NCBI RefSeq assembly: GCF_019232825.1
Contig: NZ_JAFAND010000110.1
Location: forward strand, 1-51,983
Direction: 5' to 3'
Length of the DNA: 51,983 nucleotides
Source of the DNA: Paludibacterium sp.
GTDB taxonomy: Bacteria > Pseudomonadota > Gammaproteobacteria > Burkholderiales > Chromobacteriaceae
A model generated the notes under the pieces. The model was not told where the DNA came from. It did no database searches and saw only the letters and a program-made list of their open reading frames with translations. Shown one piece after another: positions 1 to 51,983 of the stretch; position 1 is the first letter of the stretch; each line of letters opens with the position of its first letter. The position numbers and the translations under genes were made by a program.

Positions 1-34
1 GAGGCGGCTTTTTGGTGGCCGAGCGGCGACCGAC

Positions 35-1315
<1,281 letters not shown>

Positions 1316-1785
1316 ACGTTACCCTTCATCGATGTGTTTCTTCCAAGTCGCCGGCAAGCGACTTCCTCGTGGCCGCCACCGGCAGGGGGTAAGTGTCCGG
1401 TGGCGAAGCAGTTCCGGGATTTCCGGGGCCGTTTTCTCTCTTTGCGACGGCCGTCGTTGGGGTGGCGCGGCCGCTATAAGACGTCATATGACGTTTATGT
1501 TGTGGACTTATTTAAGCATAAATAATTGTGCTTGTGTGCAGCGCAGCACAGAAAAATCCTTTATTTTCAATTGCTAACAATTTTGAGCGAAAACGAACAG
1601 AAATCGGGTTATTTATTTTGCATTTCCGAATAGAGGTGGGCGAAAGCGCGCATGGATGCGGCAATGATGCTATTGATTCGATATGAAGATTTTATGTCGC
1701 GCGCGATGAACCTCTTGAATTCGGCGCCAAAGACCTTACTTTGCAAAAAGTTAACGTTTAGTAGCCGATCCATCGAGGACCCGCC
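1316..1785. promoter_or_regulatory. Divergent aceA/grpE control region
   Basis: No gene is supported in this 470-bp stretch. It becomes AT-rich around 1490-1700, unlike the flanking coding DNA. It holds a perfect 14-bp palindrome ACGTCATATGACGT (1481-1494), an interrupted inverted repeat TTATTTA-AGCA-TAAATAA (1508-1525) on the aceA side, and a heat-shock-type promoter on the grpE side (1714-1741). The palindromes are plausible operator sites for aceA, but no regulator can be named from sequence. Confidence 0.5.
1714..1741 (+). promoter_or_regulatory. Candidate sigma-32 heat-shock promoter of grpE-dnaK-dnaJ
   Basis: CTTGAA at 1714-1719 matches the sigma-32 -35 core exactly. After 14 bases CCTTACTT (1734-1741) loosely matches the CCCCATNT -10. 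It lies 45 bases before the grpE ATG, the right place for a chaperone operon promoter. The assignment rests on motif and position only; the -10 match is imperfect. Confidence 0.5.
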
Positions 1786-2319
1786 ATGCAGGAAAAACCG
1801 GAAAGCGCCGCCACGGAAGCGGTAGAGGCCGTCGAGACGACGGAATCGCATACCGAGATCATCAGCGAAGCCAGCGCCGAAGAGCGCATCGGCGTATTGG
1901 AGGCCGAGCTGGCCCAAGTCAAGGATCAGTACCTGAGAAGCAAAGCGGACATGGAGAATGCGCGCCGCCGTTATCAGGAAGAACTGGCGAGCACGCAGAA
2001 GTACGCGATCAACAAATTCGCCATGGAGCTGTTGAGCGTCAAGGATAGCCTGGAGATGGCGCTGTCCGACCAAAGCGGCCAGTTCGACAACCTCAAGTTC
2101 GGCGTGGATCTGACGCTCAAGCAGCTCGTCAGCGCGTTCGAAAAGGTTCAGATCGAAGAGATCAATCCGCTGGGGCAACCGCTCGATCCGCACAAGCACC
2201 AGGCGATCAGCAGCGAGGCTGCCGAGGCCGAGGCCAATACCGTCGTGCGCGTGATGCAGAAGGGCTATTGCATCGCCGACCGCCTGCTGCGCCCGGCGAT
2301 GGTGGTGGTGGCGAAATAA
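1786..2319 (+). CDS. grpE: Nucleotide exchange factor GrpE
   Basis: Releases ADP from DnaK and so drives the chaperone cycle, as a homodimer in the cytoplasm. The 177-residue protein has the family architecture: an acidic disordered N-terminus (about 1-35), a long coiled-coil helix (about 40-90, with YLRSKADMENARRRYQEEL), and the C-terminal beta domain ending PAMVVVAK. The start follows GAGGAC and fits the usual length. It precedes dnaK by 118 bp and dnaJ follows, a standard heat-shock cluster. Confidence 0.96.
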   Translation: MQEKPESAATEAVEAVETTESHTEIISEASAEERIGVLEAELAQVKDQYLRSKADMENARRRYQEELASTQKYAINKFAMELLSVKDSLEMALSDQSGQFDNLKFGVDLTLKQLVSAFEKVQIEEINPLGQPLDPHKHQAISSEAAEAEANTVVRVMQKGYCIADRLLRPAMVVVAK

Positions 2320-2437
2320 CTGTCGGAAAGTACTGGCAAGACTCTTGAAAAAGTGCATTTCGCCACGACTTGCAGAACATGAATCAAGAAGGCCGCACGA
2401 TCAGCGCGGTTTTCCACCGAATTAAAAGGGAAACACT

Positions 2438-4354
2438 ATGGGCAAAATCATTGGCATTGACCTCGGCACCACCAACTCCTGCGTTGCCGTGGTAGAAAAC
2501 GGCAACCCGAAAGTCATCGAGAACGCCGAAGGCAACCGCACCACCCCGTCGATCATCGCCTACATGGAAGACGGCGAGATCCTGGTGGGCGCCCCGGCCA
2601 AGCGCCAGGCGGTGACGAACCCGAAGAACACCCTGTACGCGATCAAGCGCCTGATCGGCCGCCGCTTCGAGGACAAGGAAGTGCAGAAGGACATCGACCT
2701 GATGCCGTTCGAGATCATGAAGGCCAAGAACGGCGACGCCTGGGTCAAGGTGCGCGACGGCGAACAAGCGCCGCCGCAGATCTCGGCCGAAGTGCTGCGT
2801 AAGATGAAAAAGGCCGCTGAAGACTATCTGGGCGAGGAAGTGACCGAAGCGGTGATCACCGTGCCGGCCTACTTCAACGACAGCCAGCGTCAGGCGACCA
2901 AGGACGCCGGCCGCATCGCCGGCCTGGAAGTCAAGCGCATCATCAACGAGCCGACCGCCGCGGCGCTGGCTTTCGGCCTGGCCAAGCAGGAAGGCGACCG
3001 CAAGATCGCGGTTTATGACCTGGGCGGCGGCACGTTCGACATTTCGATCATCGAAATCGCCGACGTCGACGGCGAACACCAGTTCGAGGTGTTGTCGACC
3101 AACGGCGACACCTTCCTCGGCGGCGAAGACTTCGACCAGCGCGTGATCGACTACATCATCGCCGAGTTCAAGCGCGACCAGGGCGTGGATCTGAAGCAGG
3201 ACGTGATGGCGCTGCAACGTCTGAAGGAAGCGGCAGAAAAGGCCAAGATCGAGCTGTCCTCCAGCCAGCAGACCGAAGTCAACCTGCCGTACATCACCAT
3301 GGACGCCACCGGCCCGAAACACTTGGCGATGAAGATTACCCGCGCCAAGTTCGAATCGCTGGTGGAAGACCTGATCGAACGCTCGATCGAGCCGTGCCGC
3401 GTGGCCCTGAAGGACGCCGGCCTGTCGATCGGCGACATTCAAGACGTGATCCTGGTCGGCGGCCAAACCCGCATGCCCAAGGTGATCGATAAGGTGAAGG
3501 AATTCTTCGGCAAGGAACCGCGCCGCGACGTCAACCCGGACGAAGCCGTGGCCGTCGGCGCCGCGATCCAAGGCTCGGTATTGTCGGGCGAACGCAAGGA
3601 CGTGCTGCTGCTGGACGTGACCCCGCTGTCGCTGGGCATCGAGACCATGGGTGGCGTGATGACCAAGCTGATCCAGAAGAACACCACGATCCCGACCAAG
3701 GCGACCCAGACCTTCTCGACCGCCGAAGACAATCAGACCGCGGTGACCATTCACGTGCTGCAAGGCGAGCGCGAGCGCGCCGCGGCCAACAAGAGCCTGG
3801 GCCAGTTCAACTTGGCGGATATCCCGCCGGCGCCGCGCGGCATGCCGCAGATCGAAGTCACCTTCGATATCGACGCCAACGGTATCCTGCATGTGAGCGC
3901 CAAGGACAAGGCGACCGGCAAGCAAGCCAACATCACCATCCAGGCGTCCAGCGGCTTGTCCGAGCAGGAAATCCAGAACATGATCAAGGACGCCGAGGCC
4001 AACGCCGAGGAAGACCGCAAACTGCATGAACTGGTGACCGCGCGCAACCAGGGCGAGTCGCTGGTGCATTCGGTCAAGAAATCGCTGACCGACTTCGGCG
4101 ATAAGGTGTCGGCGGAAGAGAAGAGCGCGATCGAGGCCGCCATCAAGGAAGTCGAGGACGTGCTCAAGGGCGAGGACAAGGAAGCCATCGACGCCAAGGT
4201 GGAAGCGTTGATGAAGGTGTCGCACAAGCTGGCCGAGCAGATGTACGCCGCGCAGAACCCCGAGGGCGAACAGCAGGCGGCGGCCGGCGCCGACAAGCAC
4301 GACGACGGTAACGTGGTCGACGCCGAGTTCGAAGAAGTTAAGGACAAAAAGTAA
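2438..4354 (+). CDS. dnaK: Molecular chaperone DnaK (Hsp70)
   Basis: ATP-dependent Hsp70 that binds exposed hydrophobic segments and works with DnaJ and GrpE. At 638 residues it is full length. The N-terminal phosphate-binding signature [15 protein letters not shown] is at residues 5-19, later ATPase signatures include [16 protein letters not shown] and [13 protein letters not shown], and the substrate domain begins near [14 protein letters not shown]. The C-terminus ends in the conserved acidic tail [11 protein letters not shown]. The ribosome site AAAGGGAAA lies just before the ATG. It is the central gene of the grpE-dnaK-dnaJ operon. Confidence 0.98.
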
Positions 4355-4421
4355 TCCTTCGTTCCACTGAGAGCACAGGGCGCCTGCAAGGGGGCTCTGT
4401 GCTTTGTTACTGGTCAAGCAC

Positions 4422-5546
4422 ATGTCAAAACGAGATTACTACGAAGTACTGGGGGTCAACCGCGACGCCGCCGAGGAAGACATCAAAAAGGCCTACCGCA
4501 AGCTGGCGATGAAATACCATCCGGATCGCAATCCGGATAGCAAGGAAGCCGAGGACAAGTTCAAGCAGGTGAAGGAAGCCTACGAGATTCTGTCCGATGG
4601 GCAAAAGCGCGCGGCCTACGACCAGTTCGGCCATGCCGGGGTCGACCAGAACGCCGGTGCCGGCGGCTTCCGCGGCGGCCAGGGCTTTGGTGATTTCTCC
4701 GACGCGTTCTCCGATATTTTCGGCGACATTTTCGGCGGCAGCCGCGGCGGCCGCGCTCAGGTGTTCCGCGGCGCCGACCTGCGCTACAACATGGAAATCT
4801 CGCTGGAAGAGGCGGCGCGCGGTTGCGAGCGCCAGATCCGCATTCCGGCGCACGAGCACTGCGACACCTGCCACGGCACCGGCGCCAAGCCAGGCACGCA
4901 GCCCAAGACCTGCGCCACCTGCGGCGGCCATGGTCAAGTGCGCATGAGTCAGGGCTTCTTCTCGGTGCAGCAAACCTGCCCGACCTGCCATGGCACCGGC
5001 AAGCAGATTACCGATCCGTGCCCGAAGTGCCACGGCGCCGGTCAGATCAAGACCACCAAGACGCTCAACGTCAAAATCCCGGCCGGGGTCGATGAGGGCG
5101 ATCGCATTCGCCTGGCGGGCGAAGGCGAGCCGGGAGAGAACGGCGGCCCCAACGGCGATTTGTACGTGGTGACGCACATCAAGCCGCACGCGGTGTTCCA
5201 GCGCGAGGCGATGGACCTGCACTGCGAAATGCCGATCAGCTTCACCACCGCGGCGCTGGGTGGCGAGGTGGAAATCCCCACGCTCGACGGCATGGCCAAG
5301 GTCAAGATCAGCGGCGAGACCCAAAGCGGCCGCGTCTACCGTTTGCGCGGCAAGGGCATCAAGGCTGTGCGCGGCAATACCTATGGCGATCTGATGTGCC
5401 ACGTGGTGGTGGAAACGCCGGTCAATCTGACCGAGCGGCAAAAGGAATTGCTGCGCGAGTTCGAGGAAATCAGCCAACAGGACGTCTCGGCGCACAACCC
5501 GCGCGCCAAGTCGTTCATGGACAAGCTGAAGGACTTCTTCTCCTGA
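4422..5546 (+). CDS. dnaJ: Co-chaperone DnaJ (Hsp40)
   Basis: Stimulates DnaK ATPase and delivers substrates. The 374-residue type I Hsp40 has a J domain with YHPDRNPD (the HPD loop), a Gly/Phe-rich linker (about 75-115), four CxxCxGxG zinc modules ([32 protein letters not shown]) and a C-terminal substrate domain. The ATG at 4422 gives the family start [11 protein letters not shown]; an upstream in-frame TTG at 4404 would add six non-conserved residues and is not preferred. A terminator follows the stop. Confidence 0.97.
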
Positions 5547-5573
5547 TTGGCTCGCACGCCACACTTTAGGCAC

Positions 5574-5609
5574 AAAAAAACCCGCATATCATGGATTTGC
5601 GGGTTTTTT
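5574..5609. terminator. Rho-independent terminator after dnaJ
   Basis: CCCGCA (5581-5586) and TGCGGG (5598-5603) form a short stem with an 11-base loop. An A-tract precedes it and a run of seven T follows, so it can act in both directions. It sits about 30 bases after the dnaJ stop. Confidence 0.8.
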
Positions 5610-5732
5610 AATGCTTTGATTCAGTAATTTTCATATTGTTTGTGCCACATTGTTTGGCTATATCGGCAAAAACTGATGCATGCCAAGCCAATCGGCGTAC
5701 AATAGCCTTGTCATTATTTAACCTGTGGAATA

Positions 5733-6934
<1,202 letters not shown>

Positions 6935-7057
6935 AACCGGGCATCTTATGGCACAGCGGCAGCCTTTTGGGGCCGGTGACGGTCGAAATCAGCGCGTGGT
7001 AACAGCGCGCAGGAGCGGCCGCGTGCCTTTCTTCCCTCAAATCGATGAGTCAACGCC

Positions 7058-8257
7058 ATGAACCACACCTATCTCGCTCATTTGGACGCCACCCTGGCCC
7101 AGATCCGCGCCGACGGATTTGAAAAACCGGAACGGGTGATCGCCACCCCGCAAGGGGCGGATGTCGCGCTCGGCAACGGCAAGCATGTCCTCAACTTCTG
7201 CGCCAACAACTATCTTGGCCTGGCCGACGATCCGCGGCTGGTCGAGGCGGCCAAAGCCGGCCTCGATCAATACGGCTACGGCTGCGCCTCGGTACGCTTC
7301 ATCTGCGGCACCCAGCAGGTGCACAAAGATCTGGAAGCGGCCATTTCGCGCTTTCTCGACACCGACGACACCATCCTGTATTCCAGCTGCTTCGACGCTA
7401 ATGGCGGGGTCTTCGAAACCCTGCTGTCCGACGAGGACGCGGTGATCTCGGACGAACTCAACCATGCCTCGATCATCGATGGCGTGCGTTTGTGCAAGGC
7501 GCAGCGCTACCGCTACAAGAACAACGACATGGCCGATCTGGAAGCGCAGCTCAAGGCGGCCGACGCCGCCGGCGCGCGTTTCAAGCTGGTCGTTACCGAC
7601 GGCGTGTTCTCGATGGACGGCATCATCGCCGATCTGAAGTCGCTGTGCGAAGTGGCCGACCGCTACGGCGCGCTGGTGATGGTCGACGATTCGCACGCGG
7701 TCGGCTTCATCGGCGAGCACGGCGCCGGCACGCCCGAGCTGTGCGGCGTGGCCGACCGGGTCGACATCTACACCGGCACGCTGGGCAAGGCGCTCGGTGG
7801 CGCCTCCGGCGGTTATGTGTCGGGGCGCAAGGCGATCGTCGAGCTGCTGCGTCAGCGCTCGCGTCCCTACCTGTTCTCCAATAGCCTTGCGCCGGCGATT
7901 GCCGCGGCGAGCCTCAAGGTGTTCGAGATCCTCGCCGAGGACGGCGCGCGCATGCGCGCCAACCTCAAGCGCAATGCCGAGCTGTTCCGCCAGAAGATGA
8001 GCGCGGCCGGCTTTACCCTGGTGCCGGGCCAGCACCCGATCATTCCGGTGATGCTGGGCGACGCGCGCCTGGCGGCGGAAATGGCGGCCGCGCTGCTGTC
8101 AGAGGGCGTGTACGTCATCGGCTTCTCCTTCCCCGTGGTGCCCAAGGGTAAAGCGCGCATCCGCACGCAGATGTCGGCGGCGCACACCGCGGAGCAAGTC
8201 GAACTGGCGGTGAGCGCGTTCATTCGCGTCGGCCGTGAGCTAGGCGTGATCGCCTGA
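7058..8257 (+). CDS. kbl: Glycine C-acetyltransferase (2-amino-3-ketobutyrate CoA ligase)
   Basis: PLP enzyme that splits 2-amino-3-ketobutyrate with CoA into glycine and acetyl-CoA, the second step of threonine degradation. The 399 residues match the E. coli enzyme length (398). The fold type I PLP lysine lies in [16 protein letters not shown], and [10 protein letters not shown] carries the cofactor aspartate and histidine. tdh follows 55 bases downstream, the usual kbl-tdh operon. Confidence 0.97.
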
Positions 8258-8312
8258 GGTCTTTGATGAGACATAACCGGCGCGGCGGATGCCGCGCCAG
8301 GGAGACAGAACA

Positions 8313-9338
8313 ATGAAAGCGCTGGCAAAACTCAAGTCTGAACGCGGGTTGTGGCTGACCGATGTGGCCAAACCCGAAATCGGTCACAACGATCTGTTGA
8401 TCCAGATCCGTAAAACCGCCATCTGCGGTACCGACATCCATATCTACAACTGGGACGAATGGGCGCAGAAGACCATTCCGGTGCCGATGCACGTCGGTCA
8501 TGAATATGTCGGCGTGGTGGCGGGCATGGGCTCGGAGGTCACCGGCTTCGAGATCGGCGATCGCGTTTCCGGCGAAGGCCACATCACCTGTGGCCATTGC
8601 CGCAATTGCCGTGCCGGCCGTCGCCACTTGTGCCGCAACACCGTCGGTGTCGGCGTCAACCGCGAGGGCGCGTTCGCCGAATACCTGGTGATCCCGGCGT
8701 TCAATGCCTTCAAGATTCCGACGGACATCTCCGATGATCTGGCGTCGATCTTCGATCCGTTCGGCAATGCCGTGCACACCGCGCTGTCGTTCAATCTGGT
8801 GGGCGAGGATGTGCTGATCACCGGCGCGGGCCCGATCGGCATCATGGCCGTGGCTATCGCCCGCCACGTCGGCGCGCGCCACGTGGTGATCACCGACGTC
8901 AACGACTACCGGCTGGAACTGGCGCGCAAGATGGGCGCGAGCCGCGCGGTCAACGTGGCGCGCGAGGATCTGCGCCAGGTGATGGGCGAATTGCATATGT
9001 GCGAGGGCTTCGACGTGGGACTGGAGATGTCCGGCAACCCGCAGGCGTTCCGCCAGATGCTCGAAACCATGAACCACGGCGGCAAGGTCGCGCTCCTTGG
9101 CATTCCGCCGGCCAACACCGCGATCGACTGGAACCAGGTGATCTTCAAGGGCTTGGAAATCAAGGGTATCTATGGCCGCGAAATGTTCGAGACCTGGTAC
9201 AAGATGGTGGCGCTGCTGCAGTCCGGCCTCGACATCTCGCCGATCATCACCCACCACTACAAGATCGACGATTTCCAGCAAGGCTTCGACGCCATGCTGT
9301 CCGGTCAGTCGGGCAAGGTGATTCTCGACTGGGCGTAA
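8313..9338 (+). CDS. tdh: L-threonine 3-dehydrogenase
   Basis: Zinc- and NAD-dependent enzyme oxidising L-threonine to 2-amino-3-ketobutyrate, the substrate of Kbl. The 341 residues match E. coli Tdh exactly in length. The catalytic zinc site is [14 protein letters not shown] plus GHEYVG, the structural zinc loop is [15 protein letters not shown], and the NAD fold is near [16 protein letters not shown] 8313 follows GGAGACAG and gives the family start MKALAKLK; an in-frame start 24 bases upstream is not needed. Confidence 0.97.
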
Positions 9339-9360
9339 GTCCCTCGACGTTCTCATTCTG

Positions 9361-9395
9361 AACCCCGCGGGTGCCCCGCGGGGTTTTGTGTTTTT
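9361..9395. terminator. Terminator between convergent tdh and the cytochrome gene
   Basis: AACCCCGCGG (9361-9370) pairs perfectly with CCGCGGGGTT (9376-9385) around a 5-base loop and is followed by T-rich DNA (TTTTGTGTTTTT). It lies between two convergent genes and mainly serves tdh. Confidence 0.8.
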
Positions 9396-9401
9396 ACGGC
9401 C

Positions 9402-10730
9402 CTAGAAGGCCATCCAGGAATAGAGGTAAAGGGTGTTGTTGTCGTGGGCGTTGGTGCCGTTGCCGTCGTAATTGGTCGCCGCGCCCAGGAAGGCGTTGTA
9501 CGCCGTGTACTGTAAGCCCAGACGCCACCATGGGCGCGGCATATAGTCGAGTTCGACGATTTGGCCGCGGGTGTTGGGGCTGCCGTTGGCGGAGGCTGGA
9601 TAGAGTAAGGCGTCTTGGCTGCCGTTGACGTTGAAGAGACCGAGCGTCAGCCCCCAGCGGCGCTGATACCAGTAGGAGATTTTTGCCTGCGCGCTGTGCA
9701 GCGTGTCTTTGGCGTTGCTTTGGTTGACGCCGAGACCGGCCTGGTTCCAATTGGCCTGCTCATCGATATACGAGGCTTGCAGGGTGATGCTGTGGGGAGC
9801 GGCCAAGTACTGGTATTGCGCATCCAGCCCCATGTCGCGCAAATGATTCGCGGGCGCGCCGTTGTTGCCGGGGACGGTGCTGACGCGGGCATCGAGCCCG
9901 AACGTGCCGATTTCGAGCGAATGCGGCCCCCAGTCCTGGTTCCAGGCTAGGCGCCAGTAGGGGTTGTTGCCTTCCAGCCGGTTGTAGAAGGTCATGCCTT
10001 GGCTAAACAGACTGAACTTGCCGTCGGCGGCCTGATAGTCGCCGAGCTCGGCATACCAGCGCTGATTGAGCCATACGTAAGCGGACAAGCCGATGGCTTG
10101 CTGCGCCAGTCCTTGGGCGATCAGCGGCGCGGGTGGCGAGTCGAGCCAGGTGTTGTACGCCAAATTGGACACTTGATACGGAAAGCCGAACACGGGCGTG
10201 CTGTTCCAGACGTCCTGCACGGTGGGGCTATTGTTGAGCGACAGCCCATAGACCAGATCCAGATCTTGGCGAGCGATATGGTCGACGAGACGCAGGTCGG
10301 TGTTGTCGCTGGTCAACCCGGCGTCGAACTGCGTATTGCCGTTGTTATCGGTGTTGGACGACAGGTTGTCGTACGTCCATTTCGATAAGATGCCCAAGTG
10401 CTCGTCCAGCTTGCCGGCGAGAAACAGGCTGCCGCCCTCGATGACGCCTTGATTGTTTTTGGGGTAGCCCTGCACGTTGTTGGCCACGCCGGTGCGAGAG
10501 GCGGTCAGCGTGGCCGACACGGGGAACAGCGAGGTGCTGCCTAGCGTATAGCCCGACAGTTTGAATGCTCTGCCCAATGGTGTGAGCTCCGGGGCGCCGA
10601 CGTGACAGGCGGCGCAATCCAGGCCGGTTTGGCGGGCGAAGGCCGGCACGGCCTGTGCCGGGGCGTGCCCGAATAGGGCAACGAGCGCGATGGCTTGCAA
10701 CAGCCTTCGCCAGGGGCGAGCGGAGGGCAT
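9402..10730 (-). CDS. Exported c-type haem protein with predicted outer-membrane beta-barrel
   Basis: 442 residues. A signal peptide (LLQAIALVALFGHAPAQA, about 10-27) is followed by one CAACH haem-binding motif (CxxCH, about 39-43). The remaining roughly 390 residues are rich in aromatic residues, Asn and Gly with alternating strand patterns, and the protein ends in phenylalanine (YLYSWMAF), typical of outer-membrane barrels. I read this as a haem plug or periplasmic domain joined to a barrel, possibly for electron transfer or small-molecule passage. Relatives are often annotated only as cytochrome c. It is a lone gene convergent to tdh, with an AT-rich upstream region. Confidence 0.7.
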   Translation of the reverse strand: MPSARPWRRLLQAIALVALFGHAPAQAVPAFARQTGLDCAACHVGAPELTPLGRAFKLSGYTLGSTSLFPVSATLTASRTGVANNVQGYPKNNQGVIEGGSLFLAGKLDEHLGILSKWTYDNLSSNTDNNGNTQFDAGLTSDNTDLRLVDHIARQDLDLVYGLSLNNSPTVQDVWNSTPVFGFPYQVSNLAYNTWLDSPPAPLIAQGLAQQAIGLSAYVWLNQRWYAELGDYQAADGKFSLFSQGMTFYNRLEGNNPYWRLAWNQDWGPHSLEIGTFGLDARVSTVPGNNGAPANHLRDMGLDAQYQYLAAPHSITLQASYIDEQANWNQAGLGVNQSNAKDTLHSAQAKISYWYQRRWGLTLGLFNVNGSQDALLYPASANGSPNTRGQIVELDYMPRPWWRLGLQYTAYNAFLGAATNYDGNGTNAHDNNTLYLYSWMAF

Positions 10731-11010
10731 GTAATTTTTCCTTTTTCGTTATTTTGACTAAATATTTTTAATTATTTATGAAATGTGAATGATACATGCC
10801 GGCGAGGGGGCGGTGACAAGGGAGGCTGGCCATAAGGCCAGTCGATTTATGGCCGGACTTGATCGGCCGGCGCAGCCCACGCCGGCGCCGTTGTGCGAAG
10901 AAAAAGGCGAACGCATGGCGAATCAAGGGCTTTGCAGCGGGCTTTGCTTTCCTACGCGCCCGCGAAACGGTAGAATCCTCGTTTAATTTTCTTTATTGCT
11001 GAACGGCGTC
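10731..11010. promoter_or_regulatory. Divergent region between the cytochrome gene and glyQ
   Basis: No gene is supported here. The cytochrome side (10735-10790) is strongly AT-rich and likely holds its promoter. A small hairpin CTGGCC-ATAA-GGCCAG lies near 10829-10844. On the glyQ side TAGAAT near 10971 is a fair -10, without a clear -35. No riboswitch fold or T-box is recognisable. Confidence 0.4.
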
Positions 11011-11907
11011 ATGCTTACTTTCCAGGAAATTATCCTTACGCTGCAGAACTATTGGAACCGCCAGGGTTGCGCCCTGCTGCAGCCTTACGATATGGAAATG
11101 GGCGCGGGGACTTCGCACACCGCGACCTTCCTGCGCGCCATCGGGCCGGAGCCGTGGAACGCGGCCTACGTGCAGCCGTCGCGCCGTCCGAAGGACGGCC
11201 GTTATGGCGAAAACCCCAACCGATTGCAGCACTATTACCAATTCCAGGTGGTGCTCAAGCCGTCGCCGTCGAATATTCAGGATTTGTATCTGGGCTCGCT
11301 GAAGGAGCTCGGTATCGATCCGACCGTGCACGACATCCGCTTTGTCGAGGACGACTGGGAAAATCCGACGCTCGGTGCCTGGGGCCTGGGTTGGGAAGTC
11401 TGGCTCAACGGCATGGAAGTGACCCAGTTCACCTACTTCCAGCAAGTCGGCGGCTTGGACTGCCGGCCGGTGCTGGGCGAAATCACCTATGGCCTGGAAC
11501 GGCTGGCCATGTACCTGCAAGGCGTGGAAAACGTCTACGACTTGACCTGGACCGTGTACCCGAACGGCCAGAAGGTCAGCTATGGCGACGTTTTCCACCA
11601 AAACGAGGTCGAGCAGTCGCGTTACAATTTCGAGCACTCGAACGTGCCGTTCCTGTTCGAGCAGTTCAATCACTTCGAAGGCGAGGCCAAGCGCCTGCTG
11701 GACGCCGGTTTGGCGCTGCCGGGCTATGAGATGATCCTCAAGGCCGCGCATGCCTTCAACCTGCTCGACGCGCGCGGCGCCATTTCGGTGACCGAGCGCG
11801 CCGCCTACATTGGCCGCATTCGCACCCTGGCGCGCCAAGTGGCGCAAGCCTATTACGACTCGCGCGAAGCGCTGGGCTTCCCGATGTGCCAGAAGAACGC
11901 CGGATGA
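11011..11907 (+). CDS. glyQ: Glycyl-tRNA synthetase alpha subunit
   Basis: Catalytic alpha subunit of the bacterial alpha2beta2 glycyl-tRNA synthetase, which charges tRNA-Gly. 298 residues from ATG 11011 ([15 protein letters not shown]), the family start; a TTG five codons earlier is rejected. Class II features include [19 protein letters not shown] and [21 protein letters not shown]. Its stop overlaps the start of the next gene as ATGA (11904-11907), and glyS follows after that small gene. Confidence 0.97.
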
Positions 11908-12341
11908 AGCGCGCGCTGCTGACGACAATCTGCCTCGCCGCCTGCGCCATGCCGGCGGCGGCCGAGCGTCTGGCTGATTGGCAGGTGTATCAGCAAGGGG
12001 CGGCGCTGGAGTTGTCGATCGACCGCAACGCCCTTTGGCAGACCCCCGATGGCCTGGCGCACTTCGTCAATCAGGAGCGCTTTACTCAACGCCAGTATGA
12101 CAAGCACTACCAGATCAATTACTGGATTCGCCGCACCACCGGTTACGCTGACTGCAAGAAGTATCAGTACGTGCTGGTGAGCACCGATTTCTACACCGAC
12201 ACCAACAGGCACGTCTGGTCGACGATGTATCCGGTGCCGCGCTATGCCTGGAAATGGCAGCCGGTGTACCAGGACACGCTCGCCGGCGCGATGATCGACC
12301 TGGTGTGCAGCAACCCTGCCTCGCGCAAGAAACCCGAATAA
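11904..12341 (+). CDS. Small exported protein between glyQ and glyS
   Basis: 145 residues, not recognised as a named family. An N-terminal signal peptide ([19 protein letters not shown], cleavage near AAA-ER) predicts export to the periplasm. The mature part is rich in Tyr, Trp and Arg ([22 protein letters not shown], then [12 protein letters not shown]) with two cysteines that could form a disulfide. The ATG overlaps the glyQ stop and the stop is only 3 bases before glyS, so it is tightly co-translated with both synthetase subunits. No functional link to tRNA charging is evident. Confidence 0.75.
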
Positions 12342-12344
12342 GCC

Positions 12345-14405
12345 ATGAACGCTACTCTGTTGATCGAACTCCTCACCGAGGAACTGCCGCCCAAGGCCTT
12401 GCCCAGGCTCGCGGCCAGCTTCGCCGAAACCATCGACGAAGAGCTGAAGAAAATGCAATTCGTCGCCGCCGACGCGACGCCGACCGTATTCGCGAGCCCG
12501 CGCCGCTTGGCCGTGTCGCTGCCGCAAGTGCTGTCGGTGCAGCCCGAGCAGCATATCGTGCGCAAGGGGCCGGCCGTGGCGGCCGGGATGAAGGGCGGCG
12601 AGCCGACGCCGGCGCTCTTGGGCTTTGCCCGTTCCTGCGGCGTCGAGGTGTCCGCGCTGACGACGATGCACGACGGCAAGCAGGACGTCTACGCATGGAG
12701 CACCGTCAAGGCCGGCCAGTCGCTCGCCGAGGTATTGTCCGCCATCGTTGTCGGCGCGCTGAAGAAGTTGCCGGCGCCCAAGCTGATGCGCTGGGGCGAT
12801 TCCGAGCATCAGTTCGTCCGCCCAGTCCATGGCTTGGTGATGCTGCACGGCGACCAGGTGGTTGCGGGCGAGGTGCTGGGACTCGCGAGCGGTCGCGAGA
12901 CGCTCGGCCATCGCTTCCTGTGCCCGGCGCCGGTGTCGCTGCCGGATGCCGACTCCTACGCCCGCGTCATGTTCGAGCGTGGCCGCGTCGTGGCGAGCTT
13001 CGCCGCGCGCCGCGAACTGATCCACCATCGCCTGGTCGATGCCGCCGCGCGTCAAGGCGCCACCATCGCCGCCGACGAGGCGTTGTTCGACGAGGTGACC
13101 GGGCTTGTGGAATGGCCGGTGGTGCTGGAGGCGGGCTTTGACACCGACTTCCTCAAGGTGCCGCAAGAATGTCTGATTCTGACCATGCAGCAGAATCAAA
13201 AGTATTTCCCGCTGCTCGACGGCGCCGGCAAGCTGAAAAACCGTTTCCTGTTGGTCTCCAACCTGGAGACGAGCGATCCGTCCGCCATCGTCGGCGGTAA
13301 TGAGCGCGTGCTGCGCGCGCGCCTGTCCGATGCCAAGTTCTTCTTCGAGCAGGATCAGAAGGTGCGGCTTGAGTCGCGCCTGTCGCGTCTGGCCGATGTG
13401 GTTTACCACAATAAGATCGGCAGTCAATGGCAGCGCGTGGAGCGGTTGCAAGTGATCGCCGGCGCCATCGCCGGACGCCTGGGCGCGGACGCGGCCCAAG
13501 CCGAGCGCGCTGCCCGGCTCGCCAAGGCTGACCTGGTGTCGGACATGGTGGGTGAATTTCCCGAGCTGCAAGGCATCATGGGTATGTATTACGCCCAGAT
13601 CGATGGCGAACAGCCGGAAGTCGCGGCGGCGATCGAGGGGCATTATCATCCGCGCAATGCCGCCGATACGTTGCCGCAAGGCGCGGTGGCCACGAGCGTG
13701 GCGCTGGCGGACAAGCTGGAGACGCTGATCGGCATTTGGGGCATTGGCCTCGTGCCGTCGGGCGACAAGGACCCGTTCGCGTTGCGCCGCGCCGCGCTGG
13801 GCGTGCTGCGCATGCTGCTGGCCGCGCCGCTGGACTTGCGCGATTTGCTGCGCCTGGCCGCGGATGCCTTCCCGCCGGGGTTGCTGTCGGATGCCGTGGT
13901 GGAAGAGGTGTTCGGCTTCTGCCAGGAGCGGTTGAAAAACTATCTGGCGGGTGATTATCAGGTCGACGAGATCGATGCCGTGTTGGCGTTGTCGCCGGCC
14001 GCCGTGCACGAGGTGCCGGCGGTGCTGGCCGCCGTGGCCGCGTTCAAGCGGTTGCCGGAGGCCGCCACGCTTGCCGCCGCCAACAAGCGCGTCAAGAATT
14101 TGCTGAAGAAAGCCAACGGTGAAGACGGCGCGATCGATAAGGCGCTGTTGCAGCACGATGCCGAAAAGGCGCTGCTCGACGCGCTGGAAGCGCTGGCGCC
14201 GACCGTCGAGGCGCAGTTCGCCGCGCACGACTTCGCCGCCGCGCTCGCCGCGCTGTCGAGTCTCAAGGCGCCGGTGGATGCCTTCTTCGACGGCGTGATG
14301 GTCATGGACGAGGATATGGCGGTGCGCAAAAACCGCCTGGCGCTCTTGGCGCGCTTGGCCGCGTTGTTCAACCGCGTGGCCGATATCTCGCTGTTGGCCG
14401 AATAA
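12345..14405 (+). CDS. glyS: Glycyl-tRNA synthetase beta subunit
   Basis: Beta subunit of the heterotetrameric glycyl-tRNA synthetase, needed for tRNA recognition. The 686 residues fit the family (E. coli 689). Recognisable segments are the start LLIELLTEELPPKALP, the HD-like block LVSDMVGEFPELQGIMGMYYA, and the anticodon-binding C-terminus FFDGVMVMDEDMAVRKNRLALL. It follows the small exported-protein gene by 3 bases. Confidence 0.97.
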   Translation: MNATLLIELLTEELPPKALPRLAASFAETIDEELKKMQFVAADATPTVFASPRRLAVSLPQVLSVQPEQHIVRKGPAVAAGMKGGEPTPALLGFARSCGVEVSALTTMHDGKQDVYAWSTVKAGQSLAEVLSAIVVGALKKLPAPKLMRWGDSEHQFVRPVHGLVMLHGDQVVAGEVLGLASGRETLGHRFLCPAPVSLPDADSYARVMFERGRVVASFAARRELIHHRLVDAAARQGATIAADEALFDEVTGLVEWPVVLEAGFDTDFLKVPQECLILTMQQNQKYFPLLDGAGKLKNRFLLVSNLETSDPSAIVGGNERVLRARLSDAKFFFEQDQKVRLESRLSRLADVVYHNKIGSQWQRVERLQVIAGAIAGRLGADAAQAERAARLAKADLVSDMVGEFPELQGIMGMYYAQIDGEQPEVAAAIEGHYHPRNAADTLPQGAVATSVALADKLETLIGIWGIGLVPSGDKDPFALRRAALGVLRMLLAAPLDLRDLLRLAADAFPPGLLSDAVVEEVFGFCQERLKNYLAGDYQVDEIDAVLALSPAAVHEVPAVLAAVAAFKRLPEAATLAAANKRVKNLLKKANGEDGAIDKALLQHDAEKALLDALEALAPTVEAQFAAHDFAAALAALSSLKAPVDAFFDGVMVMDEDMAVRKNRLALLARLAALFNRVADISLLAE

Positions 14406-14423
14406 CCGTTCTTTGCCTGTGCC

Positions 14424-14449
14424 CGCCGGCGCCTTGCGCGCCGGCGTTT
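14424..14449 (+). terminator. GC-rich hairpin after glyS
   Basis: CGCCGGCGC (14424-14432) and GCGCCGGCG (14438-14446) form a strong stem followed by only TTT. It may be a weak terminator or attenuator between glyS and gmhB, since gmhB has its own ribosome site further on. Confidence 0.45.
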
Positions 14450-14466
14450 CCCGACCGGAGGTCCGC

Positions 14467-15015
14467 ATGAAGCTGGTGATTCTCGATCGTGACGGCGTCA
14501 TCAACCAAGATCGCGATGATTTCGTCAAAAGCCCGGCCGAATGGGTGCCGTTGCCCGATAGTCTGGAGGCGATCGCCAACCTGACTCAAGATGGCTGGCG
14601 CGTTGTCGTGGCCACCAATCAATCCGGCATCGGCCGCGGCCTGTTCGACATGCACGCGCTCAACGGCATGCACGAAAAGATGCATCGCCTGGTCGGGCAG
14701 GCCGGCGGCCGCATCGACGCGGTGGTGTTCTGCCCGCACACGCGCAACGATCAATGCCGTTGCCGCAAGCCGGAACCCGGCATGGTGCTGGAGATTGCCG
14801 AACGTTTTCACGTCCGGCCGGAAACGCTGCCGATGATCGGCGACAGCCTGCGCGATCTGCAAGCCATCGACGCCGTCGGCGGCCTGCCGATTCTGGTGAA
14901 GACCGGCAAGGGCCAAAAAACGCTCGCCGGCGGCGATCTGCCGGAACGCACCCGGGTATTCGACAATCTTTACGATGCCGCCGAATATCTGATTCAGTCC
15001 CCCGACTACAATTAA
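14467..15015 (+). CDS. gmhB: D-glycero-beta-D-manno-heptose-1,7-bisphosphate 7-phosphatase
   Basis: HAD-family phosphatase that removes the 7-phosphate during ADP-heptose synthesis for lipopolysaccharide inner core. 182 residues from ATG 14467 (after GGAGGTCCGC), the usual size. The nucleophile motif is LDRDGVINQD, motif II is ATNQSGIGRG, and the zinc loop CPHTRNDQCRCRKPEPGM separates GmhB from other HAD phosphatases. plsC follows 15 bases on, a common pairing in betaproteobacteria. Confidence 0.93.
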   Translation: MKLVILDRDGVINQDRDDFVKSPAEWVPLPDSLEAIANLTQDGWRVVVATNQSGIGRGLFDMHALNGMHEKMHRLVGQAGGRIDAVVFCPHTRNDQCRCRKPEPGMVLEIAERFHVRPETLPMIGDSLRDLQAIDAVGGLPILVKTGKGQKTLAGGDLPERTRVFDNLYDAAEYLIQSPDYN

Positions 15016-15030
15016 GCGCACCGAGGCCCG

Positions 15031-15795
15031 ATGTTGCTCTGGATCCGAAATTTGCTCTACTGGGTGGTGCTGTGCATCTCCACCACCATCTTCTTCCTTT
15101 GTCTGTTGCTGTTGGCGCCGCTGCCACGGCGTCGGCGTCATTTCCTCGGCGTGGCCTGGACCAAGGTGCTGATGTGGATGTTGGAACATGTGATCGGTTT
15201 GAAATACCGGGTGCTCGGCAGCGAGCATATTCCAAAGACGCCGTCGATCATTTGCTCCAAGCACCAATCCGGCTGGGAAACGCTGTCGCTGCAAACCATC
15301 TTTCCCTACCAGATCTACGTCGCCAAGCGTGAGCTGCTGTGGATTCCGATTTTCGGTTGGGGCCTGGCGTTGATGAACGCCATCATGATCAATCGTTCCA
15401 ACCGCTCCCGCGCCAATCTACAGATCATCGAGCAGGGCCGCGAGCGCTTGAAGCACGGTTTCTGGATCACAGTGTTTCCCGAGGGCACGCGCGTGAAGCC
15501 TGGCGTGCGCGGCAAATACAAACTGGGCGCGGCGCGCATGGCGATCGACCTGCAGATTCCGCTGGTGCCGGTCGCGCATAACGCCGGCGAGTTTTGGCCG
15601 CGCAACTCCTTTCTCAAATACCCGGGACTGATTACCGTGGTGATCGGTCCCGCTATCTGGCCGGAGGCCGGCAAGAGCGCTGACGACCTGATGACGGAGG
15701 CCGCCGACTGGATCGAGGCCCGCCAGCAGGAAATTGGCGGCGTCGGCCCGTGCGCCGGTCTGGCGCGTCCCGGTGCTACGGCTGACGCTGCCTGA
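15031..15795 (+). CDS. plsC: 1-acyl-sn-glycerol-3-phosphate acyltransferase
   Basis: Transfers an acyl chain to lysophosphatidic acid to form phosphatidic acid at the inner membrane. 254 residues. An N-terminal membrane segment (about 7-30, LYWVVLCISTTIFFLCLLLLA) precedes the acyltransferase domain with KHQSGWET (motif I; the acidic residue is Glu, as in many betaproteobacterial homologues), NRSNRSRA, and FPEGTR (motif III). The last 60 bases overlap the next gene if that gene uses its upstream TTG. Confidence 0.92.
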   Translation: MLLWIRNLLYWVVLCISTTIFFLCLLLLAPLPRRRRHFLGVAWTKVLMWMLEHVIGLKYRVLGSEHIPKTPSIICSKHQSGWETLSLQTIFPYQIYVAKRELLWIPIFGWGLALMNAIMINRSNRSRANLQIIEQGRERLKHGFWITVFPEGTRVKPGVRGKYKLGAARMAIDLQIPLVPVAHNAGEFWPRNSFLKYPGLITVVIGPAIWPEAGKSADDLMTEAADWIEARQQEIGGVGPCAGLARPGATADAA

Positions 15796-16459
15796 CGGGA
15801 CTTGCCCGGAGATCGTGGTCGTGCGCCGCGCGCGCAAGTCCATCGGTATTCGCGTGCGGGACAGCCACGTCGAGCTGGTGGCGCCAGCCCGCGTGCCGCT
15901 GACCACGCTGCAGCGCGTGCTCGACGAAAAAGCGGATTGGATCTGGCGTCACTGGCAACGCTGCGCGGCACAAGCCGAGGCGCGCGCGCATGCGCCTAGC
16001 AGCGTGTGGTTGCAGGGCCGGGAAGTGCCGTTGTGTCACGATCCCGCCGCGCTGTTAACCCCGGTGCTGACGGGCGGCGGACTGGTGCTCGGCGGCGCGG
16101 CGCATGATTTGCGCGCGCGCGTGGCGCATTTCCTCTTTGGCCTGGCCGCCGAGCAATTTCCCCGCCATTGGCGCCGTCTCGCGCCGTTGGCGGCACGCGA
16201 GCCCGGCCAATTGCTGCTCTCCTCGGCACGCACGCGCTGGGGCAGCTGTCATCGCGATGGCCGCATCCGCCTGAACTGGCGGCTGATCCAGGCGCCGCCG
16301 GCTATTCTGGACTATGTGATCGCCCATGAGCTGGCGCACCTGCTGCATATGAACCATTCCGTGGCGTTTTGGCAAGAAACCGCGCGGCTGTATCCGGATT
16401 GGCGCATCGCGCGCGCCTGGTTGCGGCGCGAGGGCGAGCGGTTGTTCGACTTCGGCTGA
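15734..16459 (+). CDS. YgjP/SprT-like zinc metallopeptidase (DUF45 family)
   Basis: Up to 241 residues. The C-terminal half carries the family signature SARTRWGSCHRDGRIRLNW followed by the zincin motif HELAHLLHMNHS (HExxH plus downstream His), so it is probably an active metallopeptidase. The substrate is unknown. The start is uncertain: the TTG at 15734 overlaps plsC by 62 bases, while GTG at 15773 would give a shorter start nearer the family beginning at LRLTLPDG. Co-transcription with plsC is likely either way. Confidence 0.85.
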   Translation: MAASARAPVWRVPVLRLTLPDGTCPEIVVVRRARKSIGIRVRDSHVELVAPARVPLTTLQRVLDEKADWIWRHWQRCAAQAEARAHAPSSVWLQGREVPLCHDPAALLTPVLTGGGLVLGGAAHDLRARVAHFLFGLAAEQFPRHWRRLAPLAAREPGQLLLSSARTRWGSCHRDGRIRLNWRLIQAPPAILDYVIAHELAHLLHMNHSVAFWQETARLYPDWRIARAWLRREGERLFDFG

Positions 16460-16517
16460 TTTCTCTGCCATCGGCGGCGAAATCGGGTGAAATCTGTATT
16501 TACAGGAGATTCTTCAG

Positions 16518-16907
16518 ATGAGAATGTTGCATACCATGCTGCGCGTGGGGAACCTTGAGCGTTCTTTGGCTTTCTATCAACAGGTGCTCGGAATGCGGCT
16601 GTTGCGTCGTCAGGATTTTCCGGAAGGCCGCTTCACGCTGGCTTTTGTCGGCTACGGCGACGAGTCCGAGCACACGGTATTGGAACTGACCCATAACTGG
16701 GACACGGCAGAGTACCAACTGGGCACCGGATTCGGCCACATCGCGCTCGAAGTCGACGACGCCGCCGCCGCCTGTGACGCGGTACGCGCCAAGGGCGGCA
16801 AAGTGACGCGCGAGGCAGGCCCGATGAAACACGGCACGACGGTCATCGCTTTTGTCGAAGACCCGGACGGCTACAAGATCGAATTTATCCAGAAGCGCAG
16901 CCGCTAG
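16518..16907 (+). CDS. gloA: Lactoylglutathione lyase (glyoxalase I)
   Basis: Converts the methylglyoxal-glutathione hemithioacetal to S-lactoylglutathione. At 129 residues it is the compact bacterial nickel-type enzyme. The metal ligands are visible as H5 in MLHTMLRV, the Glu of TVLELTHNW, the His of GFGHIALEV and the Glu of [10 protein letters not shown] clear AGGAGA ribosome site lies at 16503-16508. Confidence 0.96.
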
Positions 16908-16978
16908 GGCGGCGACCGGGGCGGCGCTCCGGTATTCCCTGCCGCTGTGCTTCATTCAGAAAAGTGTAGGGAATAACG

Positions 16979-18373
16979 ATGCAACAAAAGGGGTTGGCGG
17001 GTCTGCTGTTCCTTGTGCCGGTGGCCGCGCAGGCCGCCGACATCGACGGCGCGCGCCTGAGTTTGTTCTGGGCGCTGCCTTTCGCCGCCATTCTGCTATC
17101 GATCGCCTTGTTCCCGATGTTTGCCGAGGCCTTCTGGCACCGCCACTTCGGCAAGATCGTCGCCGCGATCACGCTCGGGTTTCTGCTGCCGTTCGCCTCC
17201 TGGTTCGGCCTGCCGGCCACTGCCGGCTTGTTGGCGCACGCGTTGCTGGTTGAATACCTGCCGTTTTTGATTCTGCTGCTGACGCTGTATACGCTGTCCG
17301 GCGGCATTCTGTTGTCAGGGCGCCTGCACGCCACGCCCTGGCTCAATACCCGTATTCTGGCCTTGGGGGCGCTGCTCGCGCCGGTTATGGGCACCACCGG
17401 CGCCGCCATGTTGTTGATCCGGCCGTTGCTGCGCGCCAACAAGGGCCGGCATCACAAAGTGCATGTGGTGGTGTTTTTCATTTTTCTCGTGGGCAATATC
17501 GGCGGCGGTCTGACGCCGTTGGGCGATCCGCCGCTGTTCCTCGGTTTCCTGAATGGGGTGAGCTTCAACTGGACCTTCATCCACATGCTGGCGCCGGTGC
17601 TGCTGTCGGAGGCGTTGCTGCTGGCGACGTTCTTTCTGCTTGATCGCCATTATTTCCGCAAGGAACGTCACTTGCCGGCGGCACAGGCCGCGGACGAACC
17701 CCTGCGTCTGTCCGGCCACGTGAATCTGGTGCTGCTGATGGTGGCTATCGGCGCCGTGCTGCTGTCCGGGGTGTGGAAACCGCGTCTGGCGCTATCGCTG
17801 CTGGGCGTATCGCTGCCGCTGCAGGACCTGGCGCGCGACGTGACGCTGCTTGTGCTGACCGGCCTGTCGCTTTGGCTGACGCCGCGCTGGGTGCGCGGCA
17901 GCAACGAGTTTAATTGGCATCCGATTGCCGAGGTGGCCAAACTGTTCGTCGGCATCTTCATCACCATCGCGCCGGTGATCGCCATGCTGCGCGCCGGGGC
18001 GTCGGGGCCGCTTGACGGCCTGTCGCGCGTCGTCACCCACGCCAGCGGACAGCCGGTCGACCCAGCCTACTTCTGGATAACCGGATTGTTGTCGAGCTTC
18101 CTCGACAATGCGCCCACTTACCTGGTGTTCTTCAATATGGCGGCGGGCGATGCGCACCGGCTGATGGGGGAGCTATCCTCGACCTTGCGGGCGATTTCCA
18201 TGGGGGCGGTGTTCATGGGGGCGATGACCTACATCGGCAATGCACCCAACTTCATGATCAAGAGCATCGCCAGCCATCACCGCGTGCGCATGCCGGGTTT
18301 TTTCGGTTATCTCGCCTGGTCGGGCCTGTTTCTGTTGCCGCTGTTTGTGCTGTTGACGTTGGTGTTTTTCTAA
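16979..18373 (+). CDS. NhaD/CitM-type ion transporter, putative Na+/H+ antiporter
   Basis: 464 residues with about 11-12 hydrophobic segments, an inner-membrane transporter of the ion transporter superfamily. A conserved loop GNIGGGLTPLGDPPLFLGFL and the late motif FLDNAPTYLVFFN followed by MGAMTYIGNAPNFMIKSIA are typical of NhaD, ArsB and CitM relatives, where the paired loops line the transport path. The first about 20 residues resemble a signal peptide. Substrate is not certain; sodium/proton exchange is the usual annotation. mpl follows after 80 bases. Confidence 0.8.
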   Translation: MQQKGLAGLLFLVPVAAQAADIDGARLSLFWALPFAAILLSIALFPMFAEAFWHRHFGKIVAAITLGFLLPFASWFGLPATAGLLAHALLVEYLPFLILLLTLYTLSGGILLSGRLHATPWLNTRILALGALLAPVMGTTGAAMLLIRPLLRANKGRHHKVHVVVFFIFLVGNIGGGLTPLGDPPLFLGFLNGVSFNWTFIHMLAPVLLSEALLLATFFLLDRHYFRKERHLPAAQAADEPLRLSGHVNLVLLMVAIGAVLLSGVWKPRLALSLLGVSLPLQDLARDVTLLVLTGLSLWLTPRWVRGSNEFNWHPIAEVAKLFVGIFITIAPVIAMLRAGASGPLDGLSRVVTHASGQPVDPAYFWITGLLSSFLDNAPTYLVFFNMAAGDAHRLMGELSSTLRAISMGAVFMGAMTYIGNAPNFMIKSIASHHRVRMPGFFGYLAWSGLFLLPLFVLLTLVFF

Positions 18374-18453
18374 GCCGGCTCGGGGTGGCGGTTGAGAGGG
18401 GGGGCAATCCCGCGTAAGCTACCGGCTTTATTCTCTACGCTGGCTTTATTTCT

Positions 18454-19827
18454 ATGCATATCCACATCCTCGGCATCTGTGGCACGTTCATGGGGGGCGT
18501 GGCCGCGCTGGCGCGCGAGTCCGGCCATCGCGTCACCGGTTGCGACGCCAACGTTTATCCGCCGATGAGCACCCAGCTTGAGGCGATGGGTATCGAGCTG
18601 ATTCAAGGCTTTGGCGCCGAACAGGCGGATATCGGCGCCGACATGTTCGTGGTGGGCAACGTGGTCACGCGCGGCAAGCCGTTGATGGAGGAAATCCTGA
18701 ACCGCGGGCTGCCGTATTGTTCCGGGCCGCAGTGGCTGGCGGAGAATGTGTTGCGCGATCATTGGGTATTGGCGGTCGCCGGCACTCACGGCAAAACCAC
18801 CACCAGCTCGATGCTGGCCTGGATTCTCGACCATGCCGGCCTGGCGCCGGGCTTCCTGATCGGCGGCATTCCGCAGAACTTCGGCGTTTCCGCGCGCATG
18901 CCCGGCCACCCCGCGCAGGATGGGGCGAGCGTGAGCCCGTTCTTTGTCATCGAGGCCGACGAATACGATACGGCGTTTTTCGACAAGCGCTCCAAGTTTG
19001 TCCACTACCGGCCGCGTACGGCGATTCTCAATAATCTGGAATACGACCACGCGGATATCTTTCCCGATCTTGCCGCCATCGAAACGCAATTCCATCACTT
19101 GGTGCGCACCATTCCCGCCAACGGCCGCATCGTCGCCAACGGCAGGGAGGAGAGCCTTGCGCGTGTGCTGGCGCGCGGCGCTTGGACGCCGGTGGAGACC
19201 TTCGGCGGCGACGGTGGTTGGCAAGCCGGCCCGGTCGACGACCACGGCCACTTCGACGTGCTGTTCGATGGCGTTCTCCAGGGGCGTGTCGCTTGGGATC
19301 TGTTGGGTGAGCACAACCGCATGAACGCCCTGGCGGCCATCGCGGCTGCGCGCCATGTCGGCGTGGCGCCCGCGGCGGCAATCGAGGCGCTGGGGCAATT
19401 TCGCAACGTGAAGCGACGTATGGAAGTGCGCGGCGAGAAGGGTGGCGTGACGGTCTACGACGACTTCGCCCATCACCCGACGGCCATCGCCACCACGGTG
19501 GCCGGGCTCCGGCGCAAGGTCGGCGCGGCGCGCATTCTGGCGGTGCTGGAGCCGCGCTCCAACACGATGAAACTCGGCACGATGAAAGAGGCGCTGCCAG
19601 GCGCGCTCGTCGATGCCGATCTGGTGTTCTGTTCGGCGGCGGGGTTAGGGTGGCATCCGGCCGAAGCGCTGGCGCCGCTGGGCGCGCGCGCGCATACCTT
19701 CGACGATTTCGACGCGATGCTCGCCGCGATCGTCGCCGCGGCAAAACCCGGCGACCATGTTTTGGTGATGAGCAATGGCGGCTTCAACGGCATCCACCAG
19801 AAGCTGCTCGATCGCTTACCGGGGTAA
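18454..19827 (+). CDS. mpl: UDP-N-acetylmuramate:L-Ala-gamma-D-Glu-meso-DAP ligase
   Basis: Joins recovered murein tripeptide to UDP-MurNAc in peptidoglycan recycling. 457 residues, family length. The Mur ligase nucleotide loop is AGTHGKTTTSSMLAW, and the central motif is LLGEHNRMNALAAIAAA. Two features separate it from MurC: the N-terminal IHILGICGTFMGGVAALA and the EADEYDTAFFDKRSKF block. A hairpin follows the stop. Confidence 0.96.
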   Translation: MHIHILGICGTFMGGVAALARESGHRVTGCDANVYPPMSTQLEAMGIELIQGFGAEQADIGADMFVVGNVVTRGKPLMEEILNRGLPYCSGPQWLAENVLRDHWVLAVAGTHGKTTTSSMLAWILDHAGLAPGFLIGGIPQNFGVSARMPGHPAQDGASVSPFFVIEADEYDTAFFDKRSKFVHYRPRTAILNNLEYDHADIFPDLAAIETQFHHLVRTIPANGRIVANGREESLARVLARGAWTPVETFGGDGGWQAGPVDDHGHFDVLFDGVLQGRVAWDLLGEHNRMNALAAIAAARHVGVAPAAAIEALGQFRNVKRRMEVRGEKGGVTVYDDFAHHPTAIATTVAGLRRKVGAARILAVLEPRSNTMKLGTMKEALPGALVDADLVFCSAAGLGWHPAEALAPLGARAHTFDDFDAMLAAIVAAAKPGDHVLVMSNGGFNGIHQKLLDRLPG

Positions 19828-19841
19828 ATCCCCTGCGCGCA

Positions 19842-19869
19842 GCCGTGCGTTCACGCCGCAACGCACGGC
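19842..19869. terminator. Hairpin between convergent mpl and the HAAAP transporter
   Basis: GCCGTGCGTT (19842-19851) pairs perfectly with AACGCACGGC (19860-19869) around an 8-base loop. It lies between two convergent stops, so a bidirectional terminator role is likely although no T-tract follows. The stem is nearly the same as one hairpin inside the 144-bp MITE copies (34887 and 42914). Confidence 0.6.
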
Positions 19870-19875
19870 ATCTGC

Positions 19876-21132
19876 TTACATCTGATGGCTACCCAGCCAA
19901 TAACTCGCCATGATCAACACGCCCGCCAGCAGCACCAGCACGCTGGCGCGCTCGCGATAGATCGCCAGGCGAGGCACGCGCCGGAAGACATACACCGGCA
20001 TGACATAGCACACCAGCGCGATGATCGGCGCGGCCACCATGCCGATCAATGTCAGGATCGAGGGATTGGCCAGGGCAAGGCCCCACAGCGGCAGGGCGAT
20101 GAGCAGGGTGGTGATCCATTCCAGCGAGTGCAGGCGTTCCGGCTGGTGCTGGTGGCGCTGCCATTGACCCAATAGACCGATCAAGCCGTTGCGGGCGCCG
20201 AGGAAGGCCGCGAAATAGGAGTGCAAAATGGTGGCGAAGGCCAGGATCGGCAACGCATAGTTGAGCAAATGCGGTTTGACGTGCAGCGACATCAGGGTCA
20301 ATACGTCGATATTGTGCGTCAGCGCGAAGTTGAGATCATGCGGTTGTGTCGCCAGCACGCAGGAAAAAGCGAAAAACAGCACGAAAACCAGCAGCATCAG
20401 GCTGCTCCAATACACGGCGCGATCGCTGCGGCGCATCGCCACGCGCGCATCGGGGTAATGGCGGCGATAGGAGGCGGCCAGCATGGCGCAGATGGCGGAG
20501 AAGTCCATGCTGAAGAAGAGAATCGGCACCACCAGGAGCAGGTTCTTGGCCAGAGACCAGCTGTCGGGCAGTTGCCAAAACGGCGCAGCATGCCAGCTGG
20601 GAATCAAATAGACCGACAGAAACAGCAGCGCGGCGATGAGGGGGAAGGCCACGCCGGATGTGATGCGTAAGATGGCGTTTTCGCCGGCGGTCAGCATCAC
20701 CGCCGACAGACCGAGCGCGATCAATAGGCACAGGATGGGCCGCGGCATCGCTTCCAGCCCGAGCTGAAACTCGATGAATGTCGCGGCGATATTGATCATG
20801 CCGGTCGCGAAGGCCACCACCAGCGCCAAGTAAAAAATCAGGTACAACAGGCTTACCGCCAATCCGGCGGCGTTGCCCAAATCCTCTTCCACCACCTGGG
20901 GCAATTCGCACGGCGACTTGTGCGTGACCACCAAGTGCGTCAGTGTGCGATGCGACAGCCAGACGACGGGAAAACTGACGCAGCTCAGGATCAGGACCGG
21001 CCAGATACCGCCGAGCCCCGCCTGAATCGGCAGGTAGAGAATGCCGGCGCCCACGGCAGTGCCGAACAAAGTAAGGATCCATTCCACATCGTGCTGGGTG
21101 GTGCCCGCTTCCATCCCTGCCGGTTTGTTCAT
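19876..21132 (-). CDS. HAAAP-family serine/threonine transporter (SdaC/TdcC-like)
   Basis: 418 residues with about 11 membrane segments, an inner-membrane amino-acid/proton symporter. The N-terminal FGTAVGAGILYLPIQAGLGG is the glycine-rich first helix of the hydroxy and aromatic amino acid permease family, and VVLSHRT-like and FFSMDFSAICAML segments fit the SdaC/TdcC branch. It lies 168 bases downstream of pflB on the same strand, echoing the E. coli tdcC/tdcE pairing of transporter and ketoacid formate-lyase. Serine or threonine uptake is inferred, not proven. Confidence 0.82.
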   Translation of the reverse strand: MNKPAGMEAGTTQHDVEWILTLFGTAVGAGILYLPIQAGLGGIWPVLILSCVSFPVVWLSHRTLTHLVVTHKSPCELPQVVEEDLGNAAGLAVSLLYLIFYLALVVAFATGMINIAATFIEFQLGLEAMPRPILCLLIALGLSAVMLTAGENAILRITSGVAFPLIAALLFLSVYLIPSWHAAPFWQLPDSWSLAKNLLLVVPILFFSMDFSAICAMLAASYRRHYPDARVAMRRSDRAVYWSSLMLLVFVLFFAFSCVLATQPHDLNFALTHNIDVLTLMSLHVKPHLLNYALPILAFATILHSYFAAFLGARNGLIGLLGQWQRHQHQPERLHSLEWITTLLIALPLWGLALANPSILTLIGMVAAPIIALVCYVMPVYVFRRVPRLAIYRERASVLVLLAGVLIMASYWLGSHQM

Positions 21133-21269
21133 TTTTGCTTTCCGGATCGCCTGTGAATTTGTCGAGGGTACGGGCCATTGGGATTTGCAGACGACCCTAG
21201 GCCGCAGATGCCGAAACCGGCGTCAGTATAGCCCGGAACGGGTCCCTGTCGTAGTCAAGCGTCGTTTTT

Positions 21270-21296
21270 CGTGGCGCCGGGGGGGCCGGCGCCACG
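21270..21296 (-). terminator. Strong hairpin just after pflB
   Basis: CGTGGCGCCGG (21270-21280) pairs perfectly with CCGGCGCCACG (21286-21296) around a G5 loop. It starts 3 bases after the pflB stop in the minus direction. No U-tract follows on that strand, so it may terminate weakly or protect the pflB mRNA 3' end. Confidence 0.5.
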
Positions 21297-21299
21297 ATG

Positions 21300-23555
21300 T
21301 TATATGCTGGCGTGGAAGGTTCGGTTGATCACGTCGAGCTGCTGCTCGCGCGACAGCTTGATGAAGTTCACCGCGTAGCCCGACACGCGGATGGTCAGCT
21401 GCGGATACTGCTCCGGATGTTCCATGGCATCGACCAGCGTTTCGCGGTTGAACACGTTGACGTTGACGTGGAAGCCGCCGGCGCAGCAATAGCCGTCCAG
21501 GCAATTGGACAGGTTGGCGATGCGCTCCGACAGCGTATGCCCCAATGCATCCGGTGTGGCCGAGGCGGTCCAGCTGATGCCGTCTTGCGCATCGTCGTAC
21601 GGCAGCTTGGCCACCGAGGCGCCCGCGGCGACGAAGCCCAGATGATCGCGGCCGTTCATCGGGTTGGCGCCCGGGGCGAACGGCTCGCCGGCGCGGCGGC
21701 CATCCGGCGTGTTGCCGGTCTTCTTGCCGTAGACCACGTTGGAGGTGATGGTCAGCACCGATTGCGTCGGCATCGCGTTGCGATAGGTCTTCTGCCTGCG
21801 CACCTTGTCCATGAAGCGGCGCACCAGATCCACGGCAATCTGGTCGACGCGGTCGTCGTTGTTGCCGAAGGCCGGATAACTGCCGTCGATCTTGAAGTCC
21901 ACCGCCAATCCCTGCTCGTTGCGGATCACGTGCACCTTGGCGTACTTGATGGCGGCCAGCGAGTCGGCGGCCACCGACAGGCCGGCGATGCCGCACGCCA
22001 TGGTGCGCAGGATGTCGCGATCGTGCAACGCCATCTCGATGCGCTCGTAGGCGTACTTGTCGTGCATGTAATGGATGCAGTTGAGCGCCTTGACGTAGGT
22101 ACGCGCCAGCCAGTCGAGCAGCAGATCGTACTTGATCATGACCTCGTTGAAATCGAGCAGTTCGCTGTCTATGGGGGAGAAGCCGCGCGCGACGCGCGCA
22201 CCGGACTTTTCGTCCACGCCGCCGTTGATCGCGTACAACAGCGCCTTGGCCAGGTTGGCGCGGGCGCCGAAGAACTGCATCTGCTTGCCGATGCGCATGG
22301 CGGAGACACAGCAGGCGATGCCGTAGTCGTCACCCCAATGCGGACGCATGACGTCGTCGCTCTCGTACTGGATCGCGCTGGTTTCGATCGAGGTTTTGGC
22401 GCAGAAGTCTTTGAACCCCTGCGGCAGCTGCTCCGACCACAGTACGGTCAAGTTCGGTTCCGGCGCCGGCCCCAGATTGTGCAGGGTGTTGAGAAAGCGG
22501 AAGCTGTTTTTTGTCACCAGCGTGCGGCCGTCGATGGCCATGCCGCCGATGCTTTCGGTGACCCAGGTCGGGTCGCCGGAGAACAATTCGTTGTATTCCG
22601 GTGTGCGCAGGAAGCGCACGATGCGCAGCTTGATCACCAGGTCGTCGATCAGCTCCTGCGCGCGCTCCTCGCTGATCCGTCCCGCGGCGAGGTCGCGGGT
22701 GAAGTAGATGTCGAGGAAGGTCGATACGCGGCCCAACGACATGGCGGCGCCGTTTTGTTCCTTCACCGCGGCGAGATAGCCGAAATACACCCATTGCACC
22801 GCTTCTTGCGCCGTGGTCGCCGGAAGGCTGATATCGAAGCCGTAGCCGGCCGCCATGGCCTTGAGTTCGCCCAACGCCCGGTACTGTTCCGACAGCTCCT
22901 CGCGCAGCCGGATCACTTCCTCGGTGAAGTCGCGCTCGTCCAGCTCGTCGAACAGCGCCTGCCGATCGGAGATCAGCCGGTCGACGCCGTACAGCGCAAC
23001 CCGGCGGTAGTCGCCGATGATGCGGCCGCGGCCGTAAGCATCCGGCAGACCGGTGATGACCCCCGATTTGCGCGCAGCGCGGATTTCCGCGCTGTAGGCG
23101 TCGAAGGTGCCCTGATTGTGGTCTTTGCGGTAGCGGTTGAAGGTATCCTTCAGCGTCGGGTCGAGCTGATAACCGTAGGCATTGAGCGCCGTTTCGACCA
23201 TGCGAATGCCGGAAAACGGCATGATGGCGCGCTTGAGCGGTTTGTCGGTCTGCAGGCCGACGATCAGCTCCTGCTCCTTGAGGATGTAGCCCGGCCCATA
23301 GGCGGTAATGCCGGCGCCCACGTCGGTGCTGGCATCCAGCACGCCCTTTTCGTGTTCTTCCTTCAACAGCGGCGTGAGCGCGGCCCAGATGGCGCGGGTG
23401 CGCGCGCTGGGGCCGCACAAAAAGGCGTCGTCGCCGCTATAGGGCGTCATGTTGAGCAGGATGAAATCGCGAACGTCGATGGCGTGTTGCCATTTGCCGC
23501 CGTGAAAGCCTTCCCAGGGGTCGAGCGCGGGCGCGGCACAGTCAGGGGTGTTCAT
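21300..23555 (-). CDS. pflB: Formate C-acetyltransferase (pyruvate/2-ketobutyrate formate-lyase)
   Basis: Glycyl-radical enzyme converting pyruvate and CoA to acetyl-CoA and formate without oxygen. 751 residues from ATG 23555 ([17 protein letters not shown]), preceded by AAGGAGAGG. Active-site cysteines C415-C416 lie in GIACCVSAM, and the radical glycine is G726 in RVSGYAV. Both are intact. Sequence motifs do not separate PflB from the 2-ketobutyrate enzyme TdcE. The enzyme needs a radical-SAM activase (PflA), and no pflA or focA is present in this window. The next gene downstream is a serine/threonine-type transporter. Confidence 0.94.
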
Positions 23556-23598
23556 GAAGCCTCTCCTTAAACGCGGTCGTTGTCGGCACCCTGGGGCT

Positions 23599-23616
23599 AG
23601 GGCCTGTCTAGGCCCT
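23599..23616 (-). other. Hairpin between the PilZ-like gene and pflB
   Basis: AGGGCC-TGTCTA-GGCCCT (23599-23616) lies 3 bases past the stop of the upstream gene, in the 64-bp gap before pflB. There is no U-tract. It could partly uncouple the two genes. Confidence 0.4.
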
Positions 23617-23619
23617 AAG

Positions 23620-24129
23620 CTAACGGGCCAGGATGCCGCGGCGATGACGCCGGAACACCCATTTTTCCCACAGGTGCAAGGTGAATTCGTCAAATGTCGG
23701 CCGGATGTCGACGGTAATTTGATGCCCGCCCGCCACCGGGACGCTGCCACTGACGGTCACCGCCAGATAGAGGATCAGCGCCGAGTCGGCATGCGGAAAC
23801 ATTTCCAGCCGCAGCCGTTCGCCCAGCGTGAACGGGTGCGGCGAAAGCCAACCCACGGCATCGAGCCCGACACGGCAGTCCATCAGCGCCGGCCGTTGCG
23901 GATAGCGCGACAACAGGCTGACTTCCAACGCCAGGTCAAGCTTGGCCTCCAGTCGTTGCAACAGCGGATCGGTGTTTTCCACGCTGTCGACCGGCGCGGC
24001 CAGCACCTTGAGCGCCAGCCGGGTTTCCCGCACCTGCTGCGGCGTACAGCCGCTCTCCGGCAGGGGGATGGCGGCAAACGGCAGCTCGGCGTCAAAGCTG
24101 GCGGTGGCGAGCGTTGGGAGCAATGACAT
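23620..24129 (-). CDS. PilZ-like cytoplasmic protein, possibly c-di-GMP responsive
   Basis: 169 residues from ATG 24129 ([13 protein letters not shown]); a start seven codons upstream is possible. No signal peptide or membrane segment. The central to C-terminal part ([40 protein letters not shown], then a beta-rich stretch) has the look of an atypical PilZ domain, but the classical RxxxR and D/NxSxxG motifs are not clear. A role as a c-di-GMP sensor is a weak inference. It lies between serB and pflB on the same strand. A short inverted repeat TTCAAT-AATC-ATTGAA (24146-24161) sits just before its start. Confidence 0.6.
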
Positions 24130-24177
24130 GTGTGACCTCGGTATATTCAATAATCATTGAAGCACAATCGGGCGGAA

Positions 24178-25032
24178 TTAGCGGAACAAACGCACGAGGC
24201 CATCCAGGCTGCCGGCATTGATCGTCGCGTCCGCTTGCGCGCGCACCACCGGTTTGGCCTGAAACGCCACGCCGATGCCCGCTTCGCCCAACATTTTCAA
24301 ATCGTTGGCGCCGTCGCCCACGGCCAATACCTGGTGCGGGGCAAGACCAAGCCGTTCGCGCGTTTCGATCAGCAAGTCGCGCTTGGCGTCGGCGTCGATG
24401 ATCCTTCCTTGCACGCGGCCGGTCAGTTTGCCGTTGCGTATTTCCAATTGATTGGCGTGGCTATAGTCGAGCCGCAGGCTGGCGCGCAGTCGGTCGGTGA
24501 AGTAGGTGAAGCCACCGGAAATCAGCATGAATTTCACCCCCTGCCGCTGACAGGCGGTGACGAGCGCTTCCGCGCCGGGGGTTAGACGCAGCCGTTCATG
24601 GTAGACCCGGTCGAGCGCGGAAGCGTCGAGTCCGGCTAACAGCGCCACCCGTTCCGTCAGCGAGGCGGCAAAGTCGAGCTCGCCGCGCATCGAACGCTCG
24701 GTGATGGCCGCTACGTGCGCTTTCAATCCCTGCATGTCGGCGATTTCATCGATGCATTCGATGGTGATCAGCGTCGAGTCCATATCGGAGACGACGAGAC
24801 CCAGGTCGGCAAAACGCATCGCGCTCGGCATCCAGCCCGCGTCCCACGACCAGTCGTGGCAGAGGTCGGCGACCTCGGCGCGCAGGCGTAAATTGGCGGC
24901 GGTGAGGCGCGCTTGCGTCGGCGCGGTGCGCTCGACGGCGCTGGCGCTCGTCAGTTTGACCAGCCGGGAAAGCCGCGCGTCGTCGAGCGGCTTGGGAGAT
25001 TGCACAACCAGGGTAATCGCGTTTGCGGTCAT
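24178..25032 (-). CDS. serB: Phosphoserine phosphatase
   Basis: HAD enzyme that releases serine from phosphoserine, the last step of serine synthesis. 284 residues. The N-terminal about 75 residues form the regulatory region; the catalytic motif DMDSTLITIECIDEIADM, the SGGFTYFTDRL motif II and GDGANDLKMLGEAGIGVAF are complete. It sits 93 bases beyond queE on the same strand and 48 bases before the PilZ-like gene. Confidence 0.96.
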   Translation of the reverse strand: MTANAITLVVQSPKPLDDARLSRLVKLTSASAVERTAPTQARLTAANLRLRAEVADLCHDWSWDAGWMPSAMRFADLGLVVSDMDSTLITIECIDEIADMQGLKAHVAAITERSMRGELDFAASLTERVALLAGLDASALDRVYHERLRLTPGAEALVTACQRQGVKFMLISGGFTYFTDRLRASLRLDYSHANQLEIRNGKLTGRVQGRIIDADAKRDLLIETRERLGLAPHQVLAVGDGANDLKMLGEAGIGVAFQAKPVVRAQADATINAGSLDGLVRLFR

Positions 25033-25125
25033 CGTCTCGAGAGAGGAAGGGACGCTTCGGGGCGTCGGATTAATCTATTTGACGATGATTATTGCATAGC
25101 CGCATCCGCCGCCGGCGAGAAAATC

Positions 25126-25755
25126 TCAACGGATGTGGATGACCTTGTGGGTTTGCAGTGACAACCGCCAACGCGGATGCGCCAGGCAGTAATCGATGGC
25201 GGCCTGCCGATTGGCCGCAGCGTCCGGGCCGTCCATCGGCTGCAGGTACCAGTGGGCGAACTGGAGCCCCTCGAAAGCCTCCGGCAGCGCGCCGGGCTGC
25301 GGATAAACCAGCTTGAGCTCGTCGCCCGACGTCTGCTCGAGCGGCGCGCCGGCCTTGGGGCTGACGCAGATCCAGTCGATGCCCGCCGGTGCGGCCACGG
25401 TGCCGTTGGTTTCCACCGCCACCTCGAAGCCGCGCGCGTGCAAAGCGTCGATCAATGGCGTATCCAGCTGCAAGAGCGGCTCGCCGCCGGTGCAAACGAC
25501 GTAGGGCGTCCCTTGGCCGAGGTCGGGCCAGGTGGCGGCGATGCGGTCGGCCAACCGGGCGGCGTCGGCGAACTTGCCGCCGTCCGGCCCGGCGCCGACA
25601 AAGTCGGTATCGCAGAATTGGCAGATGGCCTGGGCGCGGTGGCGCTCCTTGCCGCTCCACAAATTACAGCCGGCAAAACGGCAAAACACCGCGGCGCGGC
25701 CGGTTTGCCGGCCTTCGCCCTGTAGTGTGTAGAAGATTTCCTTGACCGTGTACAT
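25126..25755 (-). CDS. queE: 7-carboxy-7-deazaguanine synthase (radical SAM)
   Basis: Radical-SAM enzyme forming 7-carboxy-7-deazaguanine in queuosine synthesis. 209 residues. The iron-sulfur cluster cysteines lie in CRFAGCNLWSGKE and ICQFCDTDF with the long spacing of the E. coli/Burkholderia type rather than the compact CxxxCxxC form. GGEPLLQ is the SAM-binding motif. It follows queD by 9 bases and ends the queCDE cluster. Confidence 0.95.
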   Translation of the reverse strand: MYTVKEIFYTLQGEGRQTGRAAVFCRFAGCNLWSGKERHRAQAICQFCDTDFVGAGPDGGKFADAARLADRIAATWPDLGQGTPYVVCTGGEPLLQLDTPLIDALHARGFEVAVETNGTVAAPAGIDWICVSPKAGAPLEQTSGDELKLVYPQPGALPEAFEGLQFAHWYLQPMDGPDAAANRQAAIDYCLAHPRWRLSLQTHKVIHIR

Positions 25756-25764
25756 GACCCCACC

Positions 25765-26787
25765 CTACAAAAGCGGCCAGCGCATGTCGTGGTCGAAGGT
25801 CAGCGATACGCCGCGTTCGGCGGTATCGTACAGATCGATGCGCGCGAGTTCGGGCACCAGCGGCGACAGGTGCATGTGCACCCATTCCGCCACCGAGGTG
25901 CTCTTACCGTTGCGGATGCCGGAGAGACGGTCGAGCGGGTTGTGGTCGAGCTGACGGTAGACCGGCTTGAAGCGGTCTTTGACGTCGCCGAAGTCGAGTA
26001 CCCAGCCCATCGTGCGGTCCAAGTCGCCGGTCAGCATCAGGCGAATCAGATAGCTGTGGCCGGTGTAGGCGCCGCTGGCGTCGAACGGCACGGCGCTTTC
26101 GAAGCGCTGCTCCTTCCAGATGTTGAAGCGCTGGCCATCGTATTGACTGCCCGCGCTGTGGGTCTCGCGCACTTCGACCCAGGCGAGCGCTGGCAATACC
26201 TCTCGCAGGCGTTCGAATAGCCATTTGGCCAGTACTTCGCTGGTCGGGTTGTCCAGGCCGTCGATGTCGTTCAGATAGTGGTGATTGAGCTGATCGAACA
26301 ACGGCAGCCAGGCCGCTTCCAACTGCATGTGGTCGCAACGGCTGGCATCGGCGAATAGCCTCACGCCGAAACGGTGGCCATGCAGGCGGCCGCATTTGTG
26401 GCCGGACGGCACTTGCGGCAATTGATGCGCGGCCTCGAACGAGACGTTGAGATGGATGAGCGCGGTCTGGTTGTCGACCAGCGCGCCACGGCGCGCCGAA
26501 CTTTGCAGCGCCAAGGTCACCGGGCTGGAAATGCTGTCGGCTAAAAAGCGCGCGATGCCCAGATCGCTCGGATCGGCCAGCGTGTCGTTGATCTGCGCGT
26601 AATCCAGCGCGGCGGCGGCATCGCGAAGCGCGGCTTCCAGCGAGGCTTGATCGGTATGGGTGGCGTCGGCGCGCGCCAACGCACGGAAGCTGTGTCCGTG
26701 CAGATTGACCAGGCGCTCGTCGGTGGCGCCGGGGATGCGCCTGGCGGCCTCGAAACCGGTGGCGGCCAACAGAAAGGTGGTATGCAT
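25765..26787 (-). CDS. queD: 6-carboxytetrahydropterin synthase with three T-fold-like segments
   Basis: Converts dihydroneopterin triphosphate to 6-carboxytetrahydropterin, the second queuosine step. Canonical QueD is about 120 residues; this one has 340. Segment 1 (about 1-110) keeps only HGH (30-32). Segment 2 (about 112-218) is the complete one, with FEAAHQLP (H121), HKCGRLHGH (C132, H136, H138), LNHHYLND, NPTSE and VRETHSAGSQY. Segment 3 (about 228-336) has the family block VLDFGDVKDRF (about 263-273) and QLDHNPLD but lacks the zinc triad. Segment 2 should be catalytic. The gene is 1 base from queC and 9 from queE. Confidence 0.92.
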   Translation of the reverse strand: MHTTFLLAATGFEAARRIPGATDERLVNLHGHSFRALARADATHTDQASLEAALRDAAAALDYAQINDTLADPSDLGIARFLADSISSPVTLALQSSARRGALVDNQTALIHLNVSFEAAHQLPQVPSGHKCGRLHGHRFGVRLFADASRCDHMQLEAAWLPLFDQLNHHYLNDIDGLDNPTSEVLAKWLFERLREVLPALAWVEVRETHSAGSQYDGQRFNIWKEQRFESAVPFDASGAYTGHSYLIRLMLTGDLDRTMGWVLDFGDVKDRFKPVYRQLDHNPLDRLSGIRNGKSTSVAEWVHMHLSPLVPELARIDLYDTAERGVSLTFDHDMRWPLL

Positions 26788-26788
26788 G

Positions 26789-27481
26789 TCAGCTCCGCGC
26801 GGTTCGCTCGATCAGCGGGTCGGCGACGCCGGCCTCGGCGAAGCCGCGCGCGCGCAGCCGGCACGAGTCGCACTCGCCGCATGGCGGCACCGCGCCGTTG
26901 TAGCAAGTATGGCTCCAGGCCATGGCCGCCATGGCGCCGACTTCCTCTGCCAGATGCACCGTTTCCGCCTTGGTCATGTACATCAGCGGCGCGTGCAGCG
27001 TGAGCCGCGGCGCGTCCATGCCGAGCCGGATGGCCAATTCCAACGCCTTGAGCGTGTTTTCGCGGCAGTCTGGGTAGCCGGAGTAATCCGTTTGCGCGAC
27101 GCCAGTGACGATATGGCCGATGCCGCGGGTGTAGGCCAGGGCGGCGGCGAAGGTCAGGAAAATCAGATTGCGTCCCGGCACGAAGGTATTGGGCAGCGCG
27201 TCGGTGTGCGCTTCGCCGGTTTGCGGCGTCAGCGAGGCATCGGTCAGGGCGTTGCCGCCGATGGCGGCAAAGGTGTCGATCGGCAGCACCGTTTGCGCCA
27301 CGCCGGCGAGTTTGGCGACGGTCGACGCCGCCTCCAGCTCGATGCGGTGGCGCTGGCCATAGTCGAAGGTGACCGCCGAGACGTTGGCCTGGCCAAAGCG
27401 GCGGATCGCCCAAAAGAGACAGGTTGTCGAGTCCTGGCCGCCGGAGAGCACCACCAGGGCCTTGTCGGTATGTTGTTCCAT
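26789..27481 (-). CDS. queC: 7-cyano-7-deazaguanine synthase
   Basis: ATP-dependent enzyme that makes preQ0 from 7-carboxy-7-deazaguanine and ammonia. 230 residues from ATG 27481 (MEQHTDKALVVLSGG), chosen because the ATP pyrophosphatase loop SGGQDSTTC follows directly; in-frame starts upstream at 27493 and beyond add unconserved residues. The zinc site is CYNGAVPPCGECDSC. It is the first gene of queC-queD-queE. I saw no preQ1 riboswitch upstream. Confidence 0.95.
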   Translation of the reverse strand: MEQHTDKALVVLSGGQDSTTCLFWAIRRFGQANVSAVTFDYGQRHRIELEAASTVAKLAGVAQTVLPIDTFAAIGGNALTDASLTPQTGEAHTDALPNTFVPGRNLIFLTFAAALAYTRGIGHIVTGVAQTDYSGYPDCRENTLKALELAIRLGMDAPRLTLHAPLMYMTKAETVHLAEEVGAMAAMAWSHTCYNGAVPPCGECDSCRLRARGFAEAGVADPLIERTARS

Positions 27482-27794
27482 GCAATGTTCCATCGATAAA
27501 CAGTCGAGGTCGCGGCACACGGGATCGGTCTCACCCGGCGCGGCGTCGGGCGCGTTGTCGCGCGCCCAAGGCAATCGCATAGTGTAGCCGTTTTCGCAAC
27601 GCGCCACCAGAATGCGCCTCGCCCGCACCATCGCCTCGCTGCACGCTTTATTTATGGCTCAAGCGTCGGCGGCTTGCATCCAGCCGGGAGAAAAGGGCGA
27701 GACGATCATCGGCAACGATGATCGTCAGAGGGTGTTGACTCACCCATGCTCGCGAAGCGAGCGCCCCCTCCCAGGGAGAGGGCAGGGGGAGGGA
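27482..27794. other. Intergenic region with terminator and REP-like hairpins
   Basis: No gene is supported. From queC outward it holds a TACACT -10-like element on the minus strand (near 27582), a perfect hairpin (27701-27726), and a compact structured block (27748-27782). The block contains GCTCGC-GAA-GCGAGC and CCCTCCC-A-GGGAGAGGG, the type of GC-rich palindromic repeat common between genes in proteobacteria. Confidence 0.5.
27701..27726 (-). terminator. Terminator of the small-peptide gene array
   Basis: An 11-bp perfect stem, GACGATCATCG (27701-27711) with CGATGATCGTC (27716-27726), closes a GCAA loop. On the minus strand it is followed by TCGCCCTTTT, so it can end transcripts coming from the four small genes before queC. 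Confidence 0.6.
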
Positions 27795-28058
27795 TCAAGA
27801 CTTGCGCCGAACGACGACGACCCGTTGGCCGTCACGGTTGGCGAGACATTGGACGGGGCTGAGCAGGCAGTTGAGCCGGTAAACCCGTGCGCCGGGCTGC
27901 TTGAGCTTGTCCTCCAGCGACAAGGCGCGCTCGTCCACGGGCGCGCGCGTCAGCGAGGGGGCGGCCGCGCCGGCGCGCGGCAACACCAGGCCGCAGAACA
28001 GTGCGGCGCACGCGCAGGCGGCAAGGAAGGGGGAGAACGGTTGGTTTTGTGTCGGCAT
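27795..28058 (-). CDS. Exported Cys-loop small protein, copy D
   Basis: 87 residues, one of four tandem paralogues (27795-28927); no known family recognised. The signal peptide spans about 8-33 (FSPFLAACACAALFCGLVLP, AGA-AAP cleavage). The mature part has LSLEDKLKQ (about 47-54), then YRLNCLLSPVQCL with C64 and C71 (CX6C), then a charged tail ending VVVVRRKS. Those two are the only cysteines after the signal peptide, so one small disulfide loop is likely. TAGGAG lies 6 bases before the ATG. The gene starts 8 bases after copy C stops. It is the most divergent core (LLSPV instead of YFSPI). Confidence 0.8.
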   Translation of the reverse strand: MPTQNQPFSPFLAACACAALFCGLVLPRAGAAAPSLTRAPVDERALSLEDKLKQPGARVYRLNCLLSPVQCLANRDGQRVVVVRRKS

Positions 28059-28066
28059 GAGGGCTC

Positions 28067-28282
28067 CTATGACCGCCGCAACACGTAGAGCGGTTCATTG
28101 CTGGCGTTGGGGAAGCATTGGATCGGGCTGAAATAGCAGTTGAACTTGAAGCGCACCACTTCCACTGCCGGCGCCTGTCCGGATGACGCCTCGGCGGCGC
28201 CGGCTAACAGCAGACAACATACCAGTGCCGCGCCAAAGCGGGCGAATCGGTTCGAAGGGGCGCGTCGAGAAGCGGTCGGCAT
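28067..28282 (-). CDS. Exported Cys-loop small protein, copy C (allatostatin-C-like core)
   Basis: 71 residues. Signal peptide about 12-32 (FARFGAALVCCLLLAGAAEA, cleavage near AEA-SS). The mature region is only about 40 residues: VVRFKFNCYFSPIQCF (43-57, cysteines C49 and C56), then PNASNEPLYVLRRS. The ribosome site AAAGGAA lies about 8 bases before ATG 28282. The core resembles insect allatostatin C (QVRFRQCYFNPISCF): VRF, CYF, PI and CF are shared once one residue is inserted before the first Cys. The receptor, partner and function in bacteria are unknown. Confidence 0.8.
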   Translation of the reverse strand: MPTASRRAPSNRFARFGAALVCCLLLAGAAEASSGQAPAVEVVRFKFNCYFSPIQCFPNASNEPLYVLRRS

Positions 28283-28308
28283 GGCTCGGTTCCTTTGTCT
28301 CGGAGGGA

Positions 28309-28536
28309 TTAGTCGTGCAAATACACGCACTGGATTGGGCTGAAATAGCAGTTGTGGGTGAACCGTTTGACGGCGCCGTTCCGGATCAGTTCGGCCAATT
28401 TGGATGAGTGCAGCCTGTTGGCGGTTGGCTGTTGCGCCGAGCGGGCCTCCGCGGCGAGGGCGGCGGGTGACATGACGCTGTGGCACAGCGCGCAGGCGAG
28501 AAGGCTGAATGTGGCGTGGCGGTGTTGGATGAACAT
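28309..28536 (-). CDS. Exported Cys-loop small protein, copy B (short tail)
   Basis: 75 residues from ATG 28536, preceded by AAAGGAATC. Signal peptide about 8-29 (ATFSLLACALCHSVMSPAALA, ALA-AEA cleavage). The mature part has SSKLAELIRNGAVKRF followed by THNCYFSPIQCVYLHD (cysteines C63 and C70). A dibasic KR lies six residues before the first Cys. It differs from its paralogues in ending five residues after the loop, without the VLRxKS tail. Gap to copy C is 26 bases; same strand and probably the same transcript. Confidence 0.8.
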   Translation of the reverse strand: MFIQHRHATFSLLACALCHSVMSPAALAAEARSAQQPTANRLHSSKLAELIRNGAVKRFTHNCYFSPIQCVYLHD

Positions 28537-28629
28537 GGATCGATTCCTTTCCATCTGGCTGTGGGGAACGTCCAACGGCTGTGGCCGCTGGATTACGTCT
28601 TCCACCGTAATCACACGCACGCAGCGGGG

Positions 28630-28652
28630 CCAGCCGCTGATGCCGCGGCTGG
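28630..28652 (-). other. Hairpin between copies A and B
   Basis: CCAGCCGC (28630-28637) and GCGGCTGG (28645-28652) form a perfect 8-bp stem about 25 bases after copy A stops, within the 139-bp gap. No U-tract follows on the minus strand. It could be a processing or stability element setting copy A apart from B-C-D. Confidence 0.4.
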
Positions 28653-28675
28653 CTGTGGGATTTGACTGATCCGGG

Positions 28676-28927
28676 CTACGATTTGGGCCGGAGGACGGAA
28701 AGGCGCAACTTATCGTTTCCCTTGAGCAGGCATTGAATGGGGCTGAAAAAGCAGTTCACCCGGTAGGGCCTGACCTCCATGTGTTTCAATTTTTCGGCCA
28801 GCGAGGCCGGGGGCGGCGCCGCGGCGGGCGCGGCGAAGCTCGCCTCCAGCCACAGCGATCCGCATAACAAGGCGGCCCCCATACCCGGGGTTAGGCAAAT
28901 TTTTTCCGTCACGCCATCAAAGCGCAT
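28676..28927 (-). CDS. Exported Cys-loop small protein, copy A (first of the array)
   Basis: 83 residues from ATG 28927 (MRFDGVTEK), with AAGAGGAG 8 bases upstream; an in-frame ATG 17 codons earlier is rejected. The hydrophobic signal segment is about 12-32 (LTPGMGAALLCGSLWLEASFA), cleavage near SFA-AP. The mature part has SLAEKLKHM, then YRVNCFFSPIQCLL (C59 and C66), then NDKLRLSVLRPKS. It shares the helix-like SLxxKLK, the NCxxSPxQC loop and the VLRxKS tail with copy D. The promoter probably lies in the 128 bases up to the divergent lipid kinase gene. Confidence 0.8.
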   Translation of the reverse strand: MRFDGVTEKICLTPGMGAALLCGSLWLEASFAAPAAAPPPASLAEKLKHMEVRPYRVNCFFSPIQCLLKGNDKLRLSVLRPKS

Positions 28928-29055
28928 GATGTCACTCCTCTTCTTGTGGGACCGGTTGACGACAACCGCCGCCATCATAATCAGAGGGGGGGCGCCTTGG
29001 CTGCTCCCCTTTATGCGGCTTGCGCTGTATGGCCGCTAACCCGTAACCTTCACTG

Positions 29056-29982
29056 ATGGCTCAACCGCATATTTGCTTCATTCTGCATGGGCGCCGCAGT
29101 CCCTCGCATTGGCCAGACCGGCTGTTGCGGCAGTTCTCTCGCCGCTTCGTCGTGCAAATTCACATCACCACCTCGGGCCTGCGCGCCGAGGAGGTGGCTT
29201 GCCTGGCCGTGACGCAAGGTTGCGATTTTGTCATCGCCGTGGGGGGCGACGGCACCGTGCACGAGGTGGTCAATGGCGTGATGCGCGCCCCGGCCGAACG
29301 GCGCGCGCGGGTGACGCTCGGTGTGTTGCCGGTCGGCACCGGCAATGACTTCGCCCGTTCGCTCGGCATGAGCGCCTCGGTGTCCCGGCTCTACCGGCTG
29401 ATTCAGCGCGACAGCGCGCGTTGGCTCGATCTGGGCCGCATCGACACGCTGGGCGAGGCGCCGTGGACGCGTTACTTCGCCAACATTGCCTCGCTCGGCG
29501 TCAGCTCGGCCGTGGTCGAGCGCGTCGCGCGCATGCCGCGCTGGCTGCCCGCCGGCCCCGCCTACGGCCTGGGCGCGGTGTTGTCGCTGTTGACCTGGCG
29601 GCCGTCGCGCATGCAGGTGACGTTTGACGAAGGCACGGTGATCGAGGAGCCGATGGTCGATCTCTGTCTGGCCAACGGGCGCTATTTCGGCGGGGGATTG
29701 GGGGTGGCGCCCGAGGCGCGCCAGGATGACGGTCTGTTGGACGTGGTCATGATCCGCAATGCCTCGGTGGTGGCGTTTCTACGCTTCATGCCGTTGATGC
29801 GCCAGACGCGCCGCATCGACGACGCGCGCGTGCGTTATGCCAAGAGCCGTGGCGTGCGGGTGAGCAGCGATCCCCCCGGTTGTCCGCTGGAAGCCGACGG
29901 CGAACAACTTGGCAGCGCGCCGGTGCGCGTGAGCGTGCTGCCCGGCGCTTTGCGCTGGCTCGGCTGCGAAAGCGGCCGCTAA
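29056..29982 (+). CDS. YegS/DagK-family lipid kinase
   Basis: 308 residues. The N-terminal DAGK catalytic domain has GGDGTVHEVVNGVM and VGTGNDFARSLG, the nucleotide-binding signatures of bacterial diacylglycerol/lipid kinases. The C-terminal beta domain (ANGRYFGGGLGVAPEA and DGLLDVVMIRN) is also typical. It probably phosphorylates a membrane lipid; the exact substrate is not evident. It is divergent from the small-peptide array and convergent with nemA. Confidence 0.9.
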   Translation: MAQPHICFILHGRRSPSHWPDRLLRQFSRRFVVQIHITTSGLRAEEVACLAVTQGCDFVIAVGGDGTVHEVVNGVMRAPAERRARVTLGVLPVGTGNDFARSLGMSASVSRLYRLIQRDSARWLDLGRIDTLGEAPWTRYFANIASLGVSSAVVERVARMPRWLPAGPAYGLGAVLSLLTWRPSRMQVTFDEGTVIEEPMVDLCLANGRYFGGGLGVAPEARQDDGLLDVVMIRNASVVAFLRFMPLMRQTRRIDDARVRYAKSRGVRVSSDPPGCPLEADGEQLGSAPVRVSVLPGALRWLGCESGR

Positions 29983-30019
29983 GCGGTGTCCCGTTGGGTT
30001 TTGTGTCATGCGTGTCTGT

Positions 30020-30132
30020 GGCGCACTGCCTTCGGCGAGTGCGCCCTAAGGGAAGATGCGTCCGGGGCGGTAGGGCGCAATCGCCGCGCGATGCGCGGCA
30101 TTGCGCCAAACACCTGACGGCACGCCCTAAGG
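30020..30132 (+). repeat. Structured dispersed repeat, copy 1
   Basis: About 112 bp, repeated at 42459-42570 in the same orientation. Two hairpins are visible: GGCGCACT-loop-AGTGCGCC and a longer one with GGCGCAAT and ATTGCGCC arms around CCGCGC/GCGCGG. In the first hairpin the second copy changes C-G to T-A on both arms (GGTGCACT/AGTGCACC), so pairing is kept. It lies between the lipid kinase stop and a terminator. Confidence 0.75.
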
Positions 30133-30134
30133 TC

Positions 30135-30167
30135 AAAAAAAGAAGCGGCCTGCATCAGGCCGCTTTT
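30135..30167. terminator. Bidirectional terminator between lipid kinase and nemA
   Basis: AAGCGGCCTG (30143-30152) and CAGGCCGCTT (30156-30165) form a 10-bp stem with a 3-base loop, an A-tract before it and TT after it, between two convergent genes. Confidence 0.85.
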
Positions 30168-30184
30168 GTTGATGCGGGAAGCGC

Positions 30185-31279
30185 TTACAGCGTCGGGTAG
30201 TCGGTATAGCCCTTGGCGCCGCCGCCGTAGAACGTGGCCAGATCGGGCTGGTTCAGCGCCGCGCCTTGCTGCAGACGTTCCGCCAAGTCGGGGTTGGCGA
30301 TGTAGCTGCGGCCGAACGCCACCGCGTCGGCATAGCCCTTGGCGATGACGGCTTCCGCCTTATCGCCGTCGTAGCCGCCGGCGGCGATGATCACGCCCGG
30401 ATATTCGGCGCGCACCGCTTGGCGGAACGCTTCGGTCAACGCCGGGCCGCCGGCCCAGTCTGGCTCCGAGATATGCAGGAACGCCAGTTTGCGCCGTGCC
30501 AGTTCCTTGACCAGGTAGTGCGCCATTTCTTCTTGGCCGACGTCCGACAAACCATTGAAGATGCCCAGCGGCGAGATACGGATGCCGACACGGTCCGCCG
30601 ACCATTCGCCCACCACGGCGTCGACCACTTCCAGCACCAGGCGGGCGCGGTTTTCGATGCTGCCGCCGTACGCGTCTGTGCGCAGGTTGGACTGCGGCGA
30701 CAAGAACTGTTGCAACAGATAGCCGTGCGCCGCGTGGATTTCCACCAAATCGAAGCCGGCGCGGCGCGCGTTGTCGGTGGCACGGCGATAGTCTTCGAGC
30801 AAGTCCTCGATTTCGGACACCTCCATCGCGCGCGGCTCGTCGCACGGCACGCGCGCCAGACCGCCGTCGGCGGTGCGCACGTTGGTGTTGCTGTCGGCGC
30901 GGATGGCCGACGGCGCGAGCGGCGCGTCATTGTCGGGTTGCAGCGAGCGATGCGAAATACGCCCGGTATGCCACAACTGCAAGGCGATCAGCCCGCCCGC
31001 CTGATGCACGCCGGCGGTCACCGGCTGCCAGGCGCGCACCTGTTCTTCGCTGTAGATGCCGGGCGCGCCGGCATAGCCCTTGGCGGTCGGCGAAATATGC
31101 GTGCCCTCGGCGATCAGGAGCCCGCCGCTGGCGCGCTGGCGGTAATAATCGACCGCGAGCGCGGTGGGCGCATCGCCCGGCTCGGTATTGCGCAGGCGCG
31201 TCAGCGGGGCCATCACTACGCGGTTTTTCAGGGTGACGGCACCGACTTTCAGCGGCGTGAACAGCTTGTCAAAGCTCAT
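30185..31279 (-). CDS. nemA: Old Yellow Enzyme, N-ethylmaleimide reductase type
   Basis: FMN-dependent ene-reductase that reduces electrophilic alkenes and nitro compounds with NAD(P)H. 364 residues with the OYE signatures [40 protein letters not shown] and the late [14 protein letters not shown]. The active-site His is in IHAAHGY. It follows the nitroreductase by 18 bases and should share its NemR-type operator. A detoxification role is inferred from family and regulation. Confidence 0.92.
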
Positions 31280-31297
31280 GGAATGTCCTTTCCGGTT

Positions 31298-32038
31298 TTA
31301 TTGATCGAAGCCAAAGCCCTGCTTTTTCGCCACCACGGCGGTCAGCGGGAAATAAACGGTTTGGTAGGTCTCGGCGGTGTTGGCCGACCAGGGTTGACCG
31401 TCGGTGTGGCCAATCTGGCGCCAGTATTGATTCAGCGTGATGTCATAGGCCTGAATCGACGGTGCGATCACGCTGGTGTCGTAATGTTCGCGGTGCACGA
31501 AACTCGCGCGCGGCAGACGCGGTTTGACGCTGCCGTCCTGGTCGATGTGGCCGATGACCGCGCCGGCGACGGCAAAGGTGCGCGGCGGTAGGCCCAAGAG
31601 ATCGATCATGGCTTGCGGGTCGCGGCGGATGCCGCCGATCGGCACCACGCCTAGCCCCGCCGAGCGGGCTGCGGTCATCAGGTTGCCCAGCGCAATGCCG
31701 GCGTCGACCGCGCCCACGGCGAAACCCTCGACGCTGTTGTGAATGGCCTGTGTCTTGCCTGCGAGCTCGGCGCCTACCGCGGTTTTGTGGAAGTCGATCA
31801 CCACGGCGACGAATACCGGTGCTTGCGCGATCCAGGGCTGGCCGCCGGCGATCTCGGCGATGCGGGCGCGGCGCACGGCATCTTGCACCACGACGAGAGA
31901 GACTTGCTGTCCATTGATGGACGTCGGGCCTTTCCAGGCGGCGTCGAGAATGGCATCCAGCACGACCGGGTCGACCGGCTTGTCTTGATAACTGCGCACG
32001 CTATGGTGTTGATGCATCTGTTCGAGTGTCGGGTTCAT
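31298..32038 (-). CDS. NADPH-dependent nitroreductase-family oxidoreductase (NfsA-like)
   Basis: 246 residues from ATG 32038 (MNPTLEQMHQHHSVRSYQD). The flavin-binding start HHSVRSYQDKPVDPVVL and WKGPTSINGQQVSL are characteristic of the NfsA/FRP branch of nitroreductases, as is GVVPIGGIRRDP. It reduces nitroaromatics, quinones or flavins; the natural substrate is not shown. It is the first gene of a two-gene unit with nemA, behind two NemR-like operators. Confidence 0.88.
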   Translation of the reverse strand: MNPTLEQMHQHHSVRSYQDKPVDPVVLDAILDAAWKGPTSINGQQVSLVVVQDAVRRARIAEIAGGQPWIAQAPVFVAVVIDFHKTAVGAELAGKTQAIHNSVEGFAVGAVDAGIALGNLMTAARSAGLGVVPIGGIRRDPQAMIDLLGLPPRTFAVAGAVIGHIDQDGSVKPRLPRASFVHREHYDTSVIAPSIQAYDITLNQYWRQIGHTDGQPWSANTAETYQTVYFPLTAVVAKKQGFGFDQ

Positions 32039-32061
32039 GACGGCTCCGGAGAAATAGCGAT

Positions 32062-32109
32062 TAGACTGGTCGTCTAGTTTGCGACGTACTCTACTAGACC
32101 GGTCGTCTA
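32062..32109. promoter_or_regulatory. Two NemR-type operator sites
   Basis: TAGACTGGTCGTCTA (32062-32076) and TAGACCGGTCGTCTA (32095-32109) are near-identical palindromic sites 33 bases apart, about three helical turns. They match the TetR-family NemR box (TAGACC..GTCTA) known upstream of nemRA. The second is flanked to give CTAGAC-CGGTC-GTCTAG. They lie just before the nitroreductase-nemA unit. No nemR gene is adjacent; the divergent neighbour is an acetyltransferase. Confidence 0.75.
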
Positions 32110-32242
32110 GTTGCAAGCGCTTTATTTGCGTCTGCAGCATTTATGTCAAATGGGTGCGTTTCTCCATGACTGGACTGGGCGCGTTGCGCCATGCCGGCCG
32201 ATCCCTTAGCCTTGAGCTTGTCATCAAGACAGGATGCGTCTC

Positions 32243-32776
32243 ATGCGAATTGAACAGGTGCCATGCTTGCCAACGGATACGGCGGTGCTGCGGCAAATGA
32301 CGGAGCAGGATATTGAGGCGTGGTATCAGTGCCTCTCCGATCCGCGCGTGACGGAGCATACCAGTTGGTCGCTCGCCTCGGCCGCCGATCTCTCCCCATT
32401 GGTGGCGGCCTACCTTTCCAATGATGGCGCCTCGCCGATCCGCTTCGTGCTGCGAAGCCAGCCGGGTGGCGAGTTCATGGGCACCATCGGCTTTCATACC
32501 ATTTCCCCGCATCATCGTACCGCTGAAATCGCCTATGAGTTTTCGGCTGGCCTCTGGGGGCAGGGGTGGGCGTCGATGTGTTGCCGCGCGCTGACCGAAT
32601 GGGGATTCAGCCAACGCCGCTATGTTCGTATCCAGGCCACGGTGCTCGACAGCAATGTGGCTTCGGCGCGGGTGCTTGAGCGCTGTGGGTTCGTCTTCGA
32701 GGGAATGCTGCGCCATTACCGTATCGTTCGCGGCGAGCCGCGAAGCTACCGCCTCTATGCCAAGACGCCAGACTAA
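32243..32776 (+). CDS. GNAT-family acetyltransferase (RimJ/RimL-like)
   Basis: 177 residues from ATG 32243 (AGGA 8 bases upstream); an ATG three codons earlier is an alternative. The fold is visible in order: RQMTEQDIEAWYQCL at the N-terminus, GTIGFHTISPHHRTAEIAYEF (beta4), the acetyl-CoA loop GLWGQGWASM, and the late NVASARVLERCGFVFEGMLRHY motif typical of RimJ/L-type N-acetyltransferases. The substrate is unknown. Confidence 0.85.
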   Translation: MRIEQVPCLPTDTAVLRQMTEQDIEAWYQCLSDPRVTEHTSWSLASAADLSPLVAAYLSNDGASPIRFVLRSQPGGEFMGTIGFHTISPHHRTAEIAYEFSAGLWGQGWASMCCRALTEWGFSQRRYVRIQATVLDSNVASARVLERCGFVFEGMLRHYRIVRGEPRSYRLYAKTPD

Positions 32777-32897
32777 GCTATCTATTGGGTAATCCGATGA
32801 ATGCATTAAAAAACGCTGTTTGAGTGATAAATAGCTTTGCGCTGTAATGCAGACAGGTCCGCATGATGTCGGCGTGCGGCCATCTCGGGGAGTGAGC

Positions 32898-34235
32898 ATG
32901 GATGGGCTTCTGAATGAAACGCACGACCCGGCTCTGAAGAGCTGGGTGGAATCCGCCAGCCGGGCCGGGCAGGACTTTACGCTGCAGAACCTGCCGTTTG
33001 CGGTGTTCCGCCGCGACGGTAGCGGCGAGGCATTCCGAGGTGGCGTGGCGATCGGCGACGAGATCGTCGATTTGGCCGCGCTGGCCTCGGCCCGGCTATT
33101 CGACGGCGAAGCCGCCCAGGCGCTGGCGGCCTGCGCCGCGCCGACGCTGAACGACTTCATGGCGCGGGGGCCGCAAGCGTGGTCCGCTTTGCGCCTCGCG
33201 CTGTCGCGCGCGCTGCGCGCCGGTTCGGCGCAAACCGCCGCGCTGCGTCCCTGCCTGGTGCCGCAGGGGGACGCCGAATACGCATTGCCGGCACGCATCG
33301 GCGATTACACCGATTTCTACGCCTCGATCCATCACGCCACCAACGTCGGCCGGCTGTTCCGCCCCGACAATCCGTTGTTGCCGAACTATAAATGGCTGCC
33401 GATCGGCTACCATGGCCGCGCGTCGTCGATCGGCGTATCCGGCCAGCGTTTTGTGCGTCCTAGCGGCCAAATCATGGCGCCGGGCGCCGAGCGGCCAAGC
33501 GTCGGACCGTGCCAGCGGCTCGATTACGAATTGGAGGTCGGCATTTTCATTGGTGCCGGCAATGCGCTCGGCACGTCCATTGCACTGGACGACGCCGAGG
33601 CGCATGTGTTCGGGCTGTGCTTGCTCAACGATTGGTCGGCGCGCGACATTCAGGCCTGGGAGTATCAGCCGCTCGGGCCGTTTTTGGCCAAAAGCTTCGC
33701 CACCACCATTTCACCCTGGATCGTCACCTTGGAGGCGCTGGCGCCGTATCGGGCGGCTTGGACGCGCCCGGCCGAGGATCCGCAGCCGCTGCCTTACCTG
33801 GAGTCGGTCGCGCAGCGGCGGATGGGAGCGTTCGACATCCAGCTGGAGGTATGGCTGCAAACCGAGCGCATGCGGCGCGAGGGGCAGACGGGGGAGCGCC
33901 TGTCGCATACCAGCTTCCGCCATGCGTATTGGAGTGTGGCGCAGATGGTGGCGCACCACACCGTCAACGGCTGCGGCCTGCAGCCGGGCGATCTATTGGG
34001 CAGCGGCACCATGTCCGGCCCCGAACCCGGGGAAGCCGGCTCGCTGCTGGAGCTGTCCGTTGGCGGCAAACAGCCGCTGCGGTTGGCGAATGGCGAAGAG
34101 CGCCGTTTTCTGCAAGACGGCGATACGGTGATATTGCGCGGCTTTGCCGAGCGCGCGGCGTCAGCGCGCGTCGGTTTTGGCGCGGCGGTCGGTCACATCA
34201 TGCCGGCGAGGACGGGAGACGCCGCCGATGCGTAA
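32898..34235 (+). CDS. fahA: Fumarylacetoacetase
   Basis: Hydrolyses fumarylacetoacetate to fumarate and acetoacetate, the last step of tyrosine/homogentisate breakdown. 445 residues from ATG 32898 (MDGLLNETHDPALKSW). Metal and substrate residues lie in YTDFYASIHHATNVG, LDYELEVGIFIG and LLNDWSARDIQAWEYQPLGPF, and NGCGLQPGDLLGSGTMSGP is a family signature. It overlaps maiA by 8 bases. Confidence 0.96.
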   Translation: MDGLLNETHDPALKSWVESASRAGQDFTLQNLPFAVFRRDGSGEAFRGGVAIGDEIVDLAALASARLFDGEAAQALAACAAPTLNDFMARGPQAWSALRLALSRALRAGSAQTAALRPCLVPQGDAEYALPARIGDYTDFYASIHHATNVGRLFRPDNPLLPNYKWLPIGYHGRASSIGVSGQRFVRPSGQIMAPGAERPSVGPCQRLDYELEVGIFIGAGNALGTSIALDDAEAHVFGLCLLNDWSARDIQAWEYQPLGPFLAKSFATTISPWIVTLEALAPYRAAWTRPAEDPQPLPYLESVAQRRMGAFDIQLEVWLQTERMRREGQTGERLSHTSFRHAYWSVAQMVAHHTVNGCGLQPGDLLGSGTMSGPEPGEAGSLLELSVGGKQPLRLANGEERRFLQDGDTVILRGFAERAASARVGFGAAVGHIMPARTGDAADA

Positions 34236-34875
34236 GCTCTATAGCTATTTCCGCAGTTCGGCCGCCTATCGCGTGCGCATCGCGCTGGCGTTCAAAGGGC
34301 TCGACTACCAGACCGTGCCGGTCCATTTGCTGCGCGACGGCGGCGAGCAGCATGCGCCCGCCTACCGCGACAAGAACCCCGCCGGTCTGGTGCCGGCGCT
34401 GGAAGAAGCGGGGCAAGCGCTGACCCAGTCGCTGGCGATCATCGAGTATCTGGAGGAAACCTATCCGCTGCCGGCCCTGCTGCCGTCCGACGCGCTGGAC
34501 CGGGCGCGGGTGCGGGCATTGGCGCAGACGATTGCCTGCGATATCCACCCGCTGAACAATCTGCGCGTGCTGGCGTATCTGCGTGATGAGCTGGCGCTGG
34601 ATCAATCCCAGCGCGATGCGTGGTATCGGCACTGGACCGAGCAAGGATTGGCGGTGGTGGAGCGGCTGTTGGCGGATGACGCGCGCACGGGGCTGTGCTG
34701 TCACGGCGATACGCCGACCATGGCCGATTGCTGCCTGGCGCCGCAGATGTTCAACGCGCAGCGTTTTCATTGCCGGCTGGATCATCTGCCGACCGTGCGG
34801 CGCATCTATGCGCACTGCACGACGTTGCCGGCGTTTCAGGCGGCGGCGCCGGAAAACCAGCCCGATGCGGAGTGA
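34228..34875 (+). CDS. maiA: Maleylacetoacetate isomerase (zeta-class GST)
   Basis: Glutathione-dependent isomerisation of maleylacetoacetate to fumarylacetoacetate, the step before FahA. 215 residues from ATG 34228. The zeta motif SSAAYRVRIALAFKGLDY is at 10-27, and the N-terminal thioredoxin fold ends in QSLAIIEYLEETYP. ATG overlaps the end of fahA. hmgA and hpd are not in the window. Confidence 0.94.
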   Translation: MRKLYSYFRSSAAYRVRIALAFKGLDYQTVPVHLLRDGGEQHAPAYRDKNPAGLVPALEEAGQALTQSLAIIEYLEETYPLPALLPSDALDRARVRALAQTIACDIHPLNNLRVLAYLRDELALDQSQRDAWYRHWTEQGLAVVERLLADDARTGLCCHGDTPTMADCCLAPQMFNAQRFHCRLDHLPTVRRIYAHCTTLPAFQAAAPENQPDAE

Positions 34876-34886
34876 CGGCTTGGAAT

Positions 34887-35030
34887 CTCTAACAAAAGCA
34901 CCAGCCAGGCATCCGCTCAGGTGTTGTAGCGTGCATTCGCCGCAGGCAATGCACGTCTTGTGAGAGTGCGCAGGCCGTGCGTTGCTTCGCGAACGCACGC
35001 TACCCAACCGCGAAATGCGTTCTGTTAGAG
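34887..35030. mobile_element. 144-bp MITE, copy 1
   Basis: Begins CTCTAACAAAA and ends TTCTGTTAGAG, imperfect terminal inverted repeats. A second 144-bp copy at 42914-43057 is highly similar, with perfect 11-bp terminal repeats. Inside are the outer pair TAGCGTGC/GCACGCTA and hairpins GTGCATT/AATGCAC and GTGCGTT/AACGCAC. No coding capacity. It sits between maiA and hutD. Confidence 0.8.
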
Positions 35031-35034
35031 GTTC

Positions 35035-35613
35035 TTATTCGCCTGATTCGATCGTCACCAGCCAGCCCTCCGCCTTGCCTCTGAGCACGGCTTCGCCTTG
35101 CGCCCACAATAATTCCCCCACCGCGAGCGACAGCATCATCGTGCCGGTGCGCAGGGCGCCGGCGGTGAGATAGACGAACCACAGCGGATGTTCGACCGTT
35201 TGTTCGCCATCGAGCCGCCAGCGCTGCAGCCGATGGCGGCAACGCGCGCGCCGGGTCATGACGTTGAAGTCGACGATGGCCCGCCCCGGAGTGACCTCGG
35301 CGAAGATCGGCGTTTCGCCGGCGAACTGGTCCAGCTGTTCGCCGGGATGCAACAGCCGTTCGGCCGCAGGCTGGCCGTCGGCCTGGGCGATATGCAGGCT
35401 GAGCATGCCGCCGGAGACCAATGCCAACGAGCGGTCGACGCCGGCAAACAGCGAAAAGGGACCGGAGCGCGCCACATTGGCGCTGGTGAGCCGCCAGTCG
35501 AAGTGATCGAGGCCGGCATCCGGCGGCCAGATGGCGAGTTGCACGGTTTCGCCGCCGCCATTTTTCCAGGGCATGCGTTGGAAATCGTCGCTGGTCAGCC
35601 GGTGCAGGATCAC
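35035..35613 (-). CDS. hutD: HutD/Ves-family protein of histidine utilisation
   Basis: 192 residues with a GTG start at 35613 that overlaps the hutI stop as GTGA, giving [26 protein letters not shown]. The PWKNGGG segment and the cupin-like [19 protein letters not shown] are characteristic of HutD/Ves. In other bacteria HutD is thought to limit the level of hut activity; its molecular action is not settled. It is the last gene of the hut operon. A longer reading upstream in this frame overlaps hutI and is a shadow. Confidence 0.88.
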
Positions 35614-36824
35614 GGGAGTTCCCGTCGTGCGCCGTCGACCCAGCAAGCGGCGAGCGGGCGTTGCCCCAGGTGGTAGATCAGGTCGACGGGCGCCTGAATA
35701 TCCCACAAGGCCAGATCCGCGCGCGCGCCCACCGCAATGCGGCCGCGGTCGCTCAGTCCCAGCGCCTGGGCGGCGTGGCGGGTAATGCCGGCGAGCGCTT
35801 CTTGCGGCGTCAGCGAGAACAGCACCGCGCCCATGTTGGCCGTGGCCAACAGCGAGGTTAGCGGCGAGGTGCCGGGGTTGCAGTCGGTCGACAGCGCCAT
35901 CGGCACCCCGGCGGCGCGCAAGGCGTCGACCGGCGGCCGGCGGGTTTCGCGCAGGAAATAGAACGCGCCGGGCAACAGCACCGCCACCGTGCCGGCTTCG
36001 CGCATGGCGGCGACACCCGGCTCGTCCAGCCATTCCAGGTGGTCGGCCGAGAGCGCGCCGTGGCGCGCCGCCAGCGCGGCGCCGCCGAGCAGGGAGAGCT
36101 GTTCGGCATGCAGCTTGACCGGCAGACCCAGGCGGTCGGCGACGGCAAACAATTTTTCCACCTGGGCGGGCGAGAAGGCGATGCGCTCGCAGAAGGCGTC
36201 CACCGCATCCACCAGGCCTTCTCCCGCCAGCCGCGGCAGCCAGTCTTGGCACAGCGTGTCGATGTAGTCGTCGGGCCGGCCGGCGTATTCCTCCGGCAAC
36301 GCGTGCGCGCCGAGGAAGGTGGTGCGCACGGTCAGCGCGCGCTCCTCGCCGATGCGCCGGGCCACGCGCAGCATGCGCCGCTCGCTGGCAAGATCGAGGC
36401 CGTAGCCGGACTTGATTTCCAGCGTCGTGACCCCCTCGGCCAACAGCGTGTCGATGCGCGGCAGACTCATCGCCAGCAGGATGTCCTCGTTGGCGAGCCG
36501 CGTGGCGAGCACGGTGGCGGCGATGCCGCCGCCGCCTTCGGCAATCTCCTGGTAGCTCGCGCCGTTGAGCCGGGCCTCGAACTCGCCGGCGCGGTTGCCG
36601 GCGTAGACGATGTGGGTGTGGCAGTCGACCAGGCCAGGCGTCAGCCAGCCGTCATGGCCGTCCTGGCGCCGCAAGTCCATGTACTCGCCCGGGAGATCGA
36701 CCTGCGGGCCGAACCAGGCGATATGGCCATCGCGCCAGGCGATGGCCGCGTCGCGAATCTCGCCGTAGCCCTCGCTGTCGAAGGTGGCCAGATTGACGTT
36801 GTCGATCAGCCCGCTACCGCTCAT
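35610..36824 (-). CDS. hutI: Imidazolonepropionase
   Basis: Hydrolyses imidazolonepropionate to formiminoglutamate, the third step of histidine breakdown. 404 residues of the amidohydrolase fold. The metal site [40 protein letters not shown] and [12 protein letters not shown] are all present. It overlaps hutG by 11 bases and hutD by 4. Confidence 0.97.
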
Positions 36825-37794
36825 CGCGCCCCCATGCTTCGGTGACGCGCGCCACCAGCCGCGCGGCGACGCGCGCGGTGCGCATGTCCTGATCCAGCTC
36901 CGGGTTGAGCTCGGCCAGATCGAACAGCCTCAGCTTGCCGCTGGCGGCGACGGCATCGACGAGCGGCTCGATCACCGCTTGTTCGACGCCGCGCGCCGAG
37001 GGCGCCGAGACACCGGGCGCCAGCGACGGCGGCAGCACGTCGAGGCAGATGGTCATATAGACATGGTCGACCTCGGCGATGAACGCGGCCAGTTCGCTCT
37101 TGGCATCATTCAGATCGGCTTGCGTCAGGCGCTCGTCCTCGCGCCAGCGCGCGCCGAGCGCGCGCGCCTTGTCAAAGAGCGCGGCGGTATTGGCAAAGCG
37201 GGAAATGCCCATGCACAGATAGTTGAATGCCACGCCGTCCCGGGCGCAACGCTCGCTGATCTGCCTGAACGGGGTGCCGGAGGTGCCGCGCGGACCCGCG
37301 CGCAAGTCGAAGTGGGCGTCGAAATTGATGATGCCGATCTTGGGTTGCGCCTCGCCTGCGGCTTGGCGCGCGTCCAGCAGGCCATTGAAGCTCGCTAGCG
37401 CGATTTCGTGTCCGCCGCCCATGCCGATGACGCGGTGCCCATCGGCGAGCAGGCGGCTCACGCTATGGGCGAAGGCCGCTTGCGCCTCTTCCAGCCGATC
37501 GCCGCTGCAAAACACGTCGCCGGCATCAAAGACGTCCGCCGGGCCGGACAGCGGTACATTGGACAATGCGCGCCGCAGGGCGCGCGGTCCGATTTCGGCG
37601 CCGGCGCGGCCGTGGTTGCGCACCACGCCGGCATGGCAGGCAAAGCCCAACAGCGTGGTGCCGGCGCGGCCCGCCTCGACCGGGCCGATCTGCTGATGCC
37701 AGCGATGGGTAAAGCCCGCTTCCTCGTCATCGCAGCGGCCATGCCAGTAATCGACATTGAATTCGCTGCACTCCAGTTTCGGGTTCGTCGTCAT
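36814..37794 (-). CDS. hutG: Formimidoylglutamase
   Basis: Arginase-fold enzyme hydrolysing N-formimidoyl-L-glutamate to glutamate and formamide. 326 residues. The binuclear manganese ligands lie in [23 protein letters not shown] and [17 protein letters not shown]. The gene is between hutH and hutI with an 11-base overlap to hutI and a 6-base gap to hutH. It therefore uses the one-step route rather than HutF plus a deformylase. Confidence 0.95.
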
Positions 37795-37800
37795 AGCGCA

Positions 37801-39339
37801 CTACTCGATCGAAGGCAGCAGATGGTGCGCGGCAAAGTCGAATTTGCCCGATAGAACCATCTGCTGTGCCACGTTGAGATCGGGGGCCAGGTAGCGGTCC
37901 TCACCATAAAACGGCACATTGGCGCGCAATTGCGCATGTACCGCTTCCAGTTTATCCGAGCTTTTCAACGGCCGCTGGAAATCGATCCCTTGGGCGGCGG
38001 CCAAGAGTTCGATGCCGACGATGTGGGCGCTGTTTTGCGCCATGTCGGTCAGGCGGCGCGCGGCGAAGGTGGCCATGCTGACGTGGTCTTCCTGGTTGGC
38101 CGAGGTCGGCAGGCTGTCCACGCTCGCCGGATGCGCCAGCGACTTGTTCTCCGAGGCGAGCGCGGCGGCGGTGACGTGCGCGATCATGAAGCCGGAGTTG
38201 AGGCCGGGGTTCTGCACCAGGAAAGGCGGCAGCTTGGACAGGGTGGCGTCGATCAGCAGCGCGATGCGCCGCTCGGACAGCGCGCCGATCTCGGCGATCG
38301 CCAGCGCCAGCGTGTCGGCGGCGAACGCCACCGGCTCGGCGTGGAAATTGCCGCCGGAGACGACGATGTGGCTGTCCCGCTCTTCAAAGATCAGCGGGTT
38401 GTCCGACACGGCGTTGGCCTCGATTTCCAGCGTGCGCGCGCATTGGCGCATCAGATCGAGGCAGGCGCCCATGACTTGCGGCTGGCAACGCAGCGAGTAG
38501 GGGTCCTGCACGCGGTCGTCGCCTTCGAGATGCGACTGGCGAATGGCGGAACCGGCCAAGAGTTCGCGGTAGTGGTCGGCCACGGCCATTTGGCCCGGTT
38601 GACCGCGCACGGCGTGGATGCGGGGATCGAACGGCGCGTCCGAGCCGCGCGCCGCATCCACCGTCAGCGCCCCGGCGGCGATGCCCGCCGCGAAGACGCG
38701 CTCGGCCAAAAAGAGCCCCTGCAGCGCCAGCGCGGTCGATGCCTGGGTGCCGTTGATCAGCGCCAGGCCTTCCTTGGCCGCGAGGCCGATCGGCGCGATG
38801 CCCGCCGCGGCCAGCGCTTCGGCGGCGGGTTGTTCGGCGCCGTTCACGCGCACGCGGCCTTCGCCCATCAGCGCCAGCGTCATGTGCGACAACGGCGCCA
38901 GGTCGCCCGAGGCGCCGACCGAGCCCTTGGACGGGATCAGCGGCAGAATGCCGGCGTTGTACGCCGCCAGCATGGTTTCCAGCACCGTGCGGCGGATGCC
39001 GGATACGCCGCGCGCCAGGCTCGCGATCTTGGTCGCCATGATCAGGCGCACCACGCGGTCTTCCATGGGCTCGCCCACGCCGACCGAATGCGAGCGGATC
39101 AGATTGGTTTGCAGCTGCGCGAGCTGCGCCTCGGCGATCTGGGTGCTGGCCAGCTTGCCGAAGCCGGTATTGATGCCGTAGGCCGGCGCGCCGCGCTCGA
39201 CGATGGCGGCCACCGCGCGGTGCGAGGCCTCCACCGCCGGCCAGGCGGCCGGGTCCATTTGCAGCACGACTTCGCCTTGCCAGATGGCGCGCAGGTCTTT
39301 GAGAGTCAGTTGTTGGGGTTTCAACATCAAGCTACGCAT
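37801..39339 (-). CDS. hutH: Histidine ammonia-lyase
   Basis: Removes ammonia from histidine to give urocanate. 512 residues from ATG 39339, chosen because AAGGAGAC lies just upstream and the ATG touches the hutU stop; the alternative MLKPQQL start is 4 codons on. The MIO cofactor triad is ASG at 143-145 in [14 protein letters not shown]. The C-terminal [14 protein letters not shown] is also typical. Confidence 0.97.
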
Positions 39340-41045
39340 TACTTGTCTCCTTGCATCGGCAGGTCGAGCCGCATGCGGCGCGCGCATTGCTCGGCGATGT
39401 CGTAGCCGGCGTCGGCGTGACGCATCACGCCGGTGCCGGGGTCGTTCCATAATACCCGTTCGAGCCGCTTGGCGGCCGCGGCGCTGCCGTCGGCGACGAT
39501 GACCACGCCGGCATGCTGCGAGAAGCCCATGCCCACGCCGCCGCCATGGTGCAGCGACACCCAGGTGGCGCCGCCGGCGGTGTTGAGCAGCGCGTTCAAC
39601 AGCGGCCAGTCGGATACCGCGTCGGAGCCGTCCTTCATCGATTCGGTCTCGCGGTTCGGGCTTGCCACCGAGCCGGTGTCCAGATGGTCGCGGCCGATGA
39701 CGATCGGCGCCGACAGTTCGCCGCGCGCCACCATCTCGTTGAACGCAAGGCCCGCCTTATGGCGCTCGCCAAGGCCCAGCCAGCAGATGCGCGAGGGCAA
39801 ACCTTGGAAGGCGATGCGTTCTTCCGCCATGTCGAGCCAGCGCGCGAGCGCCTTGTTTTCCGGGAACAGCTCGCGCAGCTTGTCATCGGTTTTCTGGATG
39901 TCGGCCGGGTCGCCGGACAGCGCTACCCAGCGGAACGGCCCCTTGCCTTCGCAAAACAGCGGCCGGATGTAGGCCGGCACGAAGCCGGGAAAATCGAAGG
40001 CGTTTTTCACCCCTTGGTCGAACGCCACCTGGCGGATGTTGTTGCCGTAGTCGGTGACCGGAATGCCCATGCCTTGGAAGTCGAGCATGGCCTGCACGTG
40101 CGCGGCGCAGGAGCGGGCGGCGGCGGCGCGCAGCGTCTCGTGTTGCGCGGGGTCGCGCTGCGCGGCCTGCCATTGTTCCAGCGTCCAGCCGGCCGGCAGA
40201 TAGCCGTTGATCAGATCGTGCGCCGAGGTCTGGTCGGTGACGAGCGACGGCTGCAAGCCGCCGGCGCGCGCGCGGCGCACGAGTTCGGGCAGGATTTCGG
40301 CGGCGTTGCCCTTGAGGCCGATCGAGACGGCGTCGCCGCGGGCGGTGTGGTGGGCGATCAGTTCCAGCGCGTGTTCCAGATCGCGTGCCTGCATGTCGAG
40401 ATAGCGCGTGCGCAGGCGGAAGTCGATGCGCGATTGCTGGCATTCGATCATCAGCGAGGTGGCGCCGGCGAAGCTCGCCGCCAGCGGTTGCGCCCCGCCC
40501 ATGCCGCCAAGCCCGGCGGACAGAATCCAGCGCCCCTGCCAGGGGTTGTCGCCGCCGAAATGCTGGCGGCCGGCTTCGGCGAAGGTTTCGTAGGTGCCTT
40601 GCACGATGCCCTGCGTGCCGATGTAGATCCAGCTGCCGGCGGTCATCTGGCCGTACATCATCAGACCCTGGCGGTCGAGCTGGTTGAAGTGTTCCCAATT
40701 GGCCCAGTGCGGCACCAGATTGGAGTTGGCGATCAATACGCGCGGCGCGTCGGCGTGCGTGCGGAAGACCCCGACCGGTTTGCCGGATTGCACCAGCAGG
40801 GTTTCGTCGTCTTCCAGCCGGCGCAGGGTTTCCAGGATTTTGTCGAAACATTCCCAATTGCGCGCGGCGCGGCCGATGCCGCCGTAGACCACCAGCGCCT
40901 GCGCGTTTTCCGCCACCTCGTCATCGAGATTGTTCTGTATCATGCGGTAGGCCGCTTCGGTCAGCCAGCTTTTGCAGGTGCGTTCGGGGCCGCGCGGCGC
41001 GCGGATGTGGCGGGTCGGGTCGAAGCGCGGATCGGTGTGGGACAT
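39339..41045 (-). CDS. hutU: Urocanate hydratase
   Basis: NAD-dependent hydration of urocanate to imidazolonepropionate. 568 residues from ATG 41045 ([19 protein letters not shown]), with GGAGAAACC upstream. The NAD-binding block [19 protein letters not shown] and the C-terminal [17 protein letters not shown] are complete. It is the first gene of the hut operon, transcribed from the operator region shared with hutC. Confidence 0.98.
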
Positions 41046-41070
41046 TGGTTTCTCCTCCATATCGTGTGAT

Positions 41071-41122
41071 TTGTATAGACTAATATAGACACGTCACTGC
41101 GTTCTGAGAAGCTGTATAGACA
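41071..41122. promoter_or_regulatory. HutC-type operator repeats between hutU and hutC
   Basis: TTGTATAGACTAATATAGACA (41071-41091) and TGTATAGACA (41113-41122) share TGTATAGAC, 41 bases apart, close to four helical turns. The TGTATA core resembles known HutC operators. The stretch is AT-rich between divergent hutU and hutC, so HutC likely represses both and is relieved by urocanate. Assignment is by motif and position. Confidence 0.65.
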
Positions 41123-41138
41123 AATTTTGGCAGACAAC

Positions 41139-41852
41139 ATGACCTCCGCAGAGAAAAGCGCCACGCCGCGCTACCAACAGATCAAGCAGGATCTGCTCGA
41201 CCGCATCGCCGCCAAGGAGTGGGGCATTGGCGAGGCGATTCCGCCGGAGCAAACGCTGGCGCGCGATTTCGGCGTGGCGCGCATGACGGTCAACCGCGCG
41301 TTGCAGGAGCTGACCCAAGCCGGCGTGCTGGTGCGCCGGCGCGGTTCGGGCACCTACGTCGCGCCGCCGCGCGTGCACACGTCGCTTTTGCAAATCCGCA
41401 ACATTGCCGACGAAATCGCCGAGCGGGGCCATCGCTACGACAGCGCGCTGCTGCGGCTGGAGTCGGTGCCGGCCAGCGCCGACCAGGCGTTGCTGTTCGG
41501 CATCGAAACCGGCGCGCCGCTGTTCCGTTCGGTGATCGTGCATCGCGAGAACGACGTGCCGATCCAGGTGGAGGACCGCTTGGTCAACCCCGAGGTGGCG
41601 CCGCACTATCTGGCGCAGCGTTTCAAAACCCAAACCCCCAGCGCTTACCTATCGATGGTGGCGCCGTTGGCCGGCGCGCATTATACCGTCGAGGCGCGCC
41701 TGCCCGGCAGGGAAATCGCCGCGCACCTGGCCATCAGTACCAAGGACCCTTGCCTGGTGGTGCTGCGCACCACGCGCACCGAGGACCGCGTCGCCTCGCA
41801 GGCGGAGCTGTGGCACCCCGGTCAGCTGTATCAGCTGACGGGTGGGGTGTAA
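41139..41852 (+). CDS. hutC: Histidine utilisation repressor
   Basis: GntR/HutC-family repressor that releases DNA on binding urocanate. 237 residues from ATG 41139. The N-terminal winged helix has PRYQQIKQDLLDRIAAKEW and the recognition segment ARDFGVARMTVNRALQEL; the UTRA ligand domain follows (about 90-237), with IQVEDRLVNPEVAP. It is divergent to hutU and lies next to its presumed operator. Confidence 0.93.
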   Translation: MTSAEKSATPRYQQIKQDLLDRIAAKEWGIGEAIPPEQTLARDFGVARMTVNRALQELTQAGVLVRRRGSGTYVAPPRVHTSLLQIRNIADEIAERGHRYDSALLRLESVPASADQALLFGIETGAPLFRSVIVHRENDVPIQVEDRLVNPEVAPHYLAQRFKTQTPSAYLSMVAPLAGAHYTVEARLPGREIAAHLAISTKDPCLVVLRTTRTEDRVASQAELWHPGQLYQLTGGV

Positions 41853-42101
41853 GTGGGGGGAGTGGGAAGTAGGGAGTAGGGAGTGGTAAAGCAGGGCGTC
41901 GGGGATAATCGCTGCGACTCCCGACTCCCGACTCCCGGCTTAAGTCCGCCTGTCAGCCGCGCTTCCTTGTCATTCCCCCGCTTGCTGGATATCGTTGGTG
42001 ATTGCGGCGTTTGCCGCAAAAGGCGCGGGCCCCGAGGTCTGGAACACCCCGGAGCCCGCTGACCAAATCAACTCTTCATCCTTAACCCAAGGAGAATTGA
42101 T
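41853..42101. other. Intergenic block with GGGAGTA repeats
   Basis: 41857-41886 carries GGGAGTA-like heptamers in tandem, and 41915-41938 carries the inverse CGACTCC three times, so the two parts can fold into a long imperfect hairpin after hutC. AAGTAGGGAGTAGGGAGT recurs at about 49226. The rest, up to the next small gene, shows no feature. Confidence 0.5.
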
Positions 42102-42359
42102 ATGGCTACTTGCCATGGTACTGCAGTCCCCACCGCCGCTTCAAACCGCGACCTCCGGCAACTGCCGCTGTTCTCTCTGATCGCCGAGCTGTGCGCGCCG
42201 CGCGCGGGCCAAGCCGATCCCGGCGTGTGCCGGCTGATCGTCGACAGCCGCTTGCCGTGGGCGTCACTACGGGTCGATTCGGAGCGATCTTGGCTGTATT
42301 TCCCGGAAGTGGTGCGCACGAGACGGGTGGCGGGATGCGTGATCTTAACCGCCGAGTAA
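42102..42359 (+). CDS. Small orphan protein of unknown function
   Basis: 85 residues, not recognised. The ribosome site AAGGAGAATTGAT before the ATG is the best argument that it is real. No clear signal peptide or membrane segment; three cysteines (CHG, LCAPR, GVCRL plus one near the end). The C-terminal half (LIVDSRLPWASLRVDSERSWLYFPEVVR) looks like a small folded beta domain. It sits in a repeat-rich accessory stretch. Alternative frames in the same place lack a ribosome site. Confidence 0.45.
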   Translation: MATCHGTAVPTAASNRDLRQLPLFSLIAELCAPRAGQADPGVCRLIVDSRLPWASLRVDSERSWLYFPEVVRTRRVAGCVILTAE

Positions 42360-42458
42360 GGCGCTAACGGAGGCGGGCGGCCAGGCCGCCCGTGCCGGAT
42401 GGGCCCGCCTAAGTGGCGGAAGCCCTTGATGACCACTAGGGGGTGTCGTTAATAGGGC

Positions 42459-42570
42459 GGTGCACTGCCTTCGGCGAGTGCACCCTACGCGAAAGGATGC
42501 CCCGTTGGGTAGGGCGTAATCGACGCGCGACGCGCGGCATTGCGCCGAACACCTGACGATAGGCCTTAGG
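42459..42570 (+). repeat. Structured dispersed repeat, copy 2
   Basis: Second copy of the repeat at 30020-30132. The first hairpin is GGTGCACT-loop-AGTGCACC, changed from copy 1 at both paired positions; the second has GGCGTAAT/ATTGCGCC arms. Its end CCTTAGG supplies part of the AGGAGA ribosome site of the following higA-like gene. Confidence 0.75.
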
Positions 42571-42578
42571 AGAACATC

Positions 42579-42860
42579 ATGAGCGGCATGCACAATCCGG
42601 CGCACCCTGGTGAGGTGCTGCAAAACTGGCTGGAGGGCGTTAGCGTGACTGAAGCGGCACGCAAATTGGGCATCACCCGCACCGCGCTATCCCGCATTCT
42701 GCATGGCCATGCCGGTATCAGCCCTGATATGGCGCTACGGTTGGCCGAGGCGCTCGGGACCAGTGCGGAAAGCTGGTTGCAAATGCAGATGAACTACGAC
42801 CTTTGGCAGGCCTCCCTGCGTCCGCGCCCTCATGTTGAAAAGCTGTTGCCCGTCGCCTGA
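42579..42860 (+). CDS. higA: HigA-family antitoxin (XRE DNA-binding), no HigB partner
   Basis: 93 residues. The N-terminal [14 protein letters not shown] is the HigA/VapI signature, followed by a helix-turn-helix ([21 protein letters not shown], about 22-42) and [23 protein letters not shown]. As an antitoxin it would neutralise HigB and repress its operon. The HigB toxin gene, usually just upstream, is absent: that place holds the dispersed repeat and the orphan gene. It may be a solitary regulator or the remains of a toxin-antitoxin pair. Confidence 0.85.
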
Positions 42861-42913
42861 CGCACCGTTGAAAATGTGCCGGTTCGATGCCGCTTACGCC
42901 GTAGACTTAGAAT

Positions 42914-43057
42914 CTCTAACAAAAGTACCGGCAAGGCATCTGCCCAGGTCTTGTAGCGTGCATTCGCCGCAGGCAATGCACGGCTTGCGTGAGCCCTAGG
43001 GCCGTGCGTTGCTTCGCGAACGCACGCTACCCAACCGCGAAATATGTTTTGTTAGAG
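42914..43057. mobile_element. 144-bp MITE, copy 2
   Basis: Perfect 11-bp terminal inverted repeats CTCTAACAAAA and TTTTGTTAGAG. Same length and order of internal hairpins as the copy at 34887-35030, with scattered substitutions. No coding capacity. It separates the higA-like gene from the end of the peptide exporter gene; any transposase is outside the window. Confidence 0.85.
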
Positions 43058-43062
43058 GGGCC

Positions 43063-45171
43063 TTAGCCTTTTACCCCTTCATTGCCTGACGCCGCGCCGT
43101 CCGCCAACGACACCGCCCGGTCGGCCGAGGCGATGGTTTCCGGCCGGTGCGCGACGATGAGCCGCGTCAGTCTCAAGGCCGCCACGGCCTGATTCACCTG
43201 TTGTTCCAGCGCGCAGTCCAGACTGCTGGTCGCCTCGTCCAGGAGCAGGATGCGCGGCTGCTTGTACAGCGCGCGCGCCAGCAGCAGCCGCTGCTTTTGC
43301 CCGCCGGACAGTACCGAGCCCATGTCGCCGCAGAGCGTGTGGTAGCCCATCGGCATGGCGGCGATGGTGTCGTGCACGGCGGCCAGGCGCGCGCAGCGCT
43401 CGGCGCGGGCCGTGTCCGGCGCGGGATCGAAAAAGGTGATGTTGTCCAACAGCGAGCCGGCGAACAGCTGGTCGTCCTGCATGACGGTGGCGCACAGCGT
43501 GCGCGCGCCGTCGCTGCCCAGTTGCTTGAGCGGCACGCCGCCGATCAAAATCTCGCCGCGCGTCGGCGTAAGAATCCCGAGCAGCAGTTTGAGCACCGTG
43601 CTTTTGCCGCAGCCGCTCGGGCCGGTAAGCGCCACCGATTCGCCGTCGGCCACCTGGAAATGGAGCCCCTGCAACACCCAGGGCGCGTTGTCGTCGTGGC
43701 GGAACCAGACGTCGCGTAGCGCGATATCCGCCTGCTGAGGCAAGGCGCAGGCGGCGGCCGCGTACGCTTGCGGCGCGGTCAGGACGATGTCGGCCAGCCG
43801 CTCGCCCTGCAGGCGCAGCATCGCCAATGTCGACGCCTTGTCGATCAGCGCCTTGGTGCGCTCCGAGAATTGGCGCGCGTAGGCGGAGAAGGCCATGAAC
43901 ATGCCCACCGAGAAATGTTGCGCCAGTACGAGCTCGGCGCCGAACCACAGCAGCGCCGCGTATTCGAGCCCGGTCAGCAGCCGCTGCAGGCTGTTGTAGA
44001 GAATCTCCGCCCGGTCGGCGCGCACCGCGGCATGAATCTGCTCCACCAGCAAGTTGCTCCACACCGCCTGCCGCTCGGCCTGGCGCTGAAACAACTGAAT
44101 CGCCTGCATGCCGCGCAGGCTTTCCAGGAAGTGTCCTTCCTGTTTGGCCAACTGAATCATTTCGCGCTCCGCGCGCTCGCGCAGCGGCCGCTGGCCCGCC
44201 CAGCGCAGCAGCGTGTACAGCGCCAGGCTCGCCAGCGAGATCAACGTCAGCGTTGGGCTGTAGACCAGCATCAAGGCGCAGGTGCCGAGCGCCAGCAAGC
44301 CGTCGAGCAACGCCTCGATGCATTGATTGGTCAAGGTTTGCTGAATGGTGCCGACACAGCCGAAACGCGCGCTGATGTCGCCGATGAAACGTTTTTCGAA
44401 GAAGGACAACGGCAGGCGCAGCAAATGATGGAACACGCGCAAATACCAGTGCATGCCCACGATATGGCTGATCTGCAAGACGCTCCAGGCACGCACCGCG
44501 CCGATGCCGACCTCGCCCAGCAAGACCAGCAGAAAACCGCTGACCAACACCAGCAGCATATCGCGGTCGGCCGCCAGCATGACGCCGTCGACCAGCCATT
44601 GCGTGAACAGCGGCGCGCTCAAACCCAATAGCTCCAACGATAGTGCCAGCATGAACACCTGGGCGATGGCGTGGCGCAGCCCTTCGAAGCCGGTGAACCA
44701 TTGCCGCCAGGGAAAGCGCCGCCGTTGTTCGGTGGGACGGAACGTGTCGGTCGGCGTCAGCGTCAAGGCGATGCCGGTAAAGGCGCGATCGAGCTCCGAC
44801 CAGCCGACATGGCGCCGGCCTTGCGCCGGGTCGTGAATGCGGATGCCCTGTTTATCGACTGCGGCCAAGACGACGAAGTGGTTCATCTCCCAGTGCAGGA
44901 TGCAGGGGCAGGGGAGCTGCGCCAACTCCGCCGGTTCCAGCCGCAATGCACGCGCAGCCAGGCCGAGGGTATCGGCCATGCGCACCAGGTCGGCCAGCGT
45001 CGCGCCTTTGAGCGACGTGGCGAAACGTTGCCGCAGCAAGGGCAGGTCGACGCGATGGCCGTGAAAGGCCGCGACCATGCCCAGCGACGCCAAGCCGCAC
45101 TCGGCGGCTTCGCTTTGCAAATAAAGGGGGAGACGATGCCCGCCGCCGAACATGGCGGCCAGATTCACCAT
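43063..45171 (-). CDS. C39 peptidase-containing ABC exporter of double-glycine peptides
   Basis: 702 residues in one inner-membrane protein. The C39 cysteine peptidase domain (about 1-135) has a full catalytic set: Q19, C25 (QSEAAECGLASLG), H98 and D114 (HFVV...IHDPAQG). The membrane domain (about 160-440) follows, then the ATPase with Walker A GPSGCGKST (517-525), LSGGQ (621-625) and Walker B ILLLDEATSSLD. It should cut a precursor after GG and export the product. It overlaps the HlyD-type gene by 7 bases; the candidate cargo lies upstream at 46515-46682. Confidence 0.93.
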   Translation of the reverse strand: MVNLAAMFGGGHRLPLYLQSEAAECGLASLGMVAAFHGHRVDLPLLRQRFATSLKGATLADLVRMADTLGLAARALRLEPAELAQLPCPCILHWEMNHFVVLAAVDKQGIRIHDPAQGRRHVGWSELDRAFTGIALTLTPTDTFRPTEQRRRFPWRQWFTGFEGLRHAIAQVFMLALSLELLGLSAPLFTQWLVDGVMLAADRDMLLVLVSGFLLVLLGEVGIGAVRAWSVLQISHIVGMHWYLRVFHHLLRLPLSFFEKRFIGDISARFGCVGTIQQTLTNQCIEALLDGLLALGTCALMLVYSPTLTLISLASLALYTLLRWAGQRPLRERAEREMIQLAKQEGHFLESLRGMQAIQLFQRQAERQAVWSNLLVEQIHAAVRADRAEILYNSLQRLLTGLEYAALLWFGAELVLAQHFSVGMFMAFSAYARQFSERTKALIDKASTLAMLRLQGERLADIVLTAPQAYAAAACALPQQADIALRDVWFRHDDNAPWVLQGLHFQVADGESVALTGPSGCGKSTVLKLLLGILTPTRGEILIGGVPLKQLGSDGARTLCATVMQDDQLFAGSLLDNITFFDPAPDTARAERCARLAAVHDTIAAMPMGYHTLCGDMGSVLSGGQKQRLLLARALYKQPRILLLDEATSSLDCALEQQVNQAVAALRLTRLIVAHRPETIASADRAVSLADGAASGNEGVKG

Positions 45172-46421
45172 TTGCCGCTCACGCTATAGAGCGGTTCCAG
45201 CACCCATTCATACAGCCGGCGTCTGTCGAGCAGCAGATCGGCTTCGAGCCGCATGGCCGGCATCAACGGCATGGCGCGGCCATAGGCCTGTATGTCGGCG
45301 CGGTCCAGCTGTACGCGGATGCGATAGAGGGATTCGCGCGCGTCGGTCGGCAGATCTATTTCTTGCGGCAACAGCGCGGAGCGGGCGACCGAGACCACGC
45401 GGCCGCTGATGTGGCCGAATTTCTGATAGGGAAAGGCATCCAGGCGCAATTTGACCGCCGTGCCGGGGCGGATGAAGCCGACCGCCTTGCTCGGCGCATA
45501 GAGATGCGCTTCCAGTCGCGCATCGGCGGGAACCAGCAAGGCGAGCGGCTGTTGCACGGCGGCCGGGGCGCCCGCGCTGGCGGTGACCGCCGCCAGGGTG
45601 CCCGCGCGTGGCGCGGTCACTTGCCAACGGTGGCCGGCTTGATGCTGCGCGGTTTCCTGCCGCAGCGCTTCGGTGGTCCGTCGCAGCGTCTCGTGCTGAT
45701 CTTGCTGCCGCAGCGGCTGCTCGCCGAGCTCGGCGGCGATGCCGGCCTGTTCGCGCCGCAAGCCGTCGAGCGCGCGCGTCTGCGCCAGCCAGGCGCGCTG
45801 TGCTTCCAGGCGCTCCTCTTCCTTTTGCTGCAGCTGCGCGGGGGAAATGAAGCCCTCGGCTGCGAGTTGGTTGAAGCGCTGCCAAGCCTGCTGGGCCAAG
45901 GCGCGTTTGCGCGCCAACAGATGCGCCTCCTGTTCCGCGCGGGCGATCTCGCCGGTGAGAAGCCGCAGCCGCCGTTGCAGGTCGGCCCGCTGCATGGCGC
46001 CGAGCTGTTGCATGGCCGCGATGCTGGCCGCCAGCGATTGCAGCCGGGCGGCCAACGCCTCGGCGATGCGTTGCTGGGTTGGCCCGAGGGCGCTTTGCCG
46101 CTCGGCGCTGAGCGTGAACAGCGCCTGCCCGGCGCGCACGGTCTCGCCTTGCTCCACATGCCGCGCCTCGACGATGCCGGCTTGTCCCGGATAGAGCCGC
46201 AATACTTGGTCGCCGGGCTGGATCTGCCCGGCGACGGTCACCCGCCGGGTATAACTGCCCCAGTAAAGCCAGGCGATGGCCAGCGCGATCAGTAGGCTAA
46301 ATAGATAAACCAACAGCGTGGTGCGCAGCGGCAGCGTGCAGTCGGGGCGGCCGAGCCGCTGGTCGGACTGGGCTTCGACCGCCGCTGGACGAAAGAGCGG
46401 CGGAAAGGAGGGGTTCGTCAT
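45165..46421 (-). CDS. HlyD-family periplasmic adaptor for the peptide exporter
   Basis: 418 residues from ATG 46421 (MTNPSFPPLFRPAAVEAQ). One N-terminal membrane anchor (about 32-52, LLVYLFSLLIALAIAWLYWG), a lipoyl/barrel segment, a long coiled-coil hairpin (about 105-245, rich in Gln, Arg, Leu and Ala) and a C-terminal beta-barrel. It links the inner-membrane ABC exporter to an outer-membrane channel. No TolC-like gene is present here, so a channel elsewhere is probably used. Confidence 0.92.
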   Translation of the reverse strand: MTNPSFPPLFRPAAVEAQSDQRLGRPDCTLPLRTTLLVYLFSLLIALAIAWLYWGSYTRRVTVAGQIQPGDQVLRLYPGQAGIVEARHVEQGETVRAGQALFTLSAERQSALGPTQQRIAEALAARLQSLAASIAAMQQLGAMQRADLQRRLRLLTGEIARAEQEAHLLARKRALAQQAWQRFNQLAAEGFISPAQLQQKEEERLEAQRAWLAQTRALDGLRREQAGIAAELGEQPLRQQDQHETLRRTTEALRQETAQHQAGHRWQVTAPRAGTLAAVTASAGAPAAVQQPLALLVPADARLEAHLYAPSKAVGFIRPGTAVKLRLDAFPYQKFGHISGRVVSVARSALLPQEIDLPTDARESLYRIRVQLDRADIQAYGRAMPLMPAMRLEADLLLDRRRLYEWVLEPLYSVSGKW

Positions 46422-46514
46422 TGCGCGGCGATTCTCCCGTGAAAGGATCGGGGCGGTCCGCGTGGGCGGGCCGCCCCGATGCCTAGGGTCCATTGAGGTC
46501 AGAAGACAGGACGA

Positions 46515-46682
46515 TTAGTTCTTCTTGGGCTTGCTACCATCCCCGGGCGGCAGGGTTTGGCGCCCTCCGGAGGCGTTTGGGCGCGCTTGGCGCTCCCGGC
46601 TGGCATCCTTTCTGGACTGCCTTTCGCGGTATTCCCGCCCACCGCTGACTTTGTCGAGTTGCTGGATATCGATGATATGCAT
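46515..46682 (-). CDS. Double-glycine-leader peptide precursor, arginine-rich product
   Basis: 55 residues from ATG 46682, with AAGGAG 9 bases upstream. The leader MHIIDIQQLDKVSGG (1-15) is a classical double-glycine leader (LxxVSGG). The predicted product REYRERQSRKDAS...PGDGSKPKKN is 40 residues, strongly basic (12 Arg/Lys against 5 Asp/Glu), without Cys, and hydrophilic with a Pro/Gly-rich end. A second SGG occurs at 38-40. It lies 93 bases before the adaptor gene on the same strand, so it is the likely cargo of the C39 exporter. Antibacterial peptide or signal are both possible. Confidence 0.75.
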   Translation of the reverse strand: MHIIDIQQLDKVSGGREYRERQSRKDASRERQARPNASGGRQTLPPGDGSKPKKN

Positions 46683-47040
46683 GATGCGCCTCTCCTTCTG
46701 GGTGACGGCCATCCGCGTTGAGGGGTGCGGCATGGGGTGCGAGATGGCTGAGAGGTAGACCGGGGGTTGGCGGGAAAGTTGGTGGCGAGCACGCATTGCG
46801 CGCTGTTGCGGGAATTTTAGTTTTTTGAATGGAGGCGGTCGGTATTTTCCTATCGCTATGCCGTGCCAATCCGATTGACCTGGCGCGCCAGGGGTATCGG
46901 CAAATGCAAAATATGCATCACAGCAGCATAACGAGCGAGCGCGATCGTGTAGCCATGGTGCTACAATCGATGACTGACCGGCCGCCGGCCAGACGTGTCG
47001 CGACCGCCTTCCCGTCCTCAGAAATTGCGAGATTAGCCCC
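46683..47040. promoter_or_regulatory. Divergent region between the peptide locus and fumarase
   Basis: No further gene is supported in these 358 bases. TAAAAT on the minus strand near 46815 is a fair -10 for the peptide operon. On the fumarase side ATGCA-AAATA-TGCAT (46904-46918) is a perfect inverted repeat that could be an operator. GGCGCGCC-type GC blocks lie between them. Confidence 0.4.
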
Positions 47041-48567
47041 ATGACCCTTATCCGCCAGGATGACTTTATCCAAAGCATTGCCGATGCTTTCCAGTACATC
47101 AGCTACTACCATCCCGTCGATTACATCAAGGCTTTGACCGACGCCTACCAACGTGAGGAAAGCAGCGCCGCGCGCGACGCCATGGCCCAGATTCTGATCA
47201 ATAGCCGCATGTGCGCCGAAGGCCACCGCCCGATCTGCCAGGACACCGGTATCGCGCTGGTGTTTCTCAAGGTCGGTATGAACGTGCAATGGGACGCCAC
47301 GCTGAGCGTGCAGGAGATGGTCAACGAAGGCGTGCGCCGTGCTTACACCGACGCCGACAACAAGCTGCGCGCCTCGGTGCTGACCGACCCGGCCGGCGCG
47401 CGCAAGAACACCAAGGACAACACGCCGGCGGTGGTGCATATGGAAGTGGTGCCCGGCAATGGCATCGAAGTCATCTGCGCCGCCAAGGGTGGCGGCTCGG
47501 AGAACAAGGCCAAGTTCGTCATGCTCAACCCGTCCGACTCGATCGTCGACTGGATCCTCAAGACCGTGCCGACCATGGGCGCCGGCTGGTGTCCGCCGGG
47601 GATTCTCGGCATCGGCATCGGCGGCACGCCGGAAAAGGCCATGCTGATGGCCAAGGAGTCGCTGATGGCGCCGGTGAATATCGCCGAGCTGCGCGACAAG
47701 GCGGCGAGCGGCGCTGAACTCACGCGCGTCGAGCAGCTGCGCCTGGAGTTGATGGAGAAGGTCAACGCGCTGGGTATCGGCGCGCAGGGCTTGGGCGGCC
47801 TGACCACCGTGCTCGACGTCAAGATCATGGATTATCCGACGCACGCCGCGTCGCTGCCGGTGGCGATGATCCCCAACTGCGCCGCCACCCGCCACGTGCA
47901 TTTCCATCTCGACGGCAGCGGTCCGGCCCGGCTCGACCCGCCGTCGCTGGAAGACTGGCCGGCGCTGACCTTCGACACCTCGAAGGGGCGTCGCGTCAAT
48001 TTGGATACCATCACCCGCGAGGAAGTGGCGTCCTGGCAGCCGGGCGAGACGCTGCTGCTCAACGGCAAGTTGCTGACCGGCCGCGATGCCGCGCACAAGC
48101 GCATGACCGATATGCTCAACCGTGGCGAGAAACTGCCGGTGGACTTCACCAACCGCTTCATCTATTACGTCGGCCCGGTCGATCCGGTCCGTGACGAAGT
48201 CGTCGGCCCGGCCGGCCCGACCACCGCCACGCGCATGGACAAGTTCACGCGCCAGATGCTGGAGGCGACGGGGCTGTTGGGCATGGTGGGCAAGTCCGAG
48301 CGCGGTCCGGTGGCGATCGAGGCGATCCGCGATAACAAGGCCGTCTACCTGATGGCCGTCGGCGGCGCCGCCTACCTGGTTTCCAAGGCGATCAAGGCCT
48401 CGCGCGTGCTGGCGTTCCCGGAACTGGGCATGGAGGCGGTGTACGAGTTCGAGGTCAAGGACATGCCGGTGACGGTGGCGGTCGATGCCTGTGGCACCTC
48501 GGTGCACCAGACCGGCCCGGCCGAATGGCGCGCGCGCATCGGCAAGATTCCCGTCGTGGAAGCCTGA
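47041..48567 (+). CDS. Class I fumarate hydratase
   Basis: Iron-sulfur (4Fe-4S) hydratase interconverting fumarate and malate in the TCA cycle. The single 508-residue chain fuses the alpha and beta parts, as in E. coli FumA/FumB. Cluster-binding cysteines lie in HRPICQDTG, MIPNCAATRHVHF, and others nearby; the beta part has VGPVDPVRDEVVGPAGPTTATRMD and ends CGTSVHQTGPAEWRARIGKIPV. A strong terminator follows. Confidence 0.95.
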   Translation: MTLIRQDDFIQSIADAFQYISYYHPVDYIKALTDAYQREESSAARDAMAQILINSRMCAEGHRPICQDTGIALVFLKVGMNVQWDATLSVQEMVNEGVRRAYTDADNKLRASVLTDPAGARKNTKDNTPAVVHMEVVPGNGIEVICAAKGGGSENKAKFVMLNPSDSIVDWILKTVPTMGAGWCPPGILGIGIGGTPEKAMLMAKESLMAPVNIAELRDKAASGAELTRVEQLRLELMEKVNALGIGAQGLGGLTTVLDVKIMDYPTHAASLPVAMIPNCAATRHVHFHLDGSGPARLDPPSLEDWPALTFDTSKGRRVNLDTITREEVASWQPGETLLLNGKLLTGRDAAHKRMTDMLNRGEKLPVDFTNRFIYYVGPVDPVRDEVVGPAGPTTATRMDKFTRQMLEATGLLGMVGKSERGPVAIEAIRDNKAVYLMAVGGAAYLVSKAIKASRVLAFPELGMEAVYEFEVKDMPVTVAVDACGTSVHQTGPAEWRARIGKIPVVEA

Positions 48568-48587
48568 TCGCGCCGGATGGCGGACAT

Positions 48588-48617
48588 ACGGCCGGGCATT
48601 GCCCGGCCGTGTTTTTT
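48588..48617 (+). terminator. Rho-independent terminator after fumarase
   Basis: ACGGCCGGGC (48588-48597) pairs perfectly with GCCCGGCCGT (48601-48610) and is followed by GTTTTTT, about 20 bases after the stop. Confidence 0.9.
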
Positions 48618-48699
48618 GGTGATGCGGCCATGCCAGGCAAATAATGTTTTCTTAAGGCGTTCGGCGTATCCTTGACGCATCTGGTTATGAAGGAATGTT

Positions 48700-49230
48700 A
48701 TGGATCGCCGTGATTACCACCCAGTCTCCATCGCGTTGCATTGGTTGATGTTCCTGTTGTTCGCCGCCGCGCTGCTGTTCATCGAACTGCGCGGCAATGT
48801 CCCCAAGGGTTCGCCGTTGCGCGATGTGCTGCGTGGCTGGCATGTCGATGCCGGTCTGTTGGTGTTGTTGTTCGCGTTCGTCCGCGTCGGCTCTCGCGTC
48901 GGTTTCGGCGGCCCCAAGCCCATCGGTCCGCGCCTGCAGGCCGCGGCTGCCAGCGCGTTGCATGGCGTGCTGTATCTGGTGATGTTCCTGCTGCCGATCA
49001 CCGGTGTGGTGTTCTCGCAGGCCGGCGGCCACGATGTGGCGCTGTTCGGTTGGACGTTGCCGCATCTGGTCGCGCCGAACCCGGCGCTGCGCACATCGGT
49101 GCGGGATGTGCACGAGTTGCTCGGCAACGCGGTGTATTTCCTGGTGGGGATTCATGCATTGGCCGCGTTGTGGCACCACTTTGTGGTGAAGGACGAGACG
49201 CTGCGCCGGATGACGTTCAAGCACAAGTAG
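48700..49230 (+). CDS. Cytochrome b561
   Basis: 176 residues, an inner-membrane di-haem cytochrome of the CybB type. Four hydrophobic segments (about 13-30, 46-64, 87-107, 138-158) carry the haem histidines: H12/H18 near YHPVSIALHWLM, H50 in RGWHVDAG, and later VHELLG and FLVGIHALAALWHHFV. It probably passes electrons from quinol to periplasmic acceptors such as superoxide. The stop TAG lies inside a GGGAGTA repeat block that continues downstream. Confidence 0.93.
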   Translation: MDRRDYHPVSIALHWLMFLLFAAALLFIELRGNVPKGSPLRDVLRGWHVDAGLLVLLFAFVRVGSRVGFGGPKPIGPRLQAAAASALHGVLYLVMFLLPITGVVFSQAGGHDVALFGWTLPHLVAPNPALRTSVRDVHELLGNAVYFLVGIHALAALWHHFVVKDETLRRMTFKHK

Positions 49231-49450
49231 GGAGTAGGGAGTAGAAGCAAAACCTTAACGGCGGGAGTAAAAGCGCGTCCCCACTCCCGCTTTCAAGGTG
49301 TTGCCGTTACTCCCGCAGTAGAGGGGGGCGCAAGCGCAACGGCGGGAGTAAAAGCCCGTCCCACTCCCGCTTTCAAGGTGTTGCTCTTACTCCCGCAGTA
49401 GAGGGGCGCGCAAGCGCAACGGCGGGAGTAAACGCCGGCCTCCACTCCCG

Positions 49451-49454
<4 letters not shown>
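49226..49454. repeat. Tandem hairpin repeats between two convergent genes
   Basis: After a short GGGAGTA run (49229-49243) come about 2.4 copies of an 80-81 bp unit starting GCGGGAGTAAA at 49261, 49342 and 49422. Each unit folds: GCGGGAGT pairs with ACTCCCGC, and a further ACTCCCGC occurs later. The block lies between the cytochrome b561 and L,D-transpeptidase stops and probably acts as a double-sided terminator. Units are too long and too unlike a spacer pattern for a CRISPR array. Confidence 0.8.
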
Positions 49455-51144
<1,690 letters not shown>

Positions 51145-51983
51145 ATGGCTGTGTGTGTGAGTAAAACGGGGTGGGTGGGCCGCGTCGCCCGGCCGCTGGC
51201 ATTGGTCTTGTCTGGTCTGCTGCTGTTGATGCGCCCGGCCAGCGCGCTGCCTGCCGGCGCGAAGACGGCGACTCAGTCTTCTTACGCCTTTTACTATGGC
51301 GCGGCACCGATTCCGGTCGCGGCGTTGTCGGCCTTCGACCACGTGGTGGTCGAGCCGGACAGCGGCTTCGATCCGTCGCAAGTCGATACGCCCCATACCG
51401 ATTGGCTGGCTTATGCCAGCGTCGGCGAAGTCACGCATGCCCGCAGTTATTTCTCCGCCATTCCCAAGGCGTGGCTCAAAGGCGGCAACCAAGCCTGGGG
51501 CTCGCAGGTTGTCGATCAGTCGGCGCCCGGCTGGCCGGATTTTTTCGTCGAGCATGTCGTCGCGCCGCTGTGGCAGCGCGGTTTTCGCGGCTTTTTCCTT
51601 GATACGCTCGATTCCTTTCAGTTGATCGCCAAGACCGAGAGCGAACGGCAGCAGCAGATTGCCGGTCTCGTTCGGGTCATCCATGCCATCAAGACGCGCT
51701 ATCCCCAGGCGCGGCTGATATTCAACCGCGGCTTCGAGATTTTGCCGCAAGCGCATCAATGGGTTGATGCCGTGGCGTTCGAGTCGCTCTATAAAGGCTG
51801 GGATCAAGGCAAGAAGCGTTTCGTCGACGTGCCGCAAAACGACCGCGATTGGCTGATGGCGCAGCTTAAGCCCGTCATCGACGACTACCGTTTGCCGGTG
51901 ATTGCCATCGATTACTGTCCCGATGCCGACCGGCAGTGCGCACGGGACACGGCCGCGCGCATCCGCGACAAGGGGCTGATTCC
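51145..51983 (+). CDS. pelA: PelA N-terminus: GH114 glycoside hydrolase part, cut by window end
   Basis: The first 279 codons are present, with no stop before the end. Starts are ATG 51145, or GTG 51151, which is better spaced from AAGG. The signal peptide is about 15-33 (PLALVLSGLLLLMRPASALP). The GH114 part shows YAFYYGAAPIPVAALSAF, VVVEPDSGFDP, YASVGEV, GFFLDTLDSFQL, FNRGFEILP and AIDYCPDAD, matching the pattern of Pseudomonas PelA. PelA is a periplasmic hydrolase and deacetylase of the Pel polysaccharide. The deacetylase half and the rest of the pel genes lie beyond the window. Confidence 0.87.
   Translation, partial: MAVCVSKTGWVGRVARPLALVLSGLLLLMRPASALPAGAKTATQSSYAFYYGAAPIPVAALSAFDHVVVEPDSGFDPSQVDTPHTDWLAYASVGEVTHARSYFSAIPKAWLKGGNQAWGSQVVDQSAPGWPDFFVEHVVAPLWQRGFRGFFLDTLDSFQLIAKTESERQQQIAGLVRVIHAIKTRYPQARLIFNRGFEILPQAHQWVDAVAFESLYKGWDQGKKRFVDVPQNDRDWLMAQLKPVIDDYRLPVIAIDYCPDADRQCARDTAARIRDKGLI

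What the first reader, a model, noticed from the sequence alone, without database searches (positions are those of the whole stretch)
27795..28927. Array of four paralogous exported small proteins with a conserved NCxxSPxQC loop
Four consecutive minus-strand genes (28676-28927, 28309-28536, 28067-28282, 27795-28058) encode 71-87 residue proteins. Each has a different signal peptide but the same core: N-C-[YFL]-[FL]-S-P-[IV]-Q-C-[LFV]. All have a good ribosome site. The only cysteines after each signal peptide are the two of the loop, so one CX6C disulfide is expected after export. Codons for the same core residues differ between copies (Pro CCC/CCA/CCG, Gln CAA/CAG, Ile ATT/ATC), which points to old duplication kept by selection on the protein. 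I recognise no described bacterial family. A family of secreted disulfide-loop peptides, as signals, effectors or inhibitors, is the best guess.
Basis: partly seen in the sequence, partly recalled or inferred. Interest (0 to 1): 0.95.

Follow-up and report, generated by a model that had tools for sequence, protein, structure and literature searches.

The report
Orphan cassette of exported disulfide-loop peptides
One bacterial species carries a four-gene cassette, not found in its sampled relatives, for small exported proteins that keep only a cysteine ring constant, and that ring looks much like an arthropod hormone (allatostatin C), a lead worth a simple receptor test but not yet shown to mean anything.

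Summary
Observation confirmed: four minus-strand ORFs (83, 75, 71, 87 aa), each with a ribosome site, an export-type leader and the core NC[YFL][FL]SP[IV]QC. Between copies the nine core codons have pS 0.50-0.75 but pN 0-0.19; the nine codons upstream have pN 0.45-0.71, so selection keeps the ring. In 4 of 4 congeners whose site was seen, queC lies next to dagK; the window has about 1.3 kb extra there, the array. No relative was found in Pfam, NCBIfam, PHROGs, PDB sequences, plasmids, phages, 60 other family genomes, samples of order, class and phylum, or by a strict pattern in 84,980 species (own species may be left out there). The ring resembles arthropod allatostatin C (copy 3 CYFSPIQCF against CYFNPISCF; of 200,000 Cys-fixed shuffles 7, 2, 3 and 1,295 do as well for copies 1-4). 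The comparison was chosen after seeing the sequence; copy 4 fits poorly, and ring residues and C-terminus of the hormone are not matched. Best reading: exported cyclic peptide ligands, partner unknown. Hormone mimicry about 0.15.

The parts
28676..28927 (-). copy 1, 83 aa, core NCFFSPIQC (DNA 28730-28756)
28309..28536 (-). copy 2, 75 aa, core NCYFSPIQC (28327-28353); ends 5 residues after the ring, lacks the basic tail
28067..28282 (-). copy 3, 71 aa, core NCYFSPIQC (28115-28141); closest to allatostatin C (VRFKFNCYFSPIQCF)
27795..28058 (-). copy 4, 87 aa, core NCLLSPVQC (27846-27872); ribosome site overlaps the stop of copy 3
27670..28998 (.). approximate extent of the DNA absent between queC and dagK in congeners; left edge somewhere in 27598-27690, right edge near 28999 by the nearest congener, not resolved to the base
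28530..28680 (-). structured spacer between copies 1 and 2 (strong hairpins; z -3.12, 1 of 200 shuffles as good)
27660..27800 (-). hairpin-rich stretch downstream of copy 4 (z -4.86, 0 of 200 shuffles as good); no T-run terminator found by the scan
27728..27791 (.). 64-nt dispersed repeat, at least 19 further strong copies in the same genome; no listed match over this stretch in 5 congeners

Best explanation
A four-gene cassette, found only in this lineage between queC and dagK, encodes exported small proteins whose working part is the 8-residue disulfide ring C-[YFL]-[FL]-S-P-[IV]-Q-C. After Sec export (inferred) the ring is closed in the periplasm by the Dsb system (inferred) and the ring, carried on a variable, mostly basic stem, binds one kind of partner outside the cytoplasm as a peptide ligand (inferred). 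Duplication gave four variants with diverged leaders and flanks while the ring stayed nearly fixed (shown by the codon comparison). The identity of the partner is open: an arthropod allatostatin C type receptor is the best-specified candidate; other bacteria or the cell's own surface are alternatives.
For: Export-type leaders, ribosome sites and exactly two mature Cys in 4 of 4 copies, cuts chosen by eye. Core pN 0-0.19 with pS 0.50-0.75, upstream nine codons pN 0.45-0.71, in six pairs. GC3 of the copies 0.72-0.84, of 21 long ORFs of the window 0.84 +/- 0.03, as expected of coding DNA. Empty site in 4 of 4 congeners with dagK found. Mature pI 8.8-10.4.
Against: No expression or peptide data. 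No orthologue, so no independent test of constraint; the core comparison rests on 4-5 synonymous sites per pair. The nearest genes by Pfam are queuosine genes, dagK and an old-yellow-enzyme gene; no exporter, processing enzyme, receptor or regulator was recognised beside the array. No sigma-70-like promoter found by the scan (0; 0.3 expected by chance). AlphaFold2 gives no confident fold (mean pLDDT 48.0, pTM 0.16). Three of four copies share a C-terminal tail, which suggests that more than the ring may matter.
Confidence: 0.55

Rival explanations
1. Hormone mimicry: the ring acts on arthropod allatostatin C (somatostatin-like) receptors, for instance to dampen IMD-type immunity or feeding in an arthropod that the bacterium meets.
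For: Same CX6C spacing; non-Cys identities with the closest AST-C form over 7 positions: 3, 4, 5 and 1 for copies 1-4; random CX6C loops reach the observed BLOSUM score with P 5.9e-5, 1.3e-5, 0 of 2 million and 8.2e-3. A V-R-aromatic-basic motif lies before the ring in copies 1 and 3, with one or two extra residues. Cys-fixed shuffles reaching the observed alignment score: 7, 2, 3 and 1,295 of 200,000 for copies 1-4; of 254 real CX6C segments 0 reach 46 (copy 1) and 2 reach 32 (copy 4). AstC-R2 inhibits the IMD pathway in Drosophila (PMC5951828, abstract). A bacterial mimic of a plant peptide hormone is known, RaxX (PMC6637879, start of abstract in listing).
Against: Comparison picked after seeing the sequence; four paralogues are one observation; copy 4 is hardly alike. 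The N and S of the hormone ring are S and Q in 4 of 4 copies. AST-C ends one residue after the ring, these go on for 5-17. Only copy 3 has the F after the ring. One of 307 loops in a biased control reached the score of copy 1.
Confidence: 0.15
2. Antibacterial or competitor-directed peptides (bacteriocin-like), with the variable stem or leader setting specificity.
For: Basic mature forms, pI 8.8-10.4; lineage-restricted cassette; the same contig has a separate bacteriocin-type export locus.
Against: No immunity gene or double-glycine leader recognised; the ring is uncharged and nearly constant rather than variable.
Confidence: 0.2
3. Periplasmic or envelope small proteins of the cell itself (binding or stress role), with the ring as a fold staple.
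For: Leaders fit Sec export to the periplasm; C-terminal tail shared by copies 1, 3, 4.
Against: A mere staple need not keep N, S, P and Q invariant; presence in one sampled species is unusual for a housekeeping role.
Confidence: 0.2
4. Pheromone for cell-to-cell signalling within the species.
For: Precursor architecture: constant small core in divergent precursors.
Against: No sensor kinase or regulator among the neighbours scanned with Pfam; four near-identical signals are hard to explain.
Confidence: 0.12
5. Canonical serine protease inhibitor loop of the Bowman-Birk type, P1 = F or L before an invariant Ser.
For: C-x-x-S-P-x-x-C recalls CTP1SXPPXC (motif from PMC7760496, start of abstract in listing).
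Against: Ring is 8 residues, not 9; only 2 of the 4 fixed residues match even with a deletion allowed, in 4 of 4 copies.
Confidence: 0.06
6. Decaying or unexpressed ORFs.
For: No homologue found; no promoter-like site found.
Against: pN far below pS in the core, four intact frames with ribosome sites.
Confidence: 0.05

Closest known systems
Allatostatin C (PISCF) peptides of arthropods
   Same: CX6C ring with Y-F-x-P-I at the same places in copies 2 and 3; V-R-aromatic-basic motif before the ring in copies 1 and 3; several paralogous genes (three in many arthropods, PMC6008092 passages)
   Different: S and Q instead of N and S in the ring; 5-17 residues follow the ring; bacterial export leader; resemblance too short to show homology
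Bowman-Birk type inhibitor loops (SFTI-1 and frog peptides)
   Same: Small disulfide ring with hydrophobic residue, then Ser, then Pro
   Different: Ring one residue shorter; Thr and second Pro missing
RaxX of Xanthomonas (mimic of plant PSY hormones)
   Same: Small bacterial precursor of a hormone-like peptide (as a way of working, if the mimic reading holds)
   Different: raxSTAB-like partner genes not seen beside the array (neighbours); no sequence relation recognised
Class II bacteriocins and microcins
   Same: Small basic exported peptides, often with one disulfide (recalled)
   Different: No double-glycine leader, and no immunity gene or exporter recognised beside the array

Membership tests
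Allatostatin C (PISCF) | disulfide ring of CX6C spacing | tested here: met
   spacing in 4 of 4 copies; the bond itself is inferred
Allatostatin C (PISCF) | ring sequence C-x-F-N-[PA]-[IV]-S-C as in the AST-C forms read | tested here: not met
   N is S and S is Q in 4 of 4 copies
Allatostatin C (PISCF) | peptide ends one residue after the second Cys | tested here: not met
   17, 5, 15 and 16 residues follow in copies 1-4 (Cys positions); processing unknown
Allatostatin C (PISCF) | activates AST-C receptors | not testable with these tools
   needs a receptor assay
Bowman-Birk inhibitors | nine-residue loop CTP1SXPPXC | tested here: not met
   eight-residue ring, 2 of 4 fixed residues with one deletion
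Class II bacteriocin / microcin with C39 exporter | double-glycine leader | tested here: not met
   no GG in any of the four proteins (read by eye); Gly-Ala does occur in the leaders of copies 3 and 4, which are otherwise hydrophobic Sec-like leaders, so a GA-type leader was not formally excluded
Any family in Pfam-A, NCBIfam, PHROGs | match above curated cut-off or E <= 0.001 | tested here: not met
   0 of 4 proteins; chance rows E 0.07-0.35
Anti-phage defence proteins (PADLOC) | match to a PADLOC model | not tested
   library not searched
Sec-exported proteins | n-region, hydrophobic core, AxA cleavage site | tested here: inconclusive
   hydropathy and site reading only; copies 3 and 4 strong, 1 and 2 moderate

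The most novel reading that the evidence does not exclude
A bacterium makes a set of exported cyclic peptides that imitate the arthropod hormone allatostatin C and act on its somatostatin-like receptors: convergent hormone mimicry of an animal neuropeptide by a bacterial gene family.
Probability: 0.15. Interest if true: 0.95.

Novelty: new variant of a known kind. Interest (0 to 1): 0.6.

Why it matters
As it stands it is an orphan family of exported ring peptides, seen in one sampled species, with clear selection on the ring against free drift around it. If the ring acts on allatostatin C receptors, it would be a bacterial mimic of an arthropod neuropeptide hormone, a new way for a bacterium to steer arthropod immunity or feeding, and it can be settled with short synthetic peptides in a standard receptor assay.

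Tried and rejected
Homologue hunts that gave only what I judge chance matches. Own genome with copy 3, E <= 10: 7 rows, 4 the array, 3 others (E 0.06-0.53) not read. Profile A1 in 5 congeners: rows at E 0.049 or worse in 4 of 5, not read one by one. Core pattern: 0 of 60 other family genomes. A looser allatostatin-like pattern in 20 other genomes of the order: 1 match (L047, not followed), and 2 in the backward control. Profile A2: family, 7 of 60 others with a row at E <= 0.1, 8 rows, all read; order, 4 of 398 others at E <= 0.01, 4 rows; class, 7 of 368, 8 rows; phylum, 8 of 397, 8 rows; all these rows were read and none is a short leader-bearing protein with the ring, as judged by eye. The samples overlap. 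In one search L052 and L055 were read on the wrong strand or frame; both were read again. Strict pattern (Ser as AGY only) in the collection of 84,980 species: 12 stretches, 12 read; it misses TCN serines and changed rings. Viral contigs: 1 stretch, 7 stretches with TCN serine, all read; exact AST-C ring 0. Plasmids and phages by tblastn with copy 1 only: 0, and 2 records of one phage at E 3 under a portal gene; array DNA in plasmids 0. PDB sequences: 0 for copy 3, 2 rows at E 0.8 for the profile. Rfam over 26000-30500: 0.

Structure prediction of copy 1 with the four-sequence alignment gave no usable model, so no fold search was made. Bowman-Birk loop weighed and set low. Thanatin-like CX6C antibacterial hairpins were considered from recall only and set aside since that ring is basic.

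Controls for AST-C likeness: the first (307 CX6C loops) included loci fetched by the core pattern or profile, so it leans towards the core; 1 of 307 reached the score of copy 1, 0 those of copies 2 and 3, 13 that of copy 4. The second (254 segments from 39 sources) leaves out the pattern-chosen loci and any segment with SPIQC or SPVQC, but still holds loci that were weak rows. Two things remain untested: how many known peptides one would have been ready to compare with, and the non-independence of the four copies.

Full report
What is there. Four ORFs on the minus strand, 28676-28927, 28309-28536, 28067-28282 and 27795-28058, encode 83, 75, 71 and 87 residues. Each has a purine-rich ribosome site ending 5-7 bases before ATG; that of copy 4 overlaps the stop of copy 3. 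Each starts with an export-type leader followed by AxA-like sites; with cuts chosen by eye each mature form (39-56 aa, pI 8.8-10.4) has two Cys, both in the ring. Beyond the ring the copies share weakly a leucine- and lysine-rich stretch before it (copies 1, 2, 4), an aromatic residue and Asn before it and, in copies 1, 3 and 4, a C-terminal V-[LV]-R-[PR]-(K)-S tail. Copy 2 stops five residues after the ring.

Selection. Over the nine core codons the six pairs have 2.0-3.8 synonymous differences on 4-5 sites (pS 0.50-0.75) and 0-4.2 nonsynonymous differences on 22-23 sites (pN 0-0.19). The nine codons upstream have pS 0.57-0.82 and pN 0.45-0.71. The numbers of sites are small, but the contrast is the same in all six pairs. 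The 58-nt DNA repeat seen on the plus strand is this core; the antisense frame is open too and has 5 of 17 identical columns against 6 of 17, yet within the invariant codons (Pro, Gln, Cys) the varying bases are third positions of the sense frame. GC3 of the copies (0.72, 0.77, 0.82, 0.84) is close to that of 21 long ORFs of the window (0.84 +/- 0.03).

Setting. The array lies between queC and a diacylglycerol-kinase-like gene, here dagK (QueC and DAGK_cat/YegS_C by Pfam). Of five congeners four have the kinase gene, and in 4 of 4 queC lies about 200-250 bases from it; in the window the distance is about 1.57 kb. Alignment with the two nearest congeners puts the extra DNA at roughly 27670-28998, with the left edge uncertain by some tens of bases. 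The fifth congener (G005) had no kinase match, so its site was not seen. The simplest reading is a gain in this lineage; but the copies are more diverged from each other than a recent local duplication would allow, so the array may have been acquired ready-made from an unsampled source, or lost by the others; this is inference. I saw no transposase- or integrase-like ORF in the extra DNA (ORF list). A 64-nt hairpin repeat, 27728-27791, just downstream of copy 4, has at least 19 other strong copies in this genome (40 of 108 candidates were scored, so this is a lower bound); no listed match in the five congeners overlaps it (30 to 40 candidates scored in each).

Relatives. None found. Pfam, NCBIfam and PHROGs: 0 of 4 proteins above threshold. 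PDB sequences: none for copy 3, two chance rows for the profile. Genomes: 0 of 60 other family members by pattern; by profile A2 only low-scoring rows (up to 21 bits, against 63-88 for the four copies) in 399 order, 369 class, 398 phylum and 61 family genomes, own genome counted in each and samples overlapping. These rows were read, and none is a short leader-bearing protein with the ring. A strict pattern over the collection of 84,980 species gave 12 stretches, all chance by their reading frames; records of the window's own species may be left out there. Plasmids, phages and viral contigs gave nothing convincing.

What it may do. The shape - a constant small ring in fast-diverging precursors - is that of peptide ligands. 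While reading copy 3 I recalled arthropod allatostatin C; the published forms (QVRYRQCYFNPISCF in Drosophila, PMC8816919 passage; three lobster forms, PMC6008092 passages) were then taken from the papers. The hormone has a disulfide between Cys7 and Cys14, as PMC11087482 says (passage), the same CX6C ring. Local alignment gives VRFKFNCYFSPIQCF against VRYR-QCYFNPISCF for copy 3 and EVRPYRVNCFFSPIQC against QVR-YR-QCYFNPISC for copy 1. Identities over the seven non-Cys positions are 3, 4, 5 and 1 for copies 1-4. Of 200,000 shuffles with Cys fixed, 7, 2, 3 and 1,295 reach the observed score for copies 1-4; of 254 real CX6C segments none reaches the score of copy 1, 2 or 3, and 2 reach that of copy 4. 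Against it: the choice was after the fact; the four copies are one event; copy 4 is hardly alike; two ring residues that are constant in the hormone forms I read are changed in all copies; the hormone ends right after the ring and these do not; and nothing is known of an arthropod host. A reason why a Gram-negative bacterium could profit exists: AstC-R2 inhibits the IMD pathway (PMC5951828, abstract). I give the mimic reading 0.15.

Rivals. Antibacterial peptides (0.2) and periplasmic proteins of the cell itself (0.2) are as likely or likelier; a pheromone (0.12), a Bowman-Birk-like inhibitor (0.06) and dead ORFs (0.05) are less so. These odds are judgement. The Bowman-Birk loop has nine residues (PMC7760496, start of abstract in listing), these rings eight. 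AlphaFold2 on copy 1 with the four-sequence alignment gave mean pLDDT 48.0 and pTM 0.16, so structure does not help.

In print. Searches for allatostatin with bacterial or mimicry terms (11 papers; 16; 0), for neuropeptide mimics, bacteria and insect hosts (10 listed of 2,707) and for three ring sequences themselves (0 papers) showed no report of such bacterial peptides; of these I saw titles and starts of abstracts only, apart from the papers named above. Only open-licence PubMed Central papers were searched.

Noticed in passing
43063-46682 (-): ABC exporter with Peptidase_C39 domain, HlyD-family partner (Pfam), and a 55-aa ORF (46515-46682) with a double-glycine-type leader MHIIDIQQLDKVSGG and a good ribosome site: looks like a bacteriocin/microcin-type export locus with a likely substrate.
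   Followed up: partly
27728-27791: 64-nt hairpin repeat dispersed in this genome (at least 19 more strong copies, 4 of them at contig ends), with no listed match over it in five congeners; a REP-like element.
   Followed up: partly
28530-28680: Strong hairpins in the spacer after copy 1 (z -3.12), possibly setting different expression of copy 1 and copies 2-4.
   Followed up: no
28115-28141 and the other three cores, + strand: The antisense frame over each core is open and also partly alike among copies, a consequence of codon register; worth remembering when annotating.
   Followed up: yes
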